From Collinsella tanakaei (GTDB lineage Bacteria; Actinomycetota; Coriobacteriia; Coriobacteriales; Coriobacteriaceae), in contig NZ_JADYTL010000002.1 of assembly GCF_021531055.1 (NCBI RefSeq), forward strand, positions 124,001 to 188,000: a stretch of DNA of 64,000 nucleotides, read 5' to 3'. A model generated the notes under the pieces. The model did not search any database. It saw only the letters and a program-made list of their open reading frames with translations, and had not been told where the DNA came from. The number at the start of each line of letters is the position of its first letter. Positions within the stretch are counted from its first letter, which is position 1. The translations under genes and the position numbers were made by a program. This document shows, piece after piece, positions 1-64,000 of this stretch.

Positions 1-951
1 CTCTTCGAACCGCAAGCGGAGCAACTTGGCATACAGCTCGAACAACATGGCGGCATCTGGACGGGAGCCGCCACAGGCGGTGCCGCGCGCGGGACGATGT
101 GGCTCCACGCGCCCTCACCGTACTGCCTCGTGCTCAGCCACGACGTCACGCCATGCAACGACATGCCCCTGTTCGAAGGGTCGTTAGGGCCCTACGCCTG
201 CGTCTGCATGCTGGGCGAGGACGCGCTCGCCTGCTCGAAGGACTGCGGCCTTGCCATCAGGCCCATCGGACGCGCGCTCCACGGTTGTCACACGCTGACC
301 GAGCTTGCCACGTTCGTCGAGCTCGAGCCCCGCTCGCTATCAAGCAGCTTGGTTGCGGGGCATACGTATCGCTCGCAATCCATTATCATGCTGCCCGAAT
401 TCTTCGACGAGCTGGACCGGCGCTACCCCGGGGAGTACCGGGGGCTCTTCCCCCTGTTCGACGGGGCATGGGGTGCAGCCGCCGAGCGCGCCATCAGACG
501 CGCCCTCGCCGACATACCCGCACGCCCTCCCCTTCATCCCGGCGGCGAACTGGGACTCCTGTCGACCGTCACCGCCCTGATTTCCTCGCTTTCGGCGGAC
601 CGCCCCCCTGCTGCTGCCGAACCCGAAACGGAAGCGCTCGCGCTGCGCGCACAGGAACTCATTTCCGAGGCAATCGAAGCAGGCAATGCGCCGCCATCCA
701 TCGATAGCGTGGCGAAGAGACTGTATGTAAGCCGCTCCCGACTCTGCGAGACGTTCCGGCACGTGACCGGGCAGAGCATGGGTTCATACGGTCGGCAGCT
801 AAGGCTGGAGCGCGCTTGCCGTCTCCTCGAGGACGAACGTCTCACTATCGGTGAGGTCGCAGGGCTTCTCGGCTACCCGACTCCATCCGCGTTCTGCCAC
901 GCATTCTCGAGCGCCATGGGGACATCTCCGCAAAAGTGGAGAGAGTCCTGA
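1..951 (+). CDS. AraC-family transcriptional regulator (5' partial)
   Basis: The reading frame is open from the first base of the window, so the true start lies upstream. The C-terminal ~90 residues form an AraC-type double helix-turn-helix: one helix around DSVAKRLYVSRSRLCETF, the second around TIGEVAGLLGYPTPSAF. This is followed by the usual FxxxxGxSPxxWR-like ending (FSSAMGTSPQKWRES). The N-terminal ~200 residues are an unrecognised effector domain. AraC proteins are cytoplasmic DNA-binding regulators, usually of adjacent genes. The natural target may lie to the left, because the next gene (fic) has its own promoter. The ligand cannot be inferred. Confidence 0.85.
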   Translation, partial: LFEPQAEQLGIQLEQHGGIWTGAATGGAARGTMWLHAPSPYCLVLSHDVTPCNDMPLFEGSLGPYACVCMLGEDALACSKDCGLAIRPIGRALHGCHTLTELATFVELEPRSLSSSLVAGHTYRSQSIIMLPEFFDELDRRYPGEYRGLFPLFDGAWGAAAERAIRRALADIPARPPLHPGGELGLLSTVTALISSLSADRPPAAAEPETEALALRAQELISEAIEAGNAPPSIDSVAKRLYVSRSRLCETFRHVTGQSMGSYGRQLRLERACRLLEDERLTIGEVAGLLGYPTPSAFCHAFSSAMGTSPQKWRES

Positions 952-1073
952 GTGTCGTCGAGCAGAAAGCGCCCACGCCCTTCCTCATCTGAATGACAGA
1001 CGCACTTGAGCGTTTCTGAATACATGAGCGCCATCATCTGTAATGGCACAGCAGCTTCACCCAGCTCAAATCG

Positions 1074-1110
1074 TTTTACCGCCATTGGCGGTATAATAGT
1101 GGCGGTAAAA
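1074..1110 (+). promoter_or_regulatory. Palindromic promoter/operator of the Fic gene
   Basis: A perfect inverted repeat, TTTTACCGCC (1074-1083) and GGCGGTAAAA (1101-1110), encloses a consensus -10 box TATAAT (1092-1097). A third GGCGGTA half-site sits at 1087-1093. The right arm ends directly before the ribosome binding site. A protein bound here would block the -10, so the site looks like a repressor operator. Autoregulation by the Fic protein's C-terminal winged helix is plausible but inferred. Confidence 0.65.
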
Positions 1111-1119
1111 GGAGGAAGC

Positions 1120-2079
1120 ATGGCCTATACGCCACCCTTTGAGCTAACAACTGAAATCAGCAACCTTTGCCTTGAAATCGCTGAACTTGTTGGGGCGCTC
1201 CATCCGAACTCTGAGCTCAGCACCAACCCGACGCTGCATCGGAAGCTTCGAATTCGCACCATCCGCTCGTCGCTCATGATCGAAGGAAACACGCTCTCAG
1301 AGGAAGCAGTGACCGCCATCATGGACGGTAGGCGTGCGCTCGGTCCCGCCAAGGACATCCTCGAGGTCGAAAACGCCCAGCGCGCCTACGCTTTGGCACC
1401 CACACTCGACCCCTACCGTGTGGACGACCTGCTTCATGCGCATCGCATCATGATGGAAGGGCTTGTCGAGGGCGCCGGGTGCTTCCGCGCAAATAACGTC
1501 GGCGTTTTCGATGGGGACGATCTTATCCACGCGGGGACACCGGCGAGCTATGTTCCCAACGTCATCGCCGACCTCTTCGAATGGCTCTCCTCAACCGACC
1601 TCCATCCGCTACTCTCCTCCTGTATCTTTCATTACGAATTCGAGTTCATACACCCGTTCGCCGACGGAAACGGCAGAACGGGCAGGTTGTGGCACACGAT
1701 GCTTCTGGCCCGGTGGCGACCCGTACTCGCATGGCTGCCCATCGAAAGCGTCATCCGAGAACGTCAGCAAGGTTACTACGCAGCGCTCTCCCAATCGAAC
1801 CGCGACGGTTCATCGGAGGCGTTCGTGTTGTTCATGCTGGATATTATCCGTGACACGCTGCTTCCCTTCGCACATCCGGGCGGAAAAGCGGATATACAGA
1901 GACGACAGGCGCTCTCTTTCTTCGCAGAAAACTCGACGGGAACGGTCTCCGAACTGGCAGAGGCACTCGGTTGCTCCAAGCGCTCAGCCGAGCGCATCGT
2001 GGCAAAACTGCGTAAAGACGGCCTGCTTGAACGCGAGGGCGGCGCGCGTGGCGGCAAGTGGATCGTCTTAAAGGATTAA
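1120..2079 (+). CDS. Fic-domain protein (probable AMP transferase) with C-terminal winged helix
   Basis: The 319-residue protein starts at 1120, eight bases after GGAGG; a longer ORF from 1006 lacks a good site and overlaps the promoter. The Fic catalytic motif HPFADGNGRTGR is intact at residues 178-189. An inhibitory helix motif of the (S/T)xxxE(G/N) type, SLMIEG, lies at residues 51-56 near the N-terminus. This is the class II arrangement in which the enzyme blocks its own ATP site. The last ~45 residues resemble a winged helix-turn-helix (GTVSELAEALGCSKRSAERI). Fic enzymes usually transfer AMP to a hydroxyl on a target protein; the target here is unknown. DNA binding by the C-terminus and the palindromic promoter suggest autoregulation. 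Confidence 0.85.
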   Translation: MAYTPPFELTTEISNLCLEIAELVGALHPNSELSTNPTLHRKLRIRTIRSSLMIEGNTLSEEAVTAIMDGRRALGPAKDILEVENAQRAYALAPTLDPYRVDDLLHAHRIMMEGLVEGAGCFRANNVGVFDGDDLIHAGTPASYVPNVIADLFEWLSSTDLHPLLSSCIFHYEFEFIHPFADGNGRTGRLWHTMLLARWRPVLAWLPIESVIRERQQGYYAALSQSNRDGSSEAFVLFMLDIIRDTLLPFAHPGGKADIQRRQALSFFAENSTGTVSELAEALGCSKRSAERIVAKLRKDGLLEREGGARGGKWIVLKD

Positions 2080-2124
2080 GACGGGCGCCTCTTCAGGCGG
2101 TTCTTCAAAACTAGCGACTCTCTT

Positions 2125-2316
2125 ATGGGCGCCTCATCCCTCGACCGCATCCGCGCCATTCCTATCGAGGATTGCATCGACGAGACCGCCCCGAAGTGGT
2201 GAGCATGTGGCGTAGCCTATTTCGTCGATGCCACCCCCATCACTGTTGATGGCAAGCAATTCCAAGACACCGTCAAGGTCGTTCGCATGTGGACGCTTTA
2301 CAAGGGCATCCGGTAG
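2125..2316 (+). pseudogene. Small split reading frame with in-frame TGA (gene remnant)
   Basis: An ATG at 2125 opens 25 codons (MGASSLDRIRAIPIEDC...) that end at TGA 2200-2202. The same frame continues with 37 plausible codons ending ...VRMWTLYKGIR and TAG at 2314-2316. Both halves have protein-like composition and the single stop is flanked by sensible sequence, so it looks like a decayed small gene. I do not recognise the family, and there is no convincing ribosome binding site. It could also be non-coding filler between fic and the convergent YjbR gene. Confidence 0.3.
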
Positions 2317-2328
2317 GGGCACCGTTCC

Positions 2329-2721
2329 TCATGCTGGCAGCCCGCTAGCAACCTCCCGCCGCACGCGCTTGGGCAGCTTGGCGAAGACCAGCTCGTAGCT
2401 CATATCGCAGAGGTCGAGCACCAGATCTTCCGGCAGATCGGCATCAAGATCGACCGAAATCCACGTGCGCCCGTCGGAATAGTAGCCGGGAAGCACCGCC
2501 TCTGGATACTCGGCGCGCAGCTCGCAAATGCGGTCGGGATCGCACTTGAGCGACAGCAGACGGCGCCCCGCGTAGGGCGGCTTCGCATCGGGCGAGGCGG
2601 TGAACTCGCAGGCGAACTGCCTGCCGCCCACCCAGTACACCATCCAGCCCCACTTCTCGTGGAAGGCCTTGGTTGCGCCGGGGCGCGAGAGCAGGCGGGC
2701 ATCTATGCGCGAGAGATCCAT
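2329..2721 (-). CDS. MmcQ/YjbR family protein
   Basis: A 130-residue cytoplasmic protein of the MmcQ/YjbR family, a small double-wing fold of uncertain function, sometimes called DNA-binding. Typical family landmarks are visible: FHEKWGW and VYWVGGRQFACEF near the N-terminus, LSLKCDPDRICELRAEYP in the middle, the GYYSDGRTWISVDLD segment, and the closing SYELVFAKLPKRVRRE. Start 2721 follows AAGGAG at good spacing. It stands alone. Length is normal for the family. Confidence 0.85.
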   Translation of the reverse strand: MDLSRIDARLLSRPGATKAFHEKWGWMVYWVGGRQFACEFTASPDAKPPYAGRRLLSLKCDPDRICELRAEYPEAVLPGYYSDGRTWISVDLDADLPEDLVLDLCDMSYELVFAKLPKRVRREVASGLPA

Positions 2722-2787
2722 AGCGCGTCTCCTTCGGCTGGACTCACGCCCCGATTATACCGGGCGTGCCGCCGGCCCCGACGTACC

Positions 2788-3321
2788 CTATGGGATATGA
2801 AGGCGGTCGGAGCTCGGACGAAGGGCTCCCCCTTGGGCGCTCTCGTCACGCCCGCCGAGCGGGAGCGTCATCACGGCCTCCCCGTCGTCGCCAGAGACCT
2901 CTTGAAAGCCAAGTCGCTCGTAGAGGCGCGCGGCGGGGTTGGAGCGCTGCACCGAGAGCGACAGCGCGGGGTAGCCGAGCTCTGAGCACCGCTCGATGAG
3001 GGAGGAGAGCAGGGCGGTCCCCACCCCGCGGCCGCGATGGCCCGATAGGACGGAGACGGCGAGCTCCGGCACGCCGTCCCCCGCGAAGCCGTAGCCGCGC
3101 ATGAGGCGCGCCCAGGCCGCTCCCACGACCTCGCCGCCCTCCTCGGCGCAGACGGCAACGTCGCCGGTTCGACCGAAACCCTCGACGTAGGCGCGCAGCG
3201 CCGGGTCCGCGGTCACGGAGCGCGGCGGGCGCGGCTCGCCCGGCTCGGTGTGGATCGCCTGGTACAGGAACTCTTCCAGCAGCCCGTACTCACCGGGCAG
3301 CATCTCCCTGATTCTCGACAT
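2788..3321 (-). CDS. GNAT-family N-acetyltransferase
   Basis: A 177-residue single GNAT domain. The acetyl-CoA pyrophosphate-binding loop is HRGRGVGTALL (about residues 96-106), preceded by the beta-4 strand ELAVSVLS and followed by the C-terminal signature NPAARLYERLGF. This last segment is typical of RimI-like acetyltransferases. The protein transfers acetyl groups from acetyl-CoA to an amine, but the substrate cannot be read from sequence. Start 3321 follows GGGAGG. The ~25 residues after the domain (GGRDESAQGG...) are low-complexity and probably disordered. Confidence 0.85.
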   Translation of the reverse strand: MSRIREMLPGEYGLLEEFLYQAIHTEPGEPRPPRSVTADPALRAYVEGFGRTGDVAVCAEEGGEVVGAAWARLMRGYGFAGDGVPELAVSVLSGHRGRGVGTALLSSLIERCSELGYPALSLSVQRSNPAARLYERLGFQEVSGDDGEAVMTLPLGGRDESAQGGALRPSSDRLHIP

Positions 3322-3511
3322 ACCTGTCCTCCCATCCGATAGCGAAAGCGTTAGGCGTCATCGGCTAGAGATCCGTCGTCATGCGCGCCTCCTCAAGAAA
3401 GGGCGGCTGCTTCGCCTGGATTGGACGCGGACATTAGCTCGTCTCGCTACCTGCCAGCTGCTTATCTCGACACCTTTTGAGCGCTTCGGCGAGAGCAGGA
3501 GTTTCCCTGGT

Positions 3512-4045
3512 TTATAAGGCGGTTCCTTTTTTTGGCATGAAAAAGGATTCCATATCCGCCTTTTCCAGCTGCAGCAGTTTTATCTTTTTATCTATTCCCC
3601 CCGCGTAACCTGTTAGGCTGCCATTTGTGCCTACGACACGATGGCACGGAACAATGATTGAAATTTCATTGTGACCTACCGCGCCGCCCACGGCCTGTGC
3701 TGACATACGCGATACCCCTCTCTTAGCGGCGATCTGCTTTGCAATCTCCCCGTATGTCATCGTCTGGCCGTACGGAATGGTACAGAGGATCTCCCATACC
3801 TCATTTTGAAAGTCTGTGCCTGTGAAATGTAGCGGTACGGTAAAGTCCGGCTCTTTTCCCGAAAAGTAAATGTCCAGCCACTGTTTTCCTTTTTCAAAAA
3901 GGGGAATTTCCTTTTCCTCGTGTTCTTTATCCAGATGAAGCGCGAAGTATTTCTGTCCCTCGAACCATAATCCGGTTAAGCCGATGTCATCTGCGGCTAA
4001 AAGAATATCGCCAATGGGGGAACAATAATGGCTGGTGTACTGCAT
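3512..4045 (-). CDS. ogt: Methylated-DNA--protein-cysteine methyltransferase
   Basis: A 177-residue O6-alkylguanine-DNA alkyltransferase. It removes alkyl groups from guanine O6 by transferring them irreversibly to its own cysteine. The active-site motif PCHRV is present (IIVPCHRVVGTNGSLTGYAGG), preceded by the helix-turn-helix region (PYGQTMTYGEIAKQIA) that reads the DNA minor groove. An in-frame TTG at 4051 overlaps the preceding stop codon, but ATG 4045 is the more likely start. It lies immediately after the 4048-4407 gene and probably shares its transcript. Its AT-rich, AAA/ATT-rich codons contrast strongly with the GC-rich neighbours, indicating recent transfer, probably from a Firmicute. 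Confidence 0.9.
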   Translation of the reverse strand: MQYTSHYCSPIGDILLAADDIGLTGLWFEGQKYFALHLDKEHEEKEIPLFEKGKQWLDIYFSGKEPDFTVPLHFTGTDFQNEVWEILCTIPYGQTMTYGEIAKQIAAKRGVSRMSAQAVGGAVGHNEISIIVPCHRVVGTNGSLTGYAGGIDKKIKLLQLEKADMESFFMPKKGTAL

Positions 4046-4047
4046 TA

Positions 4048-4407
4048 TCAACCCTCTATTTTAAAATACTGATTAGAGTCCTGCGGCGCCTGCGCTCGCT
4101 CCGTGTCCGTGTAGGAACGGATTTCCGAGCAGACGGTAATTTTATAGCTTTCAAACAGTTTTTCCCGCCCCTCTTTCTGGCTCATACGGTGCTGCATGAC
4201 GTTCCGCCAGCGCTCTACGGCTGCCTCGTCCGTCCACACATTCATGGACAACAGCTTGCCGTCCTCGTTCAGACTGGAAAACCGTTCTGCCCGGATAAAG
4301 CCCTCAAATCCGGCAAGCATTGGTTTCAACATAGCCGCAAGGTCAAGGTATTTCTTCATTCCGGCCTTTGTAGGCTTCACCTCAAACAAAACAACAATAT
4401 TCGCCAT
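4048..4407 (-). CDS. Antibiotic biosynthesis monooxygenase (ABM) fold protein
   Basis: A 119-residue ferredoxin-like alpha/beta-barrel protein of the ABM type: MANIVVLFEVKPTKAGMKKYLDLA..., then FIRAERFSSLNEDGKLLSMNVWTDEAAVERWR, and a final helix with HRMSQKEGREKLFESY. Family members are small dimeric monooxygenases or heme-handling proteins, and function cannot be assigned further. It precedes the MGMT gene by essentially no gap and shares its low GC and Firmicute-like codon use. Just upstream on the same strand (4411-4449) is an orphan 12-codon tail (MKDYAPKKNRRK, then TAA). This looks like the cut end of another imported gene and may mark the edge of the transferred block. Confidence 0.7.
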   Translation of the reverse strand: MANIVVLFEVKPTKAGMKKYLDLAAMLKPMLAGFEGFIRAERFSSLNEDGKLLSMNVWTDEAAVERWRNVMQHRMSQKEGREKLFESYKITVCSEIRSYTDTERAQAPQDSNQYFKIEG

Positions 4408-4462
4408 TTCTTACTTCCTCCTGTTCTTTTTCGGTGCATAGTCTTTCATGCCGGGGATTGCT

Positions 4463-4792
4463 CTACAACATGCGCGCGATGGTTCTTAGATCACGCTCAG
4501 CCCGCTTCATACAAGAGCACCTCTCGTCCTTGATAGCGTCATGGAAGCTTGGTCGCATCTGATGCGGCTTTACGCTCACGACATCGACATCGCATCCGAG
4601 CTGTCGCTGCAACGCCAACTGAATTTCGTACAGTGCCCCATAGGTCATCCCGCTTCCGCAGAGAAGGCGCACATCGGCATCGCTATCAGGAATCTGGCCC
4701 CGTACGTAGGAGTCGAAGACATACGCCTCTTTGACGTCAAAATCTTTCAGGAGGTTCGAAAAAGCCGCTTGGATGGCATCGCGAGTTGTCAT
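4463..4792 (-). CDS. Orphan MNT-type nucleotidyltransferase-like protein
   Basis: A 109-residue protein with a minimal nucleotidyltransferase (MNT) domain. The region YVFDSYVRGQIPDSDADVRLL corresponds to the family's GS...RG...SDxDL signature: the two metal-binding aspartates (SDAD) are kept, but the first glycine of GS is aspartate here. MNT proteins are usually antitoxins paired with a HEPN toxin, but no HEPN gene is adjacent. Start 4792 was chosen because GGAAGGGGG lies five bases upstream; an ATG seven codons earlier has no such site. Activity is uncertain given the altered motif and missing partner. Confidence 0.65.
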   Translation of the reverse strand: MTTRDAIQAAFSNLLKDFDVKEAYVFDSYVRGQIPDSDADVRLLCGSGMTYGALYEIQLALQRQLGCDVDVVSVKPHQMRPSFHDAIKDERCSCMKRAERDLRTIARML

Positions 4793-4908
4793 CGACCCCC
4801 TTCCTAGCAGCATTGTACCCGCGCGCCCCGCTCGGCACCCGGCAACAGTTTTACAGCAACACTGCCCAAACGACTAGACAAGCGCTTGGGCGCGAAGCAG
4901 CGAGGCGC

Positions 4909-5735
4909 CTACCCGCGGCGTTTCCCCCGACCGATCACCCAGAACGCGAGGAACGAGATCGCAACACCCACGACGGCGATCCATCTGCGCAGCGTGACGG
5001 GGCTGCCCATCGTGGCGCTAAGGATGACAACGCCCGCGACCCAGAGCGCCGGCAGGACAGCCGCCGTCCACATCGAGCGCGTGTACCGACCCAGCATCTG
5101 CGCCGCCGCCAAAGCAGCAGCGCCGCCGACAGCTGCCGCAAGCCCGGTGAAATCCTGCACGTCTATCAGTAAGCCGCCTATCACCAGCACGCCAATACCC
5201 ACGGTGAGCCCCACGAAGACCTGGAGCACCAGTCGCATGGCGTTGGCGGAGGCGCTCTCCCGCGCCGCCTCCACGGGGTCGCCTGACGCCGCGCCCAAAA
5301 GCTCTGCCGCGCTCTTGGCCTCCCGGTTCCCCCACCACGCCGCGCGACGAGGGTGACCACCGAAGACGCCAGCACCAGCACCGCTAGCAACAAGCGCAGC
5401 GCCGAATCCAGGTAGTCTCTCCCTGCCGTCGCCATAAAGGCGAGCACGGCGATGACGGTGACCTCGACCGCTCCCAGCGCTATCGCAAAGGCCTTCCTCT
5501 GCTGCTCGCCCTTCTCCACCATCTCGCGCATCCCGTCCACGTCCCCTCTCACCAGCTCGTCGATCGTGGTGCCGAAGAGGTTCGCGAGCAGGAGCATGCT
5601 CTGGACGTCGGGCAGGGTCCTGCCAGTCTCCCAGCGGCTCACCGTGACGCGGCTCACGTAGAGCCTCCGCGCGAGCTCCCCCTGGGAGAGGCCGAGCGCC
5701 CGTCTGCGCTCCCCGATCTGGTTACCGACGTCCAT
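4909..5735 (-). pseudogene. XRE-family membrane-anchored regulator, frameshifted
   Basis: The N-terminal part (start ATG 5735) is a clear XRE/Cro helix-turn-helix: IGERRRALGLSQGELARRLYVSRVTVSRWETGRTLPDVQ. A linker and two predicted membrane helices follow. Near 5337 the frame must shift by one base to continue as WWGNREAKSAAELLG... (ending at 4909) with two to three more membrane helices. In the original frame the protein turns into arginine-rich nonsense. The shift lies next to a G-rich run (GGTGGGGGAA on the coding strand), a likely slippage or sequencing-error site. Intact relatives are HTH proteins with a multi-pass membrane domain. It could be a true pseudogene, phase-variable, or an assembly error. 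Confidence 0.7.
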
Positions 5736-5915
5736 ACACACCCGTCCGATCCTCAGCGATCTATCCGACGCCTCAGACGTAGACGAATGGCGCCCAAGAT
5801 GCAGCAAAAAGTGCTTTACAGGACTGTTGAACTGGGGTTTCTCAGAATGCCAGCAGTCGCTCCCCTCCGACGGCCCGGTTGGCCTCGCCCATCGGGCAGA
5901 TCGATTCCGCATAAA

Positions 5916-5970
5916 TATGCGTACGCATACATTCTGGCCCGATAGCTGGTTGCTTTATGCGTACGCATAA
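5916..5970 (+). promoter_or_regulatory. Paired palindromic operators upstream of hipB
   Basis: Two perfect palindromes with the same core, TATGCGTACGCATA (5916-5929) and TTATGCGTACGCATAA (5955-5970), have centres exactly 40 bp apart, about four helical turns. They end 18 bp before the hipB start codon. HipB antitoxins bind palindromic operators in their own promoter, so these are the predicted HipB sites. The binding assignment is inferred from position and symmetry. Confidence 0.75.
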
Positions 5971-5988
5971 TCGTCGAAGGAGGGAGCC

Positions 5989-6201
5989 ATGCGCGTCACC
6001 ACCATGGCGGAACTCGGCGTCCTCATCCGAGAGGAGCGGCTGCGCCAAAAGCTCACGCAGATCGACCTTGCGGGAATCTCGGGCGTCGGCATCACCTTTA
6101 TATCTCAGCTTGAAAACGGTAAAGAGACCGCTGAGATGGGCCGCGTGATCAGGGTCCTCACCATGCTCGGCATCGACCTTTATGCGGAACGGAGGAGCTG
6201 A
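5989..6201 (+). CDS. hipB: HipB-type antitoxin, XRE-family repressor
   Basis: A 70-residue protein that is almost entirely an XRE helix-turn-helix (LGVLIREERLRQKLTQIDLAGISGVGITFISQLENGKETAEMGRVIRVLTMLGIDL). This is the size and form of HipB antitoxins in hipBA modules. HipB would neutralise the HipA kinase and repress the operon through the two palindromes just upstream. Start 5989 follows GGAGGGAG. The stop codon TGA overlaps the hipA ATG by one base, implying translational coupling. Confidence 0.8.
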   Translation: MRVTTMAELGVLIREERLRQKLTQIDLAGISGVGITFISQLENGKETAEMGRVIRVLTMLGIDLYAERRS

Positions 6202-7487
6202 TGGCCGACATCGTCGTAGCACGGCTCTCATACGACACGCCGCGCATCGTGGGCACCTTGTACGAAAACGGAACCTCATTCACCTATAGCAAACACTACC
6301 TTTCCCAACGAGATGCCGTCCCGCTCTCACTTTCCCTCCCCTTGCGCGACGATCCCTTCGATGTATCGGAGCTGCGCCTCTATTTCGAGGGCCTTGTCGC
6401 AGAAGGCATGGCGCGCCGTGCACTTGCGGAAACGCTGCAGGTAGCCGAAGAGGACTAGGTGGCGATACTCGCTCACTGCGGACGGGAATGCATCGGAGAC
6501 GTTCTCGTCTGGTACACGGACGATGAGCCCGCACCCACCGAACTTGGCTACAGCCCACTTGCGCTAGACGAGCTGGCAGGCATCGTACGGGGGCTACCCG
6601 AGTCCTCCGCGGAAAACGCCTCCTCCCGGCTCTCCCTCGCGGGCACTCAGAACAAAATCGGACTCGCCCATAATCCAAATCTGGATTTCGAACACGGCTG
6701 GCTCCGACCCAAAGGCCTTGCCGCGACCACCCACCTCCTCAAAACAAGCTATCTGCGCGATCTTTCGGAAATCGAATATCTCTGCATGAGCGCAGCAGCC
6801 GGGTGCGGCATCGCTGTCGCGAGAACGCATCTTCTCGCCCTGCCCACGCCGACGCTCGCCGTGGAGAGATTCGACCGAAACGCCAACGTGGTCGGCGGCG
6901 TCCTGCGAGTGGAGCGCCGGCACCAAGAGGACCTGGCCCAAGCGCTCTCGCTGACCCCTGGATCGAAGTACGCCGAACTCCCCGGTGGCAGCGCTGCCTC
7001 CATCGCGCGGCTCATCAGATCGAAAAGCGTGCGCCCCGCACGTGACCTTGCGCAATTCGCGCGCACCCTTCTCTTCTGCTATGCGATAGGAAACTGCGAC
7101 GCACACCTCAAGAACTACTCCATCATCCTTGAGGCGTCCAAGCGCGACGGAGAGCCCCTCATCGCGCTCACGCCGGTATATGACCTCGTCTCCACCACGC
7201 GCTACCCTCGATTCTCGCGCGAGCTCGCTATGGCAATCGGTGGCGTGCGCGCCATCGATGACGTCGACCCCGCCGCACTGACAAATCTCGCGAACGATTT
7301 GGGCATCACCAAAGCCGCGTTGCAGAAAATCGCACGCGACATCCTCGACAACGCGGCCGGCGCAATCGGCGCCGCGGGAGATGGTGCGTATGGTCCCGTG
7401 TTCGACTCCACGCCCTATGTCGCAGATGACCTTGTTGAGGAGATGGGCCCGCGTCTCGAGGTACTCGACACGTTTTGCATCGGATAG
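6201..7487 (+). pseudogene. hipA: HipA-type serine/threonine kinase toxin interrupted by an amber codon
   Basis: One continuous frame of 428 codons encodes a HipA kinase, except for TAG at codon 86 (6456-6458). The break follows the N-terminal subdomain (...FEGLVAEGMARRALAETLQVAEED) and precedes VAILAHCGRECIGDVLV. HipA landmarks after it are intact: LAGTQNKIGLA (nucleotide loop), the catalytic NCDAHLKNYS and the metal-binding YDLVSTTRY. HipA toxins phosphorylate tRNA synthetases and cause growth arrest. A GTG directly after the TAG could restart a 342-residue fragment, but that would lack the N-terminal subdomain. The copy may be inactive, or TAG may be suppressed or a sequencing error. It is preceded by hipB, overlapping by one base. 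Confidence 0.8.
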
Positions 7488-7505
7488 GCCACCCGGGAAC
7501 GCGCC

Positions 7506-8855
7506 CTACACCTCTGCCTGGCAGACCCGCATGCACAGCAGGCAGTAGACGACCAAGACGCAGAGCGTAAAGGCCAGGGTGCCTCCGGCCAGGGGCAGGA
7601 AACCCTCCGCCCCGGTCATGACCGAGAGCACGCCGATAAGAACGAAGCCGAAGATGCAGTGCGCGCATGCGATCGCCGTCGGCAGCGCGAAGCTCGCTCC
7701 CACCTGGACGCGCACCGAGGCGCGGCGCATGCCCTCCGGCGCCCCGAGCACCGCGAGTGTCCGGTACGAGCACCCGGCCTCGGATGCCTGGGCGAGCTGC
7801 TGCAGGGCGAGCACCGCGGCCGCGGCGACGAGAAACGCCGCGCCGTAGAACACGCAGGAGTAGGCGACGGGCAGCAGGGCCTGGGCGCTCTGCCCGAGAG
7901 AGCCGGCGCGCATGCCGACGCTGAACGCGAGCCCCGCGAGCGTCATGCACATCGACGCCGCCAGAAGCACGCACTCGGCCGCCATGGCCATGGCGCCGCT
8001 TTCGGTACGGGCCTCGAGCTGACGCACCGTGAACGGCGTGACGCCCGCCCAGTAGCGCTCGGGACGCCGCCGCAGCCGTTCGGGCACGGTTGCATACAGG
8101 ACGCGGATGAGGAAGTAGGACCCGAACAGCGCGACGAAGCCCATGGGGATGATGAAGACGATGAAGTAGCCTGGTTGGAGCAGGCACACGCCCCATACGA
8201 GCGCGAGAAGGATCGCGGCGGCAATCTTCTGGACGCGAAGCGACCGGACGCCGGCGAGGCGCCGCTTTTCGGGAACCTTGTCGGCGTGGATCAGCTCGAC
8301 GATGGGACGCTTGCACACGCCGCGCACCGACGCCACCGCCGCGATGGCGCTGATGACGATAAACGAGCAGGCGCACTGCGCTGCCGATGCGAACGAGAAC
8401 ACGAGGGCGGGGCGCCAGGGCGCCCCGAACACGAACGCCGCCACGAGCGAGAACACCGGCGAGAGCAGCCAGCCCAGAAAAAGCCCGCACGCGAGCGCGA
8501 CCGTCCCGACGAGCGTACACTCGACGGCGAGCACGGCCGCCACTCCGCGAGGTTCGAGACCCACGATCAGGTAGAGCCCGAACTCCCGCTTGCGCCTGCG
8601 CAGCAAAAACGCGTTGGCGTAACCCAAAAGGAAGCAGAATATGACGTCGATGAACACGGCGAACGCCTGGAGCACTTCGCCCGCTTTCGCAAACGATGCG
8701 CGCTGGTCAAGCGTGAGGTCGAGGGCGAGCAGGTAGTCGGTCGAGGCTAGAAACGAATACAGCAGGCAGGAGGCGAACGCAAGCGTGGCGAAGTAGATCG
8801 AGAAATCGCGGACGCTGCGCCGAACATTGCCGCGGGCAAGCTTGATGGTGAGCAT
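7506..8855 (-). CDS. FtsX-type ABC transporter permease (orphan)
   Basis: A 449-residue polytopic membrane protein of the FtsX/MacB permease superfamily. The start MLTIKLARGNVRRSVRDFSI is typical of BceB-like permeases. The juxtamembrane FLLRRRKREFGLYLIVGLEPRGV segment matches the conserved signature that contacts the ATPase. About eight hydrophobic helices are visible. BceB-type permeases are often ~650 residues with a large extracellular loop, which is absent here. No ATPase gene adjoins it, unusual for this family. Start 8855 follows GGAAGGG at good spacing; the longer ORF reads backwards through a palindromic repeat. Substrate is unknown, perhaps peptide or antibiotic efflux. Confidence 0.75.
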   Translation of the reverse strand: MLTIKLARGNVRRSVRDFSIYFATLAFASCLLYSFLASTDYLLALDLTLDQRASFAKAGEVLQAFAVFIDVIFCFLLGYANAFLLRRRKREFGLYLIVGLEPRGVAAVLAVECTLVGTVALACGLFLGWLLSPVFSLVAAFVFGAPWRPALVFSFASAAQCACSFIVISAIAAVASVRGVCKRPIVELIHADKVPEKRRLAGVRSLRVQKIAAAILLALVWGVCLLQPGYFIVFIIPMGFVALFGSYFLIRVLYATVPERLRRRPERYWAGVTPFTVRQLEARTESGAMAMAAECVLLAASMCMTLAGLAFSVGMRAGSLGQSAQALLPVAYSCVFYGAAFLVAAAAVLALQQLAQASEAGCSYRTLAVLGAPEGMRRASVRVQVGASFALPTAIACAHCIFGFVLIGVLSVMTGAEGFLPLAGGTLAFTLCVLVVYCLLCMRVCQAEV

Positions 8856-8966
8856 GGAACCCTTCCGTCGTACGGGGTGTTGCCACCATTTTCCGCGGCG
8901 GCCAAAGGGCGTGCCATCGATTCGGCTTACATGTGGCTTACGTCTGTGTAAGGTTGGTCCCCGTTG

Positions 8967-9032
8967 AAGCGACAAGATGGTGCCAGGTTCAATCTTGTCG
9001 ACAAGATTGAACCTGGCACCATCTTGTCGCTT
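8967..9032. repeat. Perfect 66-bp palindrome, GACAAG family
   Basis: The 66 bases are their own reverse complement, with no mismatch and no spacer; the centre is TCGA at 8998-9001. Each 33-bp half contains GACAAGATGG, TGCCAGGTTCAA and CTTGTC. It reads as two head-to-head copies of a shorter hairpin repeat found again at 15.6, 16.2 and 17.05 kb. It lies between the start of the permease gene and the end of the AraC/GyrI gene. Confidence 0.9.
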
Positions 9033-9077
9033 GGAATGCGCCGGCCACGCGTCCACCGAGAGGACGAACCCATGTCC

Positions 9078-9941
9078 TTACGTGTCCTTTCTTCGCACGG
9101 GCACCCAGATCTCGCTGTATGCCGTGCCGTCATCGCGCACGTCGCAGAACGAGAACATGCGGAAGCCGTCGAGTTCATAGGGCGCCTCGGCGAGCCACTC
9201 AGCGTAGACGCGCGCCGTCGCCTGCTGCATGGTCTTGGGATGCGGCCCGTCGTTGGGGAACACCGCCCAGGTGAGCGCCGGCACCTCCACGACGGAAAGC
9301 CCTTCTCCCGCCTCCGTCGCGGTGGTAAGCACGCCGATCAGGTGCGTGAGCGAGCCCGACTCCTCCTGGAAGTCGGTATCGGAGTTCCATGACGCGTTGA
9401 CCACGCGGCGCGGCTCCAGATTCTGAAGGCGATGCAGCTCCTCGCGCTGCGCCGAGGTGATTCCGCGTGCAAGCTCTGCGATGGCGGGGTTCTCGCCCTC
9501 GAACCGCATGGGGACGCTGGCCATGACCCCGGCGAAGCGAAACGCGGGCATGTCGCAGATGCGGTATTCCATGAGGTTGCCTCCTTTGACGGCGATCTCG
9601 ATATGCAGAGGAGAGCGCATGCGCGAACCCAAAACGGCCACATCCGAGGGTAGGACCCCACCCCAAGCGCGAAAAGCCCGCGAGAAGCCCTCGACGGACT
9701 CGTAGCCGTAGCGAAACGCCACCTCGGTGACGCTCGCGCCCGCCATGAGGCCGGACGCAGCCGCGGAAAGGCGTCGCTCCCGAATGTAGCGCGCCGGGCT
9801 CATCCCGCAGATGAGCAGGAACGCCGCGCGCAGCTGATCTGTGGAAACTCCAATTGCGCGAGCGACCTCATCGGCCGAAGGCGCATCGGTAAGGCTGCGC
9901 TCGATGTAGTCGATCGCCCACTGAAGATACGAATCCGGCAC
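9078..9941 (-). CDS. AraC-family regulator with GyrI-like effector-binding domain
   Basis: A 287-residue protein. The N-terminal ~100 residues are an AraC helix-turn-helix (PSADEVARAIGVSTDQLRAAF... and SVTEVAFRYGYESVEGFSRAF). The C-terminal ~150 residues form a GyrI-like domain (MEYRICDMPAFRFAGVMASVPM... to YSEIWVPVRRK), which binds small hydrophobic or cationic ligands in the Rob/BmrR manner. GTG 9941 is chosen because AGGAGG lies six bases upstream; an ATG seven codons earlier (9962) contains that site within its own reading frame. It probably senses a drug-like compound. Targets are unknown; the flanking permease and EamA genes are candidates. Confidence 0.85.
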   Translation of the reverse strand: MPDSYLQWAIDYIERSLTDAPSADEVARAIGVSTDQLRAAFLLICGMSPARYIRERRLSAAASGLMAGASVTEVAFRYGYESVEGFSRAFRAWGGVLPSDVAVLGSRMRSPLHIEIAVKGGNLMEYRICDMPAFRFAGVMASVPMRFEGENPAIAELARGITSAQREELHRLQNLEPRRVVNASWNSDTDFQEESGSLTHLIGVLTTATEAGEGLSVVEVPALTWAVFPNDGPHPKTMQQATARVYAEWLAEAPYELDGFRMFSFCDVRDDGTAYSEIWVPVRRKDT

Positions 9942-10032
9942 GCTCCACCTCCTCAGAGCCATTGTAGGGAACTGAATCCCCACTGCGCCCGATGAATCCC
10001 TCCACGTTTGGTCGGATAGACTCACCTCAAAT

Positions 10033-10063
10033 GAGTTGGATGGAACACGTCCCCAACCAACCT
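10033..10063. repeat. GGAACACGTCCCCAACC-family intergenic repeat
   Basis: A diverged copy (GAGTTGGATGGAACACGTCC then CCAACCAACC) of an imperfect hairpin that recurs at 12089-12150, 14484-14514, 49988-50018 and, inverted and degraded, near 51133. It lies two bases from the stop codon of the EamA gene. Complementary GTTGG and CCAAC ends can pair around the GGAACACGTCCC core. Confidence 0.8.
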
Positions 10064-10065
10064 CG

Positions 10066-10947
10066 TTATTTTTCTCGAGGGGCGACAAGCCACGTGCCGA
10101 GCAACATGAGCAAGAGCGCGAGAGCGAATGACGGCACAAGCGGCGTGCGGAACAACGCGAACGCCAGCGCGCTGCCGATAAACGGGTTCACCGCGTAGAA
10201 CGCACTGGTGCGCGCTGCGCCCAGATCGCGCTGGGCTCGAACGTAACAGGCAATCGACAGCCCGTACGCGACAAAACCCAGCAGAAGCACGAGCACCGCG
10301 TCGATAAACACCGGCATCGCATCGCCCGCGCAAAGCGCCACGACGAGCGCTCCCGTGCCCGAACCCCAGCCCTTGATGATGACGATGTGAACGGGATCGC
10401 ACCCCGACAATCTGTTCGTGCAGTTGTTCTCGATGCCCCAGCACACGCATGCCGCGAGCGTCAGGAGGGAGCCGACGGAGAACCCCCATGCATCCGCATC
10501 CCACGACAAAAGGACGCACGCCAGGGTAATGGCGCCGATGCCCGCCGCCGTGCGCGCCGCCACCCGCTCACCGAACGCCAGGCGGGCGATAAGGGCGGTC
10601 GCGACGATCTCGAAGTTGTTCAGCAGCGACACGCTTTCCGCCGATGAGCGGGAGAGGCCCGCCATGAGCAGCAAAGGGGCAGCGATGTCGAGCGCGACCA
10701 TCGCCGCCGCATACGGGATATCGGCACGCTCAAGCGGTCTCCCACGCGCTGCCGCCTTATCACCTCGCATGGCACGCGCAAACGCCAACACCGTCATGCC
10801 GGCACCTGCCCCCAGATACAACAGCGCCGCCAGCATGTTCGGCGCGATATCCGCAAGCAGCACTTTGGAAAACGGCGTGCTCAGCGCATAGAGCACCGCG
10901 GCGGCGAGGGCGGCAGCAACGCTTCGTCCCGCGCGGCCAGCTCCCAT
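10066..10947 (-). CDS. EamA/DMT-superfamily transporter
   Basis: A 293-residue inner-membrane protein with about ten hydrophobic helices in two EamA-type repeats of five. Visible family cues include LYALSTPFSKVLL at the first helix, SAESVSLLNNFEIVATALIARLAFGERV at the end of repeat one, and AFYAVNPFIGSALAFALF in repeat two. Such proteins export or import metabolites and amino acids; the substrate is unknown. Start 10947 follows a GGGGGG ribosome binding site. It is divergent from a TetR-family gene, and its predicted -10 box overlaps a palindrome, so repression by that regulator is likely. Confidence 0.8.
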   Translation of the reverse strand: MGAGRAGRSVAAALAAAVLYALSTPFSKVLLADIAPNMLAALLYLGAGAGMTVLAFARAMRGDKAAARGRPLERADIPYAAAMVALDIAAPLLLMAGLSRSSAESVSLLNNFEIVATALIARLAFGERVAARTAAGIGAITLACVLLSWDADAWGFSVGSLLTLAACVCWGIENNCTNRLSGCDPVHIVIIKGWGSGTGALVVALCAGDAMPVFIDAVLVLLLGFVAYGLSIACYVRAQRDLGAARTSAFYAVNPFIGSALAFALFRTPLVPSFALALLLMLLGTWLVAPREK

Positions 10948-10966
10948 ATGCCACCCCCCTGTTTCC

Positions 10967-10983
10967 GAACAAACTGTTCTATA
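10967..10983 (-). promoter_or_regulatory. Promoter -10 and overlapping palindromic operator of the EamA gene
   Basis: On the minus strand a -10-like TATAGA (10983-10978) runs directly into the palindrome GAACA-GTT-TGTTC (10979-10967), 20 bp upstream of the EamA start codon. The divergent TetR-type gene at 11089 is the likely source of the binding protein. A second inverted repeat, CGGGACACC/GGTGTCCCG (11015-11023, 11032-11040), lies in the same intergenic space and could be another operator. Confidence 0.5.
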
Positions 10984-11088
10984 GTTACGATACCGTCCGA
11001 TAGCGACGGCGCTGCGGGACACCTCGCCGTGGGTGTCCCGTACCGAACAATTCGCCCGATATGTACCGTATCGTCGTAAGGACCGCCT

Positions 11089-11652
11089 ATGGATCGCAGA
11101 TTCGACCGAACCGAACGTGCTATCGCGAAAGCCTTTACCGAGCTCCTTTGCACCTCGAGCTACGCATCGATCACCACCTCTGAGATCATCGAACGCGCAG
11201 GTATAGGACGAAGCACGTTCTATGCGCACCACCACGGCAAAGACGACGTCCTGCGCGCCGTCGTCCAATCGATCTGCGACCATGTCCTCTCGCCGGTCGG
11301 TCCGGAGTCCGGACACGACTTCAGCGGCCACCATACAAGCGAGGCGCTCATCGAGCACACGCTCCTCCACCTTCGCGAACGCGAATCGGGCATACGCGCC
11401 CTCGTCTTCAGCGATAGCGCCGACGTGCTCGCGCGCTGCCTGCGCGAGCAGCTCGTCGTGCATATCGAGGACATGCTCCCCCACGCGCTTTCAGGAAACG
11501 CGGGAAGGATGGATCGGACATTCGTGGTGAAGTTCCTGGCAGGCAGCTTCCTCGATACCGCCCTGCGGTGGGCGCGCGACGGATTCGCCGAGAGCCCGCT
11601 GCGCATCGCCGAGCAATACCTGCTGGCGGTGCGGCCGATGTTTCGGGAATGA
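11089..11652 (+). CDS. TetR-family transcriptional repressor
   Basis: A 187-residue protein with an N-terminal TetR helix-turn-helix: RTERAIAKAFTELLCTSSYASITTSEIIERAGIGRSTFYAHHHGKDDVL (about residues 6-54). The ligand-binding C-terminal half is of the TetR_C type. It is divergently transcribed from the EamA transporter, whose promoter carries a palindrome. The usual arrangement is repression of the divergent exporter, relieved by an exported ligand. Start 11089 follows AAGGA. The ligand is unknown. Confidence 0.85.
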   Translation: MDRRFDRTERAIAKAFTELLCTSSYASITTSEIIERAGIGRSTFYAHHHGKDDVLRAVVQSICDHVLSPVGPESGHDFSGHHTSEALIEHTLLHLRERESGIRALVFSDSADVLARCLREQLVVHIEDMLPHALSGNAGRMDRTFVVKFLAGSFLDTALRWARDGFAESPLRIAEQYLLAVRPMFRE

Positions 11653-11694
11653 CAACAGCGAGGCATGCTAAGATGGCTTCGACCCAACGGGGTC

Positions 11695-11735
11695 TCTGAC
11701 GAGGGCAGCCGTACCAGAATCGCAAAGACGGCGCA
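11695..11735 (+). promoter_or_regulatory. Guanidine-III riboswitch (ykkC-III)
   Basis: The 41-nt element matches the guanidine-III consensus as I know it: GACGAGG, then GCCGTACC, then AAGACGGCGC. P1 pairs TCTG (11695-11698) with CAGA (11715-11718), and P2 pairs GCCGT (11708-11712) with ACGGC (11728-11732), giving the H-type pseudoknot. It ends eight bases before the GGAGG of the SMR exporter gene. This spacing suits translational control, with guanidinium freeing the ribosome binding site. Confidence 0.88.
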
Positions 11736-11752
11736 CGATCTGGGAGGTTGCC

Positions 11753-12076
11753 ATGGATTGGGTCATTCTTGTTGTGTCGGGTGCGATGGAAGCCGTGTGG
11801 GCCCAAGCGCTCGACCGCTCCGAGGGCTTCTCGCAGCCCGTCCCCACGGTCATATTCCTTATCGCGGTCGCGGCGAGCATGTTCGGACTCAGCCACGCCG
11901 CCCGCACGATCCCGCTGGGCACCGCCTACGCCGTCTGGGTCGCCATCGGGGCCGCACTCACGGTCGCGTGGAGCGTCCTTACGGGAGCCGAGCCGTTCTC
12001 GTGGGCAAAGCTCCTGCTCATCACGGGCCTCATTGCGTGCGTCATCGGCCTCAAGCTGGTCGGCGAGGCGTACTGA
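11753..12076 (+). CDS. gdx: SMR-family guanidinium exporter (Gdx/SugE type)
   Basis: A 107-residue small multidrug resistance protein with four membrane helices. The Gdx-type pore glutamate lies in VSGAMEAVWAQALDRSEGF (Glu13), and the conserved TIPLGTAYAVWVAIGAA and GLKLVGEAY motifs are present. Gdx proteins exchange guanidinium for protons across the inner membrane and protect against guanidine toxicity. The guanidine-III riboswitch directly upstream supports this substrate rather than a broad drug range. Start 11753 follows GGGAGG. A tandem GGAACACG-family repeat follows the stop codon by ten bases. Confidence 0.9.
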   Translation: MDWVILVVSGAMEAVWAQALDRSEGFSQPVPTVIFLIAVAASMFGLSHAARTIPLGTAYAVWVAIGAALTVAWSVLTGAEPFSWAKLLLITGLIACVIGLKLVGEAY

Positions 12077-12088
12077 AACGACGGGAAT

Positions 12089-12150
12089 GGGTTGAACGGA
12101 ACACGTCCCCAACCAACCCATTTGAACGGAACACGTCCCCAACCAACCCC
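12089..12150. repeat. Tandem pair of GGAACACGTCCCCAACC repeats
   Basis: Two direct copies of the ~31-bp element (12089-12119 and 12121-12150) share the core TGAACGGAACACGTCCCC followed by AACCAACCC. They lie between the stop codons of the gdx gene and the convergent PH-domain gene. The first copy has the full GGGTTG/CAACCC stem; the second has TTTG in place of the left arm. Confidence 0.9.
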
Positions 12151-12158
12151 TTTGTCGG

Positions 12159-13847
12159 TTACCCGCGCGGACGATACCAGGTGAGAAGCTCGTCCGCAGC
12201 GTCGGCGGGCAGGTCGCGCAGAGAGAGACCGCCGGCTTCACTTGCCGCGGTGCGCGCGGAGAGCGTCGCCACGCCGGAGCGGCGCTGGAAGGGATTGGCG
12301 CGAACCTCCATGTGCTGCAGACGGGTGCGCGGGGCAATCACGGTGAGCCGCGTGAGCCCGCCGGTGACGAGCACCAGCTCGCGAGCGGTATGCCCGTAGC
12401 GTGCCGCACCCCAGGCGCGCAGCGCATCGAACACAAGGCCCGCAAGCAACGCCACGCTCAGCAGCACCGCTGCCACGAGCAATGGCTCCAGCAGCCACTC
12501 CACACTCGCAAGCAGTTCGGAGAGACCGAACAGCCAGTGCACACCGAAAAAGATCGCCGTCGCGAACGGCCACCAAATCGCGGCGCGCACCACGGCGCGG
12601 CGGCGCGCGACGGGTCCCAAGCGCTCCAGCTTCACGCCGTCCAGCACGCCCGCATACTCCGGAAGCACCTGGGCAAGAAACGCATCGATCTCGTCCATGC
12701 GGATGAACGGATGCAGAAGCGCGGCGCCGGCGGGCTCGCCATCCGTCTCCCCCGGAGTGGAGACCACCTGCGCCGAGACCTCGGCATACCCGATGAGCTG
12801 GCGGATGATGCCCTGCCGCACCACCACGTACTGCACGCGCCCCGTCGCGAGCGCGCGCGACGAGCGGGAGAGCAAGCCGTGCTCCACCACAACGCGGTCG
12901 GCATAGCGCTCGACGCGATACCCCGCGTACCGCACGAGGTTGGCAGCAAACGAGACGGCTGCGCCCAAAAGCAGCGCGATGGCGAGAAACGCCAGGACCA
13001 CGGGCACAACCACCGGGGCGATGCCCGCCACGAGCTCGTTGCCCCTGCCGACGACATCGAGCAGCCCCCACTCGATCAGCTGGTTGGCCCCGTTGACGAG
13101 AAGGACCACGAGCGCGACGGCCTGACCGCCCGCGCTCATCTGGGACGCCGCGGCAAGCGCGAGCTCGCGGCCCGTAAGCGAGAAGGTAGCGAGCGGGCGC
13201 TCCGGGGCGGTAGCGCTCTCGGTCGCAGCCTCCTTTTCGCCCTCCCCGCCTTGATCGGCGGCGGCGCGCTTACGGCGGAAGAGCTCCGCACGCAGGGCAT
13301 CGGCCTCCCCCGCGCGAAGACCGGAGATCTTGGAGGCATCGCCCTCCGAGGCGGCAGCGCCCGTGTCGAGGTCGAGGGACATAAGGCCGAAAACGCGGTC
13401 GACTAGCGACGAGTTCATCGAGACCGTGTGGATATGCTCGTAGGGAATCGTAAGGCTGTGCCGATTGAGGATACCCCGGCACAGGCGAACGCCCTCCGCT
13501 GTGAGCTCCCACGTTCTCGCGCGCCAGATGACAAAACTCACCAGCAGGCACACCACGAAGATGCCCGCAGCGGCCAAGACAAGTTTGAGAAGGACGGAGA
13601 GGTCTCCGGCGAAGAAGTCGCCTGCCAGACCGAACGCCGCGAGCATGACCAGGCCGGATGCCATCTTGAACGCCTCAACAGGCACCGAGAGCGGATTGGC
13701 GCGATGCACGCCGAGAAGCGCCTCCGGAGTGGCGTCGGCTTCTTCGAAGAGCGAGCGCTCCGGAACGGCAAGCTGCTCAAGCTCCCTCTCCAAGCTATCG
13801 ACGTCAACACCCGGCGAGCACGGCGCATCCTTCTTGTCCACGCTCAC
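12159..13847 (-). CDS. Bacterial PH-domain membrane protein (YdbT-like, multi-domain)
   Basis: A 562-residue membrane protein with repeated bPH2 (DUF304) domains, each preceded by a pair of hydrophobic helices. The domain cores are WELTAEGVRLCRGILNRHSLTIPYEHIHTV (about 115-145), YRVERYADRVVVEHGLLSRSSRALATGRVQYV (about 320-350), and LVLVTGGLTRLTVIAPRTRLQHMEV near 510. This triple layout is that of YdbT, whose role in the Gram-positive membrane is poorly known. GTG 13847 overlaps the stop of the smaller PH-domain gene by four bases (GTGA), so the two are co-translated. A Lys/Glu-rich cytoplasmic insert lies between the first and second domains. Confidence 0.8.
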   Translation of the reverse strand: MSVDKKDAPCSPGVDVDSLERELEQLAVPERSLFEEADATPEALLGVHRANPLSVPVEAFKMASGLVMLAAFGLAGDFFAGDLSVLLKLVLAAAGIFVVCLLVSFVIWRARTWELTAEGVRLCRGILNRHSLTIPYEHIHTVSMNSSLVDRVFGLMSLDLDTGAAASEGDASKISGLRAGEADALRAELFRRKRAAADQGGEGEKEAATESATAPERPLATFSLTGRELALAAASQMSAGGQAVALVVLLVNGANQLIEWGLLDVVGRGNELVAGIAPVVVPVVLAFLAIALLLGAAVSFAANLVRYAGYRVERYADRVVVEHGLLSRSSRALATGRVQYVVVRQGIIRQLIGYAEVSAQVVSTPGETDGEPAGAALLHPFIRMDEIDAFLAQVLPEYAGVLDGVKLERLGPVARRRAVVRAAIWWPFATAIFFGVHWLFGLSELLASVEWLLEPLLVAAVLLSVALLAGLVFDALRAWGAARYGHTARELVLVTGGLTRLTVIAPRTRLQHMEVRANPFQRRSGVATLSARTAASEAGGLSLRDLPADAADELLTWYRPRG

Positions 13848-14323
13848 ACGTCCTCCTTGGCGAGACGCGCGAGCTCGGCCACGCGGTCGCGCAGCTCGTT
13901 GGCGTCTGTCTCCGCAAGGCCGGGGATCTCGAAGCTCTCGCCGGCGGTGGAGATGGTCACCGTGGCCAGGCCGTGCGCACGAAGGATGGGACCCTGCTTG
14001 GTCTGCACGTGCTGGACACGCACGAGGGGCACGAGCACGCGCTTCTTGGTGAAGACACCGTGGTAGAGGTCCACGTCGGTGGGCGTGACGTCGTAGCGCC
14101 AGGTGGCCATCTCCACGCGCGGCGAAATCAACAGGTCGCCCACGCAGATCAGCTCGACGATGCCGGCCACTAGGTAGACCCAGAATACGTCACCGCCCAG
14201 ATGGCGTACGATGAACCAGGCGGCAACCGCCAGCACGGCGACCACGGCGATACCGATGATGTCGGAGATGCACCACACGCGCAGCATGCGCGGATCGAGG
14301 CGGTGTGACGGCAAGCTGTTCAC
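13844..14323 (-). CDS. Bacterial PH-domain membrane protein (YdbS-like)
   Basis: A 159-residue protein with two N-terminal membrane helices (DIIGIAVVAVLAVAAWFIV and VFWVYLVAGIVELICVGDLL). One bPH2 domain follows: WRYDVTPTDVDLYHGVFTKKRVLVPLVRVQHVQTKQGPILRAHGL. This is the YdbS partner found next to YdbT in many Gram-positives. GTG 14323 is chosen as start because AAGGAG lies five bases upstream; an upstream ATG has no such site. The gene overlaps the larger PH-domain gene by four bases, implying a complex. Function is unknown. Confidence 0.8.
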   Translation of the reverse strand: MNSLPSHRLDPRMLRVWCISDIIGIAVVAVLAVAAWFIVRHLGGDVFWVYLVAGIVELICVGDLLISPRVEMATWRYDVTPTDVDLYHGVFTKKRVLVPLVRVQHVQTKQGPILRAHGLATVTISTAGESFEIPGLAETDANELRDRVAELARLAKEDV

Positions 14324-14483
14324 AAGACTCCTTCGGTCGTATGGATGGAACCATTCTCGCACACACTGCCGCACAGACCAACGGATGGGATGTCCGCCCC
14401 CCAGCGCCTCCGACGGTCGATTGTCCGGAACGCATGCGGCGCATCAACGTACAATAACCCCAGAGGTTTTCGACATGCTGGAC

Positions 14484-14514
14484 GGGTTGAACGGAGCACG
14501 TCCCCAACCAACCC
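14484..14514. repeat. GGAACACGTCCCCAACC-family repeat
   Basis: A single copy with one base change (GGAGCACG) and intact GGGTTG/CAACCC ends. It stands 16 bp before the start codon of the YbaK-family gene, so it falls in that gene's 5' leader rather than after a stop codon as in most other copies. Confidence 0.88.
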
Positions 14515-14530
14515 TTAGAGGGGAGGCGCC

Positions 14531-15019
14531 ATGTACGGAAAAGCGGAGACGCTGCAGTTGCTCGATCGAGAAGACATCGGCTACGAGTTCTACGAGCACG
14601 CCGCGGTCTTCACCGTGGCGGATGCCATTGCCGCGGATATCCCCCACAGCGAGTTCGGCGCCAAGAACCTGTTCCTACGTGATGATAAGCACCGCGCGTA
14701 CTACCTCGTCGTCTTACCGGATCAGAAAGGCGTTTCCCTCCGCGAAATCCAAGAGCGCCTGAGATCACGGCGCCTCTCGTTTGCGAGCGACCGAGACCTG
14801 GCAACGATGCTCGGCCTCATCCCCGGGTCGGTCACGCCGCTCGGCGTACTCAACGATGTCGAACACCGCGTGGAAGTCATCATCGATCGGGAGCTCGTCA
14901 ACACTGGACGCGTGGCCGTGCACCCCTGCGATAACACCGCAACGGTTCTTCTTGCCACGAGTGATCTCATCAAGCTGCTGCGGCGGCACGGCTCCACGGT
15001 GCGCGTGGTAGCCCTGTAG
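14531..15019 (+). CDS. YbaK/ProX-type aminoacyl-tRNA deacylase
   Basis: A 162-residue protein of the YbaK/prolyl-tRNA deacylase superfamily, which hydrolyses mischarged tRNAs such as Ala- or Cys-tRNAPro in the cytosol. Family cues include EFYEHAAVFTVADAIAADI, KNLFLRDDKHRAYYLVVLP (the conserved lysine that binds the tRNA end), LGLIPGSVTPLGVLND, and VAVHPCDNTATVLLATSDLIKLL. The GSVTPLG and HPCDN segments identify the ProX subgroup. Start 14531 follows GAGGGGAGG. The gene appears monocistronic. Confidence 0.85.
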   Translation: MYGKAETLQLLDREDIGYEFYEHAAVFTVADAIAADIPHSEFGAKNLFLRDDKHRAYYLVVLPDQKGVSLREIQERLRSRRLSFASDRDLATMLGLIPGSVTPLGVLNDVEHRVEVIIDRELVNTGRVAVHPCDNTATVLLATSDLIKLLRRHGSTVRVVAL

Positions 15020-15145
15020 CCGCTCGGTCTACTATCCCAGGAGTTTCGGCTAAAGCCTCTGGCATCGTGAATAAACGCCAGACGCTTTTTCACATGCTTG
15101 AACGGGGTATCCTCCAACTAAGCACGCTTTTAGGAGGTGGCCACG

Positions 15146-15565
15146 ATGAAGATGGGGATGTGGATTGAACGCGCCGGTCGGGCACTGTCGATCGCGATTG
15201 TTATCTATCTGCTTCTTTGGCTGGCATGCATCCTCTGGTTCTGGTTGGGCATGCCGTTTTCCGGCGGTGGGATCTTCGCCTACACGCTGCTCGTATACTA
15301 CATCACGCTGCCCGCAGCCTCCGCCGTTGTCTGCTCGCTCGCGGGCTGGCGCACAGAGGCTGGAAAGGCACGCCTCCTCGCGCCGCTTGCCGGTGCATTG
15401 CTCTACGTTGCCGCTCTGTTGCTCACGTTCAGTTTATCTTCCGCCCTGGGTCTCGCAAACATAGCGCCCGTCGGTCTCGCGGCTTTCCTCGCGGGCCTTG
15501 CGCCCGGCATGATCGGCTTCGCTTGCGGGTGGGCACTGCGGCGATTCCGGGATAGCCGGCGCTGA
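15146..15565 (+). CDS. Small four-helix membrane protein of unknown function
   Basis: A 139-residue hydrophobic protein with four predicted membrane helices, centred on AIVIYLLLWLACILWFWLG, YTLLVYYITLPAASAVVC, LLAPLAGALLYVAALLLTF and GLAAFLAGLAPGMIGFACG. No family is recognised. ATG 15146 is chosen because AGGAGG lies eight bases upstream; a GTG at 15137 sits inside that site. It ends two bases before a GACAAG-family palindrome. Confidence 0.65.
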   Translation: MKMGMWIERAGRALSIAIVIYLLLWLACILWFWLGMPFSGGGIFAYTLLVYYITLPAASAVVCSLAGWRTEAGKARLLAPLAGALLYVAALLLTFSLSSALGLANIAPVGLAAFLAGLAPGMIGFACGWALRRFRDSRR

Positions 15566-15567
15566 TG

Positions 15568-15623
15568 GCGACAAGTTAGTACCTGGTACCAACTTGTCGC
15601 CTGACAGCATCTTGTCGCACCAT
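15568..15623. repeat. GACAAG-family hairpin repeat
   Basis: Arms GCGACAAGTT (15568-15577) and AACTTGTCGC (15591-15600) enclose AGTACCTGGTACC, itself partly palindromic. A degenerate half-copy (GACAGCATCTTGTCGC) follows to about 15618. It begins two bases after the membrane-protein stop codon. It is the same family as 8967-9032 and 17046-17078. Confidence 0.85.
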
Positions 15624-15743
15624 TTTGCCGCTCAACTGGGACTCTACTGGCGGTCGAGTACACTAAACCAGCTGTCGGTTGAGTGCGCTGCCCTCCCGTG
15701 AAACGATGGGCTCGCCACACACGCCACCAGGAAAGGACCGATC

Positions 15744-16163
15744 ATGACCGCACAGAGCTTCGGCGCCACCATCGCAGCCCTTCGCAAGCAGAAGGGCATG
15801 ACGCAGCTTGAACTCGCCCGCCAGATGGGCGTGACCGACAAAGCCGTCTCCAAGTGGGAACGGGATCTCTCGTTTCCGGACGTCGCCTCGCTGCCCAAGC
15901 TGGCGGAGGTGCTCGGCACCTCCGTCGACGAGCTGCTTGAGGTAAAGAGCGCCGCGCAGGAGGAGCCCGACGCCCCAACCACGAAGGTCCCCGCCCTCGT
16001 CGAGCTTGTGCTCAAAGCCGTCGCGCTCGCCATGGGCGTCGGCGTCACCGCCCTCACCATCATGGACGAGATCGAGCCACGCCACGCGTTCTGCCTGCTC
16101 GGCATCGGCCTTGCCTGTCTGGCGCTCGTTTTGCTGTCCCACACCGACGAGACGGACGAGTGA
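15744..16163 (+). CDS. XRE-family regulator with two membrane helices
   Basis: A 139-residue protein. Residues 1-68 are an XRE helix-turn-helix (TIAALRKQKGMTQLELARQMGVTDKAVSKWERDLSFPDVASLPKLAEVLGTSVDELL). Two hydrophobic segments (VLKAVALAMGVGVTALTIM and FCLLGIGLACLALVLL) follow, suggesting membrane anchoring. Start 15744 follows GGAAAGG. The stop codon TGA is the first part of a GACAAG-type repeat (TGACAAG), so the repeat's edge defines the protein's end. Targets are unknown. Confidence 0.8.
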   Translation: MTAQSFGATIAALRKQKGMTQLELARQMGVTDKAVSKWERDLSFPDVASLPKLAEVLGTSVDELLEVKSAAQEEPDAPTTKVPALVELVLKAVALAMGVGVTALTIMDEIEPRHAFCLLGIGLACLALVLLSHTDETDE

Positions 16164-16248
16164 CAAGCTTGCGCCACCTTGCCACGCACACGGTAAGTTT
16201 GCACCTGGCACCATCTTGTCATGACGCAATCTTGTCACCATCTTGTCA
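16161..16248. repeat. Degenerate cluster of GACAAG-family repeats
   Basis: The region starts with TGACAAGCTTG, which includes the stop codon of the XRE gene. It contains the core TTTGCACCTGGCACCATC, then CTTGTC three times (ending at about 16220, 16236 and 16247). It looks like two or three partly deleted copies of the hairpin seen intact at 17046-17078. Confidence 0.75.
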
Positions 16249-16314
16249 AAACGTTGACGAATTGTAGATTTCCGCTCCTTAACCTCTTGCAATGACCGGG
16301 AAGGGAGTGGATCC

Positions 16315-17049
16315 ATGATGAGTCCGAACGAATGCACCGCCACCAGCGTCAGCCCGGTGGGCGACAACACCGATCCTCGCACCGTCGCAAGCAGGAAACC
16401 CATGCTCGCCGCCATGATCGTAGGAGCGCTCATCCTTGCTGCCACCGTCGTGCTCGCCCCCTCCCTCTGGACGTTTTTCTCTAACGGAGGAGCGGTCCGC
16501 ACATGGGTCGACTCACAGGGCGTCCTCGCTCCCGCCGCCATGGCAGCGCTCGTCGTAGCGCAGATCGTGGTCGCCATCCTGCCCGGCGAGCCGGTCGAAC
16601 TTGCCGCCGGCTACCTGTTCGGATTCTTCGAGGGTACCGTCATCTGCCTTGTCGGAGGCCTTATCGGCACCCTCGGCGTGACCGTGCTCGTCAAGGTATT
16701 CGGCCTGCGTGCCGTACGGACGTTCTTCTCGGAAGAACAGCTCGCGAGTATTTCATGGCTGCGCGACTCGAAGCGCTTCGAGCTCATCATGCTCATCGTG
16801 TTTTTAATCCCCGGCACGCCCAAAGACGTGCTCACCTATGCCGCGGGACTCACCGCGTGCCCTTGGTGGCGCATCGCAGCCATCGGCACGGTGGGCAGGA
16901 TCCCCTCGATCGTGACCTCGACACTCGCCGCCGGCTTCGCATCCGAAGGATCCTGGACGGCTGCCGGTATCACGCTGATCGCAACCGGCATCATCGTCGC
17001 GGGCGGCGCGGTCGCGTACCGCGCCCTCAGTCGGCGCGCGGCGCGGTGA
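16315..17049 (+). CDS. TVP38/TMEM64 (DedA-like) family membrane protein
   Basis: A 244-residue membrane protein with a VTT domain. The conserved first motif is AILPGEPVELAAGYLFGFFEGTVI (about residues 88-112), followed by GGLIGTLGVTVLVKVFG. The second conserved block is FLIPGTPKDVLTYAAGL (about 164-180), with paired re-entrant glycine/proline turns. A further block, WRIAAIGTVGRIPSIVTSTLAAG, follows. Members are thought to be lipid scramblases or transporters in the inner membrane. Start 16315 follows GGGAGTGG. The stop codon TGA lies inside the left arm of the 17046-17078 palindrome. Confidence 0.88.
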   Translation: MMSPNECTATSVSPVGDNTDPRTVASRKPMLAAMIVGALILAATVVLAPSLWTFFSNGGAVRTWVDSQGVLAPAAMAALVVAQIVVAILPGEPVELAAGYLFGFFEGTVICLVGGLIGTLGVTVLVKVFGLRAVRTFFSEEQLASISWLRDSKRFELIMLIVFLIPGTPKDVLTYAAGLTACPWWRIAAIGTVGRIPSIVTSTLAAGFASEGSWTAAGITLIATGIIVAGGAVAYRALSRRAAR

Positions 17050-17078
17050 CAAGTTTGTACCTGGCACCATCTTGTCAC
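17046..17078. repeat. GACAAG-family palindrome carrying two stop codons
   Basis: Arms GTGACAAG (17046-17053) and CTTGTCAC (17071-17078) enclose TTTGTACCTGGCACCAT. The plus-strand TGA at 17047-17049 ends the TVP38 gene. The minus-strand TGA at 17077-17075 ends the convergent XRE-desulfoferrodoxin gene. The RNA hairpin would form at the 3' end of both transcripts. Confidence 0.92.
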
Positions 17079-17680
17079 GCAGGGCGCTCGCGACGCGGCG
17101 TGCGGACGCGGAACAGCCCGTGTCGGTTGCAGTACGCGAAGATCGCGCCTGACATCCCCACGCGAATGCGCGCGGCCGCCTCCTGCTCCGGATAGAGCTT
17201 CGCGAGCGTGATGCCGCCCGTGTTCACGTAGGCGATGAAGCTGATGAAGTGATCTTTGGTCATGGGATGGTCGAGCGTGATGTACCACTCGTCCTCGATG
17301 CGCTCCACCGCGATCGCATGGTCGTCATCCGGCTCCTCCGCCTCGCAGGGTGCCAGTTGCACGCCGCAGCACGAAAACGATCCCTCGCCCAGCGCGTGGA
17401 TCACGTTGCCGCAGACGGGACACACGTAGAACTTGGAGCGCATGAGGTTCGCCGCACGGTTGGCGTTTTGCCGCACATCGCCCGTCAACAGCTCGGCAAC
17501 CGAGACGCCGAGCGCGGCGGACAGCGGCTCCACAAGCGAGATGTCGGGCAGGCCGCGCCCGGATTCCCACTTGGACACCGCCTTGTCCGTCACGCCGATG
17601 GCGTCGGCAAGCGCTCGCTGCGTGAGCCCGCGCTGCTCGCGAAGGGTCTTGATGGTATCGCCGGTCAGATAGGTCGCCAT
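17075..17680 (-). CDS. XRE regulator fused to a complete desulfoferrodoxin (superoxide reductase) domain
   Basis: A 201-residue fusion. Residues 1-65 are an XRE helix-turn-helix (TIKTLREQRGLTQRALADAIGVTDKAVSKWESGRGLPD). Residues 84-110 carry the desulforedoxin iron centre: Cys87, Cys90, Cys104 and Cys105 in the CxxC...CC pattern. Residues 118-190 match the superoxide reductase iron site: His121, His138 (HPM), His144, Cys184 and His187 (CNRHGLF). All expected ligands are present. Known superoxide reductases reduce superoxide in anaerobes; here the enzyme fold may instead serve as a redox sensor for the DNA-binding domain. Start 17680 follows AAGGA. The stop codon lies in a shared palindrome. 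Confidence 0.88.
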   Translation of the reverse strand: MATYLTGDTIKTLREQRGLTQRALADAIGVTDKAVSKWESGRGLPDISLVEPLSAALGVSVAELLTGDVRQNANRAANLMRSKFYVCPVCGNVIHALGEGSFSCCGVQLAPCEAEEPDDDHAIAVERIEDEWYITLDHPMTKDHFISFIAYVNTGGITLAKLYPEQEAAARIRVGMSGAIFAYCNRHGLFRVRTPRRERPA

Positions 17681-17862
17681 GATGGGTCCTTTCGCTGGTA
17701 TGCGGCGCGGTCGGTGCGCCCCTCGATCAACCACAGTATGCGGCGACGCGGTGGCATGCGCCACCTACGGACCGTAGGGCCGCGGCATCGGCGACGAGCA
17801 TGCGAACCCGCAACACGCTATCATGGACCCGATATGTCCCGCTCCCGCGGAAAGGCTACGCC

Positions 17863-18225
17863 ATGCCTCACAAAACCATCCCCGAGATGTCGTTCCCCCA
17901 GATCTACCCCCTGCTTGTGGCGAAAGCCGAGCGGAAGGGCCGTACCAAAGCGGAGGTGGACGAGATCATCTGTTGGCTGACCGGCTACGACGAGGCGGCG
18001 CTCGACAACCTGCTCGAACGTGACATCACCTACGCGGAGTTCTTCGGCAGCGCGCCGGCGCTGAATCCCGACCGCTCGCTCATCACCGGCAAAATCTGCG
18101 GCGTCGATGTCGCGACCATCGAGGATCCGGTCGAACAGAACGCGCGCTACCTCGACAAACTCGTCGACGAGCTCGCGCGCGGACGCGCGATGGAAAAGAT
18201 CCTACGCCGGTCCTCGGCATCGTGA
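17863..18225 (+). CDS. DUF2200 family protein
   Basis: A 120-residue protein closely matching the DUF2200 pattern: MSFPQIYPLLVAKAERKGRTKAEVDEIICWLTGYDEAALDNLL, then APALNPDRSLITGKICGV, then EDPVEQNARYLDKLVDELARGRAMEKIL. The function of this soluble cytoplasmic family is unknown. Start 17863 follows GGAAAGG; a longer ORF from 17800 lacks a ribosome binding site. It precedes the DNA-alkylation-repair gene by 77 bp on the same strand and may be co-transcribed. Confidence 0.85.
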   Translation: MPHKTIPEMSFPQIYPLLVAKAERKGRTKAEVDEIICWLTGYDEAALDNLLERDITYAEFFGSAPALNPDRSLITGKICGVDVATIEDPVEQNARYLDKLVDELARGRAMEKILRRSSAS

Positions 18226-18302
18226 CGATGTCCGAAACGTCCGTCGCATCGCATCGATGCGATGCGCGTGGATACGGTGCCGATGCGCCTTCGAGGGAGC
18301 CG

Positions 18303-19010
18303 ATGATGCCCGATATGACGAACCGAATCGAACGCGAGCTCGCAGCGATCGCCGACCCTGCATACCGGGCGTTCCAGGCAAAGCTCGTGCCCACCGTCGA
18401 TGCCGTGCGCATCCTCGGCGTGCGCACGCCCGCGCTTCGCGCATATACCAAGCGGCTCGTCCGTGAGCGCGAAGGCGACGCCCGCTCGTTTCTCGCCGAG
18501 CTCCCCCATGCGACCTACGACGCGAATAATCTGCATGGCGAGCTGATCGGTCGAATGGCGCAGACGCCCGAGGAGGCGTTCGCGCTGCTCGACGCCTTCC
18601 TCCCCTTCGTCGACAACTGGGCGACCTGCGACCTCATCCGCATCCCCGCCTTCAAACGCAATCTGCCCCCGGTGCTCGACAAAATCCGTTCATGGACCGC
18701 CTCCGACCACGAATACACGGTCCGTTTCGGCGTGGTCCAGCTTATGACCCTCTTTTTGGACGACGCCTTCGACCCCGAGCAGCTCGCCATCGTCGCCGCC
18801 ATCGATCGTGAGGAGTACTACATCAATATGGCACGCGCTTGGTACTTCTCGTTCGCGTTAATCAAGCAGCCCAGCGCGACGCTACCTCTCTTTGAACGAA
18901 GGCCGATCGCCCTCGACGCGTGGACGCACAACAAGGCGCTCCAAAAGGCCCGGGAAAGCCGCCGCATCTCCCCTGAGCGGAAGGCATATCTGCAATCGCT
19001 CAAGGTATAA
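18303..19010 (+). CDS. DNA alkylation repair protein (AlkD-like HEAT-repeat glycosylase)
   Basis: A 235-residue all-helical protein of the DNA alkylation repair (AlkC/AlkD-type) family. Family cues are ILGVRTPALRAYTKRLVRE, HATYDANNLHGELIGRM, FLPFVDNWATCDLIRIPAFKRN, FGVVQLMTLFLDD, EEYYINMARAWYFSFALIKQP and WTHNKALQKARESRRISPERKAYL. The VDNWATCD and INMARAW segments line the lesion-binding cleft of AlkD. Such enzymes remove alkylated bases such as 3-methyladenine. Start 18303 (ATGATG) follows GAGGGAG. It shares a repair theme with the imported MGMT gene at 3.5 kb, but the two are unlinked. Confidence 0.88.
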   Translation: MMPDMTNRIERELAAIADPAYRAFQAKLVPTVDAVRILGVRTPALRAYTKRLVREREGDARSFLAELPHATYDANNLHGELIGRMAQTPEEAFALLDAFLPFVDNWATCDLIRIPAFKRNLPPVLDKIRSWTASDHEYTVRFGVVQLMTLFLDDAFDPEQLAIVAAIDREEYYINMARAWYFSFALIKQPSATLPLFERRPIALDAWTHNKALQKARESRRISPERKAYLQSLKV

Positions 19011-19130
19011 CGTTAAATTTGAAAACAGAAGCACAAAAGATGTTTGCCTATACGGCAAAGCTGGCTACACTGGACATGCAACGCCCGCCTACCCTCGCCA
19101 GCCATTTCGATACGTCGGGAGAAGCCGTCT

Positions 19131-19349
19131 ATGAAATCTCGTATCAGAGAGCTGCGGCACCGCTACGGCATCAGCCAAACCGAGCTCGCCGAAGCTGTAG
19201 GTACAACACGTCAGACCATCATCTCGATCGAGGCAGAGCGCTTCACCACGTCCCTCCCGACGGCATACAAGATCTCGCATTTCTTCGCCCTGACCATCGA
19301 GGAGGTTTTCGATTTCTCGGAGATCGACCGGGAACTGTGGGAGGAGTGA
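19131..19349 (+). CDS. Small XRE-family regulator
   Basis: A 72-residue protein consisting of a helix-turn-helix (RELRHRYGISQTELAEAVGTTRQTIISIEAERFTTSLPTAYKISHFFALTIEEVFDF). It belongs to the minimal XRE class often found beside small membrane proteins. No such partner is adjacent. Start 19131 follows GGGAGAAG. It ends 13 bp before the stop of the convergent esterase gene. Confidence 0.82.
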   Translation: MKSRIRELRHRYGISQTELAEAVGTTRQTIISIEAERFTTSLPTAYKISHFFALTIEEVFDFSEIDRELWEE

Positions 19350-19362
19350 GCGCCACCGCGCA

Positions 19363-20034
19363 TCATGCCAAGAACGACTCGAGCGCGGCAAGACCGGTCT
19401 CGAAGCGCTCGCGATGATGCTGCATGTGGTTGCCCGGACCGAGCGAGCATGTCACCTCGCAGCCCCGTTCGCGCAGGATCTCCGCGCACGCTTCCATGTT
19501 GTCCTGCACGCCGCGCATGATCGGCGCGCCGGCCTTGGGTTCCTTTTTGCCCAACGAGAAGAACGCGTGCTTACCCGTGCCGTCAAACGGAAGGTCGCGC
19601 AGGTAGTCGACAAAGCCTTCGTACCACAGCGAGCCCGACAGGCACGCGCACGCCGAAAAGATCCGGTCGCCCGTGAACGCATAGAGGGCGAACAGGCCGC
19701 CGAGCGAATAGCCGCAGATCGCACGATGCGCAGGCCGACGCGCCCCGGTCTGAGCCTCCACGAGGGGCACGACCGTCTCGCGGAGCTCGGTAAGCGTCGC
19801 CGCCGCCTTGCCGCCGAAGCGCGGGGCGCCCCGACGCAGAGCGGCGGCTTCCCACGGGGTCAACGCGTCGTTCCAGGTGCGGACGGGAACGCTCACCACC
19901 GTCGCCGCCCTGCCGCGCGCCATGGCGGCAAGACCCGCCGGATGGTCCGGGGAGTCGATGACGTAGATGACGGGCGAGGTATCGCCCGCGTTTCCGCGAT
20001 ACACCTCGACGCCGGTGATATCGATATAGCCCAT
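19363..20034 (-). CDS. Alpha/beta-hydrolase (IroE/Fes-like esterase)
   Basis: A 223-residue alpha/beta-hydrolase with the nucleophile elbow GYSLGG (CGYSLGGLFALYAF) around residues 108-113. The aspartate/glutamate and histidine of the triad are probably in FFSLGKKEPKAG and PGNHMQHHRERF. This set (GYSLGGL, SLGKKEPK, GNHxQH) is characteristic of the siderophore-esterase/YbbA group, but no siderophore genes are nearby, so the substrate is uncertain. There is no signal peptide, so it is cytosolic. It starts two bases after the stop of the upstream gene, indicating an operon. Confidence 0.8.
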   Translation of the reverse strand: MGYIDITGVEVYRGNAGDTSPVIYVIDSPDHPAGLAAMARGRAATVVSVPVRTWNDALTPWEAAALRRGAPRFGGKAAATLTELRETVVPLVEAQTGARRPAHRAICGYSLGGLFALYAFTGDRIFSACACLSGSLWYEGFVDYLRDLPFDGTGKHAFFSLGKKEPKAGAPIMRGVQDNMEACAEILRERGCEVTCSLGPGNHMQHHRERFETGLAALESFLA

Positions 20035-20036
20035 AG

Positions 20037-20477
20037 CTATCGCCCCATTCGCGTTCGCAACGCCCGAACACCGCTGACAGCAAGGCTGCCGCCCACCTTC
20101 GCCACCGCGACGACACCGCGTCCCGTCGCCGCAGCGACCTTGCGGGCAACGATCGGCGCCTCCTGCGCCGCTGTCTGCGCAGCACGAGCCGTCCGCTCTT
20201 TCGCGGCGGCCCCTGCGCGTGCGGCGGCGGCATCGAGACGCTGCTCGATGCGAGTCGCCTCGCGTCCCGAGAAATTCCGCTGGCCCTTACTCGTAAGCGC
20301 CGCCCCACCGGCGATCGCGGCCACTCCCGGTCCCGGCAAAATGCACATGGGAACACCGACGGCGATCAGGGCCGCGCCGGCAGTCATCTGGGCGGCTCCC
20401 TTGGCTTTCCTGCCGATCGGCACCGACGCGTCGGCGGCGCTCCGATTGTCGGAGGAACGATTCCTTTTCGGGTTCAT
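20037..20477 (-). CDS. Putative PGPGW-like small membrane protein
   Basis: A 146-residue protein. A hydrophobic hairpin around residues 30-62 holds the turn CILPGPGVAAIAGGAAL, resembling the PGPGW motif of small transmembrane proteins. The C-terminal half is Ala/Arg-rich and probably helical (DAAAARAGAAAKERTARAAQTA). Start 20477 follows GGAG nine bases upstream; an in-frame ATG at 20657 gives an unlikely N-terminus. It is followed after two bases by the esterase gene. Function is unknown. Confidence 0.55.
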   Translation of the reverse strand: MNPKRNRSSDNRSAADASVPIGRKAKGAAQMTAGAALIAVGVPMCILPGPGVAAIAGGAALTSKGQRNFSGREATRIEQRLDAAAARAGAAAKERTARAAQTAAQEAPIVARKVAAATGRGVVAVAKVGGSLAVSGVRALRTRMGR

Positions 20478-20717
20478 GGCACATCTCCGCTGAGGCAAGC
20501 TGACTGTCATTGCATCACCTATACCCATAGACGAGCGCATCCGAGCGGGTGTCGGCAAAATCGGGAAAGACGGAACATCCCGGAAACACTTTTCGAACGT
20601 CCAAGCGGACGGAGATGGGCGCTGAGTATCCATGTCATGCGATGCCGAATCGCGCAAAAACGGACAGCGTCTCGGTGCGCCGCAGCCCTTCGTAGCGATC
20701 CGACAACGTTCAAACAG

Positions 20718-21305
20718 CTACTTCGCTTGACGCTTGGCCGCGCGTCGTTCATCACGCATGCGAATCCGGTCGAGCGCCGCCTCCGCCGCGGAAAAACGGC
20801 ATCCGCAGTAGTTCTGCCGATACATGCCGAGCTCACGCGAGCGACGGGTCGCCTCCGGATACCACGGACGGAAATCCCGGATGACCGGCGTGAGCCCATG
20901 GGCGGCAGCCAATCGCGCGAGCACGTCGTTACACACATCGAACAGCTGATACGGGGAGACGGCGAGCGTCGTGGCGACATACTCGAACCCTCGAGCCTCG
21001 GCCACCTGCACCGCCTCGGCAAGACGCAGCGCGTAGCAGGCACGGCAGCGCCGCTCCCGCTCGCGCGCGCCGATGGGTGCCACGCCGCGCTCCCATGCGA
21101 CGTAATCCTCATCCGCCTCGATAAGCGGGATGCCGTTGTCGGCGGTCCAGCGCCTCAGCTCGGCCAAGCGCCGCTCATGCTCCTCGGCGGGTTGGATGTT
21201 CGGATTCGTCCAGCATATCGTGGGCTCGAACCCCTCTTCGACCAGCATGCGGACCGGCTCCAGCGAGCATGGCGCGCAGCAGGCATGCAGCAGCAAGCGG
21301 GTCAT
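20718..21305 (-). CDS. queH: Epoxyqueuosine reductase QueH
   Basis: A 195-residue QueH (formerly DUF208) protein, the last enzyme of queuosine synthesis in organisms lacking QueG; it reduces epoxyqueuosine in tRNA. The metal-binding cysteines are evident: HACCAPC near the N-terminus, RCRACYALRL in the middle, and GMYRQNYCGC near the C-terminus. The conserved TTLAVSPYQ lies between them. The ATG overlaps the stop of the upstream DUF3267 gene by four bases, so the two are co-translated. Other queuosine genes are not in the window. Confidence 0.93.
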   Translation of the reverse strand: MTRLLLHACCAPCSLEPVRMLVEEGFEPTICWTNPNIQPAEEHERRLAELRRWTADNGIPLIEADEDYVAWERGVAPIGARERERRCRACYALRLAEAVQVAEARGFEYVATTLAVSPYQLFDVCNDVLARLAAAHGLTPVIRDFRPWYPEATRRSRELGMYRQNYCGCRFSAAEAALDRIRMRDERRAAKRQAK

Positions 21306-21955
21306 CGGGCACCTCCCCTTTTCGGGTTGAACTCGTCCCCATCCAACGCGTCATCGAAGAAGCGGACGCCCCAGTCGGTATCCTCGCAGTACGCGATACG
21401 GCGATCGCGGACGATCGCCTCAACATATCCCCAGTCGCCCGTACATCCCGACAGGTGCAAGACGGCCAGCGTGTACCACAGCACCGGCCAGGCGCTCGCC
21501 GACGATGCCGCAAGCAAACCGATCGTCAACACGACCGTCGGCCCGAGAACGATCACCAGGTAGTGGCGGCGGCGGTAGACGATACCCTCCGCGCAGGCAT
21601 ATAGCATGCCGGCTTTCCAGTTGGCGCCGAACGTCACCCGCGAGCCCCGCGGGGCGAACAGCAAAAAAAGCAGCCCGTGCACAAGCTCGTGGACACCGAG
21701 GGAGATGAAGCAGCCCACGGCCCCGAGGAGCAGCCACAGGGTGGAAGGCGGCAACCCGAACGGTCGAGGCCCGGTCCCCTCGATGAACACCGCACCGAGC
21801 TCGGAACCCGCAAGACCGATGCGCCCTGGGACATCCAGCGCGAACCATGCGATTCCCAACACGACGCCGACGGCGACCGTCGCGATCGATCGGTTCGTCA
21901 TGCGCTTGAGAAACGCCTTGTCCTCGAAGGTATGTATGCTGGAGATCTCGTTCAT
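21302..21955 (-). CDS. DUF3267 zincin-like membrane metalloprotease
   Basis: A 217-residue membrane protein with the zinc-protease signature HELVH (GVHELVHGLLFLLFAP, about residues 88-103) inside a hydrophobic region. Four membrane helices are predicted. A later NWKAGMLYACAEGIVYRRRHYLVIVLGP segment is typical of DUF3267. Members are presumed intramembrane metallopeptidases with unknown substrates. The stop codon overlaps the queH start by four bases. Start 21955 is the only suitable ATG. Confidence 0.82.
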   Translation of the reverse strand: MNEISSIHTFEDKAFLKRMTNRSIATVAVGVVLGIAWFALDVPGRIGLAGSELGAVFIEGTGPRPFGLPPSTLWLLLGAVGCFISLGVHELVHGLLFLLFAPRGSRVTFGANWKAGMLYACAEGIVYRRRHYLVIVLGPTVVLTIGLLAASSASAWPVLWYTLAVLHLSGCTGDWGYVEAIVRDRRIAYCEDTDWGVRFFDDALDGDEFNPKRGGAR

Positions 21956-22185
21956 GGCTCACAGCATACACGGATTGCGGCCTGCACGCGAAGCCCGGGC
22001 TCCACCCGACGCGAAAAGCGGATAACCGGCACGCGAGCCGCGCGGGCAACGCGGCGGCGGCATCGCCGAATTATGCTCTTTGCGGCCCATACCTGCACGG
22101 TCACGCTCATATGCGATAATGGGGAATCGCATGCGCGGCACCGCGCACACTACCGAAACCCGACCGAGAGCGACAAGGAGCCCCC

Positions 22186-24249
22186 ATGGCAGCCAAGCTC
22201 AGCAAAGATTCCCGTCCGTCGTGGCCCCGCCGCGCCGTCGTCACCGCGGGCATGCCCTATGGCAACAAGAACCTGCACTTCGGCCACGTGGGCGGCGTGT
22301 TCGTCCCCGCGGACTTCTTCGCGCGCTTTTTGCGCGACCGTCTGGGTAGGCAAAACGTGATCTTCGTGTCGGGCACCGACTGCTACGGCTCCCCCATCAT
22401 GGAGGGCCACCGCAAGCTGCAGGAGTCCTGCGGCTCCGACTGCACACTCACCGATTACGTGCAGGCCAACCACGACCTGCAGCAGGCCACGATCGACGCC
22501 TTCGAGATGCAGCTCGACCTGTTCGGCGGCTCCGCGCTGCCCCCCGCGGCCCCCATCCATAACCGGATGACCGCCGAGGTCATCGAGCGCCTGAACGAGC
22601 AGGGCGTGCTCCACAAGCGCTCCACGCTGCAGTTCTTCGATGCGCAGGCCGGCCAGTTCCTCAACGGCCGCCAGGTCATCGGCCGCTGCCCCATCCAGGG
22701 CTGCAAGTCCGAGAAGGCCTACGCCGACGAGTGCGACCTCGGGCACCAGTACGAGCCCGAGGAGCTCATCGCCCCCAAGTCCGCCCTCACCGGCGAGACG
22801 CCCGAGCTGCGCCCCGTGGACAACATCTACTTCGACCTGCCGGCCTACCTCGACTTCTTGAAGGACTACACCGCCAAGCTCACCGCCGACGAGACGGTGC
22901 GTCCCGTGGTGTCCAAGACCATGGAGGAATGGCTGCTGCCCGCGCAGATCTACATCCAGAACAAGTTCCGCGAGGCCTTCGACGCCATCGAGGACCAGCT
23001 GCCCGACCACACCGTGACCGAGGCGGAAGGCAACAAGAGCTCCTTCACCGTCACCTTCCCCAGCTGGGAGGAGCGCGACGCGGCGCATGCCGTGCTCGCC
23101 GCCGGCGGGGTGCGTTTCCGCTCCGGCAAGGCGCTCGTGCCGTTCCGTATCACCGGCAATATCGAGTGGGGCGTGCCCGTGCCCGACGAGTGCGGCTGCC
23201 ATGGCCTCACCTGCTGGGTGTGGCCCGAGAGCCTGTGGGCGCCCATCAGCTTCACGCGTACGGTGCTCGCCGAGGCCGAGGCCGCCGGCATGACGGATCG
23301 CTACGCCAGCGCCGACTGGCACGACTGGTGGTGCAGCCCCGAGGCGCACGCCTACCAGTTCATCGGCCAGGACAACATCTACTTCTACGGCATCGCGCAG
23401 ACCGCGCTGTGGGAAGCGCTCGGCTGCCACATGGAGCAGTCGACGCTCGTGGCCAACTACCACGTGCTCTACATGGGCAAAAAGGCGAGCTCCAGCTCCC
23501 AGACCCCGCCGCCTCCCGCCTCGGAGCTGCTCGAGCACTACACCGCCGAGCAGCTGCGCGCGCACTTCCTGTCGCTCGGCCTGGGCGAAAAGCCGGTGAG
23601 CTTCTCGCCGAAGGCCTACGACACGCGCGAGACCGGCAAGAACCCCGACGACACCCCGCTGCTCGCGCGCGACGACAAGCGCGTCATCGATCCGGTGCTG
23701 AAGGAGGGTGCGCTGCTCACCGGCGTGTTCAACCGCTTGGCACGCTCCTGCTTCTACGGCGTGGCGCCCAAGGAGGGCGATGAGGCCGCCTACCGCAACG
23801 GCTGTATCCCTGCGGGCACGCCCGATTCCGATGTGATCGACGCCTCTGAGCAGGCCATCCTCGCGTTCGAGCGGGCCATGCACACCTTCGAGTTCCACCA
23901 CGCGCTCGGCGTGTGCGACACCTACCTGCGCGCCGCCAACAAGCGCTGGAGCGATGCAAGCAAGGCCGCCAAAAACGCCGGGAACGACGCCGCGATGGCG
24001 CAGGCACTCGTCAACACCTTCCACGAGCTGCGCGTGGCGACCGTCCTCATGCACGGCATCGTGCCCGCAGGCTGCGAGCTCATCTGCGAGCACTTTGCCA
24101 TCGACCCGGATACGTTCTTCTCGTGGGACCACATCTTCGACACCTGCGACGAGCTCGTTGCGAGCTTGGGCGAGCAGCCCGGATGCCACCGCGTGGTCCC
24201 GCTGCCGCCGCGCTTCGACTTCTTCGAGAAGCACCCGAGCCAGCAGTAG
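22186..24249 (+). CDS. Methionyl-tRNA synthetase-like class I ligase with degraded KMSKS loop
   Basis: A 687-residue protein aligned by eye to MetRS. It has the HIGH-type motif NLHFGHVGG (residues 29-37), the catalytic-domain SGTDCYGSP, and the zinc-knuckle region GRCPIQGC...DECDLGHQYEPEELI. An anticodon-binding helical domain (HTFEFHHALGVCDTYLRAANKRW) follows near the C-terminus. The KMSKS loop, expected near residue 430 after YHVLYMGKK, reads ASSSSQTPPPPAS, so the catalytic lysine pair is altered. An ~80-residue insert (LEHYTAEQLRAHF...) follows. It may be a lineage-specific MetRS or a paralogue that no longer charges tRNA. Start 22186 follows AAGGAG. No T-box was seen upstream. Confidence 0.8.
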   Translation: MAAKLSKDSRPSWPRRAVVTAGMPYGNKNLHFGHVGGVFVPADFFARFLRDRLGRQNVIFVSGTDCYGSPIMEGHRKLQESCGSDCTLTDYVQANHDLQQATIDAFEMQLDLFGGSALPPAAPIHNRMTAEVIERLNEQGVLHKRSTLQFFDAQAGQFLNGRQVIGRCPIQGCKSEKAYADECDLGHQYEPEELIAPKSALTGETPELRPVDNIYFDLPAYLDFLKDYTAKLTADETVRPVVSKTMEEWLLPAQIYIQNKFREAFDAIEDQLPDHTVTEAEGNKSSFTVTFPSWEERDAAHAVLAAGGVRFRSGKALVPFRITGNIEWGVPVPDECGCHGLTCWVWPESLWAPISFTRTVLAEAEAAGMTDRYASADWHDWWCSPEAHAYQFIGQDNIYFYGIAQTALWEALGCHMEQSTLVANYHVLYMGKKASSSSQTPPPPASELLEHYTAEQLRAHFLSLGLGEKPVSFSPKAYDTRETGKNPDDTPLLARDDKRVIDPVLKEGALLTGVFNRLARSCFYGVAPKEGDEAAYRNGCIPAGTPDSDVIDASEQAILAFERAMHTFEFHHALGVCDTYLRAANKRWSDASKAAKNAGNDAAMAQALVNTFHELRVATVLMHGIVPAGCELICEHFAIDPDTFFSWDHIFDTCDELVASLGEQPGCHRVVPLPPRFDFFEKHPSQQ

Positions 24250-24371
24250 CGCCCCTGCCGCCGCGCTCCCAGCCAGCAACGGCGCGCTCCCCTATCCGGC
24301 CTCAACAGACCGCCCCGCCGCGACATGCCATCATGGCAGCCGCTGCGGGGCGATCCGCTTAGAGGTATCCG

Positions 24372-25214
24372 TCATGCGTCGGCATGCCCCGCACGGGCGA
24401 CGAGCAGCTCTGCGTCGACGGTGACACGGCGGATCCGGTCGTGCGGCAGCTGCGTGTCGTCCACCCCGAAGAGCAGCGGGGTCATGCGCAGCAGATCGGC
24501 CACCTGGTCGGGCGCAACATCGCAGGTGGCGCAGGCGCGCACGCGCCGTTCGAGGACCATATGGCGCTCGAAATGCTCGACGACCCGCCGGTTCGAATGG
24601 TGCGCATGGCGCAGGCGCTCGCCCGCGAGCTCACGCAGCTCGATCATGTGCCTGGGGCCCGGCACGATCTTGACGAGCATCCCATCCGCGGAAAGCGCAC
24701 GCGTGAACTCGGCGTAGTTTGCCGGCGTGAAGATGTTGAGGATGCACCCGAGCGCGCCGTCGCGCACAGGAAGGTTCGCCACGTCCGAGACGAACCAGCA
24801 CACGCGATTGCCCCCACGCGCGGCGCGAAGAATCGCATCGCGGGAGGTGTCGAGTCCGATGATGGACACGTCGACGCCTTCAGCCAGGGCCTTAGCATAG
24901 TACCCCTCACCGCAACCCGCATCGAGCATGGGGCCGGCAAGGTTCCTTGAGGCGAGCACGTCCTCGAGCGCCTCGAGAACGTGGCCGTAGAATCCCGCCG
25001 CAAGGATCTTCGACCGGGCATCGAAGAAGCCCGCATCGTACTCGTCGCGCACGGCACGGCGCATGAGGTTGACATAGCCCTTGGCGGCGATATCGAAGCC
25101 ATGGCCCTCCTCGCACCGAAGGCTCGCGTCGCGCACGTGCATCCGCGCGCCGCACAGCGGGCAGCGCAGCAACTCGGCGACACCGGCGAACTTCTCGATA
25201 CGCGCGGGATTCAT
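24372..25214 (-). CDS. rlmA: 23S rRNA guanine-N1-methyltransferase (RlmA type)
   Basis: A 280-residue SAM-dependent methyltransferase. The N-terminal zinc finger is visible (LRCPLCGARM ... LRCEEGHGFD), followed by KGYVNLM, typical of RlmA. The SAM-binding motif I is MLDAGCGEGYYAKAL (about residues 97-111), followed by IGLDTSRDAI and the ANLPVRDGALGCILNIFTPAN loop. RlmA methylates G745 or G748 in 23S rRNA helix 35; RlmA(II) of Gram-positives affects tylosin susceptibility. Start 25214 has only a distant AAAGG, so an in-frame GTG three codons earlier remains possible. It is convergent with the MetRS-like gene. Confidence 0.88.
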   Translation of the reverse strand: MNPARIEKFAGVAELLRCPLCGARMHVRDASLRCEEGHGFDIAAKGYVNLMRRAVRDEYDAGFFDARSKILAAGFYGHVLEALEDVLASRNLAGPMLDAGCGEGYYAKALAEGVDVSIIGLDTSRDAILRAARGGNRVCWFVSDVANLPVRDGALGCILNIFTPANYAEFTRALSADGMLVKIVPGPRHMIELRELAGERLRHAHHSNRRVVEHFERHMVLERRVRACATCDVAPDQVADLLRMTPLLFGVDDTQLPHDRIRRVTVDAELLVARAGHADA

Positions 25215-25515
25215 CGGACGCACCAACCTTTCGCATGCGATATGAAACGAAAACGGTCTCGCCGCGTCTGGGCCATAAGACCGAACAGTCCCTCCCAACC
25301 AAGGGCCACCTGTCGATTATGGCATGAAACGAAACGGACGGACGGGGCCGGCGAGCGCCCGCACGAGCGCGTCATGCCGCAGGCCCCCACGTCGCGCGTG
25401 TCGAGGTTTTGCAGGGACAGGCGCGCTCTGGTCCCGTGCGGGCGCTTGGGGCATAATCGAGAAGTTTTGTTGGCAACAAGATGTCGGTTTCGTCCGGCGG
25501 GTGGAAGGATCAGGT

Positions 25516-26073
25516 ATGGCGAGCATGCTGCAGGTACGCCCAGCGCGCGCGGAGGAGGCCGAGCGCGTGGCGGAGATTCTCGAGGACGGTAAGCGCACAA
25601 TCGCCCAATTCGGCATCGAGCAGTGGCAGCATGGCTACCCGAACATCGAGAGCGTGAAGGCCGATATCGCCACCGGCTCGTGCTATGTGGCAGAGGACGC
25701 CGATGGTGCGCTCGTGGGAACGCTGGCGCTGCTTTCCGGCATCGATCCGGAATACTGCCGCGCACGCATCGCCTGGCTGACGGACAACCCGTGCGAGCAG
25801 GACGGCGAGACCCCGTATCTTGCCATCCACCGCAGCGCCACCGCCGCCGAGGCGCTCGGGCGCGGCGTCATGGGCGCCATGTTCACCGCAGCCGAGCAGA
25901 TCGCCCACGACCGCGGCGCCTTGAGCATCCGCATCGATACCCATCCGGGCAACCGCGCCATGCGCTCGTTTCTTACCAAACAGGGGTTCACCGAGCTCAA
26001 AGCCTTCGACCTCACGCAGAAAGGCGGCACCGAGACGGATCTCACCCGCATCGCCTACGAGAAGCTCGTGTAG
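25516..26073 (+). CDS. GNAT-family N-acetyltransferase
   Basis: A 185-residue single-domain acetyltransferase. The start MLQVRPARAEEAERVAEIL is a standard GNAT beginning. The cofactor loop is diverged (TAAEALGRGVMGAMFTAAEQ) but keeps GRGVMG. The C-terminal part reads IRIDTHPGNRAMRSFLTKQGF, where NRAMRxFLxKxGF is the usual late GNAT signature. The segment FGIEQWQHGYPNIESVKADI is typical of a Firmicute/Coriobacteria subgroup of unknown substrate. Start 25516 follows AAGGA. It is convergent with the UbiB gene. Confidence 0.85.
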   Translation: MASMLQVRPARAEEAERVAEILEDGKRTIAQFGIEQWQHGYPNIESVKADIATGSCYVAEDADGALVGTLALLSGIDPEYCRARIAWLTDNPCEQDGETPYLAIHRSATAAEALGRGVMGAMFTAAEQIAHDRGALSIRIDTHPGNRAMRSFLTKQGFTELKAFDLTQKGGTETDLTRIAYEKLV

Positions 26074-26097
26074 GCGCCAAGCGGCCGCCCATCTCCC

Positions 26098-27867
26098 CTA
26101 TTCGTGTTTGCCGTGCGAGTTGCGCCAGATCTCGCGACCGAGGGCCAGCGCAAGCACGAGCGCTGACAGATACCCCAAAAACCCGATGACCGGGATACCG
26201 AAGATGACCGGCTCGATCTTGGCGTAATAGACCACCGACGAGCCGATGAACAGGCCCGCGATCACGATGGCCATGGACATGCGGTCCACGATGCCGCCCA
26301 CGCGCCGCAGCACGCGTTCGCTGCCGAGCACCTGCGTGTTGATCTTGAGCTGTCCGCGCGTGAGCATGCGCGAGGCGAGCCCGAGTTGATCGGCGGCCTC
26401 GAGCAGCCCGCGGGTCGCACGCACCGATGCGTGCGCCAGCTCCTCGGCCGTCTCCGCCGCGCGCGTGAAGCTGCTCTTCTCGTTTTTGATATGGGCCGAG
26501 ATGATCTCGACCATGTTCACGTCGGGCATGTATTCGGAAAGCAGGCCCTCGAGCGTCACCATGCCGCGGGCGAACATCGTCACCACGCTCGGCAGCTCAA
26601 CGTCGTTTTTGCGCGCCAGGCTCACGAGCGACGTCAAGAACTCACCGATATCGAGGTCCTTAAGGTCCAGGCCGGCGAAATCCGCGACGATGAAGTCCAG
26701 GTCGGACAAGAACGTCGAGTGGTCGAGCTCGGACGAATCGCCGCGCGTCACCGCGAAGCGCATCAGGGAATCCTTGAGCTTGGGCACGTCGTTTTCGGCC
26801 ACGGAGAAGATGATGTCCTTCACGATCGCACGGTCGTGGCTGGACATGCGCCCCACCATACCAAGATCGATGAAGTAGATCACGTTCTCCTTGCAGATGA
26901 TGTTGCCCGCATGCGGATCGGCATGGAAAAAGCCGTCGTCGAGCACCTGCGTGGAGTAGTCCTCCACGATGCGCGCGCCGAGCTTCTCAAGATCGTAGCC
27001 CGCCGCGACGAGCGCCTCGGGGTCGGCGATGGAGATACCGTCGATGTAGTCCATGACGACGACATGCTCGGTGCACAGCTCCAGATAGGAGCGCGGGCAC
27101 GAGATCCCGCGCGTGTCCTTATGGAACGCATGGAAGTCGCTCAGGTTGCGAGCCTCCATGACGAAGTTCGTCTCCTCGCGGAAGGACTGCCACAGCTCCT
27201 CGACGACCCCGTGCAGGTCCACGAACTGATCGGTCTTGACGAAATGCGATGCGGTCCGCACGATGGAGCGCATGATGTCGATATCCTGCGCCATCACCTG
27301 CTGCGCGCCGGGACGCTGGACCTTGATGGCGACCTCCTCGCCCGTGAGCAGGCGCGCCCGATGGACCTGTGCGAGCGATGCGCTGCCGAGCGGCTTGCGA
27401 TCGATCCATTCGAACACCTCGGCCGTCTTGCGGCCGTATTCGGCCTCCAGGCAATCACGGATCACCCAAAACGGCACGGGCTCCACATCGGTGCGCAGGC
27501 GACGCAGCTCGTCGCAGAAACGCTGGGGCAAGATCTCGGACCGGTTGGCCAGGATCTGCCCCATCTTGACGAACATGGGGCCGAGCTCCTCGAGCATGCG
27601 ACGCAGACGCACGGGCGTCAGGTCGTGCCACGCCTCGTACTTGCGCACGATGGCGAAGATCTCCGCGATGCGCTTGCGACGGCCCTTGGCGGTCAGCTGG
27701 TACTCCTCCGTGGGAGCCATGACCTCGGGCTCGTCGGGGACGACGTCCTTGGCGCGCGGACGGCGATGAAGGCCGTGCGCGATGAGCTCCTCCTCGTTAT
27801 CGAAGACGAGCGTGTCATCGGGATCGAGTCGATCGCGTCGCGTGCTGTTCGGGGTGTCGGCTGCCAT
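26098..27867 (-). CDS. ABC1/UbiB/AarF-type atypical protein kinase
   Basis: A 589-residue protein with the UbiB kinase-like domain. The family-specific KxGQ motif is in MFVKMGQILANRSEILP (about residues 97-113), the alanine-rich nucleotide loop is LGSASLAQVHRARL, and the catalytic block FFHADPHAGNI precedes IDLGMVGR. Two C-terminal membrane helices (MAIVIAGLFIGSSVVYYAK and IPVIGFLGYLSALVLALAL) anchor it. UbiB proteins are ATPases that support isoprenoid quinone or lipid metabolism. The gene lies eight bases after the phasin-like gene, an arrangement that implies joint function. Start 27867 is the first ATG. Confidence 0.9.
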   Translation of the reverse strand: MAADTPNSTRRDRLDPDDTLVFDNEEELIAHGLHRRPRAKDVVPDEPEVMAPTEEYQLTAKGRRKRIAEIFAIVRKYEAWHDLTPVRLRRMLEELGPMFVKMGQILANRSEILPQRFCDELRRLRTDVEPVPFWVIRDCLEAEYGRKTAEVFEWIDRKPLGSASLAQVHRARLLTGEEVAIKVQRPGAQQVMAQDIDIMRSIVRTASHFVKTDQFVDLHGVVEELWQSFREETNFVMEARNLSDFHAFHKDTRGISCPRSYLELCTEHVVVMDYIDGISIADPEALVAAGYDLEKLGARIVEDYSTQVLDDGFFHADPHAGNIICKENVIYFIDLGMVGRMSSHDRAIVKDIIFSVAENDVPKLKDSLMRFAVTRGDSSELDHSTFLSDLDFIVADFAGLDLKDLDIGEFLTSLVSLARKNDVELPSVVTMFARGMVTLEGLLSEYMPDVNMVEIISAHIKNEKSSFTRAAETAEELAHASVRATRGLLEAADQLGLASRMLTRGQLKINTQVLGSERVLRRVGGIVDRMSMAIVIAGLFIGSSVVYYAKIEPVIFGIPVIGFLGYLSALVLALALGREIWRNSHGKHE

Positions 27868-27875
27868 GATGCGTG

Positions 27876-28310
27876 CTACTCGGTCGCCTGCTCATCCTCG
27901 GCGGCGGACTCGGCGGCGTCGGTCTCGACCTCGACGGCCTCGACCTTGACGCTGACCGTCGCGTCATCGACTTTGTCCACGAGTTCGGTCACGTGGCTCA
28001 CGAACTCCGCGCGCTCGGCTTTGCTCATGGGTCGTACGCGCGCCAAGATCAGCTCGTCCAGAATGCGCTCGGCGACCGATTCGCCCTGATTGCTCAAGCG
28101 ATCGGTCACATCGCTGAACATGCCGCCGGCGCGCTCGAACACATCGGACATCGAGCGGGCGAAATCCGGCGTCTCGGCATCGGCACGGACCTCCTCGCCC
28201 TTGGCGGAGAGGCTGTCGAGCACCTCCTTGCCCTTCTCGGCGGTCAGCGCCGCGGCGCCGAAGCCGATGTTCACCATGTTGTTGACGATCTTCTCGAACG
28301 AGGTAGCCAT
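27876..28310 (-). CDS. Phasin-like helical protein paired with UbiB
   Basis: A 144-residue, mostly helical, acidic protein. The N-terminus (SFEKIVNNMVNIGFGAAALTAEKGKEVLDSLSAKGEEV) resembles the phasin/PhaF-like proteins found upstream of ubiB homologues in Firmicutes and Actinobacteria. The middle segment ARVRPMSKAERAEFVSHVTELVDKV could form a coiled coil. The final ~30 residues are Glu/Ala-rich and likely disordered. It is eight bases upstream of the UbiB gene on the same strand. Start 28310 follows AAAGGAGA. The role is unknown, perhaps membrane or lipid-surface binding. Confidence 0.6.
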   Translation of the reverse strand: MATSFEKIVNNMVNIGFGAAALTAEKGKEVLDSLSAKGEEVRADAETPDFARSMSDVFERAGGMFSDVTDRLSNQGESVAERILDELILARVRPMSKAERAEFVSHVTELVDKVDDATVSVKVEAVEVETDAAESAAEDEQATE

Positions 28311-28419
28311 CGCGGTCTCCTTTGCGTGGGTCAGACGACATTTCTACCCTTGTACCCACATCCTAGCACGCCGCAGCGTCACGGTTCCCAATCGCTCGGC
28401 ACCGCAACGATACGGTGAC

Positions 28420-28456
28420 GGGCGCGGATGAACGGGTTTTCCGTTCATCCGCGCCC
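28420..28456 (-). terminator. Terminator hairpin after the C69 dipeptidase gene
   Basis: A 16-bp perfect stem, GGGCGCGGATGAACGG paired with its complement across a 5-base loop, starts 21 bases past the dipeptidase stop codon. No clear T-run follows, so termination could be partly Rho-dependent. Confidence 0.7.
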
Positions 28457-28477
28457 GCGCATCGGAATACAAGGCGA

Positions 28478-30118
28478 TTAGTTATCCGACATGGAGAAGG
28501 CGTTCTTCATCGCCAGGCTCGTGGTGTGCAGCACGCGGCCGAGCAGCGCATCGGTCTCGCGCCGCAGGTCGTCGGCCATACGCTGGTTGGCCGCCTCGAG
28601 CGCCGCGGGAACCTCCGCCGCGGGCAGATCGGCCACCGCCGCGTCGGTCTCGCGCAGCAGCTTGTGGGCAAGGCCGCCGATCTTTTGACGATAGCGGTCG
28701 ATATGCGCCGCATTGTCGTGGAACCGCGCGTCGGCGAGCGCGGCGATGATGCGGTTCTCCCAGTAGAAGCTCTCGCTCGTCACGCGCGCGGTCGTGTTCT
28801 CGAGATACTCCGGCATCGTCTCCACGTTGCCGTAAAGCGGCACGAGCGCGTTGAACGCGTTGCAGCCGAACGCCATCCACTGCACGCAGGCGTGCTCCGG
28901 CGCGACATAGGGACGGACCTGCAGCACGGCGAGCTGCCCGTTGCGGTTGATGCCGATGGGACGGTACGCCCGGCGCGAGGCATCGTTGCCGCGGCGTCCG
29001 TAGGGGTCGAACGGCGTGCCCTGGTAGTGGGAGGACAGCACGTACTTCACGTCCTCGATGGTCACCTTGCGCTCGGGCACGCGGCTCCACGGGATATCGT
29101 CGGCCTCGGGGCCGTAGGCGGCATGCGGACCGTCCCACTCGTCGTGCGGGTTCAGGCAGCGCTGCATGTACCAGGCGCGCGGCGTGTTGTACACATGGTC
29201 GGAATCCGAATGCGAACCGAACGCCTCGCGCGGGTTGAAGATATCGCCCGACAGGATGCCGTCACGGATATCGGCGAACAGGTCGCCGAAGCCGTCCTCA
29301 TGATCTTGATCGTCCTCGTCGTCATCGAAGGGCTCATCCGGCATGTCGGCGTAGATCTCATCCAGCATGTCGTCGAGGGCGGCCGGCCGCATCATGGTGA
29401 GGTTGAGGTGGTTGTCCTCCATCCACGTGCGCAGATCGGCGCTCGCCATGTGCTCGACCTGCTCGCCCTCGGCATCCGAAAGGTCGAAGTAATCGATACC
29501 CAGCTGATTGGGCATGGTCACGTAGGCGTCGTCGGGCACGCGCTTGGCGATCCAATGGTGGCCGCCGACGGTCTCGAGCCACCAGATCTCGTCGACATCC
29601 GAAAACGCGATGCCGTTCATCTCGTAGGTGCCATAGCGCTCGAGCAGGGCGCCCAAGCGCTCCACGCCCTCGCGGGCGGAGCGGATATAGGGCAGCACGA
29701 CGGTGACGAGGTCCTCCTCGCCCAAGCCGCCGGGAACGGCGGGCACGTAGCCTTCCTCGCCCTCCTTGCCCTGCGCGGGTACGTACTCCACGAGCGGGTC
29801 CGCGCCCAGCACGCGATCGTTGCTCGTGATGGTCTCGGTCGCCGACATGCCGACGTTCGCCTCGTTGAAGCCCGCCTCCGCCCAGATGCCGTGCCCCGGC
29901 AATGCGTCCGGCACGCTCGTGTAGCGCATGGGATCGTCGGGCAGCTCGATGGTCAGATGCGATTCGACGCTCGTGTAGACGCGCGGCTGGTCCTCGGGAT
30001 GCACCACCGCCATCCGCTTGGGTTCGAACTGCCCGCCCGGGGAGTCCTCGTTGCGCGCGACGATCGTCGACCCGTCGTAACTCGCGTTCCTTCCCACCAG
30101 AATGGTCGTGCAGGGCAT
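28478..30118 (-). CDS. pepD: C69-family dipeptidase (PepD type)
   Basis: A 546-residue N-terminal-nucleophile hydrolase of peptidase family C69. The start MPCTTILVGRNASYDGSTIVARNED places the catalytic cysteine at residue 3; the mature enzyme would begin with Cys. Conserved blocks GFNEANVGMSATETI and EIWWLETVGGHHWIAKRVPDDAY follow. An acidic insert (DEPFDDDEDDQDHEDG) sits near residue 270. PepD enzymes cleave a broad range of dipeptides for amino acid recovery. ATG 30118 is chosen because AAGGAGGAG stands just upstream and leaves the cysteine correctly placed. A strong hairpin terminator follows. Confidence 0.9.
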   Translation of the reverse strand: MPCTTILVGRNASYDGSTIVARNEDSPGGQFEPKRMAVVHPEDQPRVYTSVESHLTIELPDDPMRYTSVPDALPGHGIWAEAGFNEANVGMSATETITSNDRVLGADPLVEYVPAQGKEGEEGYVPAVPGGLGEEDLVTVVLPYIRSAREGVERLGALLERYGTYEMNGIAFSDVDEIWWLETVGGHHWIAKRVPDDAYVTMPNQLGIDYFDLSDAEGEQVEHMASADLRTWMEDNHLNLTMMRPAALDDMLDEIYADMPDEPFDDDEDDQDHEDGFGDLFADIRDGILSGDIFNPREAFGSHSDSDHVYNTPRAWYMQRCLNPHDEWDGPHAAYGPEADDIPWSRVPERKVTIEDVKYVLSSHYQGTPFDPYGRRGNDASRRAYRPIGINRNGQLAVLQVRPYVAPEHACVQWMAFGCNAFNALVPLYGNVETMPEYLENTTARVTSESFYWENRIIAALADARFHDNAAHIDRYRQKIGGLAHKLLRETDAAVADLPAAEVPAALEAANQRMADDLRRETDALLGRVLHTTSLAMKNAFSMSDN

Positions 30119-30259
30119 GGGCTCCTCCTTCGCGTCACGCGCGCCGCCACGGCGGCGCACCGATATGGCCTATCGCCCCTCAGTGTACCCGTTTGCGTTC
30201 GTCGGAACGCCCCGGATGCCGCGGGGACCGAGAAAGCCCTCCGGCGGCCGAATCGCGAA

Positions 30260-31459
30260 CTAGCCCTCCGCCGGAACGCGGATCGTGAGCGTCGTCACGC
30301 CGCCCGCGCTTTGCGCGCGGACCGTTCCCCCATGCGCCTCGACGATCTCGCGCGCGATCGCCAGGCCGAGCCCTGCGCCGCCGACACCTCGCGCCGATTC
30401 CTCGCGATAGAACCGCTCGAAAATCCGTTCGAGATGCGCCGGCGCGATCTCCTTGCCGGTATCGGTCACCGTGAACACGATCCCATCCCCATCGCGCACC
30501 ACCTTGCAAAGCACCTCGCTCCCCTCGCGTGCGAACGCGATGCCGTTGCGGATGATATTCGAAAGGGCGCGCGCCATCTTCTTGGGGTCGATGAACGCCT
30601 CGATACCCTCGGGAGCATCGACGACGAGCTCGACGTTTCGGTCCCGAGCCTGCACGAACAGCTCATCGGCGACTTGCTCGACGAACAGACGGGTATCGAT
30701 GAGCTCACGCTCGATGGGGATGGCACTCAGGTTGTAGCGCGTGATCTCGAAGAACTCGTCCATCATCCCGTCGAGCGATCGCGCCTTGTCGAGGGCATTA
30801 TGCGCGTAGCGGCCACGCGCCTCCAAGGGCAGGTCGGGATTCTCGGCAAGAAGCGCGAGATATCCCACGATCGAGGTGAGAGGCGTCTTGATATCGTGGG
30901 CGAGATACGCCACCAGCTCGTTTTTCCGCGATTCAGCTGCCTGGGCCGCCCGCACCTGAAGCTTTTCCCGCTCACCGAGCAGTTCGAGTTCGCGCTGCAC
31001 GGAAGACAGCTCGTCGGATAGCTTCGACGCGTCGTCACCTTCGGCCATCCGCTCGATCGCGTGTGTCAGCTGATCCACGATCGCCGCCGCGTCGACACAC
31101 GAGACGGACAAGACGATCACGAGCCCGATGATGTAGGCGGACCAAATCACCGGTCCTTTGATGATGCCGACCACGAAATGGTAATCGGTCAAATCCCGAA
31201 ACGTCGCGACGCCGTTTACCCGCATGCCTTCTTGAAACTGATTGCCGAATAACCTCATGTAGTCGGCGGTCGCTTCCGGAACATCGACCCATGGCGCCGT
31301 GACATCCGCGATAAAAGCCGACAGGGCATCGCCCACAAGCAGGCGCGCCGCTGCAACGAGCAATATGAACAGTATGGTGTAGCAGGCGATTCGGACGAAC
31401 ATACGACGCATGAGCACACGACGTGTCCGAATTCCCTGCATGGTCTTCATGCGTTCCAT
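30260..31459 (-). CDS. VanS-like sensor histidine kinase
   Basis: A 399-residue membrane histidine kinase. Two membrane helices (IACYTILFILLVAAARLLV and PVIWSAYIIGLVIVLSVSC) flank a ~95-residue external domain. The H-box is LVAYLAHDIKTPLTSIVGYLALL, matching the VanS form. The N-box is NIIRNGIAFA, and the ATP-lid motifs VTDTGKEI and GAGLGLAIAREIVEAHGG complete the kinase. It phosphorylates the response regulator encoded 25 bp upstream. The adjacent divergent VanY gene implies cell-wall or glycopeptide sensing. ATG 31459 is the likeliest start, though its AAGGA site is distant. No vanH/A/X-type ligase genes are present, so resistance is not implied. Confidence 0.88.
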   Translation of the reverse strand: MERMKTMQGIRTRRVLMRRMFVRIACYTILFILLVAAARLLVGDALSAFIADVTAPWVDVPEATADYMRLFGNQFQEGMRVNGVATFRDLTDYHFVVGIIKGPVIWSAYIIGLVIVLSVSCVDAAAIVDQLTHAIERMAEGDDASKLSDELSSVQRELELLGEREKLQVRAAQAAESRKNELVAYLAHDIKTPLTSIVGYLALLAENPDLPLEARGRYAHNALDKARSLDGMMDEFFEITRYNLSAIPIERELIDTRLFVEQVADELFVQARDRNVELVVDAPEGIEAFIDPKKMARALSNIIRNGIAFAREGSEVLCKVVRDGDGIVFTVTDTGKEIAPAHLERIFERFYREESARGVGGAGLGLAIAREIVEAHGGTVRAQSAGGVTTLTIRVPAEG

Positions 31460-31484
31460 GGACGCGCACCGTCCTTCCACGCCC

Positions 31485-32171
31485 TTACGGCGCGATCTTG
31501 TATCCCACACCCCACACCGTCTCGATGAACACCTGATCCGAATCGATAGCGGCGAGCTTGGTGCGCAGGTGGCGGATGTGGACCATCACGGAGTTGGAAC
31601 TCGGCGCCAGGTACTTCTCGCCCCATACCGCCTCGTATAGCTTGCGCGTCGCCACCGGACGGCCCTGCGCCCGCAGCAGCAACGCCAGCATATCGAACTC
31701 CTTGGGCGTGAGTGAAAGCCGCACGTCGTGCAAGCGCGCGACATGCGCGGATACATCGACCTCGATGCCGCGGCACGCAAGCAGCTGCGACGGCACGCCG
31801 CCCTCCCGCGCATACGAGGCGCGACGCAGACACGACCGTACGCGCGCCGCGAGCTCGCGCGGCATGAACGGCTTGACCACGTAGTCGTCGGCTCCCGTCA
31901 TAAGGCCGGCAACCTTATCGGCTTCCTCGTCTTTCGCGGATAGGAAGATGATGGGGACGCGCGAGACGGCTCGGACGCGCGAGCACAGCTCGAACCCGTC
32001 CATACCGGGCATCATGATATCCAGCACCAAAAGATCGAATGACCGCTCCCGAAACAGCGACCACGCCTCGTCGCCCGCATACGCCTCGACGATCTCCACG
32101 TCATCGGCGCGAAGCGTATCGGCGACAAGCCGCGCGATGACGGGATCGTCGTCCACGACCAATATGTTCAT
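31485..32171 (-). CDS. VanR-like OmpR-family response regulator
   Basis: A 228-residue two-domain regulator. The receiver has the acidic pair in MNILVVDDDPVIARLV, the phospho-acceptor in LLVLDIMMPGMDGFE (about Asp51), and the conserved Lys in GADDYVVKPF. The C-terminal winged helix has LTPKEFDMLALLL, VATRKLYEAVWGEKY and VMVHIRHLRTKL, the OmpR/PhoB DNA-reading block. ATG 32171 follows AAGGA; an ATG six codons earlier has GGGGG and cannot be excluded. The gene is followed by its kinase, forming a vanRS-type operon divergent from vanY. Confidence 0.9.
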   Translation of the reverse strand: MNILVVDDDPVIARLVADTLRADDVEIVEAYAGDEAWSLFRERSFDLLVLDIMMPGMDGFELCSRVRAVSRVPIIFLSAKDEEADKVAGLMTGADDYVVKPFMPRELAARVRSCLRRASYAREGGVPSQLLACRGIEVDVSAHVARLHDVRLSLTPKEFDMLALLLRAQGRPVATRKLYEAVWGEKYLAPSSNSVMVHIRHLRTKLAAIDSDQVFIETVWGVGYKIAP

Positions 32172-32240
32172 GCGTCCTTCGGTTCCCATGCCCCCATTGT
32201 AACGTTCCACCGATGCGGGCCCCATACGTCGCTCAAGAGA

Positions 32241-32298
32241 TAAGGATTCGATAAGGTTCCGCACGAAACGGTAAGGAATCGACATGGGACGCATAAGG
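32241..32298. promoter_or_regulatory. Helically phased TAAGG direct repeats between vanR and vanY
   Basis: TAAGG occurs at 32241, 32252, 32272 and 32294, in contexts TAAGGATTCG, TAAGGTTCCG, TAAGGAATCG and TAAGGCGCG. Spacings are 11, 20 and 22 bp, so all sit on about the same face of the helix. OmpR-family regulators bind such ~11-bp direct repeats, so these are candidate VanR-type sites controlling one or both divergent genes. Confidence 0.55.
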
Positions 32299-32386
32299 CG
32301 CGATGCCCATACGGTGATTCGTATGAAGCCGATCGGCTTCACCCCTCAAGGCGCAGGGGCCCAGCCGCCAAACGGGAGCTCCCAGC

Positions 32387-33103
32387 ATGAACGCATCACC
32401 GCATACAGCCCGACGCAGCCAGCACGCCTCGACTCAGCGGGGCGGACGCACCGTTCCCGCAATCGCACGGCTGCTCGTCGTGGCGGCAGCGATCCTCTGT
32501 CTTGCCACGCTCTGGCTCCTTCACCGCGCGATCACGACACCCGAAACCGTCGACCTTGCCGCCACCGAATGGAACCTCGTCTTGGTGAACAAGGATCACG
32601 CGCTCCCCTTCGGCTTCTCAGTCGACACCGTGGAGATGCCCGGCGGTGAGCGCGTCGATGCACGGATAGCCGACAGCCTGAGCGCCCTGCTCGAAGACGC
32701 CGAGACGGCGGGCTTCCATCCCTTCATCCGATCCGGTTTCCGGACGCGCGAACAGCAGGAGGAGATCTTGGACCAGCGTATCGAGGAATACGAAGCGGAA
32801 GGGTATCCCTCATCCGCCGCGCGCGGGGAGGCCCTTTCGTGGGTGGCGGAGCCGGGAACGAGCGAACACGAACTCGGGCTCGCCGTGGACATCAACGACG
32901 CGTACGGTGACGATGGGCTCTACGATTGGCTGCGGGATAACGCCCCTGCCTACGGCTTCATCCAACGCTACCCACCGGACAAAAGCGACATCACGCACAT
33001 CTCGCACGAACCATGGCACTACCGCTACGTGGGCACGAAAGCCGCTGCCATCATCTACCGGAACAACCTCACCCTGGAAGAATACCTGGCACAAACCCCA
33101 TAG
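32387..33103 (+). CDS. vanY: VanY-type D-alanyl-D-alanine carboxypeptidase
   Basis: A 238-residue membrane-anchored peptidase of family M15B. A single N-terminal membrane helix (AIARLLVVAAAILCLATLWLL, about residues 25-45) places the domain outside the cell. Zinc-site motifs are intact: SEHELGLAVDIND (the SxHxxGxAxD pattern, about residues 164-176) and EPWHYRYVG with the third ligand His. The FIRSGFRTREQQEEI segment is typical. VanY removes the terminal D-Ala from cell-wall stem peptides. It is divergent from the VanRS-like operon across a region with phased repeats, so VanR control is likely. A role in ordinary wall maturation is as likely as glycopeptide response. Confidence 0.9.
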   Translation: MNASPHTARRSQHASTQRGGRTVPAIARLLVVAAAILCLATLWLLHRAITTPETVDLAATEWNLVLVNKDHALPFGFSVDTVEMPGGERVDARIADSLSALLEDAETAGFHPFIRSGFRTREQQEEILDQRIEEYEAEGYPSSAARGEALSWVAEPGTSEHELGLAVDINDAYGDDGLYDWLRDNAPAYGFIQRYPPDKSDITHISHEPWHYRYVGTKAAAIIYRNNLTLEEYLAQTP

Positions 33104-33204
33104 CAGGCGCCGACACCGCATCGGCAACGTTTTTCAGATACAGCGCCCCTGAGGTCACCGCCTCGCGAATCCGCAAAACGGGAGAAGCCATCTGAACATG
33201 ACGG

Positions 33205-33372
33205 GGCCCTCCTTCCTTATCGTCCTGAACGATCCCGCAGCAAAGCGAGGACCAGCGAGGGATGATAAGGGAGGAGGGCCGAAACATGCGGGATGCCCGA
33301 TATCCGTACCCCCTAAGCGATCTCCCGCAGCGAAACGAGGACTGAGCGAAAGGGATGCGGATACCGGGCACC
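33205..33372. other. Two tandem hairpins with a shared internal motif (possible structured RNA)
   Basis: Hairpin one pairs 33205-33221 (GGCCCTCCTTCCTTATC) with 33264-33280, with one mismatch. Hairpin two pairs 33292-33306 with 33358-33372 less perfectly. Both enclose a similar ~28-31-nt insert beginning CCCGCAGC, with CGAGGAC then AGCGA (33234-33261 and 33324-33354). No ORF is plausible here. It occupies the convergent gap between vanY and folD, so it may act as a bidirectional terminator or be a mobile repeat or RNA. Confidence 0.5.
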
Positions 33373-33384
33373 CTGCCAAGCGCG

Positions 33385-34242
33385 CTACAACCCGTTTTGC
33401 AGCTTCGCGGCCAAGACCACGTTGCTCATCAACATGGCGCGCGTCATGGGGCCCACGCCACCGGGCACCGGCGTGATGGCTCCGGCGACGGGCTCGGCCG
33501 AGGCGAAGTCGACGTCACCGCAAAGCTTGCCGGCATCGTCGCGATCCATGCCCACGTCGATGACCGTGGCGCCCGGCTTGATCCACGTCCCCTTGACCAT
33601 CTTGGGCACGCCGCAGGCAGCGACCAAGATGTCCGCACTCTGGCAGATGCGGGCGAGCTCATGCGGATCGGTGCGGGAATGCGCCACCGAGATCGTCGCA
33701 TGCCGTGCGAGCAGCATGAGCGACATCGGCTTGCCCACGATCGAGGAACGCCCGACGATGACGGCGTTCTTGCCCGCCGGATCGATCCCGTACTCGTCGA
33801 GCATCTCCATAATGCCCGCCGGCGTGCAGGGACGAAGCCCGGGCAGGTCGCGCACGAGACGCCCCATGTTCATGGGATGGAACCCGTCGACATCCTTATC
33901 GGGATCGATCGCGGCGACGACCGCCTCGGTGCCCAGATGCGCGGGCAGCGGCATCTGGACGAGGATGCCCGCGACCTCGGAATCGGCGTTCAGGCGCTCG
34001 ACCAGCGCCATGAGTTCTTCCTGCGTCGTCTCGGCAGGCAGCTTGTAATCGTACGAACGGATGCCGCACTGCTCGCAATCGCGTAGCTTGGAGCGCACGT
34101 AGGTGGCCGAAGCCTGATCGTCGCCCACCAGCACCACGGCAAGGCCGCAGGCAATACCACGCCCGGCGAGCTGGGCGACCTCGACCGCCGCGCGCTCGCG
34201 CACCTTGGCCGCAAGCGTCTTACCATCGATTATCGTCGCCAT
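33385..34242 (-). CDS. folD: Bifunctional methylene-THF dehydrogenase / methenyl-THF cyclohydrolase
   Basis: A 285-residue FolD, interconverting methylene-, methenyl- and formyl-tetrahydrofolate in the cytosol. Motifs are standard: [23 protein letters not shown] with the catalytic lysine (Tyr-x3-Lys), [21 protein letters not shown], the NADP-binding [17 protein letters not shown], and the closing [18 protein letters not shown] 34242 follows AAAGGA. It is upstream-adjacent in map order to fhs on the same strand but separated by ~640 bp of non-coding DNA, so the two are related in pathway but not one operon. Confidence 0.96.
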
Positions 34243-34535
34243 GCACATGTCCTTTCGCCGGTATTCGAAGTGAACCCTTAGCCTACTACGAAACGCACCG
34301 CGCCGCCGCCCCGAGGACAAATGGATACAAAGCACGAAACCGAACGTGCCCGCAAACCGCAAACTCCAGGGATTTCGTCTCCCCCATCGTATCCCCAGCA
34401 AAACACCGAAGTGTCATCTTTCCAGCACGATAGGATGTGACGTCACGTTGCCGATGTCGCGCTCCGAGATCTCCCTTCCAATCGTCGGTCCGACACCTCG
34501 CGGTCGGCGGATCCTCTATGCCATCTTGTTAAAAA

Positions 34536-34662
34536 TGCAGTTTTCAGGGGTTTGGATTCGAGAGCCCCCTATGGATGTACACGGTATTTTGTTTTTGCAC
34601 TATTTTTCGCTACTGTTCTCATTTGGGCAAAAATCTGGAGAGCAAAACCCCCGAAAAGTGCA
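34536..34662. repeat. Imperfect inverted repeat in a long AT-rich intergenic region
   Basis: The 34243-34826 stretch has no convincing gene and its 34340-34820 part is more AT-rich than the surroundings. Arms at 34536-34553 (TGCAGTTTTCAGGGGTTT) and 34645-34662 match in 16 of 18 positions when reverse-complemented. A perfect palindrome GTGACGTCAC lies at 34437-34446. The loop holds T-rich tracts (TGCACTATTTTTCGC). Nothing identifies it; it may be a mobile-element relic or a folD promoter/leader region. Confidence 0.45.
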
Positions 34663-34826
34663 AATTCAGCAAGATGGCCCAGCGAGTCGGCAAGGGAAAA
34701 CCTCCACAGCGCAAACGCATGCCACGGCCACGCACTGCAACCATACGGAAACCCGTGCCCATGACCGTGCTAAGAACGGACGACGATCGAGCGAAACCCC
34801 TCAAACCCGAATCCTGCACAGCAAAA

Positions 34827-34858
34827 GCGGCCCGGACGGAAGGATCCGTTCGGGCCGC
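34827..34858 (-). terminator. Rho-independent terminator of fhs
   Basis: A 14-bp stem (GCGGCCCGAACGGA on the minus strand) with a 4-base loop and one G-T pair is followed on the minus strand by TTTTGCTG. It begins 28 bases after the fhs stop codon. Confidence 0.8.
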
Positions 34859-34886
34859 GATCGAATCAAACCGTTGAAGCAGCGGT

Positions 34887-36554
34887 TTAGAACAGGCCGG
34901 AGATCACGCCGTTATCGTCGACGTCGATGTTCTCGGCCGCCGGGACCTTAGGCAGGCCGGGCATCGTGAGGACCTGACCGGTGAGCGCCACCACGAAGTG
35001 CGCGCCAGCGGACACCTTGAGCTCGCGCACCGTGATGCGGAAGCCCGTCGGCGCACCGAGGACCTTGTCCTGGTCGGTGAAGGAGTACTGGGTCTTGGCG
35101 ATGCAGACCGGCAGGTTGCCGAAGCCGTCCGCGCGGAGCTGCGCGAGCTGCTTTTTGGCAGCCGGGGTGAAGTCGACGCCGTCGGCACGGTAGACCTTCG
35201 TCGCCACGGCTTCGATGGCCTCGGCGATATCGGTTCCGTCCTCGTAGGAGAAACGGAAGTCGTTGGGCTCGTTCACGAGGCGCATGACCTCTTCGGCGAG
35301 CTCGAGCGCACCCTCGCCGCCCTTCGCCCACACCTCGGAGAGCTTGACGTTGACGCCGAGCTTCTTGCACTCGTCCTCGATGAGGGCGAGCTCGGCCTCG
35401 GTATCGGACGGGAAGCGGTTGATGGCGACCACGCAGGGCAGGCCGTACACGCTCTGGATGTTGTCGACATGACGGAGCAGGTTGGGCAGACCGGCGCGCA
35501 GGGCATCGAGGTTCTCGTCGTTGAGGTCGGCCTTCGCCACGCCGCCGTTGTACTTGAGGGCACGCGCGGTGGCGACGATGACGACGGCATCGGGCTTAAG
35601 CCCGGTCATGCGGCACTTGATGTCGAGGAACTTCTCGGCACCCAGGTCGGCGCCGAACCCGGCCTCGGTGATCGCGATATCGCCGAAGCGCATGGCCATG
35701 CGCGTGGCCATGATGGAGTTGCAGCCATGGGCGATGTTAGCGAACGGACCGCCGTGCACGAAGGCGGGCGTGTGCTCGAGCGTCTGCACCAAATTGGGCT
35801 TCAACGCATCCTTGAGCAGTGCCGCCATGGCGCCCTGGGCCTTGAGTTCGGAAGCGCGGACGGGACGGCCGTCGTAGGTGTAGCCGACGACGATCTCGCC
35901 CAAGCGGGTCTTGAGGTCGGAGATGGAAGTGGACAGGCACAGGATCGCCATGATCTCGGACGCGACGGTGATGTCGAAGCCGTCCTCGCGGGGCACGCCC
36001 TGCGCGCGGCCGCCCAGACCATCGACGATGTGGCGCAGCTGGCGATCGTTCATATCGACCGCGCGCTTCCACGTGATGCGCTTGGGGTCGATCCCCAAGG
36101 CGTTACCCTGCTGGATATGGTTGTCGAGCATCGCGGCAAGCAGGTTGTTGGCCGCTCCGATGGCATGGAAGTCTCCGGTGAAATGAAGGTTGATGTCCTC
36201 CATCGGGATGACCTGGGCCCAACCGCCACCCGCGGCACCGCCCTTGACGCCGAACACGGGACCGAGGGAGGGTTCACGCAGCGCGACCGCGCTCTTGACG
36301 CCGCGACGGCGCAGGCCGTCGGCGAGACCGATGGTGGTCGTGGTCTTGCCCTCGCCGGCAGGCGTCGGGTTGATGGCGGTCACCAGCACGAGCTTTGCCG
36401 TATGGTCGGTCTTCTCGTTGAGCAGCGAGTAGTCGACCTTCGCCTTATCGAATCCGTACGGGATCAGATGCTTCTCGTCCACACCCGCCTCGCGAGCGAC
36501 CTCGAGAATCGGCAAGGGCTCGACGGAATGGGCGATCTCGATGTCCGACAACAT
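34887..36554 (-). CDS. fhs: Formate--tetrahydrofolate ligase
   Basis: A 555-residue Fhs that couples formate to tetrahydrofolate using ATP, feeding one-carbon units to FolD. The P-loop is [20 protein letters not shown] (about residues 65-84). Other typical blocks are [73 protein letters not shown], and the closing [19 protein letters not shown]. Length is normal. Start 36554 follows AGGGAGGT. In an anaerobe this enzyme can serve formate assimilation, purine supply or acetogenesis; no other Wood-Ljungdahl genes are in the window. Confidence 0.97.
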
Positions 36555-36607
36555 GGTGTACCTCCCTGAAGCACGTTGCAAAACCAACCTACAGCATACA
36601 ACGAACA

Positions 36608-36643
36608 CGACCGGTTGCGGGCAACCTCGCCCGCAACCGGTCG
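36608..36643 (-). terminator. Terminator hairpin after ruvB
   Basis: A perfect 15-bp stem (CGACCGGTTGCGGGC and complement) with a 6-base loop lies 22 bases past the ruvB stop. On the minus strand it is followed by TGTTCGTTG, a weak T-rich tail. It also insulates ruvB from the fhs promoter. Confidence 0.75.
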
Positions 36644-36665
36644 AAAACGCCATGGGGAGCCGTCG

Positions 36666-37751
36666 TCACCCCTCAGCGGGAGGCTCGACACCCAGATGCT
36701 CGAACGCCACGGAGGTGGCGATGCGACCCTGCGGCGTGCGCACGATCAGGCCGCGCTGCAACAGATACGGTTCGTACACATCCTCGAGGGTGTTCGGATC
36801 CTCGCCGACCGCGCTCGCGAGCGTGGTGAGGCCGACGGGACGACCGCGAAACGTCTTGACGAGCGTTTCGAGGATACGGATGTCCATCCAGTCGAGGCCG
36901 AGCTCGTCGATCTCGAAGAACTCGAGCGCCTCGCGCGTGATCGGCTCGTCGATCGGCCCGCTGCCACGCACCTGCGCATAGTCGCGCACGCGCTTGAGCA
37001 GGCGGTTGGCCAGGCGCGGCGTACCGCGCGAGCGGGAGGCGATCTCACGCGCGGAGTCGCGGTCGATCTGCACGCCCAGAATCGTCGCCGAGCGGATCAC
37101 GATCTCGGCGAGGTCCTCGATGGAATAGTAGTCGAGGCGGAACGAGATGCCGAAGCGGTCGCGCAGAGGACCCGTCAGCATGCCGGAGCGCGTCGTCGCG
37201 CCCACGAGCGTGAAGCGCGGGATATCGAGACGGATCGAACGCGCCGCCGGTCCCTTGCCGATCACGATATCGAGGGCGAAATCCTCCATCGCCGGATAGA
37301 GGATCTCCTCGACCGAGCGGTTCAGACGATGGATCTCGTCGATGAACAGGACATCGCCCGGTTGAAGGTTGGTAAGGATCGCCGCGAGGTCGCCCGTGCG
37401 CGCGATCGCCGGACCGGAGGTCGTCTTGATCTGCGCACCCATCTCGTTGGCGACGACCGTGGCGAGCGTCGTCTTGCCCAGACCGGGAGGTCCCGAGAAG
37501 ATCACGTGGTCCAGACACTCCCCGCGGCTCTGCGCCGCCTCGATGAGGATGCGCAGGCTCTGCCGGATATGGTCCTGACCACAGTAGTCGTCCAGACGCT
37601 GGGGGCGCAAGGTGCGCTCGACGTCCAGATCCTCCGACGTCAGGTCGCCGGTGACGAAGCGGCCGGTCTCGCGACCCGACGTCGCCGGTGTCCGACGCGA
37701 CGACGCGGCGTCCGCCCACAGGTCGACCGATTCATCTGCTTCCCACATCAT
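36666..37751 (-). CDS. ruvB: Holliday junction branch-migration ATPase RuvB
   Basis: A 361-residue AAA+ motor that drives branch migration with RuvA. Walker A is [11 protein letters not shown], Walker B is [10 protein letters not shown], and sensor 1 is LVGATTRSG. The arginine finger lies in GPLRDRFGI, and the C-terminal winged helix carries [29 protein letters not shown]. The first ~40 residues ([18 protein letters not shown]...) extend beyond E. coli RuvB and look disordered. ATG 37751 overlaps the ruvA stop by four bases. It is last in ruvC-ruvA-ruvB. Confidence 0.97.
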
Positions 37752-38368
37752 GCATCCATTCCGAGACGTTTCAGCGCGGCGCCCAGCAGCTCCTCGACGC
37801 GCATGCCGACACCATCATAGCCGTCGAGCGCGAGCTCGGCCTCCTGGGGACTGAAGCCCATCGAAAGCAACGCGGCGCGGGCGTCATCGAGCGAGGAGGG
37901 CTCGGGCGCGCCGGCGAGCGGCAGCTGGCCCGCAGCGGGGATATCGGCCGAGAGCAGCCCGTGGTCTTTGGCGAACACGCTTTTGAGCTCGAGGATGAGA
38001 CGCTGGGCGGTCTTTTTTCCCACGCCGGGCACCTTCGCCATCCCCTTGGCGTCCTCCGCCATCACCACGGTATAGAGCTGCGGAACCGAGAAGGTCGTGA
38101 GCACCGCGAGCGCCAGACGCGGACCCACGCCCGAGACGGCGACGAGGCGGTCGAACATGGTCCGCTCGTCCCTGGTCGCAAACCCGAACAGCGTCATGGC
38201 GTCCTCGCGCACCTGCAGCCTGCAAAACAGCCTGCAGTCCTCGCCGAGCGCGGGCAGCGAGGCCGCCGTCGCGCCCGAGATGCCGAGTTCGAACCCGACG
38301 CCGCCGACATCGAGCACCGCCACGCTCGGCGTCGCCTCGACCAGCGTTCCGTGGAGCAAGGTGATCAT
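37748..38368 (-). CDS. ruvA: Holliday junction DNA-binding protein RuvA
   Basis: A 206-residue RuvA with an N-terminal OB fold ([28 protein letters not shown]), paired helix-hairpin-helix motifs ([14 protein letters not shown] and [19 protein letters not shown]), a flexible linker and a C-terminal RuvB-contacting domain ([21 protein letters not shown]). It forms a tetramer that holds the four-way junction. The ATG overlaps the ruvC stop as ATGA, so translation is coupled. Confidence 0.96.
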
Positions 38369-38889
38369 GAGTAGCCGTTCCCCCTCTTTTGGACATAGGT
38401 TCCGCCGCTCAGCACACCCGTCCTGCGCAGATGGGCATGGCAGACCGCGCACGCCAGCGCGTCGGCGGCGTGGTCGGGGCGCGGGTCGTGATCGAGATGC
38501 AGCAGGTTGCGAACCATGAAGATGACCTGTCCCTTATCCGCGGCGCCGGTGCCGACCACCGCCTGCTTGATCTGCATGGGGGTGTACTCGCCCACCTCGA
38601 CGCCGGCAAGCGACACGGCGACGAGCGCCGCACCGCGGGCATGCGCGGTCGGGATGGCCGAGCGCGCATTCGCGCCGAAGTAGATGCTCTCGATGGCGGC
38701 CTCCTGCGGTCGATAGCGCTCGACCACGGCGGTCAGATCGTCTGCGATGTGACGCAGGCGAACGGGCAGATCGCTTCCGGCGGAGGTCTGGATGCAGCCG
38801 TAGGCGCGACAGCGGACCTCGCCCGCCCGCTCCTCTATGATGCCCCAGCCGGTATTCGCGAGCCCCGGGTCGATACCCAAGATGACCAC
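38365..38889 (-). CDS. ruvC: Holliday junction resolvase RuvC
   Basis: A 174-residue endonuclease that resolves recombination junctions. Acidic active-site residues are in VILGIDPGLANTGWG (Asp), AAIESIYFGANARSAI (Glu) and PDHAADALACAVCH (two Asp). GTG 38889 is chosen because AAGGAGGT lies seven bases upstream; the ATG at 38910 would put that site inside the coding region. It is first of ruvCAB, behind a promoter overlapped by a LexA-like box, so DNA-damage induction is expected. Confidence 0.95.
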   Translation of the reverse strand: MVILGIDPGLANTGWGIIEERAGEVRCRAYGCIQTSAGSDLPVRLRHIADDLTAVVERYRPQEAAIESIYFGANARSAIPTAHARGAALVAVSLAGVEVGEYTPMQIKQAVVGTGAADKGQVIFMVRNLLHLDHDPRPDHAADALACAVCHAHLRRTGVLSGGTYVQKRGNGYS

Positions 38890-38913
38890 CCGTTCACCTC
38901 CTTGCGTCATGTG

Positions 38914-38956
38914 CGAACATTTGTTCTACTATACCAAGGAAGCCGGTCGCCCGCAA
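38914..38956 (-). promoter_or_regulatory. ruvCAB promoter with overlapping LexA (SOS) box
   Basis: On the minus strand TTGCGG (38956-38951), a 17-bp spacer and TATAGT (38933-38928) make a good sigma-70-type promoter. Directly downstream is AGAACAAATGTTCG (38927-38914), whose GAAC-N4-GTTC core matches the LexA box of Gram-positive bacteria. It lies 25 bp before the ruvC start codon. SOS control is inferred from this match. Confidence 0.78.
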
Positions 38957-39016
38957 GCCCGCGGCGGACATCCGCATATCGCCATAACGAGCCCCGTCCG
39001 ACTCGAGACCGACGCC

Positions 39017-40999
39017 TCAGTTCTGCGAGAAGAACGGATAGTGGTGCGGCGGCATGCCCGGGGTCTGACGCCCCCCGTCCGGAACGTCATCGTGCTCCGA
39101 GAGGTGCAAGAGGGCCTCGCGAAGTTGGTTCTCGAAGCGCTCGGCGTTCTCGCGCATGCGCTGCTGGCCCTCCTCGCTCGCCAGCTCCGCGCGCTGCTCG
39201 GGCGTCAGCCCCAGCAGGTCGCCGAGCAGACCGAGGATCTCCCCGCGGACGCGCAGGCCGCGCTCGGCGCCACGCGTCTCGAGACGCCCCATCTCCTCGC
39301 GCGCGACATCCACGACGCGCTCGGGTGCGGCGCCCCGCCTGCCGAGGTCGGACCATGCGAGCGATGGCGGCCAGATGCGCTCGGCGAAGGCCCGTGCCGA
39401 GACGATCGGGGCGAGCGGCAGCGAGCGACGGTAGCCCTCTCCCTGGCGGACGACCAACAGCAGCAACGCGAGCGCATCGGGCGACTGGTGCGCCAGGGGC
39501 TGATCGTCGAACGAACAGTTCCGATCGACATGCGCCTCGAGCGCATCGTCGATCTGCGCCGGCTCCAAGGCGGCGAGGGTCGCCGCCACGCGCGCCGCGC
39601 GCGACGGGTCGTCGTCGAACGTCGACACGATCTCGGAGACGATGCGCACCATATGGTCCTCGACCGCCGAGAGCGACACCGTCGACACGGAAAGCACCGG
39701 CGAGATCCGATTGCGGTAGCGCGCCAGGAATTCGAGCGCCGTGAGATAGATGTCGCCGAACGGTGCGCACACCGTCCTCGGCGTGCTCGCCGCGAGCAAC
39801 GAGGCGGGAGCGAGCGCCGCATCGGTCTTGGTGATGGATGACAGCACGCACGCATCGAGCTCATGGGCGATGTCGGCAAGATACAACGCGTTGATGCCCA
39901 GACGGAGCCTGCCCACGTCGCGCGCGGGGACATCGCGGTCCATCCAACGCGACACGTCCTCGTGCTCACGCTCGACCAGCTGGATATTGAGGGTCGCGGC
40001 AAGCGCGCGGACACGCTCGACGCGTTCGCGCTCGCGCGTCTCCTGCTGCGGGGTGAACACGTCGGAGCGGCCGAACCCCATGCCCACGACGTTGCGCGGA
40101 CCCAAGGCGTCGACGGCAAGCGCCGCGAGCAACGAGGTGGGAAGATCACCCTCGAGTGGAACGACGACGCGGGTGAACCCACGGGCGGCGACCGTGTCGC
40201 GCACGAAGATGCGAAGCGCCTCCCAGAGCCATTCCTCGCGCTGGAACCGGGGCAGCCGCTGCGTGTCGAGCGACTCACCCATCTCGCCGCGTCGGACCTC
40301 CTGGACGACCATGCCCTCCTCGAAGCACGGGGCGGCGGCCATCACACGGCCGCCGTCGTCCATCACGAACGACCCGCCGGTGTAGACCGTTTCGTCGAAC
40401 GAGCCGACCGGAACCATGCTCGCAAGCCAGATGCCGGCGTGGGCGACGTCGTCCGCATAGTGACCGTCCGCCACCGAGGCGACCGCGCAGGTCTCCTCGT
40501 TGCTGATGTCGAACCCCGTCGTCTGGAAGTAGATCATGAGGTCGCACCCGCGAGGCAGCTGGGCGATATCGCGGGCGAAATCGAACGTGACGGCGATACG
40601 GGTGCCCGCGAGCTCGAACACGACCGGCTCCCACATGCTCGCCTCGACCCGATCGTCGCGAAGGCCCATGAGCGTCCGCAGCGGGATGACGCGACCCTCA
40701 CGCAGCAGGAACGCCTCGGCGAGCGGAACCTGCTCCACCGAGACGACGGCGGGCACCAGACACGCCACCCCCCGCTCCTCCACCTTGGCGGCGAGCTCGC
40801 GCAGCGACCGGATCAGGTCATGCTCGAAATCGGCGTACTCGATGAGCGTCGTCGGCTGCACGCCGGTGAACAGCGGAGCCGGGACACAGAGCAGCTGGGC
40901 ACCGGCGTCGGCCGCGAGCGCCGCCTGGTCGGCGATGCGCGAGCAGATGCCCTCGATGTCGCCTAAGCGCATATCGATCTGTGCCAGAGCAAGTTTCAT
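39017..40999 (-). CDS. NadE-like protein (nitrilase plus NAD-synthetase folds) lacking visible catalytic motifs
   Basis: A 660-residue protein with the domain order of glutamine-dependent NAD synthetase: an N-terminal nitrilase/glutaminase fold (residues 1 to ~265, MKLALAQIDMRLGDIEG...) and a C-terminal NAD-synthetase-like fold. However, the glutaminase Glu-Lys-Cys triad is not evident: FPELxLTGY reads VPAPLFTGV, the lysine loop reads LREGRVIPL, and the cysteine strand reads IAVTFDFARD. In the synthetase half, SGGxDS reads EGDLPTS, and the GTGNKSE segment reads SITKTDA. It is therefore either a pseudoenzyme or a strongly divergent enzyme. Start 40999 has a weak upstream GGGG. The C-terminal ~45 residues are polar and Pro/His-rich. 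Confidence 0.75.
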   Translation of the reverse strand: MKLALAQIDMRLGDIEGICSRIADQAALAADAGAQLLCVPAPLFTGVQPTTLIEYADFEHDLIRSLRELAAKVEERGVACLVPAVVSVEQVPLAEAFLLREGRVIPLRTLMGLRDDRVEASMWEPVVFELAGTRIAVTFDFARDIAQLPRGCDLMIYFQTTGFDISNEETCAVASVADGHYADDVAHAGIWLASMVPVGSFDETVYTGGSFVMDDGGRVMAAAPCFEEGMVVQEVRRGEMGESLDTQRLPRFQREEWLWEALRIFVRDTVAARGFTRVVVPLEGDLPTSLLAALAVDALGPRNVVGMGFGRSDVFTPQQETRERERVERVRALAATLNIQLVEREHEDVSRWMDRDVPARDVGRLRLGINALYLADIAHELDACVLSSITKTDAALAPASLLAASTPRTVCAPFGDIYLTALEFLARYRNRISPVLSVSTVSLSAVEDHMVRIVSEIVSTFDDDPSRAARVAATLAALEPAQIDDALEAHVDRNCSFDDQPLAHQSPDALALLLLVVRQGEGYRRSLPLAPIVSARAFAERIWPPSLAWSDLGRRGAAPERVVDVAREEMGRLETRGAERGLRVRGEILGLLGDLLGLTPEQRAELASEEGQQRMRENAERFENQLREALLHLSEHDDVPDGGRQTPGMPPHHYPFFSQN

Positions 41000-41083
41000 C
41001 GCGTTTCCCCTCGGTAGGTCCGTCCCGTCACATGATAGCGGCACGGACGATGCGGCGCGCGCTCGTTCGCGCGGCACACGAAA

Positions 41084-41111
41084 GGGCCGTCCGCGTCGCC
41101 GCGGACGGCCC
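41084..41111 (-). terminator. Rho-independent terminator after the superoxide reductase gene
   Basis: A perfect 12-bp stem GGGCCGTCCGCG with a 4-base loop is followed on the minus strand by TTTCGTG. It starts 26 bases past the stop of the 41138-41497 gene. Confidence 0.82.
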
Positions 41112-41137
41112 GAGAGCATGACGGACGGCTACCGTCC

Positions 41138-41497
41138 CTAGAACTTCGCGCTCCACAGCCCGTGCAGGTTGCAATACGCGTACACGGTACCGGACTTCAC
41201 GCCGCCGGCGAAAAACGTCACCGGGGTCTGACCGGGCTTGAGGTGATGGATCTCCAGACGGTCATCGGCCTCGAGCGCCACCCATTCGATGTGGTGCGCC
41301 TCCTCCATGGGATGCTCGACCTCGCCCACCTGGACGTGGATGATGTGCCCGTCACGCTGCAAGTCGACGGCGGGAACGTGCTTCTCGGTCGCGGCGTCGA
41401 CGGTGTTGGGCTCGAGGGCGGTGAAGCCCTCGGGGGCCGCAACGCCGTTCAAGCTCGCGAGAAAACCGCCATCGCCGTCGGTATAGAAGGTAGCCAT
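41138..41497 (-). CDS. Superoxide reductase (neelaredoxin type)
   Basis: A 119-residue one-iron superoxide reductase, reducing superoxide to hydrogen peroxide in anaerobes. All ligands of the Fe(His)4Cys centre are visible: His40 in EKHVP, His62 in HPM, His68 in EAHHIEW, and Cys109 with His112 in CNLHGLW. The lysine of EKHVP next to the site is present. It lacks the desulforedoxin Cys4 domain; its first ~35 residues fill that position without cysteines. Start 41497 follows AAGGAG. It is monocistronic with its own terminator. The same enzyme fold appears fused to a DNA-binding domain at 17.1 kb. Confidence 0.92.
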   Translation of the reverse strand: MATFYTDGDGGFLASLNGVAAPEGFTALEPNTVDAATEKHVPAVDLQRDGHIIHVQVGEVEHPMEEAHHIEWVALEADDRLEIHHLKPGQTPVTFFAGGVKSGTVYAYCNLHGLWSAKF

Positions 41498-41601
41498 AAC
41501 GTACTCCTTACGCTGTGATCATCAGATACTGCCCTATTATGCCCAGCGGAGCGATTCGCATACACGGGACGGCACCGCGCCTCAGCGGATCGGGACGTTC
41601 G

Positions 41602-42075
41602 CTATTTGACGGTGAGGACCGGGACGTCGACGGAGCGGAGCACGCCGAAGCTCACGCTGCCGAGCATGCCGCGCAGGGCACCCAGGCCGCGGCGACCCAT
41701 GACGACCAGGTCGATCCCGTGGGTCGTCACGTACTCGGCGATGCCGTCCACCGCGGAGCCGGAGAGCACCGCCGACACCTCGACCTTGCAGCACGCGCCG
41801 TCGCGGGCGGCCTCCGCCACGCGCTCCATCTCGTTGCGCGAGCGCTGAACGATCGAGCTGATCATGGCGTCGTAGCCTTCACTGCTACCGGCGTTGAAGG
41901 GGTCGTCGAACGCCCCTCCGGCGAGCGTGGGTACCGGAACCGCCCCCGTCGAGACGATCATGACCACATGCACCGTGGCTTCGGGGTTGTCCCCCACCAT
42001 GCCGAGAGCGGTGTGCAGGGCACTCTTCGCGTGCTCGGACTCGTCGTAGGGAACCAGAACGTTCTTGAACAACAT
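41602..42075 (-). CDS. Universal stress protein (UspA family)
   Basis: A 157-residue single Usp domain. It begins FKNVLVPYDESEHAKSAL, and the nucleotide-binding signature is GRRGLGALRGMLGSVSFGVLRSVDVPVLTVK, matching G-x2-G-x9-G-(S/T) with SV in the last positions. Members with this loop bind ATP. An insert of ~25 residues (AVPVPTLAGGAFDDPFNAGSS) sits before the third helix. Start 42075 follows AAGGAG. The gene is alone and probably stress-induced. Confidence 0.9.
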   Translation of the reverse strand: MLFKNVLVPYDESEHAKSALHTALGMVGDNPEATVHVVMIVSTGAVPVPTLAGGAFDDPFNAGSSEGYDAMISSIVQRSRNEMERVAEAARDGACCKVEVSAVLSGSAVDGIAEYVTTHGIDLVVMGRRGLGALRGMLGSVSFGVLRSVDVPVLTVK

Positions 42076-42211
42076 GGTCTGCTCCTTTCCCATGACGGAC
42101 GACTTACTGCGTATATACCCGTTCGCGACGTGTCGCGGCGACGCGCGGGCCAAACGCGGGTAGTACAGCCGAACGGAACGAAAGGGCAGGTGAACGGATG
42201 CAGGCGACGCC

Positions 42212-43009
42212 TCAGTACCGACCGCGCAGCGAGTACCAGCCGTCGCGCTCGTCGACCGCGAGCGGCACGCCGAACAGCTCGCTCATGGTCGCGCTGTCGA
42301 GCAGCTCCTCCTTGGGCCCGTCGGCGAAGACCTCGGCATCCTTGATGAGCAGCACGCGCCCGATCGCCGGGATGATGTCCTCGGGATAGTGCGTGACGAG
42401 CACCACCGAGCGCCCTTCGTCGGCAAGCATCCGCATGGTATCGCGCACGTGGTACATGCCCTGCGGATCGAGCCCGGTGCACGGCTCGTCGAAGATCAGG
42501 ATGCGCGGATCGCTCATGAGCTCGCGCGCCACGAGCACGCGGCGCACCTGGCCGGTGGAAAGGGTCATCACGTCGCGGTCGGCGAGCTCGGCGATGCCCA
42601 GGCGATCGAGCGCATCGAGCGCACGGGCGCGGGCGTCGTCGTCGGCCTCCACATGACGCGGCAGACCGAGCGTACCGAACAACCCACCGCACACGATATC
42701 GGCGACGGGCAGATGCACGCGGACCTGGTCTTGCATCGTGGCGCTCACGATGCCGAGCGCCTGCTTGATATCGGACAGCAGCGGACGGGCCTGCCCGCGG
42801 AAGCGCACCGGCGGCTCTTCGCGATGCAGGGGGAACACCTCGCGGGTGAGCAGCTGGATGAACGTGGACTTGCCGGCGCCGTTGGGCCCGAGCAGGGCGA
42901 CGTGCTCGCCCTCGGCCAGATCGAAGCGATCGACGTGCAGGATCGTGCGGCCGGCGCGAACCACCTGCGCGTCGCGCAGCGAGAACAGCGGCGGGGTCGT
43001 TGTAGCCAA
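42212..43009 (-). CDS. Orphan ABC transporter ATP-binding protein
   Basis: A 265-residue ATPase with Walker A GPNGAGKST, Q-loop VSATMQDQ, a slightly variant signature LSTGQ (usually LSGGQ), Walker B ILIFDEP and H-loop VLVTHYPEDI. The pattern resembles the ModF/YlmA group of soluble ATPases, some of which work without a dedicated permease. No permease gene adjoins it; the only unpaired permease in the window (7.5 kb) is far away and of a different class. The start is TTG 43009, preceded by GAGGG; no ATG is available nearby. Substrate or role is unknown. Confidence 0.85.
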   Translation of the reverse strand: MATTTPPLFSLRDAQVVRAGRTILHVDRFDLAEGEHVALLGPNGAGKSTFIQLLTREVFPLHREEPPVRFRGQARPLLSDIKQALGIVSATMQDQVRVHLPVADIVCGGLFGTLGLPRHVEADDDARARALDALDRLGIAELADRDVMTLSTGQVRRVLVARELMSDPRILIFDEPCTGLDPQGMYHVRDTMRMLADEGRSVVLVTHYPEDIIPAIGRVLLIKDAEVFADGPKEELLDSATMSELFGVPLAVDERDGWYSLRGRY

Positions 43010-43120
43010 GATGCCCTCGATTCCTCGATAACGATGCCCCTCGGGTATCGTCTCCCTCGTTTTTTGCTATGCTACTTTACCATGCGAAAGCACGACGACA
43101 CGCGGGAAAGAAGGCGCACC

Positions 43121-44341
43121 ATGGCGGACATGCTCACACTCGACGCATTCGAGGAGGCCTCCGAGAAGGTCAAGGAGGTCACCCAGAAGACCGAGCTCAT
43201 CGAAAGCCCCCACTTCTCGCAGATGACGGGCAACCGGGTGTACCTCAAGCCCGAGAACATGCAGCGCACGGGCGCCTACAAGGTGCGCGGCGCGTACTAC
43301 AAGATCTCGACGCTCACGCCCGAGGAGCTCGGGCGCGGCATCATCACCGCGAGCGCCGGCAACCATGCCCAAGGTGTCGCCTTCGCCGCGACGCGCGCGG
43401 GCGCCAAGTCGGTCGTCGTCATGCCCACCACCACGCCGCTCATCAAAGTGGAGCGCACCAAGGGCTACGGCGCCGAGGTCATCCTGCACGGCGACGTGTA
43501 CGACGAGGCATGCGAGCACGCCCTGCGTCTGGCCGAGGAGCACGGCTACACCTTCATCCACCCCTTCAACGACCCGGTCGTCTCGACCGGCCAGGGCACG
43601 ATCGCCATGGAGATCGTCCAGGAGCTGCCGCTCGTCGACACCATCCTCGTGCCCGTCGGTGGCGGCGGCCTGGCCTGCGGCGTGGCGACCTTCGCCAAGC
43701 TCTACAACCCCAAGATCCGCGTGATCGGCGTGGAGCCGGCGGGCGCACCGTCGCTGTCCGCCGCGCTGGACGCCGGACGCCCCGTGAAGATCCCCGGCGC
43801 CAACACCATCGCCGACGGCACCGCCGTGCTCGAGGTGGGCGACAAGGTCTTCCCCTACCTGCAGCAGAACCTCGACGACGTCATCTGCGTACCCGATGAC
43901 GAGCTCATCGTGTCGTTCCTCGACATGGTGGAGAACCACAAGATGATCGTCGAGAACTCGGGCCTGCTCACCGTGGCCGCCTTGAAGCACCTGCCCGCCG
44001 AGAACCGCCGCATCGTCTCGATCCTGTCGGGCGGCAACATGGACGTCATCACCATGAGCTCCGTGGTGCAGCACGGCCTGATCCAGCGCGACCGCATCTT
44101 CACCGTGAGCGTGCTTCTGCCCGACCGTCCCGGCATGCTCGTGCGCGTGGCCAACGCCATCGCCGAGCAGAACGGCAACGTCATCAAGCTCGAGCACAAC
44201 CAGTTCGTGAGCACGAACCGCAACGCGGCGGTGGAGCTGCGCGTGACCATCGAGGCCTACGGCACCGCGCACAAGGAGCAGATCATCGACGCCCTGCGCG
44301 CCGCCGGCTTCGAGCCCCAGCTCTCGCAGACCATGCTCTAG
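43121..44341 (+). CDS. ilvA: Threonine ammonia-lyase (threonine deaminase)
   Basis: A 406-residue PLP enzyme converting threonine to 2-oxobutanoate, the first step of isoleucine synthesis. The PLP lysine is in LKPENMQRTGAYKVRGAYYK, the phosphate-binding loop is VGGGGLACG, and SAGNHAQGVA is present. A single C-terminal ACT domain (TVSVLLPDRPGMLVRVANAI...) suggests allosteric control, possibly of the catabolic-like or single-ACT biosynthetic type. ATG 43121 is preferred (AAGG ten bases upstream); an ATG at 43082 would add 13 charged residues. It sits just before a RAYT transposase that separates it from ilvDBNC. Confidence 0.95.
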   Translation: MADMLTLDAFEEASEKVKEVTQKTELIESPHFSQMTGNRVYLKPENMQRTGAYKVRGAYYKISTLTPEELGRGIITASAGNHAQGVAFAATRAGAKSVVVMPTTTPLIKVERTKGYGAEVILHGDVYDEACEHALRLAEEHGYTFIHPFNDPVVSTGQGTIAMEIVQELPLVDTILVPVGGGGLACGVATFAKLYNPKIRVIGVEPAGAPSLSAALDAGRPVKIPGANTIADGTAVLEVGDKVFPYLQQNLDDVICVPDDELIVSFLDMVENHKMIVENSGLLTVAALKHLPAENRRIVSILSGGNMDVITMSSVVQHGLIQRDRIFTVSVLLPDRPGMLVRVANAIAEQNGNVIKLEHNQFVSTNRNAAVELRVTIEAYGTAHKEQIIDALRAAGFEPQLSQTML

Positions 44342-44347
44342 CGACAG

Positions 44348-44431
44348 TGTCCCAAAAGGGGCCAGGAGAAAATTGGGACATCCGGGCGCACATCCGGATG
44401 TCCCAATTTTCTCCTGGCCCCTTTTGGGACA
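44348..44431. repeat. Perfect 38-bp inverted repeat left of the RAYT gene
   Basis: Arms 44348-44385 and 44394-44431 are exact reverse complements, separated by eight bases. The arm begins TGTCCCAAAAGGGGCCAGGA and ends in CATCCGG. Each arm also contains a smaller foldback (TCCCAA...TTGGGA). It lies between the ilvA stop and the transposase stop and would fold into a very stable RNA hairpin. Confidence 0.93.
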
Positions 44432-44449
44432 TTTGGGACACCGCTGGCG

Positions 44450-45190
44450 CTAGGTTGTCGCTCTCGTGATCGTCTTCGCACCGATGCCCGTCAAGCGCTC
44501 GATTTGACGAACCGACAGCCGGCTGGCGCGAAGCGCGCGCAACAACTCGTCCCTTTTCTCACGCGAAAGGGACTTCACCTCGCTGAACCCGACATCCCCC
44601 AGAACGCGCCTGGCAACGTCGCCCGCGTCCTCGTCGGGGATCCGAACACCCTCGACGAACAGGTATTCCGCTGACGGGCCCTCTCGGCAAAACTCCGAGA
44701 AACCTTCCGGACCACCAAGCATATCGAGGACGACCTCGGTTTTCGCATACTCCGGAGTGCCCGCATACTCGTGATAGCTACTCCAAGGATAATCCTCGGC
44801 ATCGCAAATGCCCGCCTTCGAAGGATTGTCGTGAACGTATCTGACCGCCTCGAGAAGATATCGATCGCACTCTATCGGGGAACTTTTGAATCTCCCTTGG
44901 AAAACATGGCCGACATGACCCGATCGGGCGTTGAACCATCTCGCGTACCGCATCGTCATCTTCCCCACGGCCTCGCTCAAACGCCCTGTGCGATCGCAAA
45001 GGATCACATGCACGTGATTGTCCATAAGACACCAGGCGATGATGTCGATCTCGCAAGCATGTGCATACTCGCGAAGGAGCTTGAGAAAGAACCGCCGGTC
45101 TTCGTCGTTCTCAAACAGCCTTTGCTTTCCGTTGCCCCTCACGACCACATGGTAGTAGCCGGATTCGGATATTCTTCTCGCTGCACGCAT
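44450..45190 (-). CDS. REP-associated tyrosine transposase (RAYT, IS200-like Y1 family)
   Basis: A 246-residue single-strand DNA transposase-like protein. The start GYYHVVVRGNGKQRLF, the HUH motif DNHVHVIL (His59 and His61), and the catalytic-tyrosine block RYARWFNARSGHVGHVFQGRFKS (candidate Tyr82) are typical of Y1/RAYT proteins. It also has YIHDNP-like YVHDNPSKAG and PWSSYHEY. The C-terminus carries a DnaA-like helix-turn-helix (LSVRQIERLTGI). RAYTs bind and cleave nearby REP palindromes and are thought to spread them. Palindromes of one family flank this gene on both sides, as expected. Base composition is slightly lower GC than neighbours. It interrupts the ilvA-ilvD interval. Start 45190 follows GGGAGGGG. 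Confidence 0.92.
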   Translation of the reverse strand: MRAARRISESGYYHVVVRGNGKQRLFENDEDRRFFLKLLREYAHACEIDIIAWCLMDNHVHVILCDRTGRLSEAVGKMTMRYARWFNARSGHVGHVFQGRFKSSPIECDRYLLEAVRYVHDNPSKAGICDAEDYPWSSYHEYAGTPEYAKTEVVLDMLGGPEGFSEFCREGPSAEYLFVEGVRIPDEDAGDVARRVLGDVGFSEVKSLSREKRDELLRALRASRLSVRQIERLTGIGAKTITRATT

Positions 45191-45210
45191 ACGAACCCCT
45201 CCCCTAGATA

Positions 45211-45351
45211 TCCCAATATTCTCCTGGCCCCTTTTGGGACATTTGAACCCCCTGGGTCCTCATCTGATACCCAGGGAACAGGAGTCCGACGCGCCGAACA
45301 TGTCCCAATTTTCTCCTGGCCCCTTTTGGGACTGCCACCTTTTTGGGACAT
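45211..45351. repeat. Cluster of RAYT-flanking repeats (right side)
   Basis: Two direct copies of TCCCAATTTTCTCCTGGCCC plus CTTTTGGGAC (45211-45242, with ATATT for ATTTT, and 45302-45332). They are followed by a partial copy CCACCTTTTTGGGACAT (45335-45351). Between them, CCCTGGGT (45251-45258) and ACCCAGGG (45269-45276) form a separate hairpin. The family matches the arms left of the RAYT gene. Confidence 0.9.
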
Positions 45352-45587
45352 CGGACGCGTCAAGGCCGCTGGCCGAGAGATTGCGCGCTTTTGCCGAGTA
45401 AAGTGTTTCCTCTCGATAAACTCCTTGCGCGCAGGTGCGGCACTGTAGCATAGTGGAGCAACTTGAGGAAATGCGACGACAGGGCGAGTACCGGACGGAC
45501 GCACCACAGCGAGCGGGCGGCGTGAGAACCCGCGGCGGACGGTCGGGAACATACCCTCGAGCAGCCAGGCCGAACACGGACGCGGCC

Positions 45588-45720
45588 CACGGGCGATCCC
45601 CGTGCCGCGCGTTCGCGAGTACGCCGAGCCGGAAGTCCCCCGTTACGGGCATCCTTGCAGGGCAGCTCCCTTGCCAGCGCATCTCCCAGCACACGACACT
45701 GCGAGAGCGAGGGGGATCGG
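45588..45720 (+). promoter_or_regulatory. ilvD leader with possible ribosome-binding-site sequestration
   Basis: About 370 bp (45352-45720) precede ilvD without a gene. A hairpin CACGGG/CCCGTG (45588-45593/45599-45604) has loop CGATC. The overlapping CGATCCCC (45594-45601) is also perfectly complementary to GGGGATCG (45712-45719) at the ilvD ribosome binding site, so the two foldings exclude each other. A possible promoter is TTGCGC/TAGCAT near 45427-45453. No T-box or leader peptide rich in Ile/Leu/Val codons was seen. Confidence 0.35.
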
Positions 45721-47385
45721 ATGCAACTGCGAAGCGATGCCATCAAGAAGGGACTGGCCAGGGCGCCCCACCGCAGCCTGCTCAAGGCCGACGGACTCAC
45801 CGACGAGGAGCTCGAACGACCGCTCGTAGCGGTCATCTCCGCCCAAAACGAGGTCATTCCCGGCCACATCCACCTGCAGCAGATCGCCGACGCCGTGAAG
45901 GCCGGCGTGCGCATGGCGGGCGGAACGCCGCTGCAGGTCAACACCATCGGCGTGTGCGACGGCATCGCCATGAACCACGAGGGCATGCGCTACAGCCTCA
46001 CGAGCCGCGAGGTCATCGCCGACTCCGTGGAATGCGCCGTGCAGGGCCACCGGTTCGACGCCATGGTCCTCATCCCCTCCTGCGACAAGATCGTGCCCGG
46101 CATGCTCATCGCCGCCGCGCGCCTGAACATCCCCACCATGCTCGTCTCGGGCGGCCCCATGCTCGCCGGCCGCGACAAGTGCGGGCGCCAGACCGACCTC
46201 AACAGCCTGTTCGACGCCGTGGGCCAGGTCACCGCCGGCACCATGACGCCCGAGGAGTGCGCATGGCTCGAGAACACCGCCTGCCCCACCTGCGGCAGCT
46301 GCTCGGGCATGTTCACCGCAAACTCCATCTGCTGCCTCGCCGAGGCGCTGGGCCTGGCGCTGCCCGGCAACGGCACCGTGCCGGCCGTGTACTCCGAGCG
46401 CATCCGCCTGGCCAAGCAGACGGGCATGAAGGTGATGGACCTCGTGCGCTCCGGCACCTGCGCGCTCGACATCCTGAACGAGAAGTCCATCCACAACGGC
46501 ATGGTGCTCGACATGGCCTTCGGCGGCTCCACCAACACGATGCTGCACCTCACCGCCATCGCGCACGCCGCGGGTTGCCCCGTGACCATGGACGACTGGG
46601 ACCGCGTCTCCGACGAGACCCCCAACATCGTGCGCATCGCGCCCGCCGGCCCCCTGCACATCGAGGACCTGAACGCCGTGGGCGGCATCTCGGCCATCAT
46701 GGGCGTGCTCGGCCGCGCGGGCCTGCTGCGCGACGACGCGCTCACCTGCCACGGCACGGTGGCCGAATGGGTCGCCACGTGCCCCGAGCCCGACGGCGAG
46801 ATCGTCCGCACCGTCGAGGGTGCCTACTCCCCCATCGGCGGCCTCAAGGTCATGCGCGGCAACCTCGCGCCCGACTGCGGCGTGGTCAAGCGCAGCGCCT
46901 GCTCGCCCGACATGTACCGCCATTCCGGCCCCGCACGCGTCTTCGACTCCGAGGAGGAGGCCTGCGAGGCCATCTTCGGCGGCAAGATCAACCCCGGCGA
47001 CGTCGTGGTGATCCGCTACGAGGGTCCGGCGGGCGGCCCCGGCATGCGCGAGATGCTGACCCCCACCTCGGCGATCTGCGGCATGGGCCTCGACCACTCC
47101 GTCGCCCTCATCACCGACGGCCGCTTCTCCGGCGCGAGCAAGGGCCCGTGCATCGGACACGTGAGCCCCGAGGCGGCGGCGGGCGGCCCGATCGCCCTCA
47201 TCCGCGAAGGCGATGTCATCGACATCGACATCGAGGCGGGCTCGCTCGACGTACGCCTGTCCGATGACGAACTGGCCGCGCGCCGCGCCGCATGGCAGCC
47301 GCCTGCACCCAAGTACACCACCGGCGTGCTCTCGCGCTACGCGAAGCTCGTCACGAGCGCAGACAAGGGGGCGTACCTCTCATGA
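45721..47385 (+). CDS. ilvD: Dihydroxy-acid dehydratase
   Basis: A 554-residue IlvD, dehydrating dihydroxy-acids to the 2-keto acids of valine and isoleucine. Iron-sulfur cysteines are in the expected places: [22 protein letters not shown] and [14 protein letters not shown]. The substrate/magnesium region [19 protein letters not shown] and C-terminal [22 protein letters not shown] are also typical. Start 45721 follows GAGGGGG. The stop overlaps the ilvB ATG by four bases. First gene of ilvD-ilvB-ilvN-ilvC. Confidence 0.97.
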
Positions 47386-49460
47386 TCGACACCAGCACCA
47401 CCGCAGGCGCCGTGCGCGCCGGAAGCCCGCGAACCGCCGACATGCCCGACGATATCCGCCAGCACGTCTGCACCGGCGCCGCCGCCACGCGTCCCGCGGT
47501 CGACATGAGCCGCGAGGCGCGCCTCGAGCGCAAGCGTCGCGCCGTCTCCGGTGAGCCCTTCGGCCCCGGCAGCCATACGGACAAAGAGGGCCGGACCATG
47601 ACCGGTGCCCAGGCGATCATCGCGAGCCTCGAGGCCGAGGGCGTCGACACGGTCTTCGGCTACCCCGGCGGCCAGGCCATCAAGATGTACGACGCGCTGT
47701 ACGACTCCACCAAGATCCGCCACATCCTCTCCCGCCATGAGCAGGGCGCGGTGCACGAGGCCGACGGCTACGCGCGCGCCACCGGCCGCGTGGGCGTGGT
47801 GCTCGTCACGAGCGGACCGGGCGCCACCAACACCGTCACCGGCATCGCCACCGCCTACATGGACTCCGTGCCGCTCGTGGTCATCTCCGGCCAGGTGACG
47901 CGCGGCGTCATCGGCACCGACGCCTTCCAGGAGGCCGACATCGTGGGCATCACCATGCCCGTGGTCAAGCACAGCTTCCTGCTGCAGTCCAACGACGACC
48001 TCACGCACACGTTCCGCGAGGCGTTCTACATCGCCTCCACGGGACGCCCCGGCCCCGTGCTCATCGACATCCCGAGCGATCTGGCCGGCGAGGAGATGGT
48101 CTTCCACTACCCCGACAAGATCGACATCCCGAGCTACCGCCCCACCTACAAGGGCAACGCCAAGCAGGTCCGCCAGGCCGTGGAGCTCATCCGCACCTCC
48201 AAGCGCCCGCTGCTCATGGTCGGCGGCGGCTGCGTGACGAGCCACGCCTGCGACGAGGTGGTCGAGCTCGCCGAGACCATGCAGATCCCCGTGGTCACCA
48301 CACTGATCGGCAAGGCCGCCATCCCCTGCTCCAACCCGCTGAACCTCGGGCCCGTGGGCATGCACGGCTCCAAGTACGCCAACATGGCCGTCACCGAATG
48401 CGACCTCATCATCGCCGTGGGCGCGCGGTTCTCCGACCGCGTGACCGGCAAGATCACCGAGTTCGCCCCGCACGCGAAGGTCATCCATATCGACATCGAC
48501 CCCGCCGAGATCGGCAAGGTGCGCGACCCGCAGGTGCCCATCGTGGGCGACGCGCGCACGGTCGTCGCGGCCATCAACGAGCGCATCGCCAAGATCGGCG
48601 CCGAACCGGTGAGCGACGAGTGGGTCAAGACCTGCTACGAGTGGCGCGAGCGCTGGCCGTTCTACACCACCGACTTCGCCGACTATCCCGACCGCATCGC
48701 GCCCGAGATCGTGCTCGAGCGCCTCTCCGCCAAGCTCGACCCGCACGCGAGCGTCGTGACCACGGAGGTCGGACAACACCAGATGTGGGCGCATCAGCAC
48801 ATCCATCGCGAGGAATCCCGCACGTTCATCTCGAGCGGCGGTCTGGGCACGATGGGCTTCGGCTTCCCCGCCGCCATCGGCGCCAAGATCGGCCGTCCCG
48901 ACTGCCAGGTCGTCTGCATCGCCGGCGACGGCAGCATCCAGATGGACATCCAGGAGATGGCGACCGCCATCGGCAACGGCGCCGCCGTCAAGATCCTGCT
49001 CATCGACAACAACGCGCTGGGCATGGTGCACCAGTGGCAGCGCCTGTTCTACCGCGAGCGCTATTCGTGCACCGAGTTCACCGCCAACCCCGACTTCGTC
49101 AAGCTCGCCGAGGCGTACGGCTGGACCGCCGAGCGCATCACGCATCCCGACCAGATCGACGACGCCCTCGACCGCATGCTCACCTCCGAGATGCCCTACC
49201 TGCTCGACGTCGTCATCCCCACCAACCAGACCGTCTACCCGATGGTCGCCCCCGGCGCCGCCATCGACGACATCATCGGTGCCATCGACGTGACGCTCGG
49301 CGGCGTCCGCGTGACCGAGAAGGGCATGAGCCCCGCCGGCGAGCATGCCGGCGCCATCGCCGAGCCCCTGCCCTTGACCGACAACGACGCCGACACGCGC
49401 ATCGCCGGCGCGACCGCCGATGTCGTCGTGGATGAATCGGCACAGAAGGGAGGCGAGTGA
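47382..49460 (+). CDS. ilvB: Acetolactate synthase large subunit
   Basis: A 692-residue TPP/FAD enzyme making acetolactate and acetohydroxybutyrate. Core motifs are [16 protein letters not shown], the activating Glu in [21 protein letters not shown], and the TPP block [19 protein letters not shown]...[12 protein letters not shown] 47382 overlaps the ilvD stop (ATGA). This gives an unusual ~72-residue N-terminal extension rich in Arg/Ala/Thr with no family match. An internal ATG at 47598 ([15 protein letters not shown]) is where typical IlvB begins and has AGAGGG upstream. Both starts are possible. A ~45-residue polar C-terminal tail is also extra. The stop region is shared with ilvN. Confidence 0.93.
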
Positions 49461-49462
49461 GC

Positions 49463-49948
49463 ATGAAGCACATCCTCTCCGTCCTCGTCGAGAACAAGCC
49501 CGGCGTCCTGTCGCGTGTGACCGGTCTGGTGTCGCGGCGCGGCTTCAATATCGACTCGCTCACCGTGGCCCCCACCGAGGACACCACCATGAGCCGCATG
49601 ACCATCATCGTCGAGGCCGACGAGGTGGGCTACGAGCAGATCACCAAGCAGCTGCACAAGCTCGTCTCGGTCTACAAGATCTCCGACCTCACCGACACCG
49701 ACGCCATCGAGCGCGAGCTCGTGTTGTTCAAGGTCATCGCCACGCCCGATCGCCGGCACGAGATCATCGAGATCGCCAACATCTTCCGCGCCAACATCGT
49801 GGACGTGGGCAAGAACTCGCTCACGGTGGAGGCGACCGGCACGGCGAGCAAACTCGACGCCATGGAGGACCTCTTCCGTGGCTACGGCATCCGCCAGCTC
49901 ACCCGTACCGGCAAGATCGCCATGTCGCGCGGGGCGAGCGACAAGTAG
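49463..49948 (+). CDS. ilvN: Acetolactate synthase small (regulatory) subunit
   Basis: A 161-residue IlvN/IlvH. An N-terminal ACT domain ([34 protein letters not shown]) binds valine for feedback inhibition, and a C-terminal domain ([34 protein letters not shown]) follows. It pairs with the preceding IlvB. ATG 49463 is nine bases after GGGAGG; a GTG at 49457 overlaps the ilvB stop but is too close to the ribosome binding site. Confidence 0.96.
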
Positions 49949-49987
49949 GGCATCCGCGGCATCCGTCCAGCCCGCGCCATCGGGAAT

Positions 49988-50018
49988 GGGTTGGACGGAA
50001 CACGTCCCCAACCAACCC
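49988..50018. repeat. GGAACACGTCCCCAACC-family repeat inside the ilv operon
   Basis: One copy with GGGTTG and CAACCC ends lies between ilvN and ilvC, 38 bp before the ilvC start. As it lies within a presumed single transcript, the hairpin could affect RNA processing or the relative expression of ilvC. Confidence 0.9.
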
Positions 50019-50055
50019 ATCGGTATCAACGGCCAAGACACGTAAGGAGAACATC

Positions 50056-51051
50056 ATGGCTGTGACTATCTACTACGAGTCCGATTGCGATCCCAAGATC
50101 ATCCAGGACAAGAAGATCGCCATCATCGGCTACGGCTCCCAGGGCCACGCCCATGCGCTGAACCTGCTCGACTCGGGCTGCGACGTGCGCGTCGGCCTGC
50201 GCGAGGGCTCCAAGTCCTGGGCCGCCGCCGAGGAGGCCGGCCTCAAGGTCTGCGACATGGACACCGCAGCCGAGGAAGCCGACGTCATCATGATGCTCGT
50301 GCCCGACGAGACCCAGCCCAAGGTCTACGAGGAGCACATCAAGGACCACCTCAAGGCCGGCGACACCCTCGCCTTCGCCCACGGTTTCAACATCCACTTC
50401 GGCTACATCAAGGCCCCCGAGGACGTCAACGTCATCATGTGCGCGCCCAAGGGCCCCGGCCACATCGTGCGCCGCCAGTTCACCGAGGGTTCCGGTGTGC
50501 CCGATCTGGCCTGCGTGGCACAGGATGCCACCGGCAACGCCTGGGACATCGCGCTCGCCTACTGCTGGGGCGTGGGCGGTGCCCGCTCCGGCATCATCAA
50601 GGCCACCTTCAAGGAGGAGACCGAGGAGGATCTGTTCGGTGAGCAGGCCGTGCTGTGCGGCGGCCTGGTCGAGCTCGTGAAGGCGGGCTTCGAGACGCTG
50701 ACCGAGGCCGGCTATCCGCCCGAGCTCGCCTACTTCGAGTGCTACCACGAGATGAAGATGATCGTCGACCTCATGTACGAGAGCGGCATCCACTTCATGA
50801 ACTACTCCATCTCCAACACGGCCGAGTACGGCGAGTACTACGCCGGCCCCAAGGTCATCAACGAGGAGAGCCGCGCGGCAATGAAGCAGATCCTGGCGCG
50901 CATCCAGGACGGCTCCTTCGCCCAGGAGTTCGTCGACGACTGCAACAACGGCCACAAGTGGCTGCTCGAGCAGCGCGAGAAGATCAACGAGCACGAGATC
51001 GAGAAGACCGGCGAGAAGATCCGCTCCATGTTCAGCTGGATCAAGAAGTAA
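50056..51051 (+). CDS. ilvC: Ketol-acid reductoisomerase
   Basis: A 331-residue class I enzyme that isomerises and reduces acetolactate. The Rossmann motif is [21 protein letters not shown]. The cofactor-specificity loop [10 protein letters not shown] carries Arg and Ser residues, suggesting NADPH. The magnesium-binding aspartate and glutamates are in [35 protein letters not shown]. Start 50056 follows AAGGAGA. It closes the ilvDBNC operon and is followed by a strong terminator. Confidence 0.97.
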
Positions 51052-51079
51052 TCCAAGACTCGATATAACACGCTCATGA

Positions 51080-51118
51080 CAGGTGCCCGACGTCCCACAT
51101 GGAAACGTCGGGCACCTG
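51080..51118 (+). terminator. Terminator of the ilvDBNC operon
   Basis: A perfect 14-bp stem CAGGTGCCCGACGT and its complement, with an 11-base loop, begins 28 bases after ilvC and is followed by TTCGTTTCC. A degraded, inverted GGTTGGGGACGTGTTCC repeat follows at 51133-51149. Confidence 0.85.
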
Positions 51119-51132
51119 TTCGTTTCCGGGTC

Positions 51133-51149
51133 GGTTGGGGACGTGTTCC
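51133..51149. repeat. Degraded inverted copy of the GGAACACGTCCCCAACC repeat
   Basis: GGTTGGGGACGTGTTCC matches the reverse complement of the family core exactly; the flanking arm (TTTCATCCCC) is degraded. It lies between the ilvC terminator and the convergent dnaE stop, with otherwise featureless sequence (51150-51291). Confidence 0.8.
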
Positions 51150-51291
51150 TTTCATCCCCTTCCCCGACCGGAAACTCTGGAACGATCGGATGCGGGGGGC
51201 GGCATGGATAGCGACGCGACGGCTCAACACCAGCCGACGCGTCGCTGAACTCCTCGGTAATCCGAGACTCGCCTCAAGGCGCGTCTTCGCG

Positions 51292-54200
51292 CTACACCAC
51301 CGTCACGCGGCCGCGGTTGCCCACGATGCCGCGGACCTCGGCCATGAGCGGGATGGAGCGGGCATTCACGCGCGTGGGGATCTCGGCGCGCATGGTCTGG
51401 CCGTCACCCTGCTCGATGAACAGCTCCACGCGGTCGCCGCCCGGATTGGTGGCGAGCACGGTGGCGAGACGCGCCATGTTGCCCTGCGAGAAACGCGAGC
51501 TCGGCACCATGATCTCGAAGACCTTGGGACGGTTGTTCTCCTCGGACAGCTCGAGCGGCAAGATCTCCTGGGCGATGATCTGGTCGCCGCGGTCGGAACG
51601 CTCCAGCTTGCCGCGCACCCGGATGAAGGCGTCCGACAGCACCGCACCCGTCTCGGGGTCGGTCTCGCCGTACAGGTACCCCTCGGCCTCCTTGTAGGTC
51701 TTGGGGAACACCACGACCGTGGCCTCGCCCTCCATGTCCTCCAGGCGCACGATCGCCATGGGGTCACCGTTTTTGGTCACGCGCTTGGAGACCTCGGCGA
51801 CCATGCCCGCGAACCAGAACGGCTTGCCCTCGGGAATCTCCTGGTTGATGGTGCCCTCGCCTGCAGGGTTCGCCATCTCGAAACCCGTGTCGATCTGCGA
51901 CAGCGAGTACTCGCGCGCCTTGGCGAGTGCGTATTCGAACGGTCGCAGCGGATGGTCGGAGACGTAGATGCCCAGCACGTCGCGCTCAGCGGACAGCTTC
52001 ATGTGGCGGTCCCACTCCTGGCCGTCGGGCTCGGGGATGACGACCTCGAAGCCCGAACCCTCGACGTCGCCGAACACGTCGAACAGCGACGTCTGACCGG
52101 CGGCGCGGTCCTTTTGGCGCTTGGTCGCGGCGTCGATGATGTTCTCGGGATTGTTCTTGTCCACGAAGCTCATGAGTTGGCGGCGCGGATAGCCGGTCGA
52201 GTCGAAGGCGCCCGCCTTGATGAGCGCCTCGATGACGCGGCGGTTGGCCTGGGAGGAGTCCACGCGGTCCACGAAATCGTGCAGGTTCTTGAAGGCGCCG
52301 CCGCGCTCGCGCTCGGCGATGATGGCATCGGCGACACCCTCTCCCACGCCGCGGATGCCCGCCAGGCCGAAGCGCACGCCCTCGGCGGTCGCCGTGAACT
52401 CGCGGCCCGACTCGTTGACATCAGGCGGCAGCACGGGGATACCGTCGTGACGGCAGGCGGACACGTAGTGCACGATCTTCTCGGTCTTGCCCGTGTAGGA
52501 GGTGAGCACCGCCGCCATGTACTCGTGCGGATAGTGGGCCTTCAGCCACGCGGTCTGCATGACCAGGATGGCGTAGCCGGCCGAGTGGGACTTGTTGAAC
52601 GCGTAGGACGCGAACTCCAAGACGTCGTCCCAGATCTTCTGCGCCGTCTCGCGCTTGTAGCCGTTTTTCTCGGCGCCGTTCATCCAGTGGTCGTAGATGG
52701 TCTCGTCCTCGCCGTCCGACCAGTTGAAGACCTGCTCGGTGAGCATCTTGATCTTCTTCTTGGCCACGGGCTTGCGGATGCGCGAGTCGGACTCGCCCTT
52801 GGAGAAGCCGCACATCTCGACCGAGATGTTCATGACCTGCTCCTGGTAGACCATGGTGCCGTAGGTCTCGCCTAGGATGTCGTCCAGGCGCGGATCGTAG
52901 GAGACCGCGGGCTCCTTGCCGTTCATGCGGTTGATATAGGACGAGACCATGCCCGCGCCCAGAGGACCGGGGCGGTACAGGGCGATCAGAGCGACCACGT
53001 GCTTGTACTCGGTGGGCTTCATGTTCTTGATGGTCGCCGTCATGCCGGCGGACTCGATCTGGAACACGCCCGCCGTGTGACCGGCCTGCATGAGCTCGAA
53101 GATCTTGGGGTCGTCGAACGGGATCGCGTCCACGTCGATGTCGATGCCGAAGTTCTTCTTGATGTTGGCCTTGGCCTTGGAGATGACCGTGAGGGTGCGC
53201 AGGCCCAGAAAGTCCATCTTGAGCAGGCCCATATCCGCGACCGTATGGCCTTCGTACTGTGTGATCTCCACGCCGCCCTTGGTGTCGAGCTTGGTGGGCA
53301 CGTGCTCGTTGACCGGGTCGCGGCAGATGAGCACGGCGCAGGCGTGCACGCCCTCGCCGCGCGTCAGGCCCTCGATGGCGAGCGCCGAGTCGATGATGCG
53401 CCGGGCGTCGTCGTCTTTCTGATAGGCCTCGGCGAAGTCGGGGTTGTACAGGTCCTCCTTGCCCTCGACGCGCGTGAGCACCTGCTTGAGCTTGACCGAT
53501 GGGTCGCTCGAGATCATCTTGGACAGGCGTTGTCCCACGTAGACCGGGTAGTCCAGCACGCGGGCGGCGTCGTTGATGGCTTGCTTGGCCTTGATGGTCG
53601 AATAGGTGATGACGTGGGTGACCTTCTCGGGGCCGTAGAGCTGTCGCACGTGCTCGATGACCTCGAGGCGCCGCTCATCGTCGAAGTCCATGTCGATATC
53701 GGGCATCTCGGAGCGCTCGGGCGACAGGAACCTCTCGAACATGAGGCCGTTGGACAGCGGGTCGAACGTGGTGATGTCCATGGCGTAGGCGACCAGGGCA
53801 CCCGCGGCCGATCCACGGCCCGGCCCCACACCGATGCCGTTTTGCTTGGCCCAGCGCACGTACTCTGCCACGATCAGGAAGTAGGCGGCGAAGCCCTTCT
53901 CGCAGATGACCTTGTACTCGTACTCGAAACGCTCCTGGATGTTGACGCCGCCGATCGTCTGCTCGCGCCAATCCTCGCCGTAGCGCTTCGCCAGGCCCTC
54001 CTCGCACTCGCGGCGGAACTGGCTCTCATGCGTCTCGCCGGGATCGAGCAGCGGGTAGTTGGGCAGGATGATGCTGTCCCAGTCGAGCTCGACGTTGCAC
54101 TTCTCGGCGAGCTCGACGGTGTTGTCGCACGCCTCAGGGCAGTACGGGAACAGCGCGCGCATCTCGTCCTCGGTCTTCATGTAGAACTCGGAGCCCTGCA

Positions 54201-55098
54201 TGCGCATGCGGTTGGGGTCGTCGACCTTGGAGTTCATGCCGATGCACATCATGATGTCCTGCACCGGGGCGTCGTCGCGCGTGAGGTAGTGGAAGTCGTT
54301 GGTCGCGATGACCTTCACACCCACGCGGTTCGCGATATCGATGAGCTGGCGGTCGAGCTCCTCGTCGGTCATGCCGGAATCGGTCGTGATGCCGTGCTCC
54401 TGGATCTCGATGTAGAAGCTGCCGGGCTCGAACAGGTCGCGAAACGTCTCGGCCCAGGCGACGGCCGTGTCGATGTCGCCGCGGTCGATGCACTTGGGGA
54501 TGATGCCGGCGATGCACGCCGAGCTGGCGATGAGGCCCTCGCGATGGCGGCGCAGGTTGTCCAGCGTCACACGCGGCTTGTAGTAAAAGCCCTGCACGGC
54601 CGCCTCGGACACCGTCTGCATGAGGTTGACGTAGCCGGTCTCGTTGCGCGCGAACAGCACCATGTGGTACAGCTCGGGCTTGCGGTCGCGGGCGAGCGTG
54701 TCGTCGGGGGTGAAGTACACCTCGCAGCCGAAGATCGGCTTGATCACGAGCGGCGGCTTGGTCGCGTCGAGGTTGCCTGAGCGGTCCCATTCCTCCATGT
54801 CCTTCATGTACTGCGCGTAGCCGCGCGGGTTCTTCTCGGGATCGGGCTGCTCGAGCTCGTCGCGGCGGCCCTTCTGGAGAAACGACTTGTCGTGGCTCCA
54901 GGTCTTGTACTCGGGCGTGCCGTGGTTCACGGCATCGCAGGCAAGACCGAGCTCGGGGACGCCGTACATATAGCCGTGATCGGTGATGGCCACGGCGGGC
55001 ATGCCGAGCTCGACGGCGCGGTTTACCATATCGCCGATACGCGTGGCACCGTCGAGCATCGAGTATTCGGTGTGGTTGTGCAGGTGAACAAACGCCAT
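51292..55098 (-). CDS. dnaE: DNA polymerase III alpha subunit
   Basis: A 1268-residue replicative polymerase of the DnaE1 type. The N-terminal PHP domain starts AFVHLHNHTEYSMLDG and holds AITDHGYMYG. The catalytic aspartates are in PDIDMDFDDERR (residues 466-477), and GPGRGSAAGALVAYAMDIT is the C-family polymerase signature. Fingers include MTVLPPDVN-like PVLPPDVNES. Tandem helix-hairpin-helix (FGLAGIRGVGEGVADAI) and OB fold (FWFAGMVAEVSKRVTKNGDPMAIVRLEDMEG) domains follow. Start 55098 is where the PHP fold normally begins; a longer ORF upstream overlaps a terminator. The gene is convergent with the ilv operon. Confidence 0.97.
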   Translation of the reverse strand: MAFVHLHNHTEYSMLDGATRIGDMVNRAVELGMPAVAITDHGYMYGVPELGLACDAVNHGTPEYKTWSHDKSFLQKGRRDELEQPDPEKNPRGYAQYMKDMEEWDRSGNLDATKPPLVIKPIFGCEVYFTPDDTLARDRKPELYHMVLFARNETGYVNLMQTVSEAAVQGFYYKPRVTLDNLRRHREGLIASSACIAGIIPKCIDRGDIDTAVAWAETFRDLFEPGSFYIEIQEHGITTDSGMTDEELDRQLIDIANRVGVKVIATNDFHYLTRDDAPVQDIMMCIGMNSKVDDPNRMRMQGSEFYMKTEDEMRALFPYCPEACDNTVELAEKCNVELDWDSIILPNYPLLDPGETHESQFRRECEEGLAKRYGEDWREQTIGGVNIQERFEYEYKVICEKGFAAYFLIVAEYVRWAKQNGIGVGPGRGSAAGALVAYAMDITTFDPLSNGLMFERFLSPERSEMPDIDMDFDDERRLEVIEHVRQLYGPEKVTHVITYSTIKAKQAINDAARVLDYPVYVGQRLSKMISSDPSVKLKQVLTRVEGKEDLYNPDFAEAYQKDDDARRIIDSALAIEGLTRGEGVHACAVLICRDPVNEHVPTKLDTKGGVEITQYEGHTVADMGLLKMDFLGLRTLTVISKAKANIKKNFGIDIDVDAIPFDDPKIFELMQAGHTAGVFQIESAGMTATIKNMKPTEYKHVVALIALYRPGPLGAGMVSSYINRMNGKEPAVSYDPRLDDILGETYGTMVYQEQVMNISVEMCGFSKGESDSRIRKPVAKKKIKMLTEQVFNWSDGEDETIYDHWMNGAEKNGYKRETAQKIWDDVLEFASYAFNKSHSAGYAILVMQTAWLKAHYPHEYMAAVLTSYTGKTEKIVHYVSACRHDGIPVLPPDVNESGREFTATAEGVRFGLAGIRGVGEGVADAIIAERERGGAFKNLHDFVDRVDSSQANRRVIEALIKAGAFDSTGYPRRQLMSFVDKNNPENIIDAATKRQKDRAAGQTSLFDVFGDVEGSGFEVVIPEPDGQEWDRHMKLSAERDVLGIYVSDHPLRPFEYALAKAREYSLSQIDTGFEMANPAGEGTINQEIPEGKPFWFAGMVAEVSKRVTKNGDPMAIVRLEDMEGEATVVVFPKTYKEAEGYLYGETDPETGAVLSDAFIRVRGKLERSDRGDQIIAQEILPLELSEENNRPKVFEIMVPSSRFSQGNMARLATVLATNPGGDRVELFIEQGDGQTMRAEIPTRVNARSIPLMAEVRGIVGNRGRVTVV

Positions 55099-55225
55099 GT
55101 ACGCTCTCGCTTTCCGCCTTCGTCGTTTCGCAGGAAGCATTGTACCGCACGGCGCGGACGCGCCCGGCTCCCCTGCCGGCGGTCGCGCAACGCCCACAGG
55201 CAGGAGTACGGGCGGACCGAAACGC

Positions 55226-55264
55226 GGCAGGCGCGCCCCCCATCCCATGGGAAACGCGCCTGCC
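55226..55264 (-). terminator. Terminator hairpin after the M81 peptidase gene
   Basis: A 10-bp stem GGCAGGCGCG/CGCGCCTGCC encloses a 19-base loop containing CCCATGGG, which can pair internally. It lies 40 bases past the stop. No strong T-run follows on the minus strand. Confidence 0.55.
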
Positions 55265-55303
55265 GTGGATCTCGGATATGGGTGCGGCGATGTCCTGCGA
55301 CGG

Positions 55304-56761
55304 CTACTCGATGTAGATGAGCTCGTCCAGCTCGTCGATCGGCCACATGGGACGGAAGATGCGACGGAACGGCAGCTTCTCGTAGATCTGGTCGGTCGGA
55401 CCGGGGGTGAGCGCCATGATGTGGTAGGCGGTCTCGGGGATCAGGTACGTGTCCAGATACCCCATCTTGACCACCACGATGTCGTAGTCGTGGAACTCCA
55501 CGCCGGCGGCGTGGAACTGCTCCATGTGGCCGTACTGGACGTTGTGCGGCATCACGAGCACGTCGATGCCGGTGCCGTCGACCGTCACGATATAGCAGGA
55601 GCCGACGATCTTCTGGGAACCGACCGCGGCGTCGCCCACGCAGCTGAGCGTGCCGGCGAGCTCGACCGGCGCGGACACCTCGTCGGCGCCGACGCCGAGG
55701 GAGAACTCGACATGGTCGCCCACGTTCGCCGCGGACAGCTCGCGGCAGGCATCCACGTCGTTGACGCCGGCGACGAGCACGCGCTTACCCCGCAGGTCCT
55801 GCGCCAGAAGCTCGCGAAGCACGACCGTGCCGCAGCCGGAGGAGCCGGCGCCGCAGTTGTCGCCCGAGTCGGTGATGACGGCGGTCTTGCCCTCGAAGGC
55901 CACCGCCCGCGCCACGGCATCGGCCGCGTCGCCGTAGTTGCCCCCGAAGGTGAACTCGTCGCGATGCTCCCATGCGTAGCGGGAGATGCGCTCGGCGACC
56001 TGTTCGCAGTACGCGGCATCGGCCGGCGTGTTGGGAACCACGACCACGGCGGCACCGAGCTTGTCGTCGTCGTGGCGCAGGTAGCCCACGTGGTAGGAGC
56101 AGGAGAACACCCGCTCGTCGGCCTCGGCCTCGTCGAGCAGGCGGTTGATGGAGCGCATCGGCTCGTTGGCCGACACGCTGCGCTCGCCCTCCACGATGAT
56201 GGGCAGCTTGCGCATGACGGGATGCATCGGACGGCGATGCCGCATGAGGTCGACGAGCTTCTCGGCGACGATACGCCAGGTATCGACCGTGTCGATATGC
56301 GGGGACTCGCGGAAGCAGCGCAGGATGTTCACGCGTGAGGCGAGCTCGGCGGTCACGTTGCCGTGCGGATCGAGCGCCAAGGCGATGGGCATATGCACGC
56401 CCACGATCGCGCGGATCCGGCGCAACAGCTCGTGCTCGCCCGACACGCAGTCCAGGCCGCGCACGCCACTCGCACCGTGCAGCTGCAGGTAGATCGCATC
56501 GATCTCGTCGAGATGTGCGCGAAGGTCGTCGATGATGCGCCCGGCGATGAACTCGTAGGCGTCGTGCTCGATCATGCCGCTCGGATTGATGCCCGCGAAG
56601 ATGGAGGGCACGATCTCGATACCCCGTTCCTCGAAGATATCGCGGATGCGCATCTCGTCGATGCACTCCTGACCGTACAGCAACAGGAAATCCTCGAGCT
56701 TGGCATCGCGGGCAACGTGCTCGTTGCACTCCGCGCTCATGTGGGCGACGAAAACCTTCAT
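55304..56761 (-). CDS. M81-family (MlrC-like) metallopeptidase
   Basis: A 485-residue protein of the M81/MlrC family, named after microcystin-degrading protein MlrC. The start MKVFVAHMSAECNEHVARDAKLEDF contains the conserved glutamate/asparagine, and later blocks are IYLQLHGASGVRGLDCVSGEHELL, ALALDPHGNVTAEL (His-Gly zinc region) and YRESPHIDT-like CFRESPHIDTVDT. TDSGDNCGAGSSGCGTVVLREL marks the C-terminal domain. Likely a cytosolic zinc hydrolase of small peptides or amides; the natural substrate is unknown. Start 56761 is the first ATG and gives a full-length protein. Confidence 0.88.
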   Translation of the reverse strand: MKVFVAHMSAECNEHVARDAKLEDFLLLYGQECIDEMRIRDIFEERGIEIVPSIFAGINPSGMIEHDAYEFIAGRIIDDLRAHLDEIDAIYLQLHGASGVRGLDCVSGEHELLRRIRAIVGVHMPIALALDPHGNVTAELASRVNILRCFRESPHIDTVDTWRIVAEKLVDLMRHRRPMHPVMRKLPIIVEGERSVSANEPMRSINRLLDEAEADERVFSCSYHVGYLRHDDDKLGAAVVVVPNTPADAAYCEQVAERISRYAWEHRDEFTFGGNYGDAADAVARAVAFEGKTAVITDSGDNCGAGSSGCGTVVLRELLAQDLRGKRVLVAGVNDVDACRELSAANVGDHVEFSLGVGADEVSAPVELAGTLSCVGDAAVGSQKIVGSCYIVTVDGTGIDVLVMPHNVQYGHMEQFHAAGVEFHDYDIVVVKMGYLDTYLIPETAYHIMALTPGPTDQIYEKLPFRRIFRPMWPIDELDELIYIE

Positions 56762-56906
56762 GGCGACTCCTCGATAGGGCGGACAGCATCAAGCTCGTCA
56801 CCCTAGCACAAACCGGTCGCCGATATGCATATCGCGGGCAAGAACACGTACGGGACACATAGCGGTGCGGACACCGGTCACGCCGGCGCCCGCACCGCGG
56901 CGAGCC

Positions 56907-59900
56907 CTACAGATCGTAGGTCACGACCTGCGGTTGCGTCGGATCGTCCGCATCGGGGACCTCGACGCGGACGAACGCGAGCCGCACGTGCGCGTAGCCC
57001 GCCCGATGCAGCACATCTGCATACACGCGTGCTTGGAGCGCATGCTTGTCCTGCAGCTCCGACGGCGTCTCGTGCGCGCTGCCACCGGTCTTGTAGTCGA
57101 TCACGAGCGCGCGATCCGGATGTACGGGATCGGTCGCCAAGGCATCGATGGCGCCCTCGGCGAACCGCCCGAACCGCTCGCGGATCCGCGCCTCGTCGAT
57201 TCCGAGCGAGTAGAACGGGACCTCGGCGCGGACCTGGGGCCATGTGCGCAACTCCCGACGGACCCGCGACGCCTCCCAGCGGTCGAGCGCCGTCTCGAGA
57301 CGCGCGCGCTGCGCCGCGCTCACCTGCCAATAGCGCGCGAGCGCGTCGATACGCTCGACGGGGACATGCTCGAAGCCCGTCTCGATCAGCCACTGCGCGG
57401 CCGCATGGAACGCCGAACCGAGCGCGGTCGGATCGTCCTGCGGACCCGGCGCGGCATCGACGGCATCCGCGGGCACGTCCGCCTGCCCCGTCGCCTCGAT
57501 CAGCTCGACGATCTCGCCGGCAGGCGCCGGTTCCCCGTCGGCACGGGCGGTATCGGGCGACGCCGTCGCGCCGATACGCTGCTCCTCGGGTGCCGTGACG
57601 GCAGCCTCCCCGCCCCCTCGGTCCTCGGCTTCGGCGTGCAGCTCCTTGGCGATGGACGAGTAGCTGTACGACGCGCGCGGCGGACGGGCGGCGGGTACGG
57701 CACGACACGCAAGCTGTTCGGGGTAGACGAGCGTGAAACTGTCCGCCTCCTCGTCCCGAACCGCATCGTCGCGCCCATCGACGGGCGCGCACGCCCCCTC
57801 GTCGCCTTCGTCCGCGGATACGGTCGCCTGATAGTCCTCACCGCCGTAGACGAAGTCGCGCAGGGCGATCAACTCGAAGTCGCCCTCGCGGGAGTCGTCG
57901 AACACGAGACGTCCGGCATCGAGCGGATGCGCGCCCTCGGGCAGGATGCGCGCGAGCACCGGACCGGTGAGGTCGTGCTCGTCGTCGAGCGTGAGCTCGG
58001 GTACCTCCCCCCTGCCCACCTTCGCGTCCATGGCCAGGATCAACAGCTCCTTCGCACGGGTCATGGCCACGTAGAGCAAACGGGCGCGCTCCTCGAGCTC
58101 GCGCTGCTCGGCCTCGGTGCGCATGGCGATGAAGGCCTCGGCGGCCGACCCGGTCGCGCATACCTCGTCGAACGCCTCGGGCGTCAGCCATTCCCCGTAC
58201 AGTTTGCGGAACCGCTCCTCGACCTTCACCTCGGCGATGCGGACGCCGTCGGCGCGCACCGTGCCGGAAAAACGGGCTGGGACGAGCGCCGCCTCGACGG
58301 CGCCGGGAACGCGGCGCGTCTGCATGCGGTCGCCGTTGCGCTTGGTCGAGAAGCAGTCCGCGACCGCGACGATCGGGAACTCGAGACCCTTCGAGGCATG
58401 CACCGTCATGATGCGCACCGCGCCGCCCCCCTCCTCGTTGAGGGCGCCGGGCGCCTGTTTGGACGCGAGGGCGGCATCGAAGGCGCAGGCGACGGCACGC
58501 GGCCCTTCGCCCACCTTCGCCTGGGCCTCCTCGACCATGTCGAGCGCCTTCAGGACGTTCGCCGCGACGGCGCGCCCCTCCGGTCCCTGCGCGGCGAGGC
58601 GCACCATCCAGCCCGACGCGCGCACCACCTCACGCGCGATGTCGGACGGACGGTCGCGGCCGACACGCGCGAGTGCGACGCGCAGGACGTCGCGCGCCCG
58701 CTTGAGCAGCGGCAGGTCGTCGAGACCGGGTGCATCGCCATCGCTCATGAGGCCGGCGTCGGCGTTGCGCCGGCGCGTCTCGCCCGTCGCGGCGTCGAAC
58801 GCCGTGCATAGCGCCAGGAACTCCTCGGCGCCCAAGGCGAACATGGGAGATGCCAGAAGGGGTACGAGCCCGGGCGTCGTGTCGGCCGGATCGGCGAGCG
58901 TCCACATGAGCGCGCGCACGCTCGCGACCTCCGCCGTCGACGAGAACACCGAGCCGCCCGCGATGACGCAATCGAGCCCCTCGGCGCGGATGGCGTCGGC
59001 GTAGATACCCGAATGCGTCATGCCGCCGAGCAGCAGCACCATGTCGCCCACGGGCTGTCCCGCATCGGCGAGGGCGCGGAACCGCGCGGCGATGGCAGCC
59101 GCCTTGGCCTCGGCGCGCTCCTGGGAGGTACCGCCCGCCACGAGCAGCGCCTGGCGACGCGAGGCCGCGGTGGCGACGAGCGTGTCGGTGCGCCCCTCGT
59201 TGGGCTCGAGATCCAAAAAGCCCCGCATGAGCCCGCCGTGCTCGCCGTCGAAGATGCGGGCGACGTAGGCGAGGATATCCGCATGGCTGCGGAAGTTGCG
59301 CACCAGCCGCACGACCGACCCGGCGTCGGGGCGCGCGGCATCGTCCCGCCCGTCCGCGATCAGCCGCTCCTGACGGCGGAACACCTCGACCTCGGCACCG
59401 CGGAAGCGGTAGATCGACTGCTGCGCATCGCCCACCGTGCACAGGCGACGTCCGCCGTCCGTCAGGTACCCGATCAGATCGACCTGCTGCTGATCGGTGT
59501 CCTGGAACTCGTCGATCATCACCATGCGGAACCGGTCGGCGTACGCGGCGCGGATATCGGCTCGGTCACGCAACGCCGTATAGGCGAGACGCAACAAATC
59601 GTTATTATCGAGCACGGAGGCCTGAAGCTTGAGGGCGCGGTACTCGCGCTCCACGGCGCGGGCAAGTGCGAGCAGCGCGTCGAGCGCGTCGCGCCCGCAG
59701 GCGAGATAGGCGTTGACGAATGTGTCGGCGACATCGGCGCGCAGCAAGTCGAGCTGCTCTTTGGGCAGCGCCTTGCTCGGCCGGGGAATCTCGCAGCTCA
59801 TCATGCAGCGCGTCAGGTCGGCGAGGGTGCGCCCACTCGCGGCGTAGGCGTCGATCGCCGCAAGCGCATCCCGGCCGATCTGGGCCGCCTTGGGACTTGC

Positions 59901-60554
59901 GTCCAAGCAGGCGCGATACGCGTCGGCGAGCGATTCGACCCGGTCCTCGCCGTGCGCGAGCCGCACGTCGTCCATGCCGTTCGGCAGGCTGCACGAAAGC
60001 TCCAACAGACGCCTGACGAAGCCCTGCACGCTTCCGGTCCCCTCGCGCGCCGCCGGGCCGCCCTCGCTTTTGAGCGGATACCACGCCAGCAAGTCCGCGA
60101 GCCGATAGCCGCCTTCGATCGCGCCCGTCTCCTCGGCATGCGCGATCGCGCGGTCGACGGCCTGCTCGATCAGCTCACCGGTGTCCTCCAGGATGCCGAA
60201 TTCGGGGTCGAGCCCGAGCTCCAACGCATGCGCACGCAGGATGCGGGCGCACATGCCGTGGATGGTCGAGATCCACGCGTCGTCGACGGCGAGCGCCTCG
60301 CGATCCATGCCGGCGTCGATGAGCGCCGCGCGGACACGTTCGCGGATCTCGGCGGCGGCGTCCTTGGTGAACGTGATGGCGAGCACCTGGTCGAGATGCT
60401 CGATGAACGGCCCCGATTCGGGCGAGAGGGCCCATAGGATGCGACGGGTGAGCGTGAAGGTCTTGCCCGAGCCCGCCCCCGCGGACACGAACAGCGGTCG
60501 GTCGAGCGTGGTGACGATCTCGCGCTGCTGCAGCATCAACGTGGATAGGTCCAT
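56907..60554 (-). CDS. addA: ATP-dependent helicase/nuclease subunit AddA
   Basis: A 1215-residue UvrD-type helicase with a C-terminal nuclease domain, the motor of the AddAB double-strand-break repair complex. Walker A is SAGAGSGKTFTL, the DEXX motif is MVMIDEFQDTDQQQ, motif V/VI include MTVHASKGLEFPIVAV and LYVAMTRAKELLILA. The RecB-like nuclease core is ALVIDYKTGG. A Glu/Ala-rich linker (GGGEAAVTAPEEQRI) precedes the nuclease. Start 60554 has GAGG close upstream and begins the normal AddA N-terminus; the ORF running upstream overlaps addB. It follows addB by five bases. Confidence 0.94.
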   Translation of the reverse strand: MDLSTLMLQQREIVTTLDRPLFVSAGAGSGKTFTLTRRILWALSPESGPFIEHLDQVLAITFTKDAAAEIRERVRAALIDAGMDREALAVDDAWISTIHGMCARILRAHALELGLDPEFGILEDTGELIEQAVDRAIAHAEETGAIEGGYRLADLLAWYPLKSEGGPAAREGTGSVQGFVRRLLELSCSLPNGMDDVRLAHGEDRVESLADAYRACLDASPKAAQIGRDALAAIDAYAASGRTLADLTRCMMSCEIPRPSKALPKEQLDLLRADVADTFVNAYLACGRDALDALLALARAVEREYRALKLQASVLDNNDLLRLAYTALRDRADIRAAYADRFRMVMIDEFQDTDQQQVDLIGYLTDGGRRLCTVGDAQQSIYRFRGAEVEVFRRQERLIADGRDDAARPDAGSVVRLVRNFRSHADILAYVARIFDGEHGGLMRGFLDLEPNEGRTDTLVATAASRRQALLVAGGTSQERAEAKAAAIAARFRALADAGQPVGDMVLLLGGMTHSGIYADAIRAEGLDCVIAGGSVFSSTAEVASVRALMWTLADPADTTPGLVPLLASPMFALGAEEFLALCTAFDAATGETRRRNADAGLMSDGDAPGLDDLPLLKRARDVLRVALARVGRDRPSDIAREVVRASGWMVRLAAQGPEGRAVAANVLKALDMVEEAQAKVGEGPRAVACAFDAALASKQAPGALNEEGGGAVRIMTVHASKGLEFPIVAVADCFSTKRNGDRMQTRRVPGAVEAALVPARFSGTVRADGVRIAEVKVEERFRKLYGEWLTPEAFDEVCATGSAAEAFIAMRTEAEQRELEERARLLYVAMTRAKELLILAMDAKVGRGEVPELTLDDEHDLTGPVLARILPEGAHPLDAGRLVFDDSREGDFELIALRDFVYGGEDYQATVSADEGDEGACAPVDGRDDAVRDEEADSFTLVYPEQLACRAVPAARPPRASYSYSSIAKELHAEAEDRGGGEAAVTAPEEQRIGATASPDTARADGEPAPAGEIVELIEATGQADVPADAVDAAPGPQDDPTALGSAFHAAAQWLIETGFEHVPVERIDALARYWQVSAAQRARLETALDRWEASRVRRELRTWPQVRAEVPFYSLGIDEARIRERFGRFAEGAIDALATDPVHPDRALVIDYKTGGSAHETPSELQDKHALQARVYADVLHRAGYAHVRLAFVRVEVPDADDPTQPQVVTYDL

Positions 60555-60559
60555 GATCC

Positions 60560-63529
60560 TCACGCGTCCCTTCGAACGAAGCCGAGCGGATGGTTGTGCA
60601 CGCAGCTCGGCTGTACCTCGGATGCCGCCGTGACGCAGCCGGCCGCAAGCTCCTCCAAGCGGATGCCGACTTCGCGCTCCACCCGATCGAGAAGCTCGTC
60701 GAACGCCATGGTCCCCCCGGCGTCGGCCGCGGGGAACCCGTCGCGCAGCCCGGGGACGCGCCCGTCGCCGGGGACCTCCTCGGCGAGCTCCTCCGAGACG
60801 GCTCCGCGCATGGCGACCTTGCCCTTGGTGGCGAAGTACACCGCCCCGCGCACGTCCAGGTCGAGCGCGCGCCTGAGCGCCTGGGCGTAGATCAGCGTCT
60901 GCGTGTGCTCGGGCAGCCAACGGGGGTCGTCGGCCGGTGCGACGCCCGTCTTCTTGTCGGGCGCCGTCGGGTCCTTGAGCCGAAACGGCGTGACGTCGGA
61001 GCGGTGCTTGTAGTCGATGACCACCGCATGCCCCTCGGCGTCGACGTCCACGCGGTCGATCCTGCCGCCGAGCGGCCAACCCGCGTACGTGACGCCCAAG
61101 CCGTTGAACGAGTACTCGAGATAGGCCGGCGCGTACGCGGCAAGCGCATCGGCCTCGTAGCGCACGACCTTTTCCAGCTGGGGCAAGATCTCGTCGACCT
61201 GCTTTTTCTGCGCGACCGACAGCGGCACGAGCGGCGCCGACGAGGAGGTCTTGCCGCGTGCGTGCTCGGCGGCGACCTCGGCGAACACGTCGTGCAGCAG
61301 CGTCAGCGAGGCGTCGAGGTTCTCGGGTGTCACGCGCGCGGAGCCGTCTTCGAGGAGGCGCTCGTGGAAGCGGTCCATGACGTCATGGACGAAGTTGCCC
61401 TTCTCCATGTTGGTGAAGCCGGCGTCGATGACGGAGGGGCGCAGACGGGACGACACGAACCAGCACAGCGGACAGGCGGAGTAGGTCTCGATCTGGGATG
61501 CCGAGAATTGGCGCGGCACCGGGTGGCCGTCGGTGTCGACCCGCGTGAGCACGAGGTAGCGCGTCGCCTGCGGCGAAAGCTGCCGGGGCGGCAGGCACGA
61601 CACGCGCTCGAGGCGCGCGGTACGCCCGTCGGCGGCATCGAAATCGCCCGCAACGTCCTCCTCGCCCACCCGACGCACGTGGGCGCCATCGCCCACCGCC
61701 GCGCGCAGCTCGGTCCAGATGGCCGCCGGATAGCGGTCCTTCGCCTGGCGATCGTGCGTCACGCGCGCCAAGATACGCGCACCGCGTGCCGCCGCAAGGG
61801 CGCGGTACGTCAGATCGCGCAGGCAGGCGGCAGGCTCGAGCTCGAGGGCACGGGCGTCCAGGCGCGTCGCGAGGGTCGTGCGGGCGCTCTCCTCGTGCGA
61901 CAGCGGATAGCTCGCCACGTCGACATCGGCGAACAGCAGCGCGTCGACCGAATCGGCTTCAAGACAGGCGGCGTCGGCGAGCGTCATGAACGCCACCTCG
62001 CCGGCGGGCTCGGCATCGGCGGAACCTTCCACCTCGATGCGCTCGCGCGAGACGACGCACAGTCCGTCAAGCACGCGGCACGCGACCGCCTGGCCCACAC
62101 GCAGGGCGTGCGCGTCGTCGGCGACCACCTGCAGGGCGCGCTCGGCCATGGCACGTTCGACGGCGATGCGGCACGGGCCGTCACGCGACCCGAACGCCTG
62201 CGCAGGCAGCTTCTCGATCGCGGCGCAGATGGTCTTGAACGCCGATACCGGACGGTCCTGCCAGAGGAACTGAACGACGTCGGAGCAGATGGCCGGAACC
62301 GAGGCGAAGGGATGGTCGGCGGGAAGCTTGCGGCGGGCGGCGGCGACGCGCGACTGCACGCTTTGCAGCTCGCGTAGCACGCCCTCGACGCCCAGTGCCC
62401 GCGAGGAGCGGATCTTCTTGTCGAATCGTCGGGCGGTCGGGATGTCGATGCCCGACAGGGGCGAGTAGAGCCAATCGGAGAGCTCCGGGGCGGGCCACCA
62501 CTCGGCCGCGCTGCCGGAACCGTCGAGATCGGCCTTCATGCGCCCGACCAGGTCCCGCAGCGCCGTGAACTGTCGGCCCACCGCCGTTCTCTCGAACCGC
62601 ACGAACCGTGTGACCTCGGAGGCGATGCCCCGGGATGCGAGCCATGGCGCGAGCCGGTCGGCGAGTTCGGCGGGGCGCGCGGACACGACGACCGCGTGGC
62701 GACCCGGGGTGCCGACAAGGCGCGTGAGTTCCTCGGCGTAGGCGCGATCGCGGGCATGCGGCCCCGCGACCTCCAAAAAGCCGATCTCGGGTACACGGGC
62801 GATGCGCTCGGGCGCATCCTCACAGACGACCTCGCAGCCGGCGGAACCGAAGGCGCGGGCGAGCGAGGCCGCCCACACGCCCTGCTCGCCGCGCAGCAGC
62901 ACGGAAACCTCGCCGATACGCGCCACGACGGATAGCAGGCGGGCCAGATAGGCGGGCACCTCGGTCACATCCCGCAGCACCACGCAGCCGGCCGCGGCGA
63001 TCGGCGTGCGGTCGAGCGCGGATGCGAGACGGACCGCGGCGTCGGAGGCCTCGATCAACGCGCGGGACGCGAGCGCATCCCGATAGCGGGCAAGCAGGTC
63101 GAGCACCACGGCCTCGGCGGGACCGCCGGCGCCACCTTCCGCCGACGCGTCGGCGAAGGGCAGCAGGTCGCGCGCGATCGTGGCGAGCAGACGCACGGTG
63201 CCGGGGTTCGCGCGCAGTGGGGCGAGTTCGGACTCCACACGGGCATACAGGATGTCGGCCATGAGCAGCTGGCGTTGGATGCCCGTACACGGATGCTCGC
63301 CGCCTCCGAGCAGCTCCCACAGGTTCCCGATCCAGTCGCGCACCGTCGTGACGTCGACGCCCAGGCCGCAACCGGCCTCGGCGAGCGCGGTACGGACCAC
63401 ATCGCGCTCGCCGATGGACGGCACGAGCAGCGTGCACCGCCCGTACCGGGCGACAGCCTGGGCGATGAGCTCTACCTCCGCATCGTCGGGCCGCGTACCG
63501 GCCTGCGTGCCTATGATCCGTACTGCCAT
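60560..63529 (-). CDS. addB: ATP-dependent nuclease subunit AddB
   Basis: A 989-residue partner of AddA. The N-terminal two thirds have an inactivated helicase fold (no Walker A is visible). The C-terminal RecB-type nuclease starts FSASQIETYSACPLCWF and has NFVHDVMDRF, GGRIDRVDVDAEG and the catalytic VIDYKHRS. AddB nucleases usually hold an iron-sulfur cluster with one upstream cysteine (here in SACPLC) and a C-terminal CxxC...C. The C-terminus here has only GCVTAASEVQPSCVHNHP, so the cluster may be altered or lost. It is ~170 residues shorter than B. subtilis AddB. Start 63529 follows GGGAGG. It is first of addB-addA. Confidence 0.88.
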   Translation of the reverse strand: MAVRIIGTQAGTRPDDAEVELIAQAVARYGRCTLLVPSIGERDVVRTALAEAGCGLGVDVTTVRDWIGNLWELLGGGEHPCTGIQRQLLMADILYARVESELAPLRANPGTVRLLATIARDLLPFADASAEGGAGGPAEAVVLDLLARYRDALASRALIEASDAAVRLASALDRTPIAAAGCVVLRDVTEVPAYLARLLSVVARIGEVSVLLRGEQGVWAASLARAFGSAGCEVVCEDAPERIARVPEIGFLEVAGPHARDRAYAEELTRLVGTPGRHAVVVSARPAELADRLAPWLASRGIASEVTRFVRFERTAVGRQFTALRDLVGRMKADLDGSGSAAEWWPAPELSDWLYSPLSGIDIPTARRFDKKIRSSRALGVEGVLRELQSVQSRVAAARRKLPADHPFASVPAICSDVVQFLWQDRPVSAFKTICAAIEKLPAQAFGSRDGPCRIAVERAMAERALQVVADDAHALRVGQAVACRVLDGLCVVSRERIEVEGSADAEPAGEVAFMTLADAACLEADSVDALLFADVDVASYPLSHEESARTTLATRLDARALELEPAACLRDLTYRALAAARGARILARVTHDRQAKDRYPAAIWTELRAAVGDGAHVRRVGEEDVAGDFDAADGRTARLERVSCLPPRQLSPQATRYLVLTRVDTDGHPVPRQFSASQIETYSACPLCWFVSSRLRPSVIDAGFTNMEKGNFVHDVMDRFHERLLEDGSARVTPENLDASLTLLHDVFAEVAAEHARGKTSSSAPLVPLSVAQKKQVDEILPQLEKVVRYEADALAAYAPAYLEYSFNGLGVTYAGWPLGGRIDRVDVDAEGHAVVIDYKHRSDVTPFRLKDPTAPDKKTGVAPADDPRWLPEHTQTLIYAQALRRALDLDVRGAVYFATKGKVAMRGAVSEELAEEVPGDGRVPGLRDGFPAADAGGTMAFDELLDRVEREVGIRLEELAAGCVTAASEVQPSCVHNHPLGFVRRDA

Positions 63530-63691
63530 GGTCCTCCCGCGCTTTCCGTCGGCGGCGTTGTGCTGACACTATCCTACACGCCCGCATGGACATGATGACG
63601 AGACGGCACCGGGCCCATCGGCATCGGGCGCGACCCCTCGCATCCGACGGGGATGGATCCGGCGCCACCCGTTACCTCGACATCGCAAAAA

Positions 63692-63725
63692 ACGTCCCCG
63701 ACCCGCAGGCATGCGGACCGGGGAC
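63692..63725 (-). terminator. Rho-independent terminator of the YerC-type gene
   Basis: Stem CGTCCCCG (63692-63699) and CGGGGACG (63718-63725) encloses an inner CCGCA/TGCGG stem. On the minus strand it is followed by six T residues (63690-63685). It begins 24 bases past the stop codon. Confidence 0.92.
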
Positions 63726-63749
63726 GGACGGGTACATCGATGCGGGCCA

Positions 63750-64000
63750 TCAGGCGCGGCCGCGCTCCTGGTCCTCGAGCTTGATCAGGACGCGACGGTA
63801 ACCGCCGTGCTCCCCGTTGAGCGCCTTGGATACACGACTCACCGTCGTCGACGATGCACCGGTGCGCGCCTGGACCTCGACGTACGGCTCGCCCTCGTCC
63901 AGGTACCGGGCGACCTGCAGGCGCTGCCCGAAATCGCAGACCTCACGCGGCGTGCACAGGTCGGTGAGGAACGAACGGACATCGTCTTCGGTCTCGAGCA
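63750..64000 (-). CDS. YerC/YecD-family TrpR-like regulator (5' partial)
   Basis: The last 82 codons of a gene that starts beyond the right edge. The segment LETEDDVRSFLTDLCTPREV, then DFGQRLQVARYLDEGEPYVEVQARTGASSTTVSRVSKALNGEHGGYRRVL, matches the YerC/YecD branch of the Trp-repressor superfamily. The helix-turn-helix spans YVEVQARTGASSTTVSRVSKAL. YerC proteins are ~100 residues, so only ~15-20 residues are missing. Such regulators often lie beside uvrD/pcrA-type or histidine genes; the target is unknown. A strong terminator follows. Confidence 0.88.
   Translation of the reverse strand, partial: LETEDDVRSFLTDLCTPREVCDFGQRLQVARYLDEGEPYVEVQARTGASSTTVSRVSKALNGEHGGYRRVLIKLEDQERGRA

Follow-up and report, generated by a model that had tools for sequence, protein, structure and literature searches.

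A Y1 gene between ilvA and ilvD in Collinsella tanakaei, probably a site-bound HUH nuclease with its own REPIN-like repeats

In the survey of TnpA-Y1 proteins by Quentin et al. (2018; PMC6006769), subclass 2.1 is the largest subclass outside the insertion sequences, characterized by a median length of 238 residues, the motifs NHVH (or NH[YF]H), FQ, Y---NP and SS, and a C-terminal HTH-like region. Automatic and manual searches found no REP-like sequences beside genes of this subclass, which was left without repeat partners and for which further analysis was requested. The survey identifies subclass 2.1 with group 1 of the RAYTs defined by Bertels; the TIRYTs described by Di Nocera et al. (2013; PMC3733652) are probably the same group. 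A word search of the latter paper returned no mention of Actinobacteria, Eggerthella or Olsenella, and in the limited set of papers searched no report links genes of this type to Actinobacteria or Coriobacteria.

The locus analysed here resembles the TIRtrons (PMC3733652), in which inverted repeats, often built on a GGGG-rich core (GGGGWSAS in that study), stand on both sides of a Y1 gene and some repeat families are moderately abundant and occur in dimers; unlike there, the core is GGGGCCAG at this locus and mostly GGGAC[AG]G across the class. With E. coli TnpA-REP, of RAYT group 2 (PDB 4er8; PMC3116915, PMC8266576), it shares the HUH/Y fold, a gene that appears not to hop, dispersed intergenic hairpins and inverted pairs, but the GT[AG]G tag is absent, the hairpin has a 17-nt loop over an 8-bp stem and the protein carries an extra C-terminal domain. 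IS200/IS605 elements (IS608, ISDra2) have the same HUH/Y1 core and hairpin ends, whereas the gene described here is not multi-copy, encodes a larger protein and is fixed at its site. Taken broadly, as a Y1 gene beside a dispersed intergenic palindrome family that includes inverted pairs, the terms RAYT and REPtron apply to this locus.

The Y1 gene and its flanking repeat units

The gene lies on a 64,000-nt stretch of contig NZ_JADYTL010000002.1, hereafter the window, in the following arrangement.

43121–44341 (+): left-hand gene, for an ilvA-type threonine dehydratase; its stop codon lies 6 bp from unit A
44348–44380 (+): repeat unit A, 33 nt, perfect consensus
44399–44431 (−): repeat unit B, perfect; forms a REPIN-like inverted pair with A
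44432–44440 (−): repeat fragment TTTGGGACA, between the A/B pair and the gene
44450–45190 (−): gene for a RAYT/TIRYT-like HUH Y1 protein of 246 aa (open reading frame list, Pfam, model)
45209–45241 (−): repeat unit C, two mismatches; before the gene, 18 bp from its start codon
45301–45333 (−): repeat unit D, one mismatch; oriented like B and C
45340–45351 (−): repeat fragment TTTTTGGGACAT
45721–47385 (+): right-hand gene, ilvD (dihydroxy-acid dehydratase); next come ilvB, ilvN and ilvC

The initial annotation had described a Y1/HUH transposase gene separating ilvA from ilvDBNC, with a perfect 38-bp inverted repeat on its left and two direct copies and a fragment of the same element on its right. 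Each of these elements is borne out; the second fragment, at 44432–44440, had been overlooked.

The 246-aa protein matches Pfam Y1_Tnp (1.1e-13) and contains NHVH at positions 58–61, RYVHDNP at 117–123, and FQ. In an alignment of 40 relatives, N58, H59 and H61 are invariant and Y118 is conserved in more than 90%. An AlphaFold2 model built with these 40 relatives as input (pLDDT 90.7) has as its closest PDB structure 4er8, E. coli TnpA-REP on a REP hairpin (E 1.5e-7), followed by the TnpA proteins of IS608 and ISDra2. The model ends in three helices (210–222, 227–234 and 238–245). HTH_23 or HTH_28 profiles are matched in some relatives, and the window protein itself gave no match to them at 0.05 or better in the profile search; because of this, its predicted HTH-like C-terminal region rests on the model and on the relatives. 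Against the NCBIfam REP-associated equivalog REP_Tyr_transpos the protein scores 67.9 bits, below the cut-off of 80, and against the IS200 model 17.6 bits, far below the cut-off of 55. Judged by its motifs (NHVH, FQ, Y---NP and SS), its length and the HTH-like region, rather than by the published profiles, it shows the hallmarks of TnpA-Y1 subclass 2.1 (group 1 of Bertels, TIRYT). The GC content of the gene is 0.571, against 0.652 for the whole window; most Y1 genes of the group are lower in GC than their own loci. Three further Y1 genes of the same genome (L011, L012 and L009, on contigs 13 and 8) are only about 48–53% identical to the window gene, and each stands at a separate site with a different family of hairpins next to it; one of these families, GGTTGGTTGGGGACGTGTTCC, has 51 copies in this genome.

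The 33-nt repeat unit, TGTCCCAAAAGGGGCCAGGAGAAAATTGGGACA, is laid out as TGTCCCAA - AAGGGGCCAGGAGAAAA - TTGGGACA and by itself folds into the hairpin described above; it lacks a GT[AG]G tag at the hairpin foot. Folded together (44348–44431), units A and B and the 18-nt spacer between them give a perfect stem of 38 bp closed by a loop of 8 nt; its energy of −50.3 kcal/mol (z −15.7) was equalled by none of 200 shuffles. There is no T-run after this stem, and an Rfam scan of window positions 40000–52000 gave no match. That scan also covered the stretch directly before ilvD (45440–45720), which is strongly conserved in two families (in relatives, for example, GCGAGCGGGCAGCGTGAGAACC) and may serve ilvD as a leader or regulatory RNA.

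The repeat population in the genome and its relatives

The 19-nt core of the repeat, TCCCAAAAGGGGCCAGGAG, occurs at 48 places in the whole 2.23-Mb genome with up to three mismatches, 19 of them exact, compared with 0 places for the core pattern read backwards. The excess is therefore not due to chance, and the absence of the repeat elsewhere in the genome, which would have spoken against the initial annotation, is not seen. Stretches fetched around these hits contain 52 unit matches, a count that takes in more degenerate repeats within these stretches only; most have the same sharp ends (TGTCCC and GGGACA), and among them are four inverted pairs and about five direct ones. Outside genes lie 39 of the 52, against a coding density of 0.868 (p 5e-24), with genes called by a simple codon-usage procedure of our own instead of a standard gene finder; some of the 13 units scored inside genes may reflect over-long open reading frames. 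Units often stand directly behind stop codons. The RAYT-with-REP reading of the initial annotation is right in kind, given the HUH fold, the bracketing and the dispersed intergenic repeats, and has to be amended as to the type: the marks are those of subclass 2.1/TIRYT, the REP_Tyr_transpos score stays below its cut-off and the GT[AG]G tag is missing.

Some copies are nested. On contig 14 of the genome (G000, at about 77.4 kb; L149:7400–7555), an inverted unit pair occupies the middle of a palindrome that is older, GGTGTCCCGAAAGGGACCAGAG/CTCTGGCCCCTTTCGGGACACC, as though the apex of one element had served as the insertion point of another. At two loci of G042, a genus mate (L199:3067 and L202:3040), a truncated unit ending in GGGGCCAG precedes another unit, the same breakpoint being used twice; the position after GGGGCCAG is possibly a preferred insertion point. 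Nested copies of these two kinds may reflect insertion of one element into another.

With two mismatches allowed at most, this genome has 43 units, G042 has 16 and G047 has 10, and the remaining 42 genus mates have 0. In another genus, G060 has one unit and G063 seven, every one at two mismatches. G042 and G047 both lack the gene. In G047, whose IlvA protein is 97% identical, the ilvA–ilvD gap is 514 bp, compared with 1383 in our genome, and holds a worn unit at the position of unit D, next to another hairpin, GACAAGATGGTGCCAGGTACAAACTTGTC, that is present twice; the gap of G042 holds an inverted unit pair and a piece of the GACAAGATGGTGCCAGGTACAAACTTGTC hairpin, and nothing else. Most units in G042 and G047 are at positions orthologous to our genome's, so the repeat family predates the split of the three. 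The initial annotation had proposed testing whether copy number falls in strains without the gene, and had named equal abundance in related genomes without such a RAYT as a refutation: copy number is highest with the gene, so this refutation is not borne out, and the repeats persist without the gene in the two close relatives. Four unit sites of our genome that were checked have no recognisable unit in G042 or G047, and no exact insertion junction could be read at the empty sites, because the intergenic DNA of these relatives is too diverged.

G143, which belongs to another family (an Atopobiaceae-type genus) and has a gene at the ilvA site, shows this design with a unit of its own: the unit is present in 40 copies, almost all of them arranged as inverted pairs, against 0–13 copies in the eleven other genomes searched. 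G113, by comparison, has an ilvA-site gene 63% identical to the window gene and yet only 4 copies of its unit, which speaks against a simple rule that the gene means amplification. The repeat type found with genes at another site, gpmI–secG, is also common in some genomes with another gene type there (G020, G042), and tracks the gene clade only loosely. Because repeats persist without the gene, as in G042 and G047, or without its type, as in G020 and G042, the cognate link is not strict. Gene and repeat are thus indeed linked, though loosely: a repeat can outlive its gene, and not every gene amplifies its repeat.

Flanking elements and chromosomal sites across the Coriobacteriia

From 80 named loci, searches of the family and order and the fetched stretches, we compiled a set of 111 distinct genes, of which almost all belong to Coriobacteriia; NHVH is present in 74 and Y..NP in 106. 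For the 106 loci with enough flank, both flanks were searched for a common element, with the upstream flank of one gene against the downstream flank of another as the control. An element common to both flanks was found at 85 of 106 loci (80%) but in only 5 of 530 mismatched pairings (0.9%), although the former figure overstates the number of independent cases because related loci at one site are not independent. The survey of subclass 2.1, by contrast, reports no REP-like repeats. The copies are inverted across the gene at 70 of the 85 loci, an arrangement also known from TIRtrons. A GGGAC[AG]G core is present in 60 of the 85 elements, compared with 8.6 for random segments of the same flanks, and a stem of at least 6 bp in 69, compared with 24% of random segments, whereas the GT[AG]G tag is depleted (10, compared with 29 random). 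GGGGWSAS, the TIRtron core, fits only 18 of the 85; the window core, GGGGCCAG, misses its W, and inverted repeats are present at the window locus. Although the elements vary between lineages, their design is common: complementary arms around a GGGAC[AG]G core.

By their flanking proteins, 21 genes are at gpmI–secG (names that we assigned from translations of the flanks), 13 share a second site and 7 are at ilvA–ilvD, with smaller groups elsewhere. When the eight site labels are mapped on the protein tree, 8 changes account for their distribution, where the minimum is 7 and shuffled labels need a mean of 38.9. The genes are inherited in place. A single clade of the seven ilvA-site genes, those of Atopobiaceae and our own, is not rejected (p-AU 0.846; likelihood +30 units), so that the ilvA–ilvD site holds one gene lineage in two families. 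The dN/dS ratio is 0.08–0.20 in nine non-saturated pairs of related genes, and these related genes are therefore under purifying selection; synonymous sites of the window gene itself are saturated. The statement of the initial annotation that the gene "entered or been retained" in a biosynthetic locus can be sharpened accordingly: one lineage occupies the same site in two families, and relatives without the gene keep the repeats.

The gene of our genome clusters with three Atopobiaceae ilvA-site genes (97 SH-aLRT) and not with members of its own family, and it is the only one seen at ilvA–ilvD among the family genomes searched. In the comparison with G042 and G047, the DNA on either side is that of genus mates as far as the repeats, and a transfer, if there was one, therefore involved the module only. 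The gene may have been retained for long and lost many times, or the module alone may have been transferred between native flanks; with two relatives to compare, loss in G042 and G047 and gain in the lineage of our genome are both possible directions. A variant in which the solo pair of G042 is ancestral, and the gene was inserted or transferred in our lineage, perhaps from Atopobiaceae, is compatible with our preferred reading of the module and somewhat less probable than its converse: the clustering, the solitary occurrence and the low GC of the gene favour it, whereas the native flanks limit it to the module and a low GC is typical of most Y1 genes of the group.

In two further genomes (G198 and G119; L184 and L187), the ilvA–ilvD gap holds a small gene (MDTAHLDA...) instead of the Y1 gene, after a GAGACA-type unit at the ilvA stop; it could be either cargo or a replacement.

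Proposed activity and alternatives

The window module is probably of the TIRtron/REPtron type and comprises a domesticated HUH nuclease that acts on single strands and is bound to its site, together with a REPIN-like population of its own. A subclass-2.1-like nuclease, kept at its site, would recognise one hairpin unit and have spread it, as monomers and inverted pairs, mostly into intergenic DNA. By analogy with TnpA-REP (PMC8266576), we infer that the window protein cuts and rejoins single-stranded hairpins, and that it moves this repeat by a single-strand route: the substrate would be single-stranded DNA, for example behind the replication fork, which the tyrosine would cut and rejoin. The gene itself would not hop, its flanking repeats being its targets and also a likely route of its loss; if the DNA between the direct units B and D were deleted, only the paired repeat would be left, as found in G042.

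An unlikely alternative is that the repeats are host elements, such as terminators, mRNA 3′-end hairpins or insulators between convergent genes, and that the Y1 gene is incidental. Host elements could well be intergenic and often directly after stop codons, as these units are, and the pair begins 6 bp after the ilvA stop, a unit overlaps that stop codon in other genomes and the repeats persist where the gene is absent. However, lineage-specific bracketing shared at most loci and in hardly any mismatched pairing is hard to obtain by accident, no T-run follows the stem and Rfam has no match. That the module is an ordinary autonomous IS200/IS605-type insertion sequence, with the repeats as its ends and solo ends elsewhere, is very improbable: the HUH/Y1 fold common to IS608 and ISDra2, the hairpin ends and the absence of the gene from close relatives would fit, but the other three Y1 genes are divergent and each at its own site beside its own repeat, the gene tree and the site labels agree almost perfectly, an extra C-terminal domain is present in the 246-aa protein and the IS200 score is far below its cut-off.

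Beyond the window, we lean slightly towards a more general reading, in which the subclass 2.1 Y1 proteins of Coriobacteriia are domesticated genes tied to a few addresses (ilvA–ilvD, gpmI–secG and others), each with its own fast-changing population of GGGAC-core hairpins. These results bear on the question of why bacteria keep RAYT genes over the long term: subclass-2.1-like proteins in one bacterial class have recognisable repeat partners, fixed sites and purifying selection. Gene-free sites of close relatives with the repeats left behind make co-evolution, repeat decay and loss by recombination testable in gut bacteria. If the general reading is true, the Coriobacteriia would offer many natural replicates of enzyme–repeat co-evolution at fixed sites.
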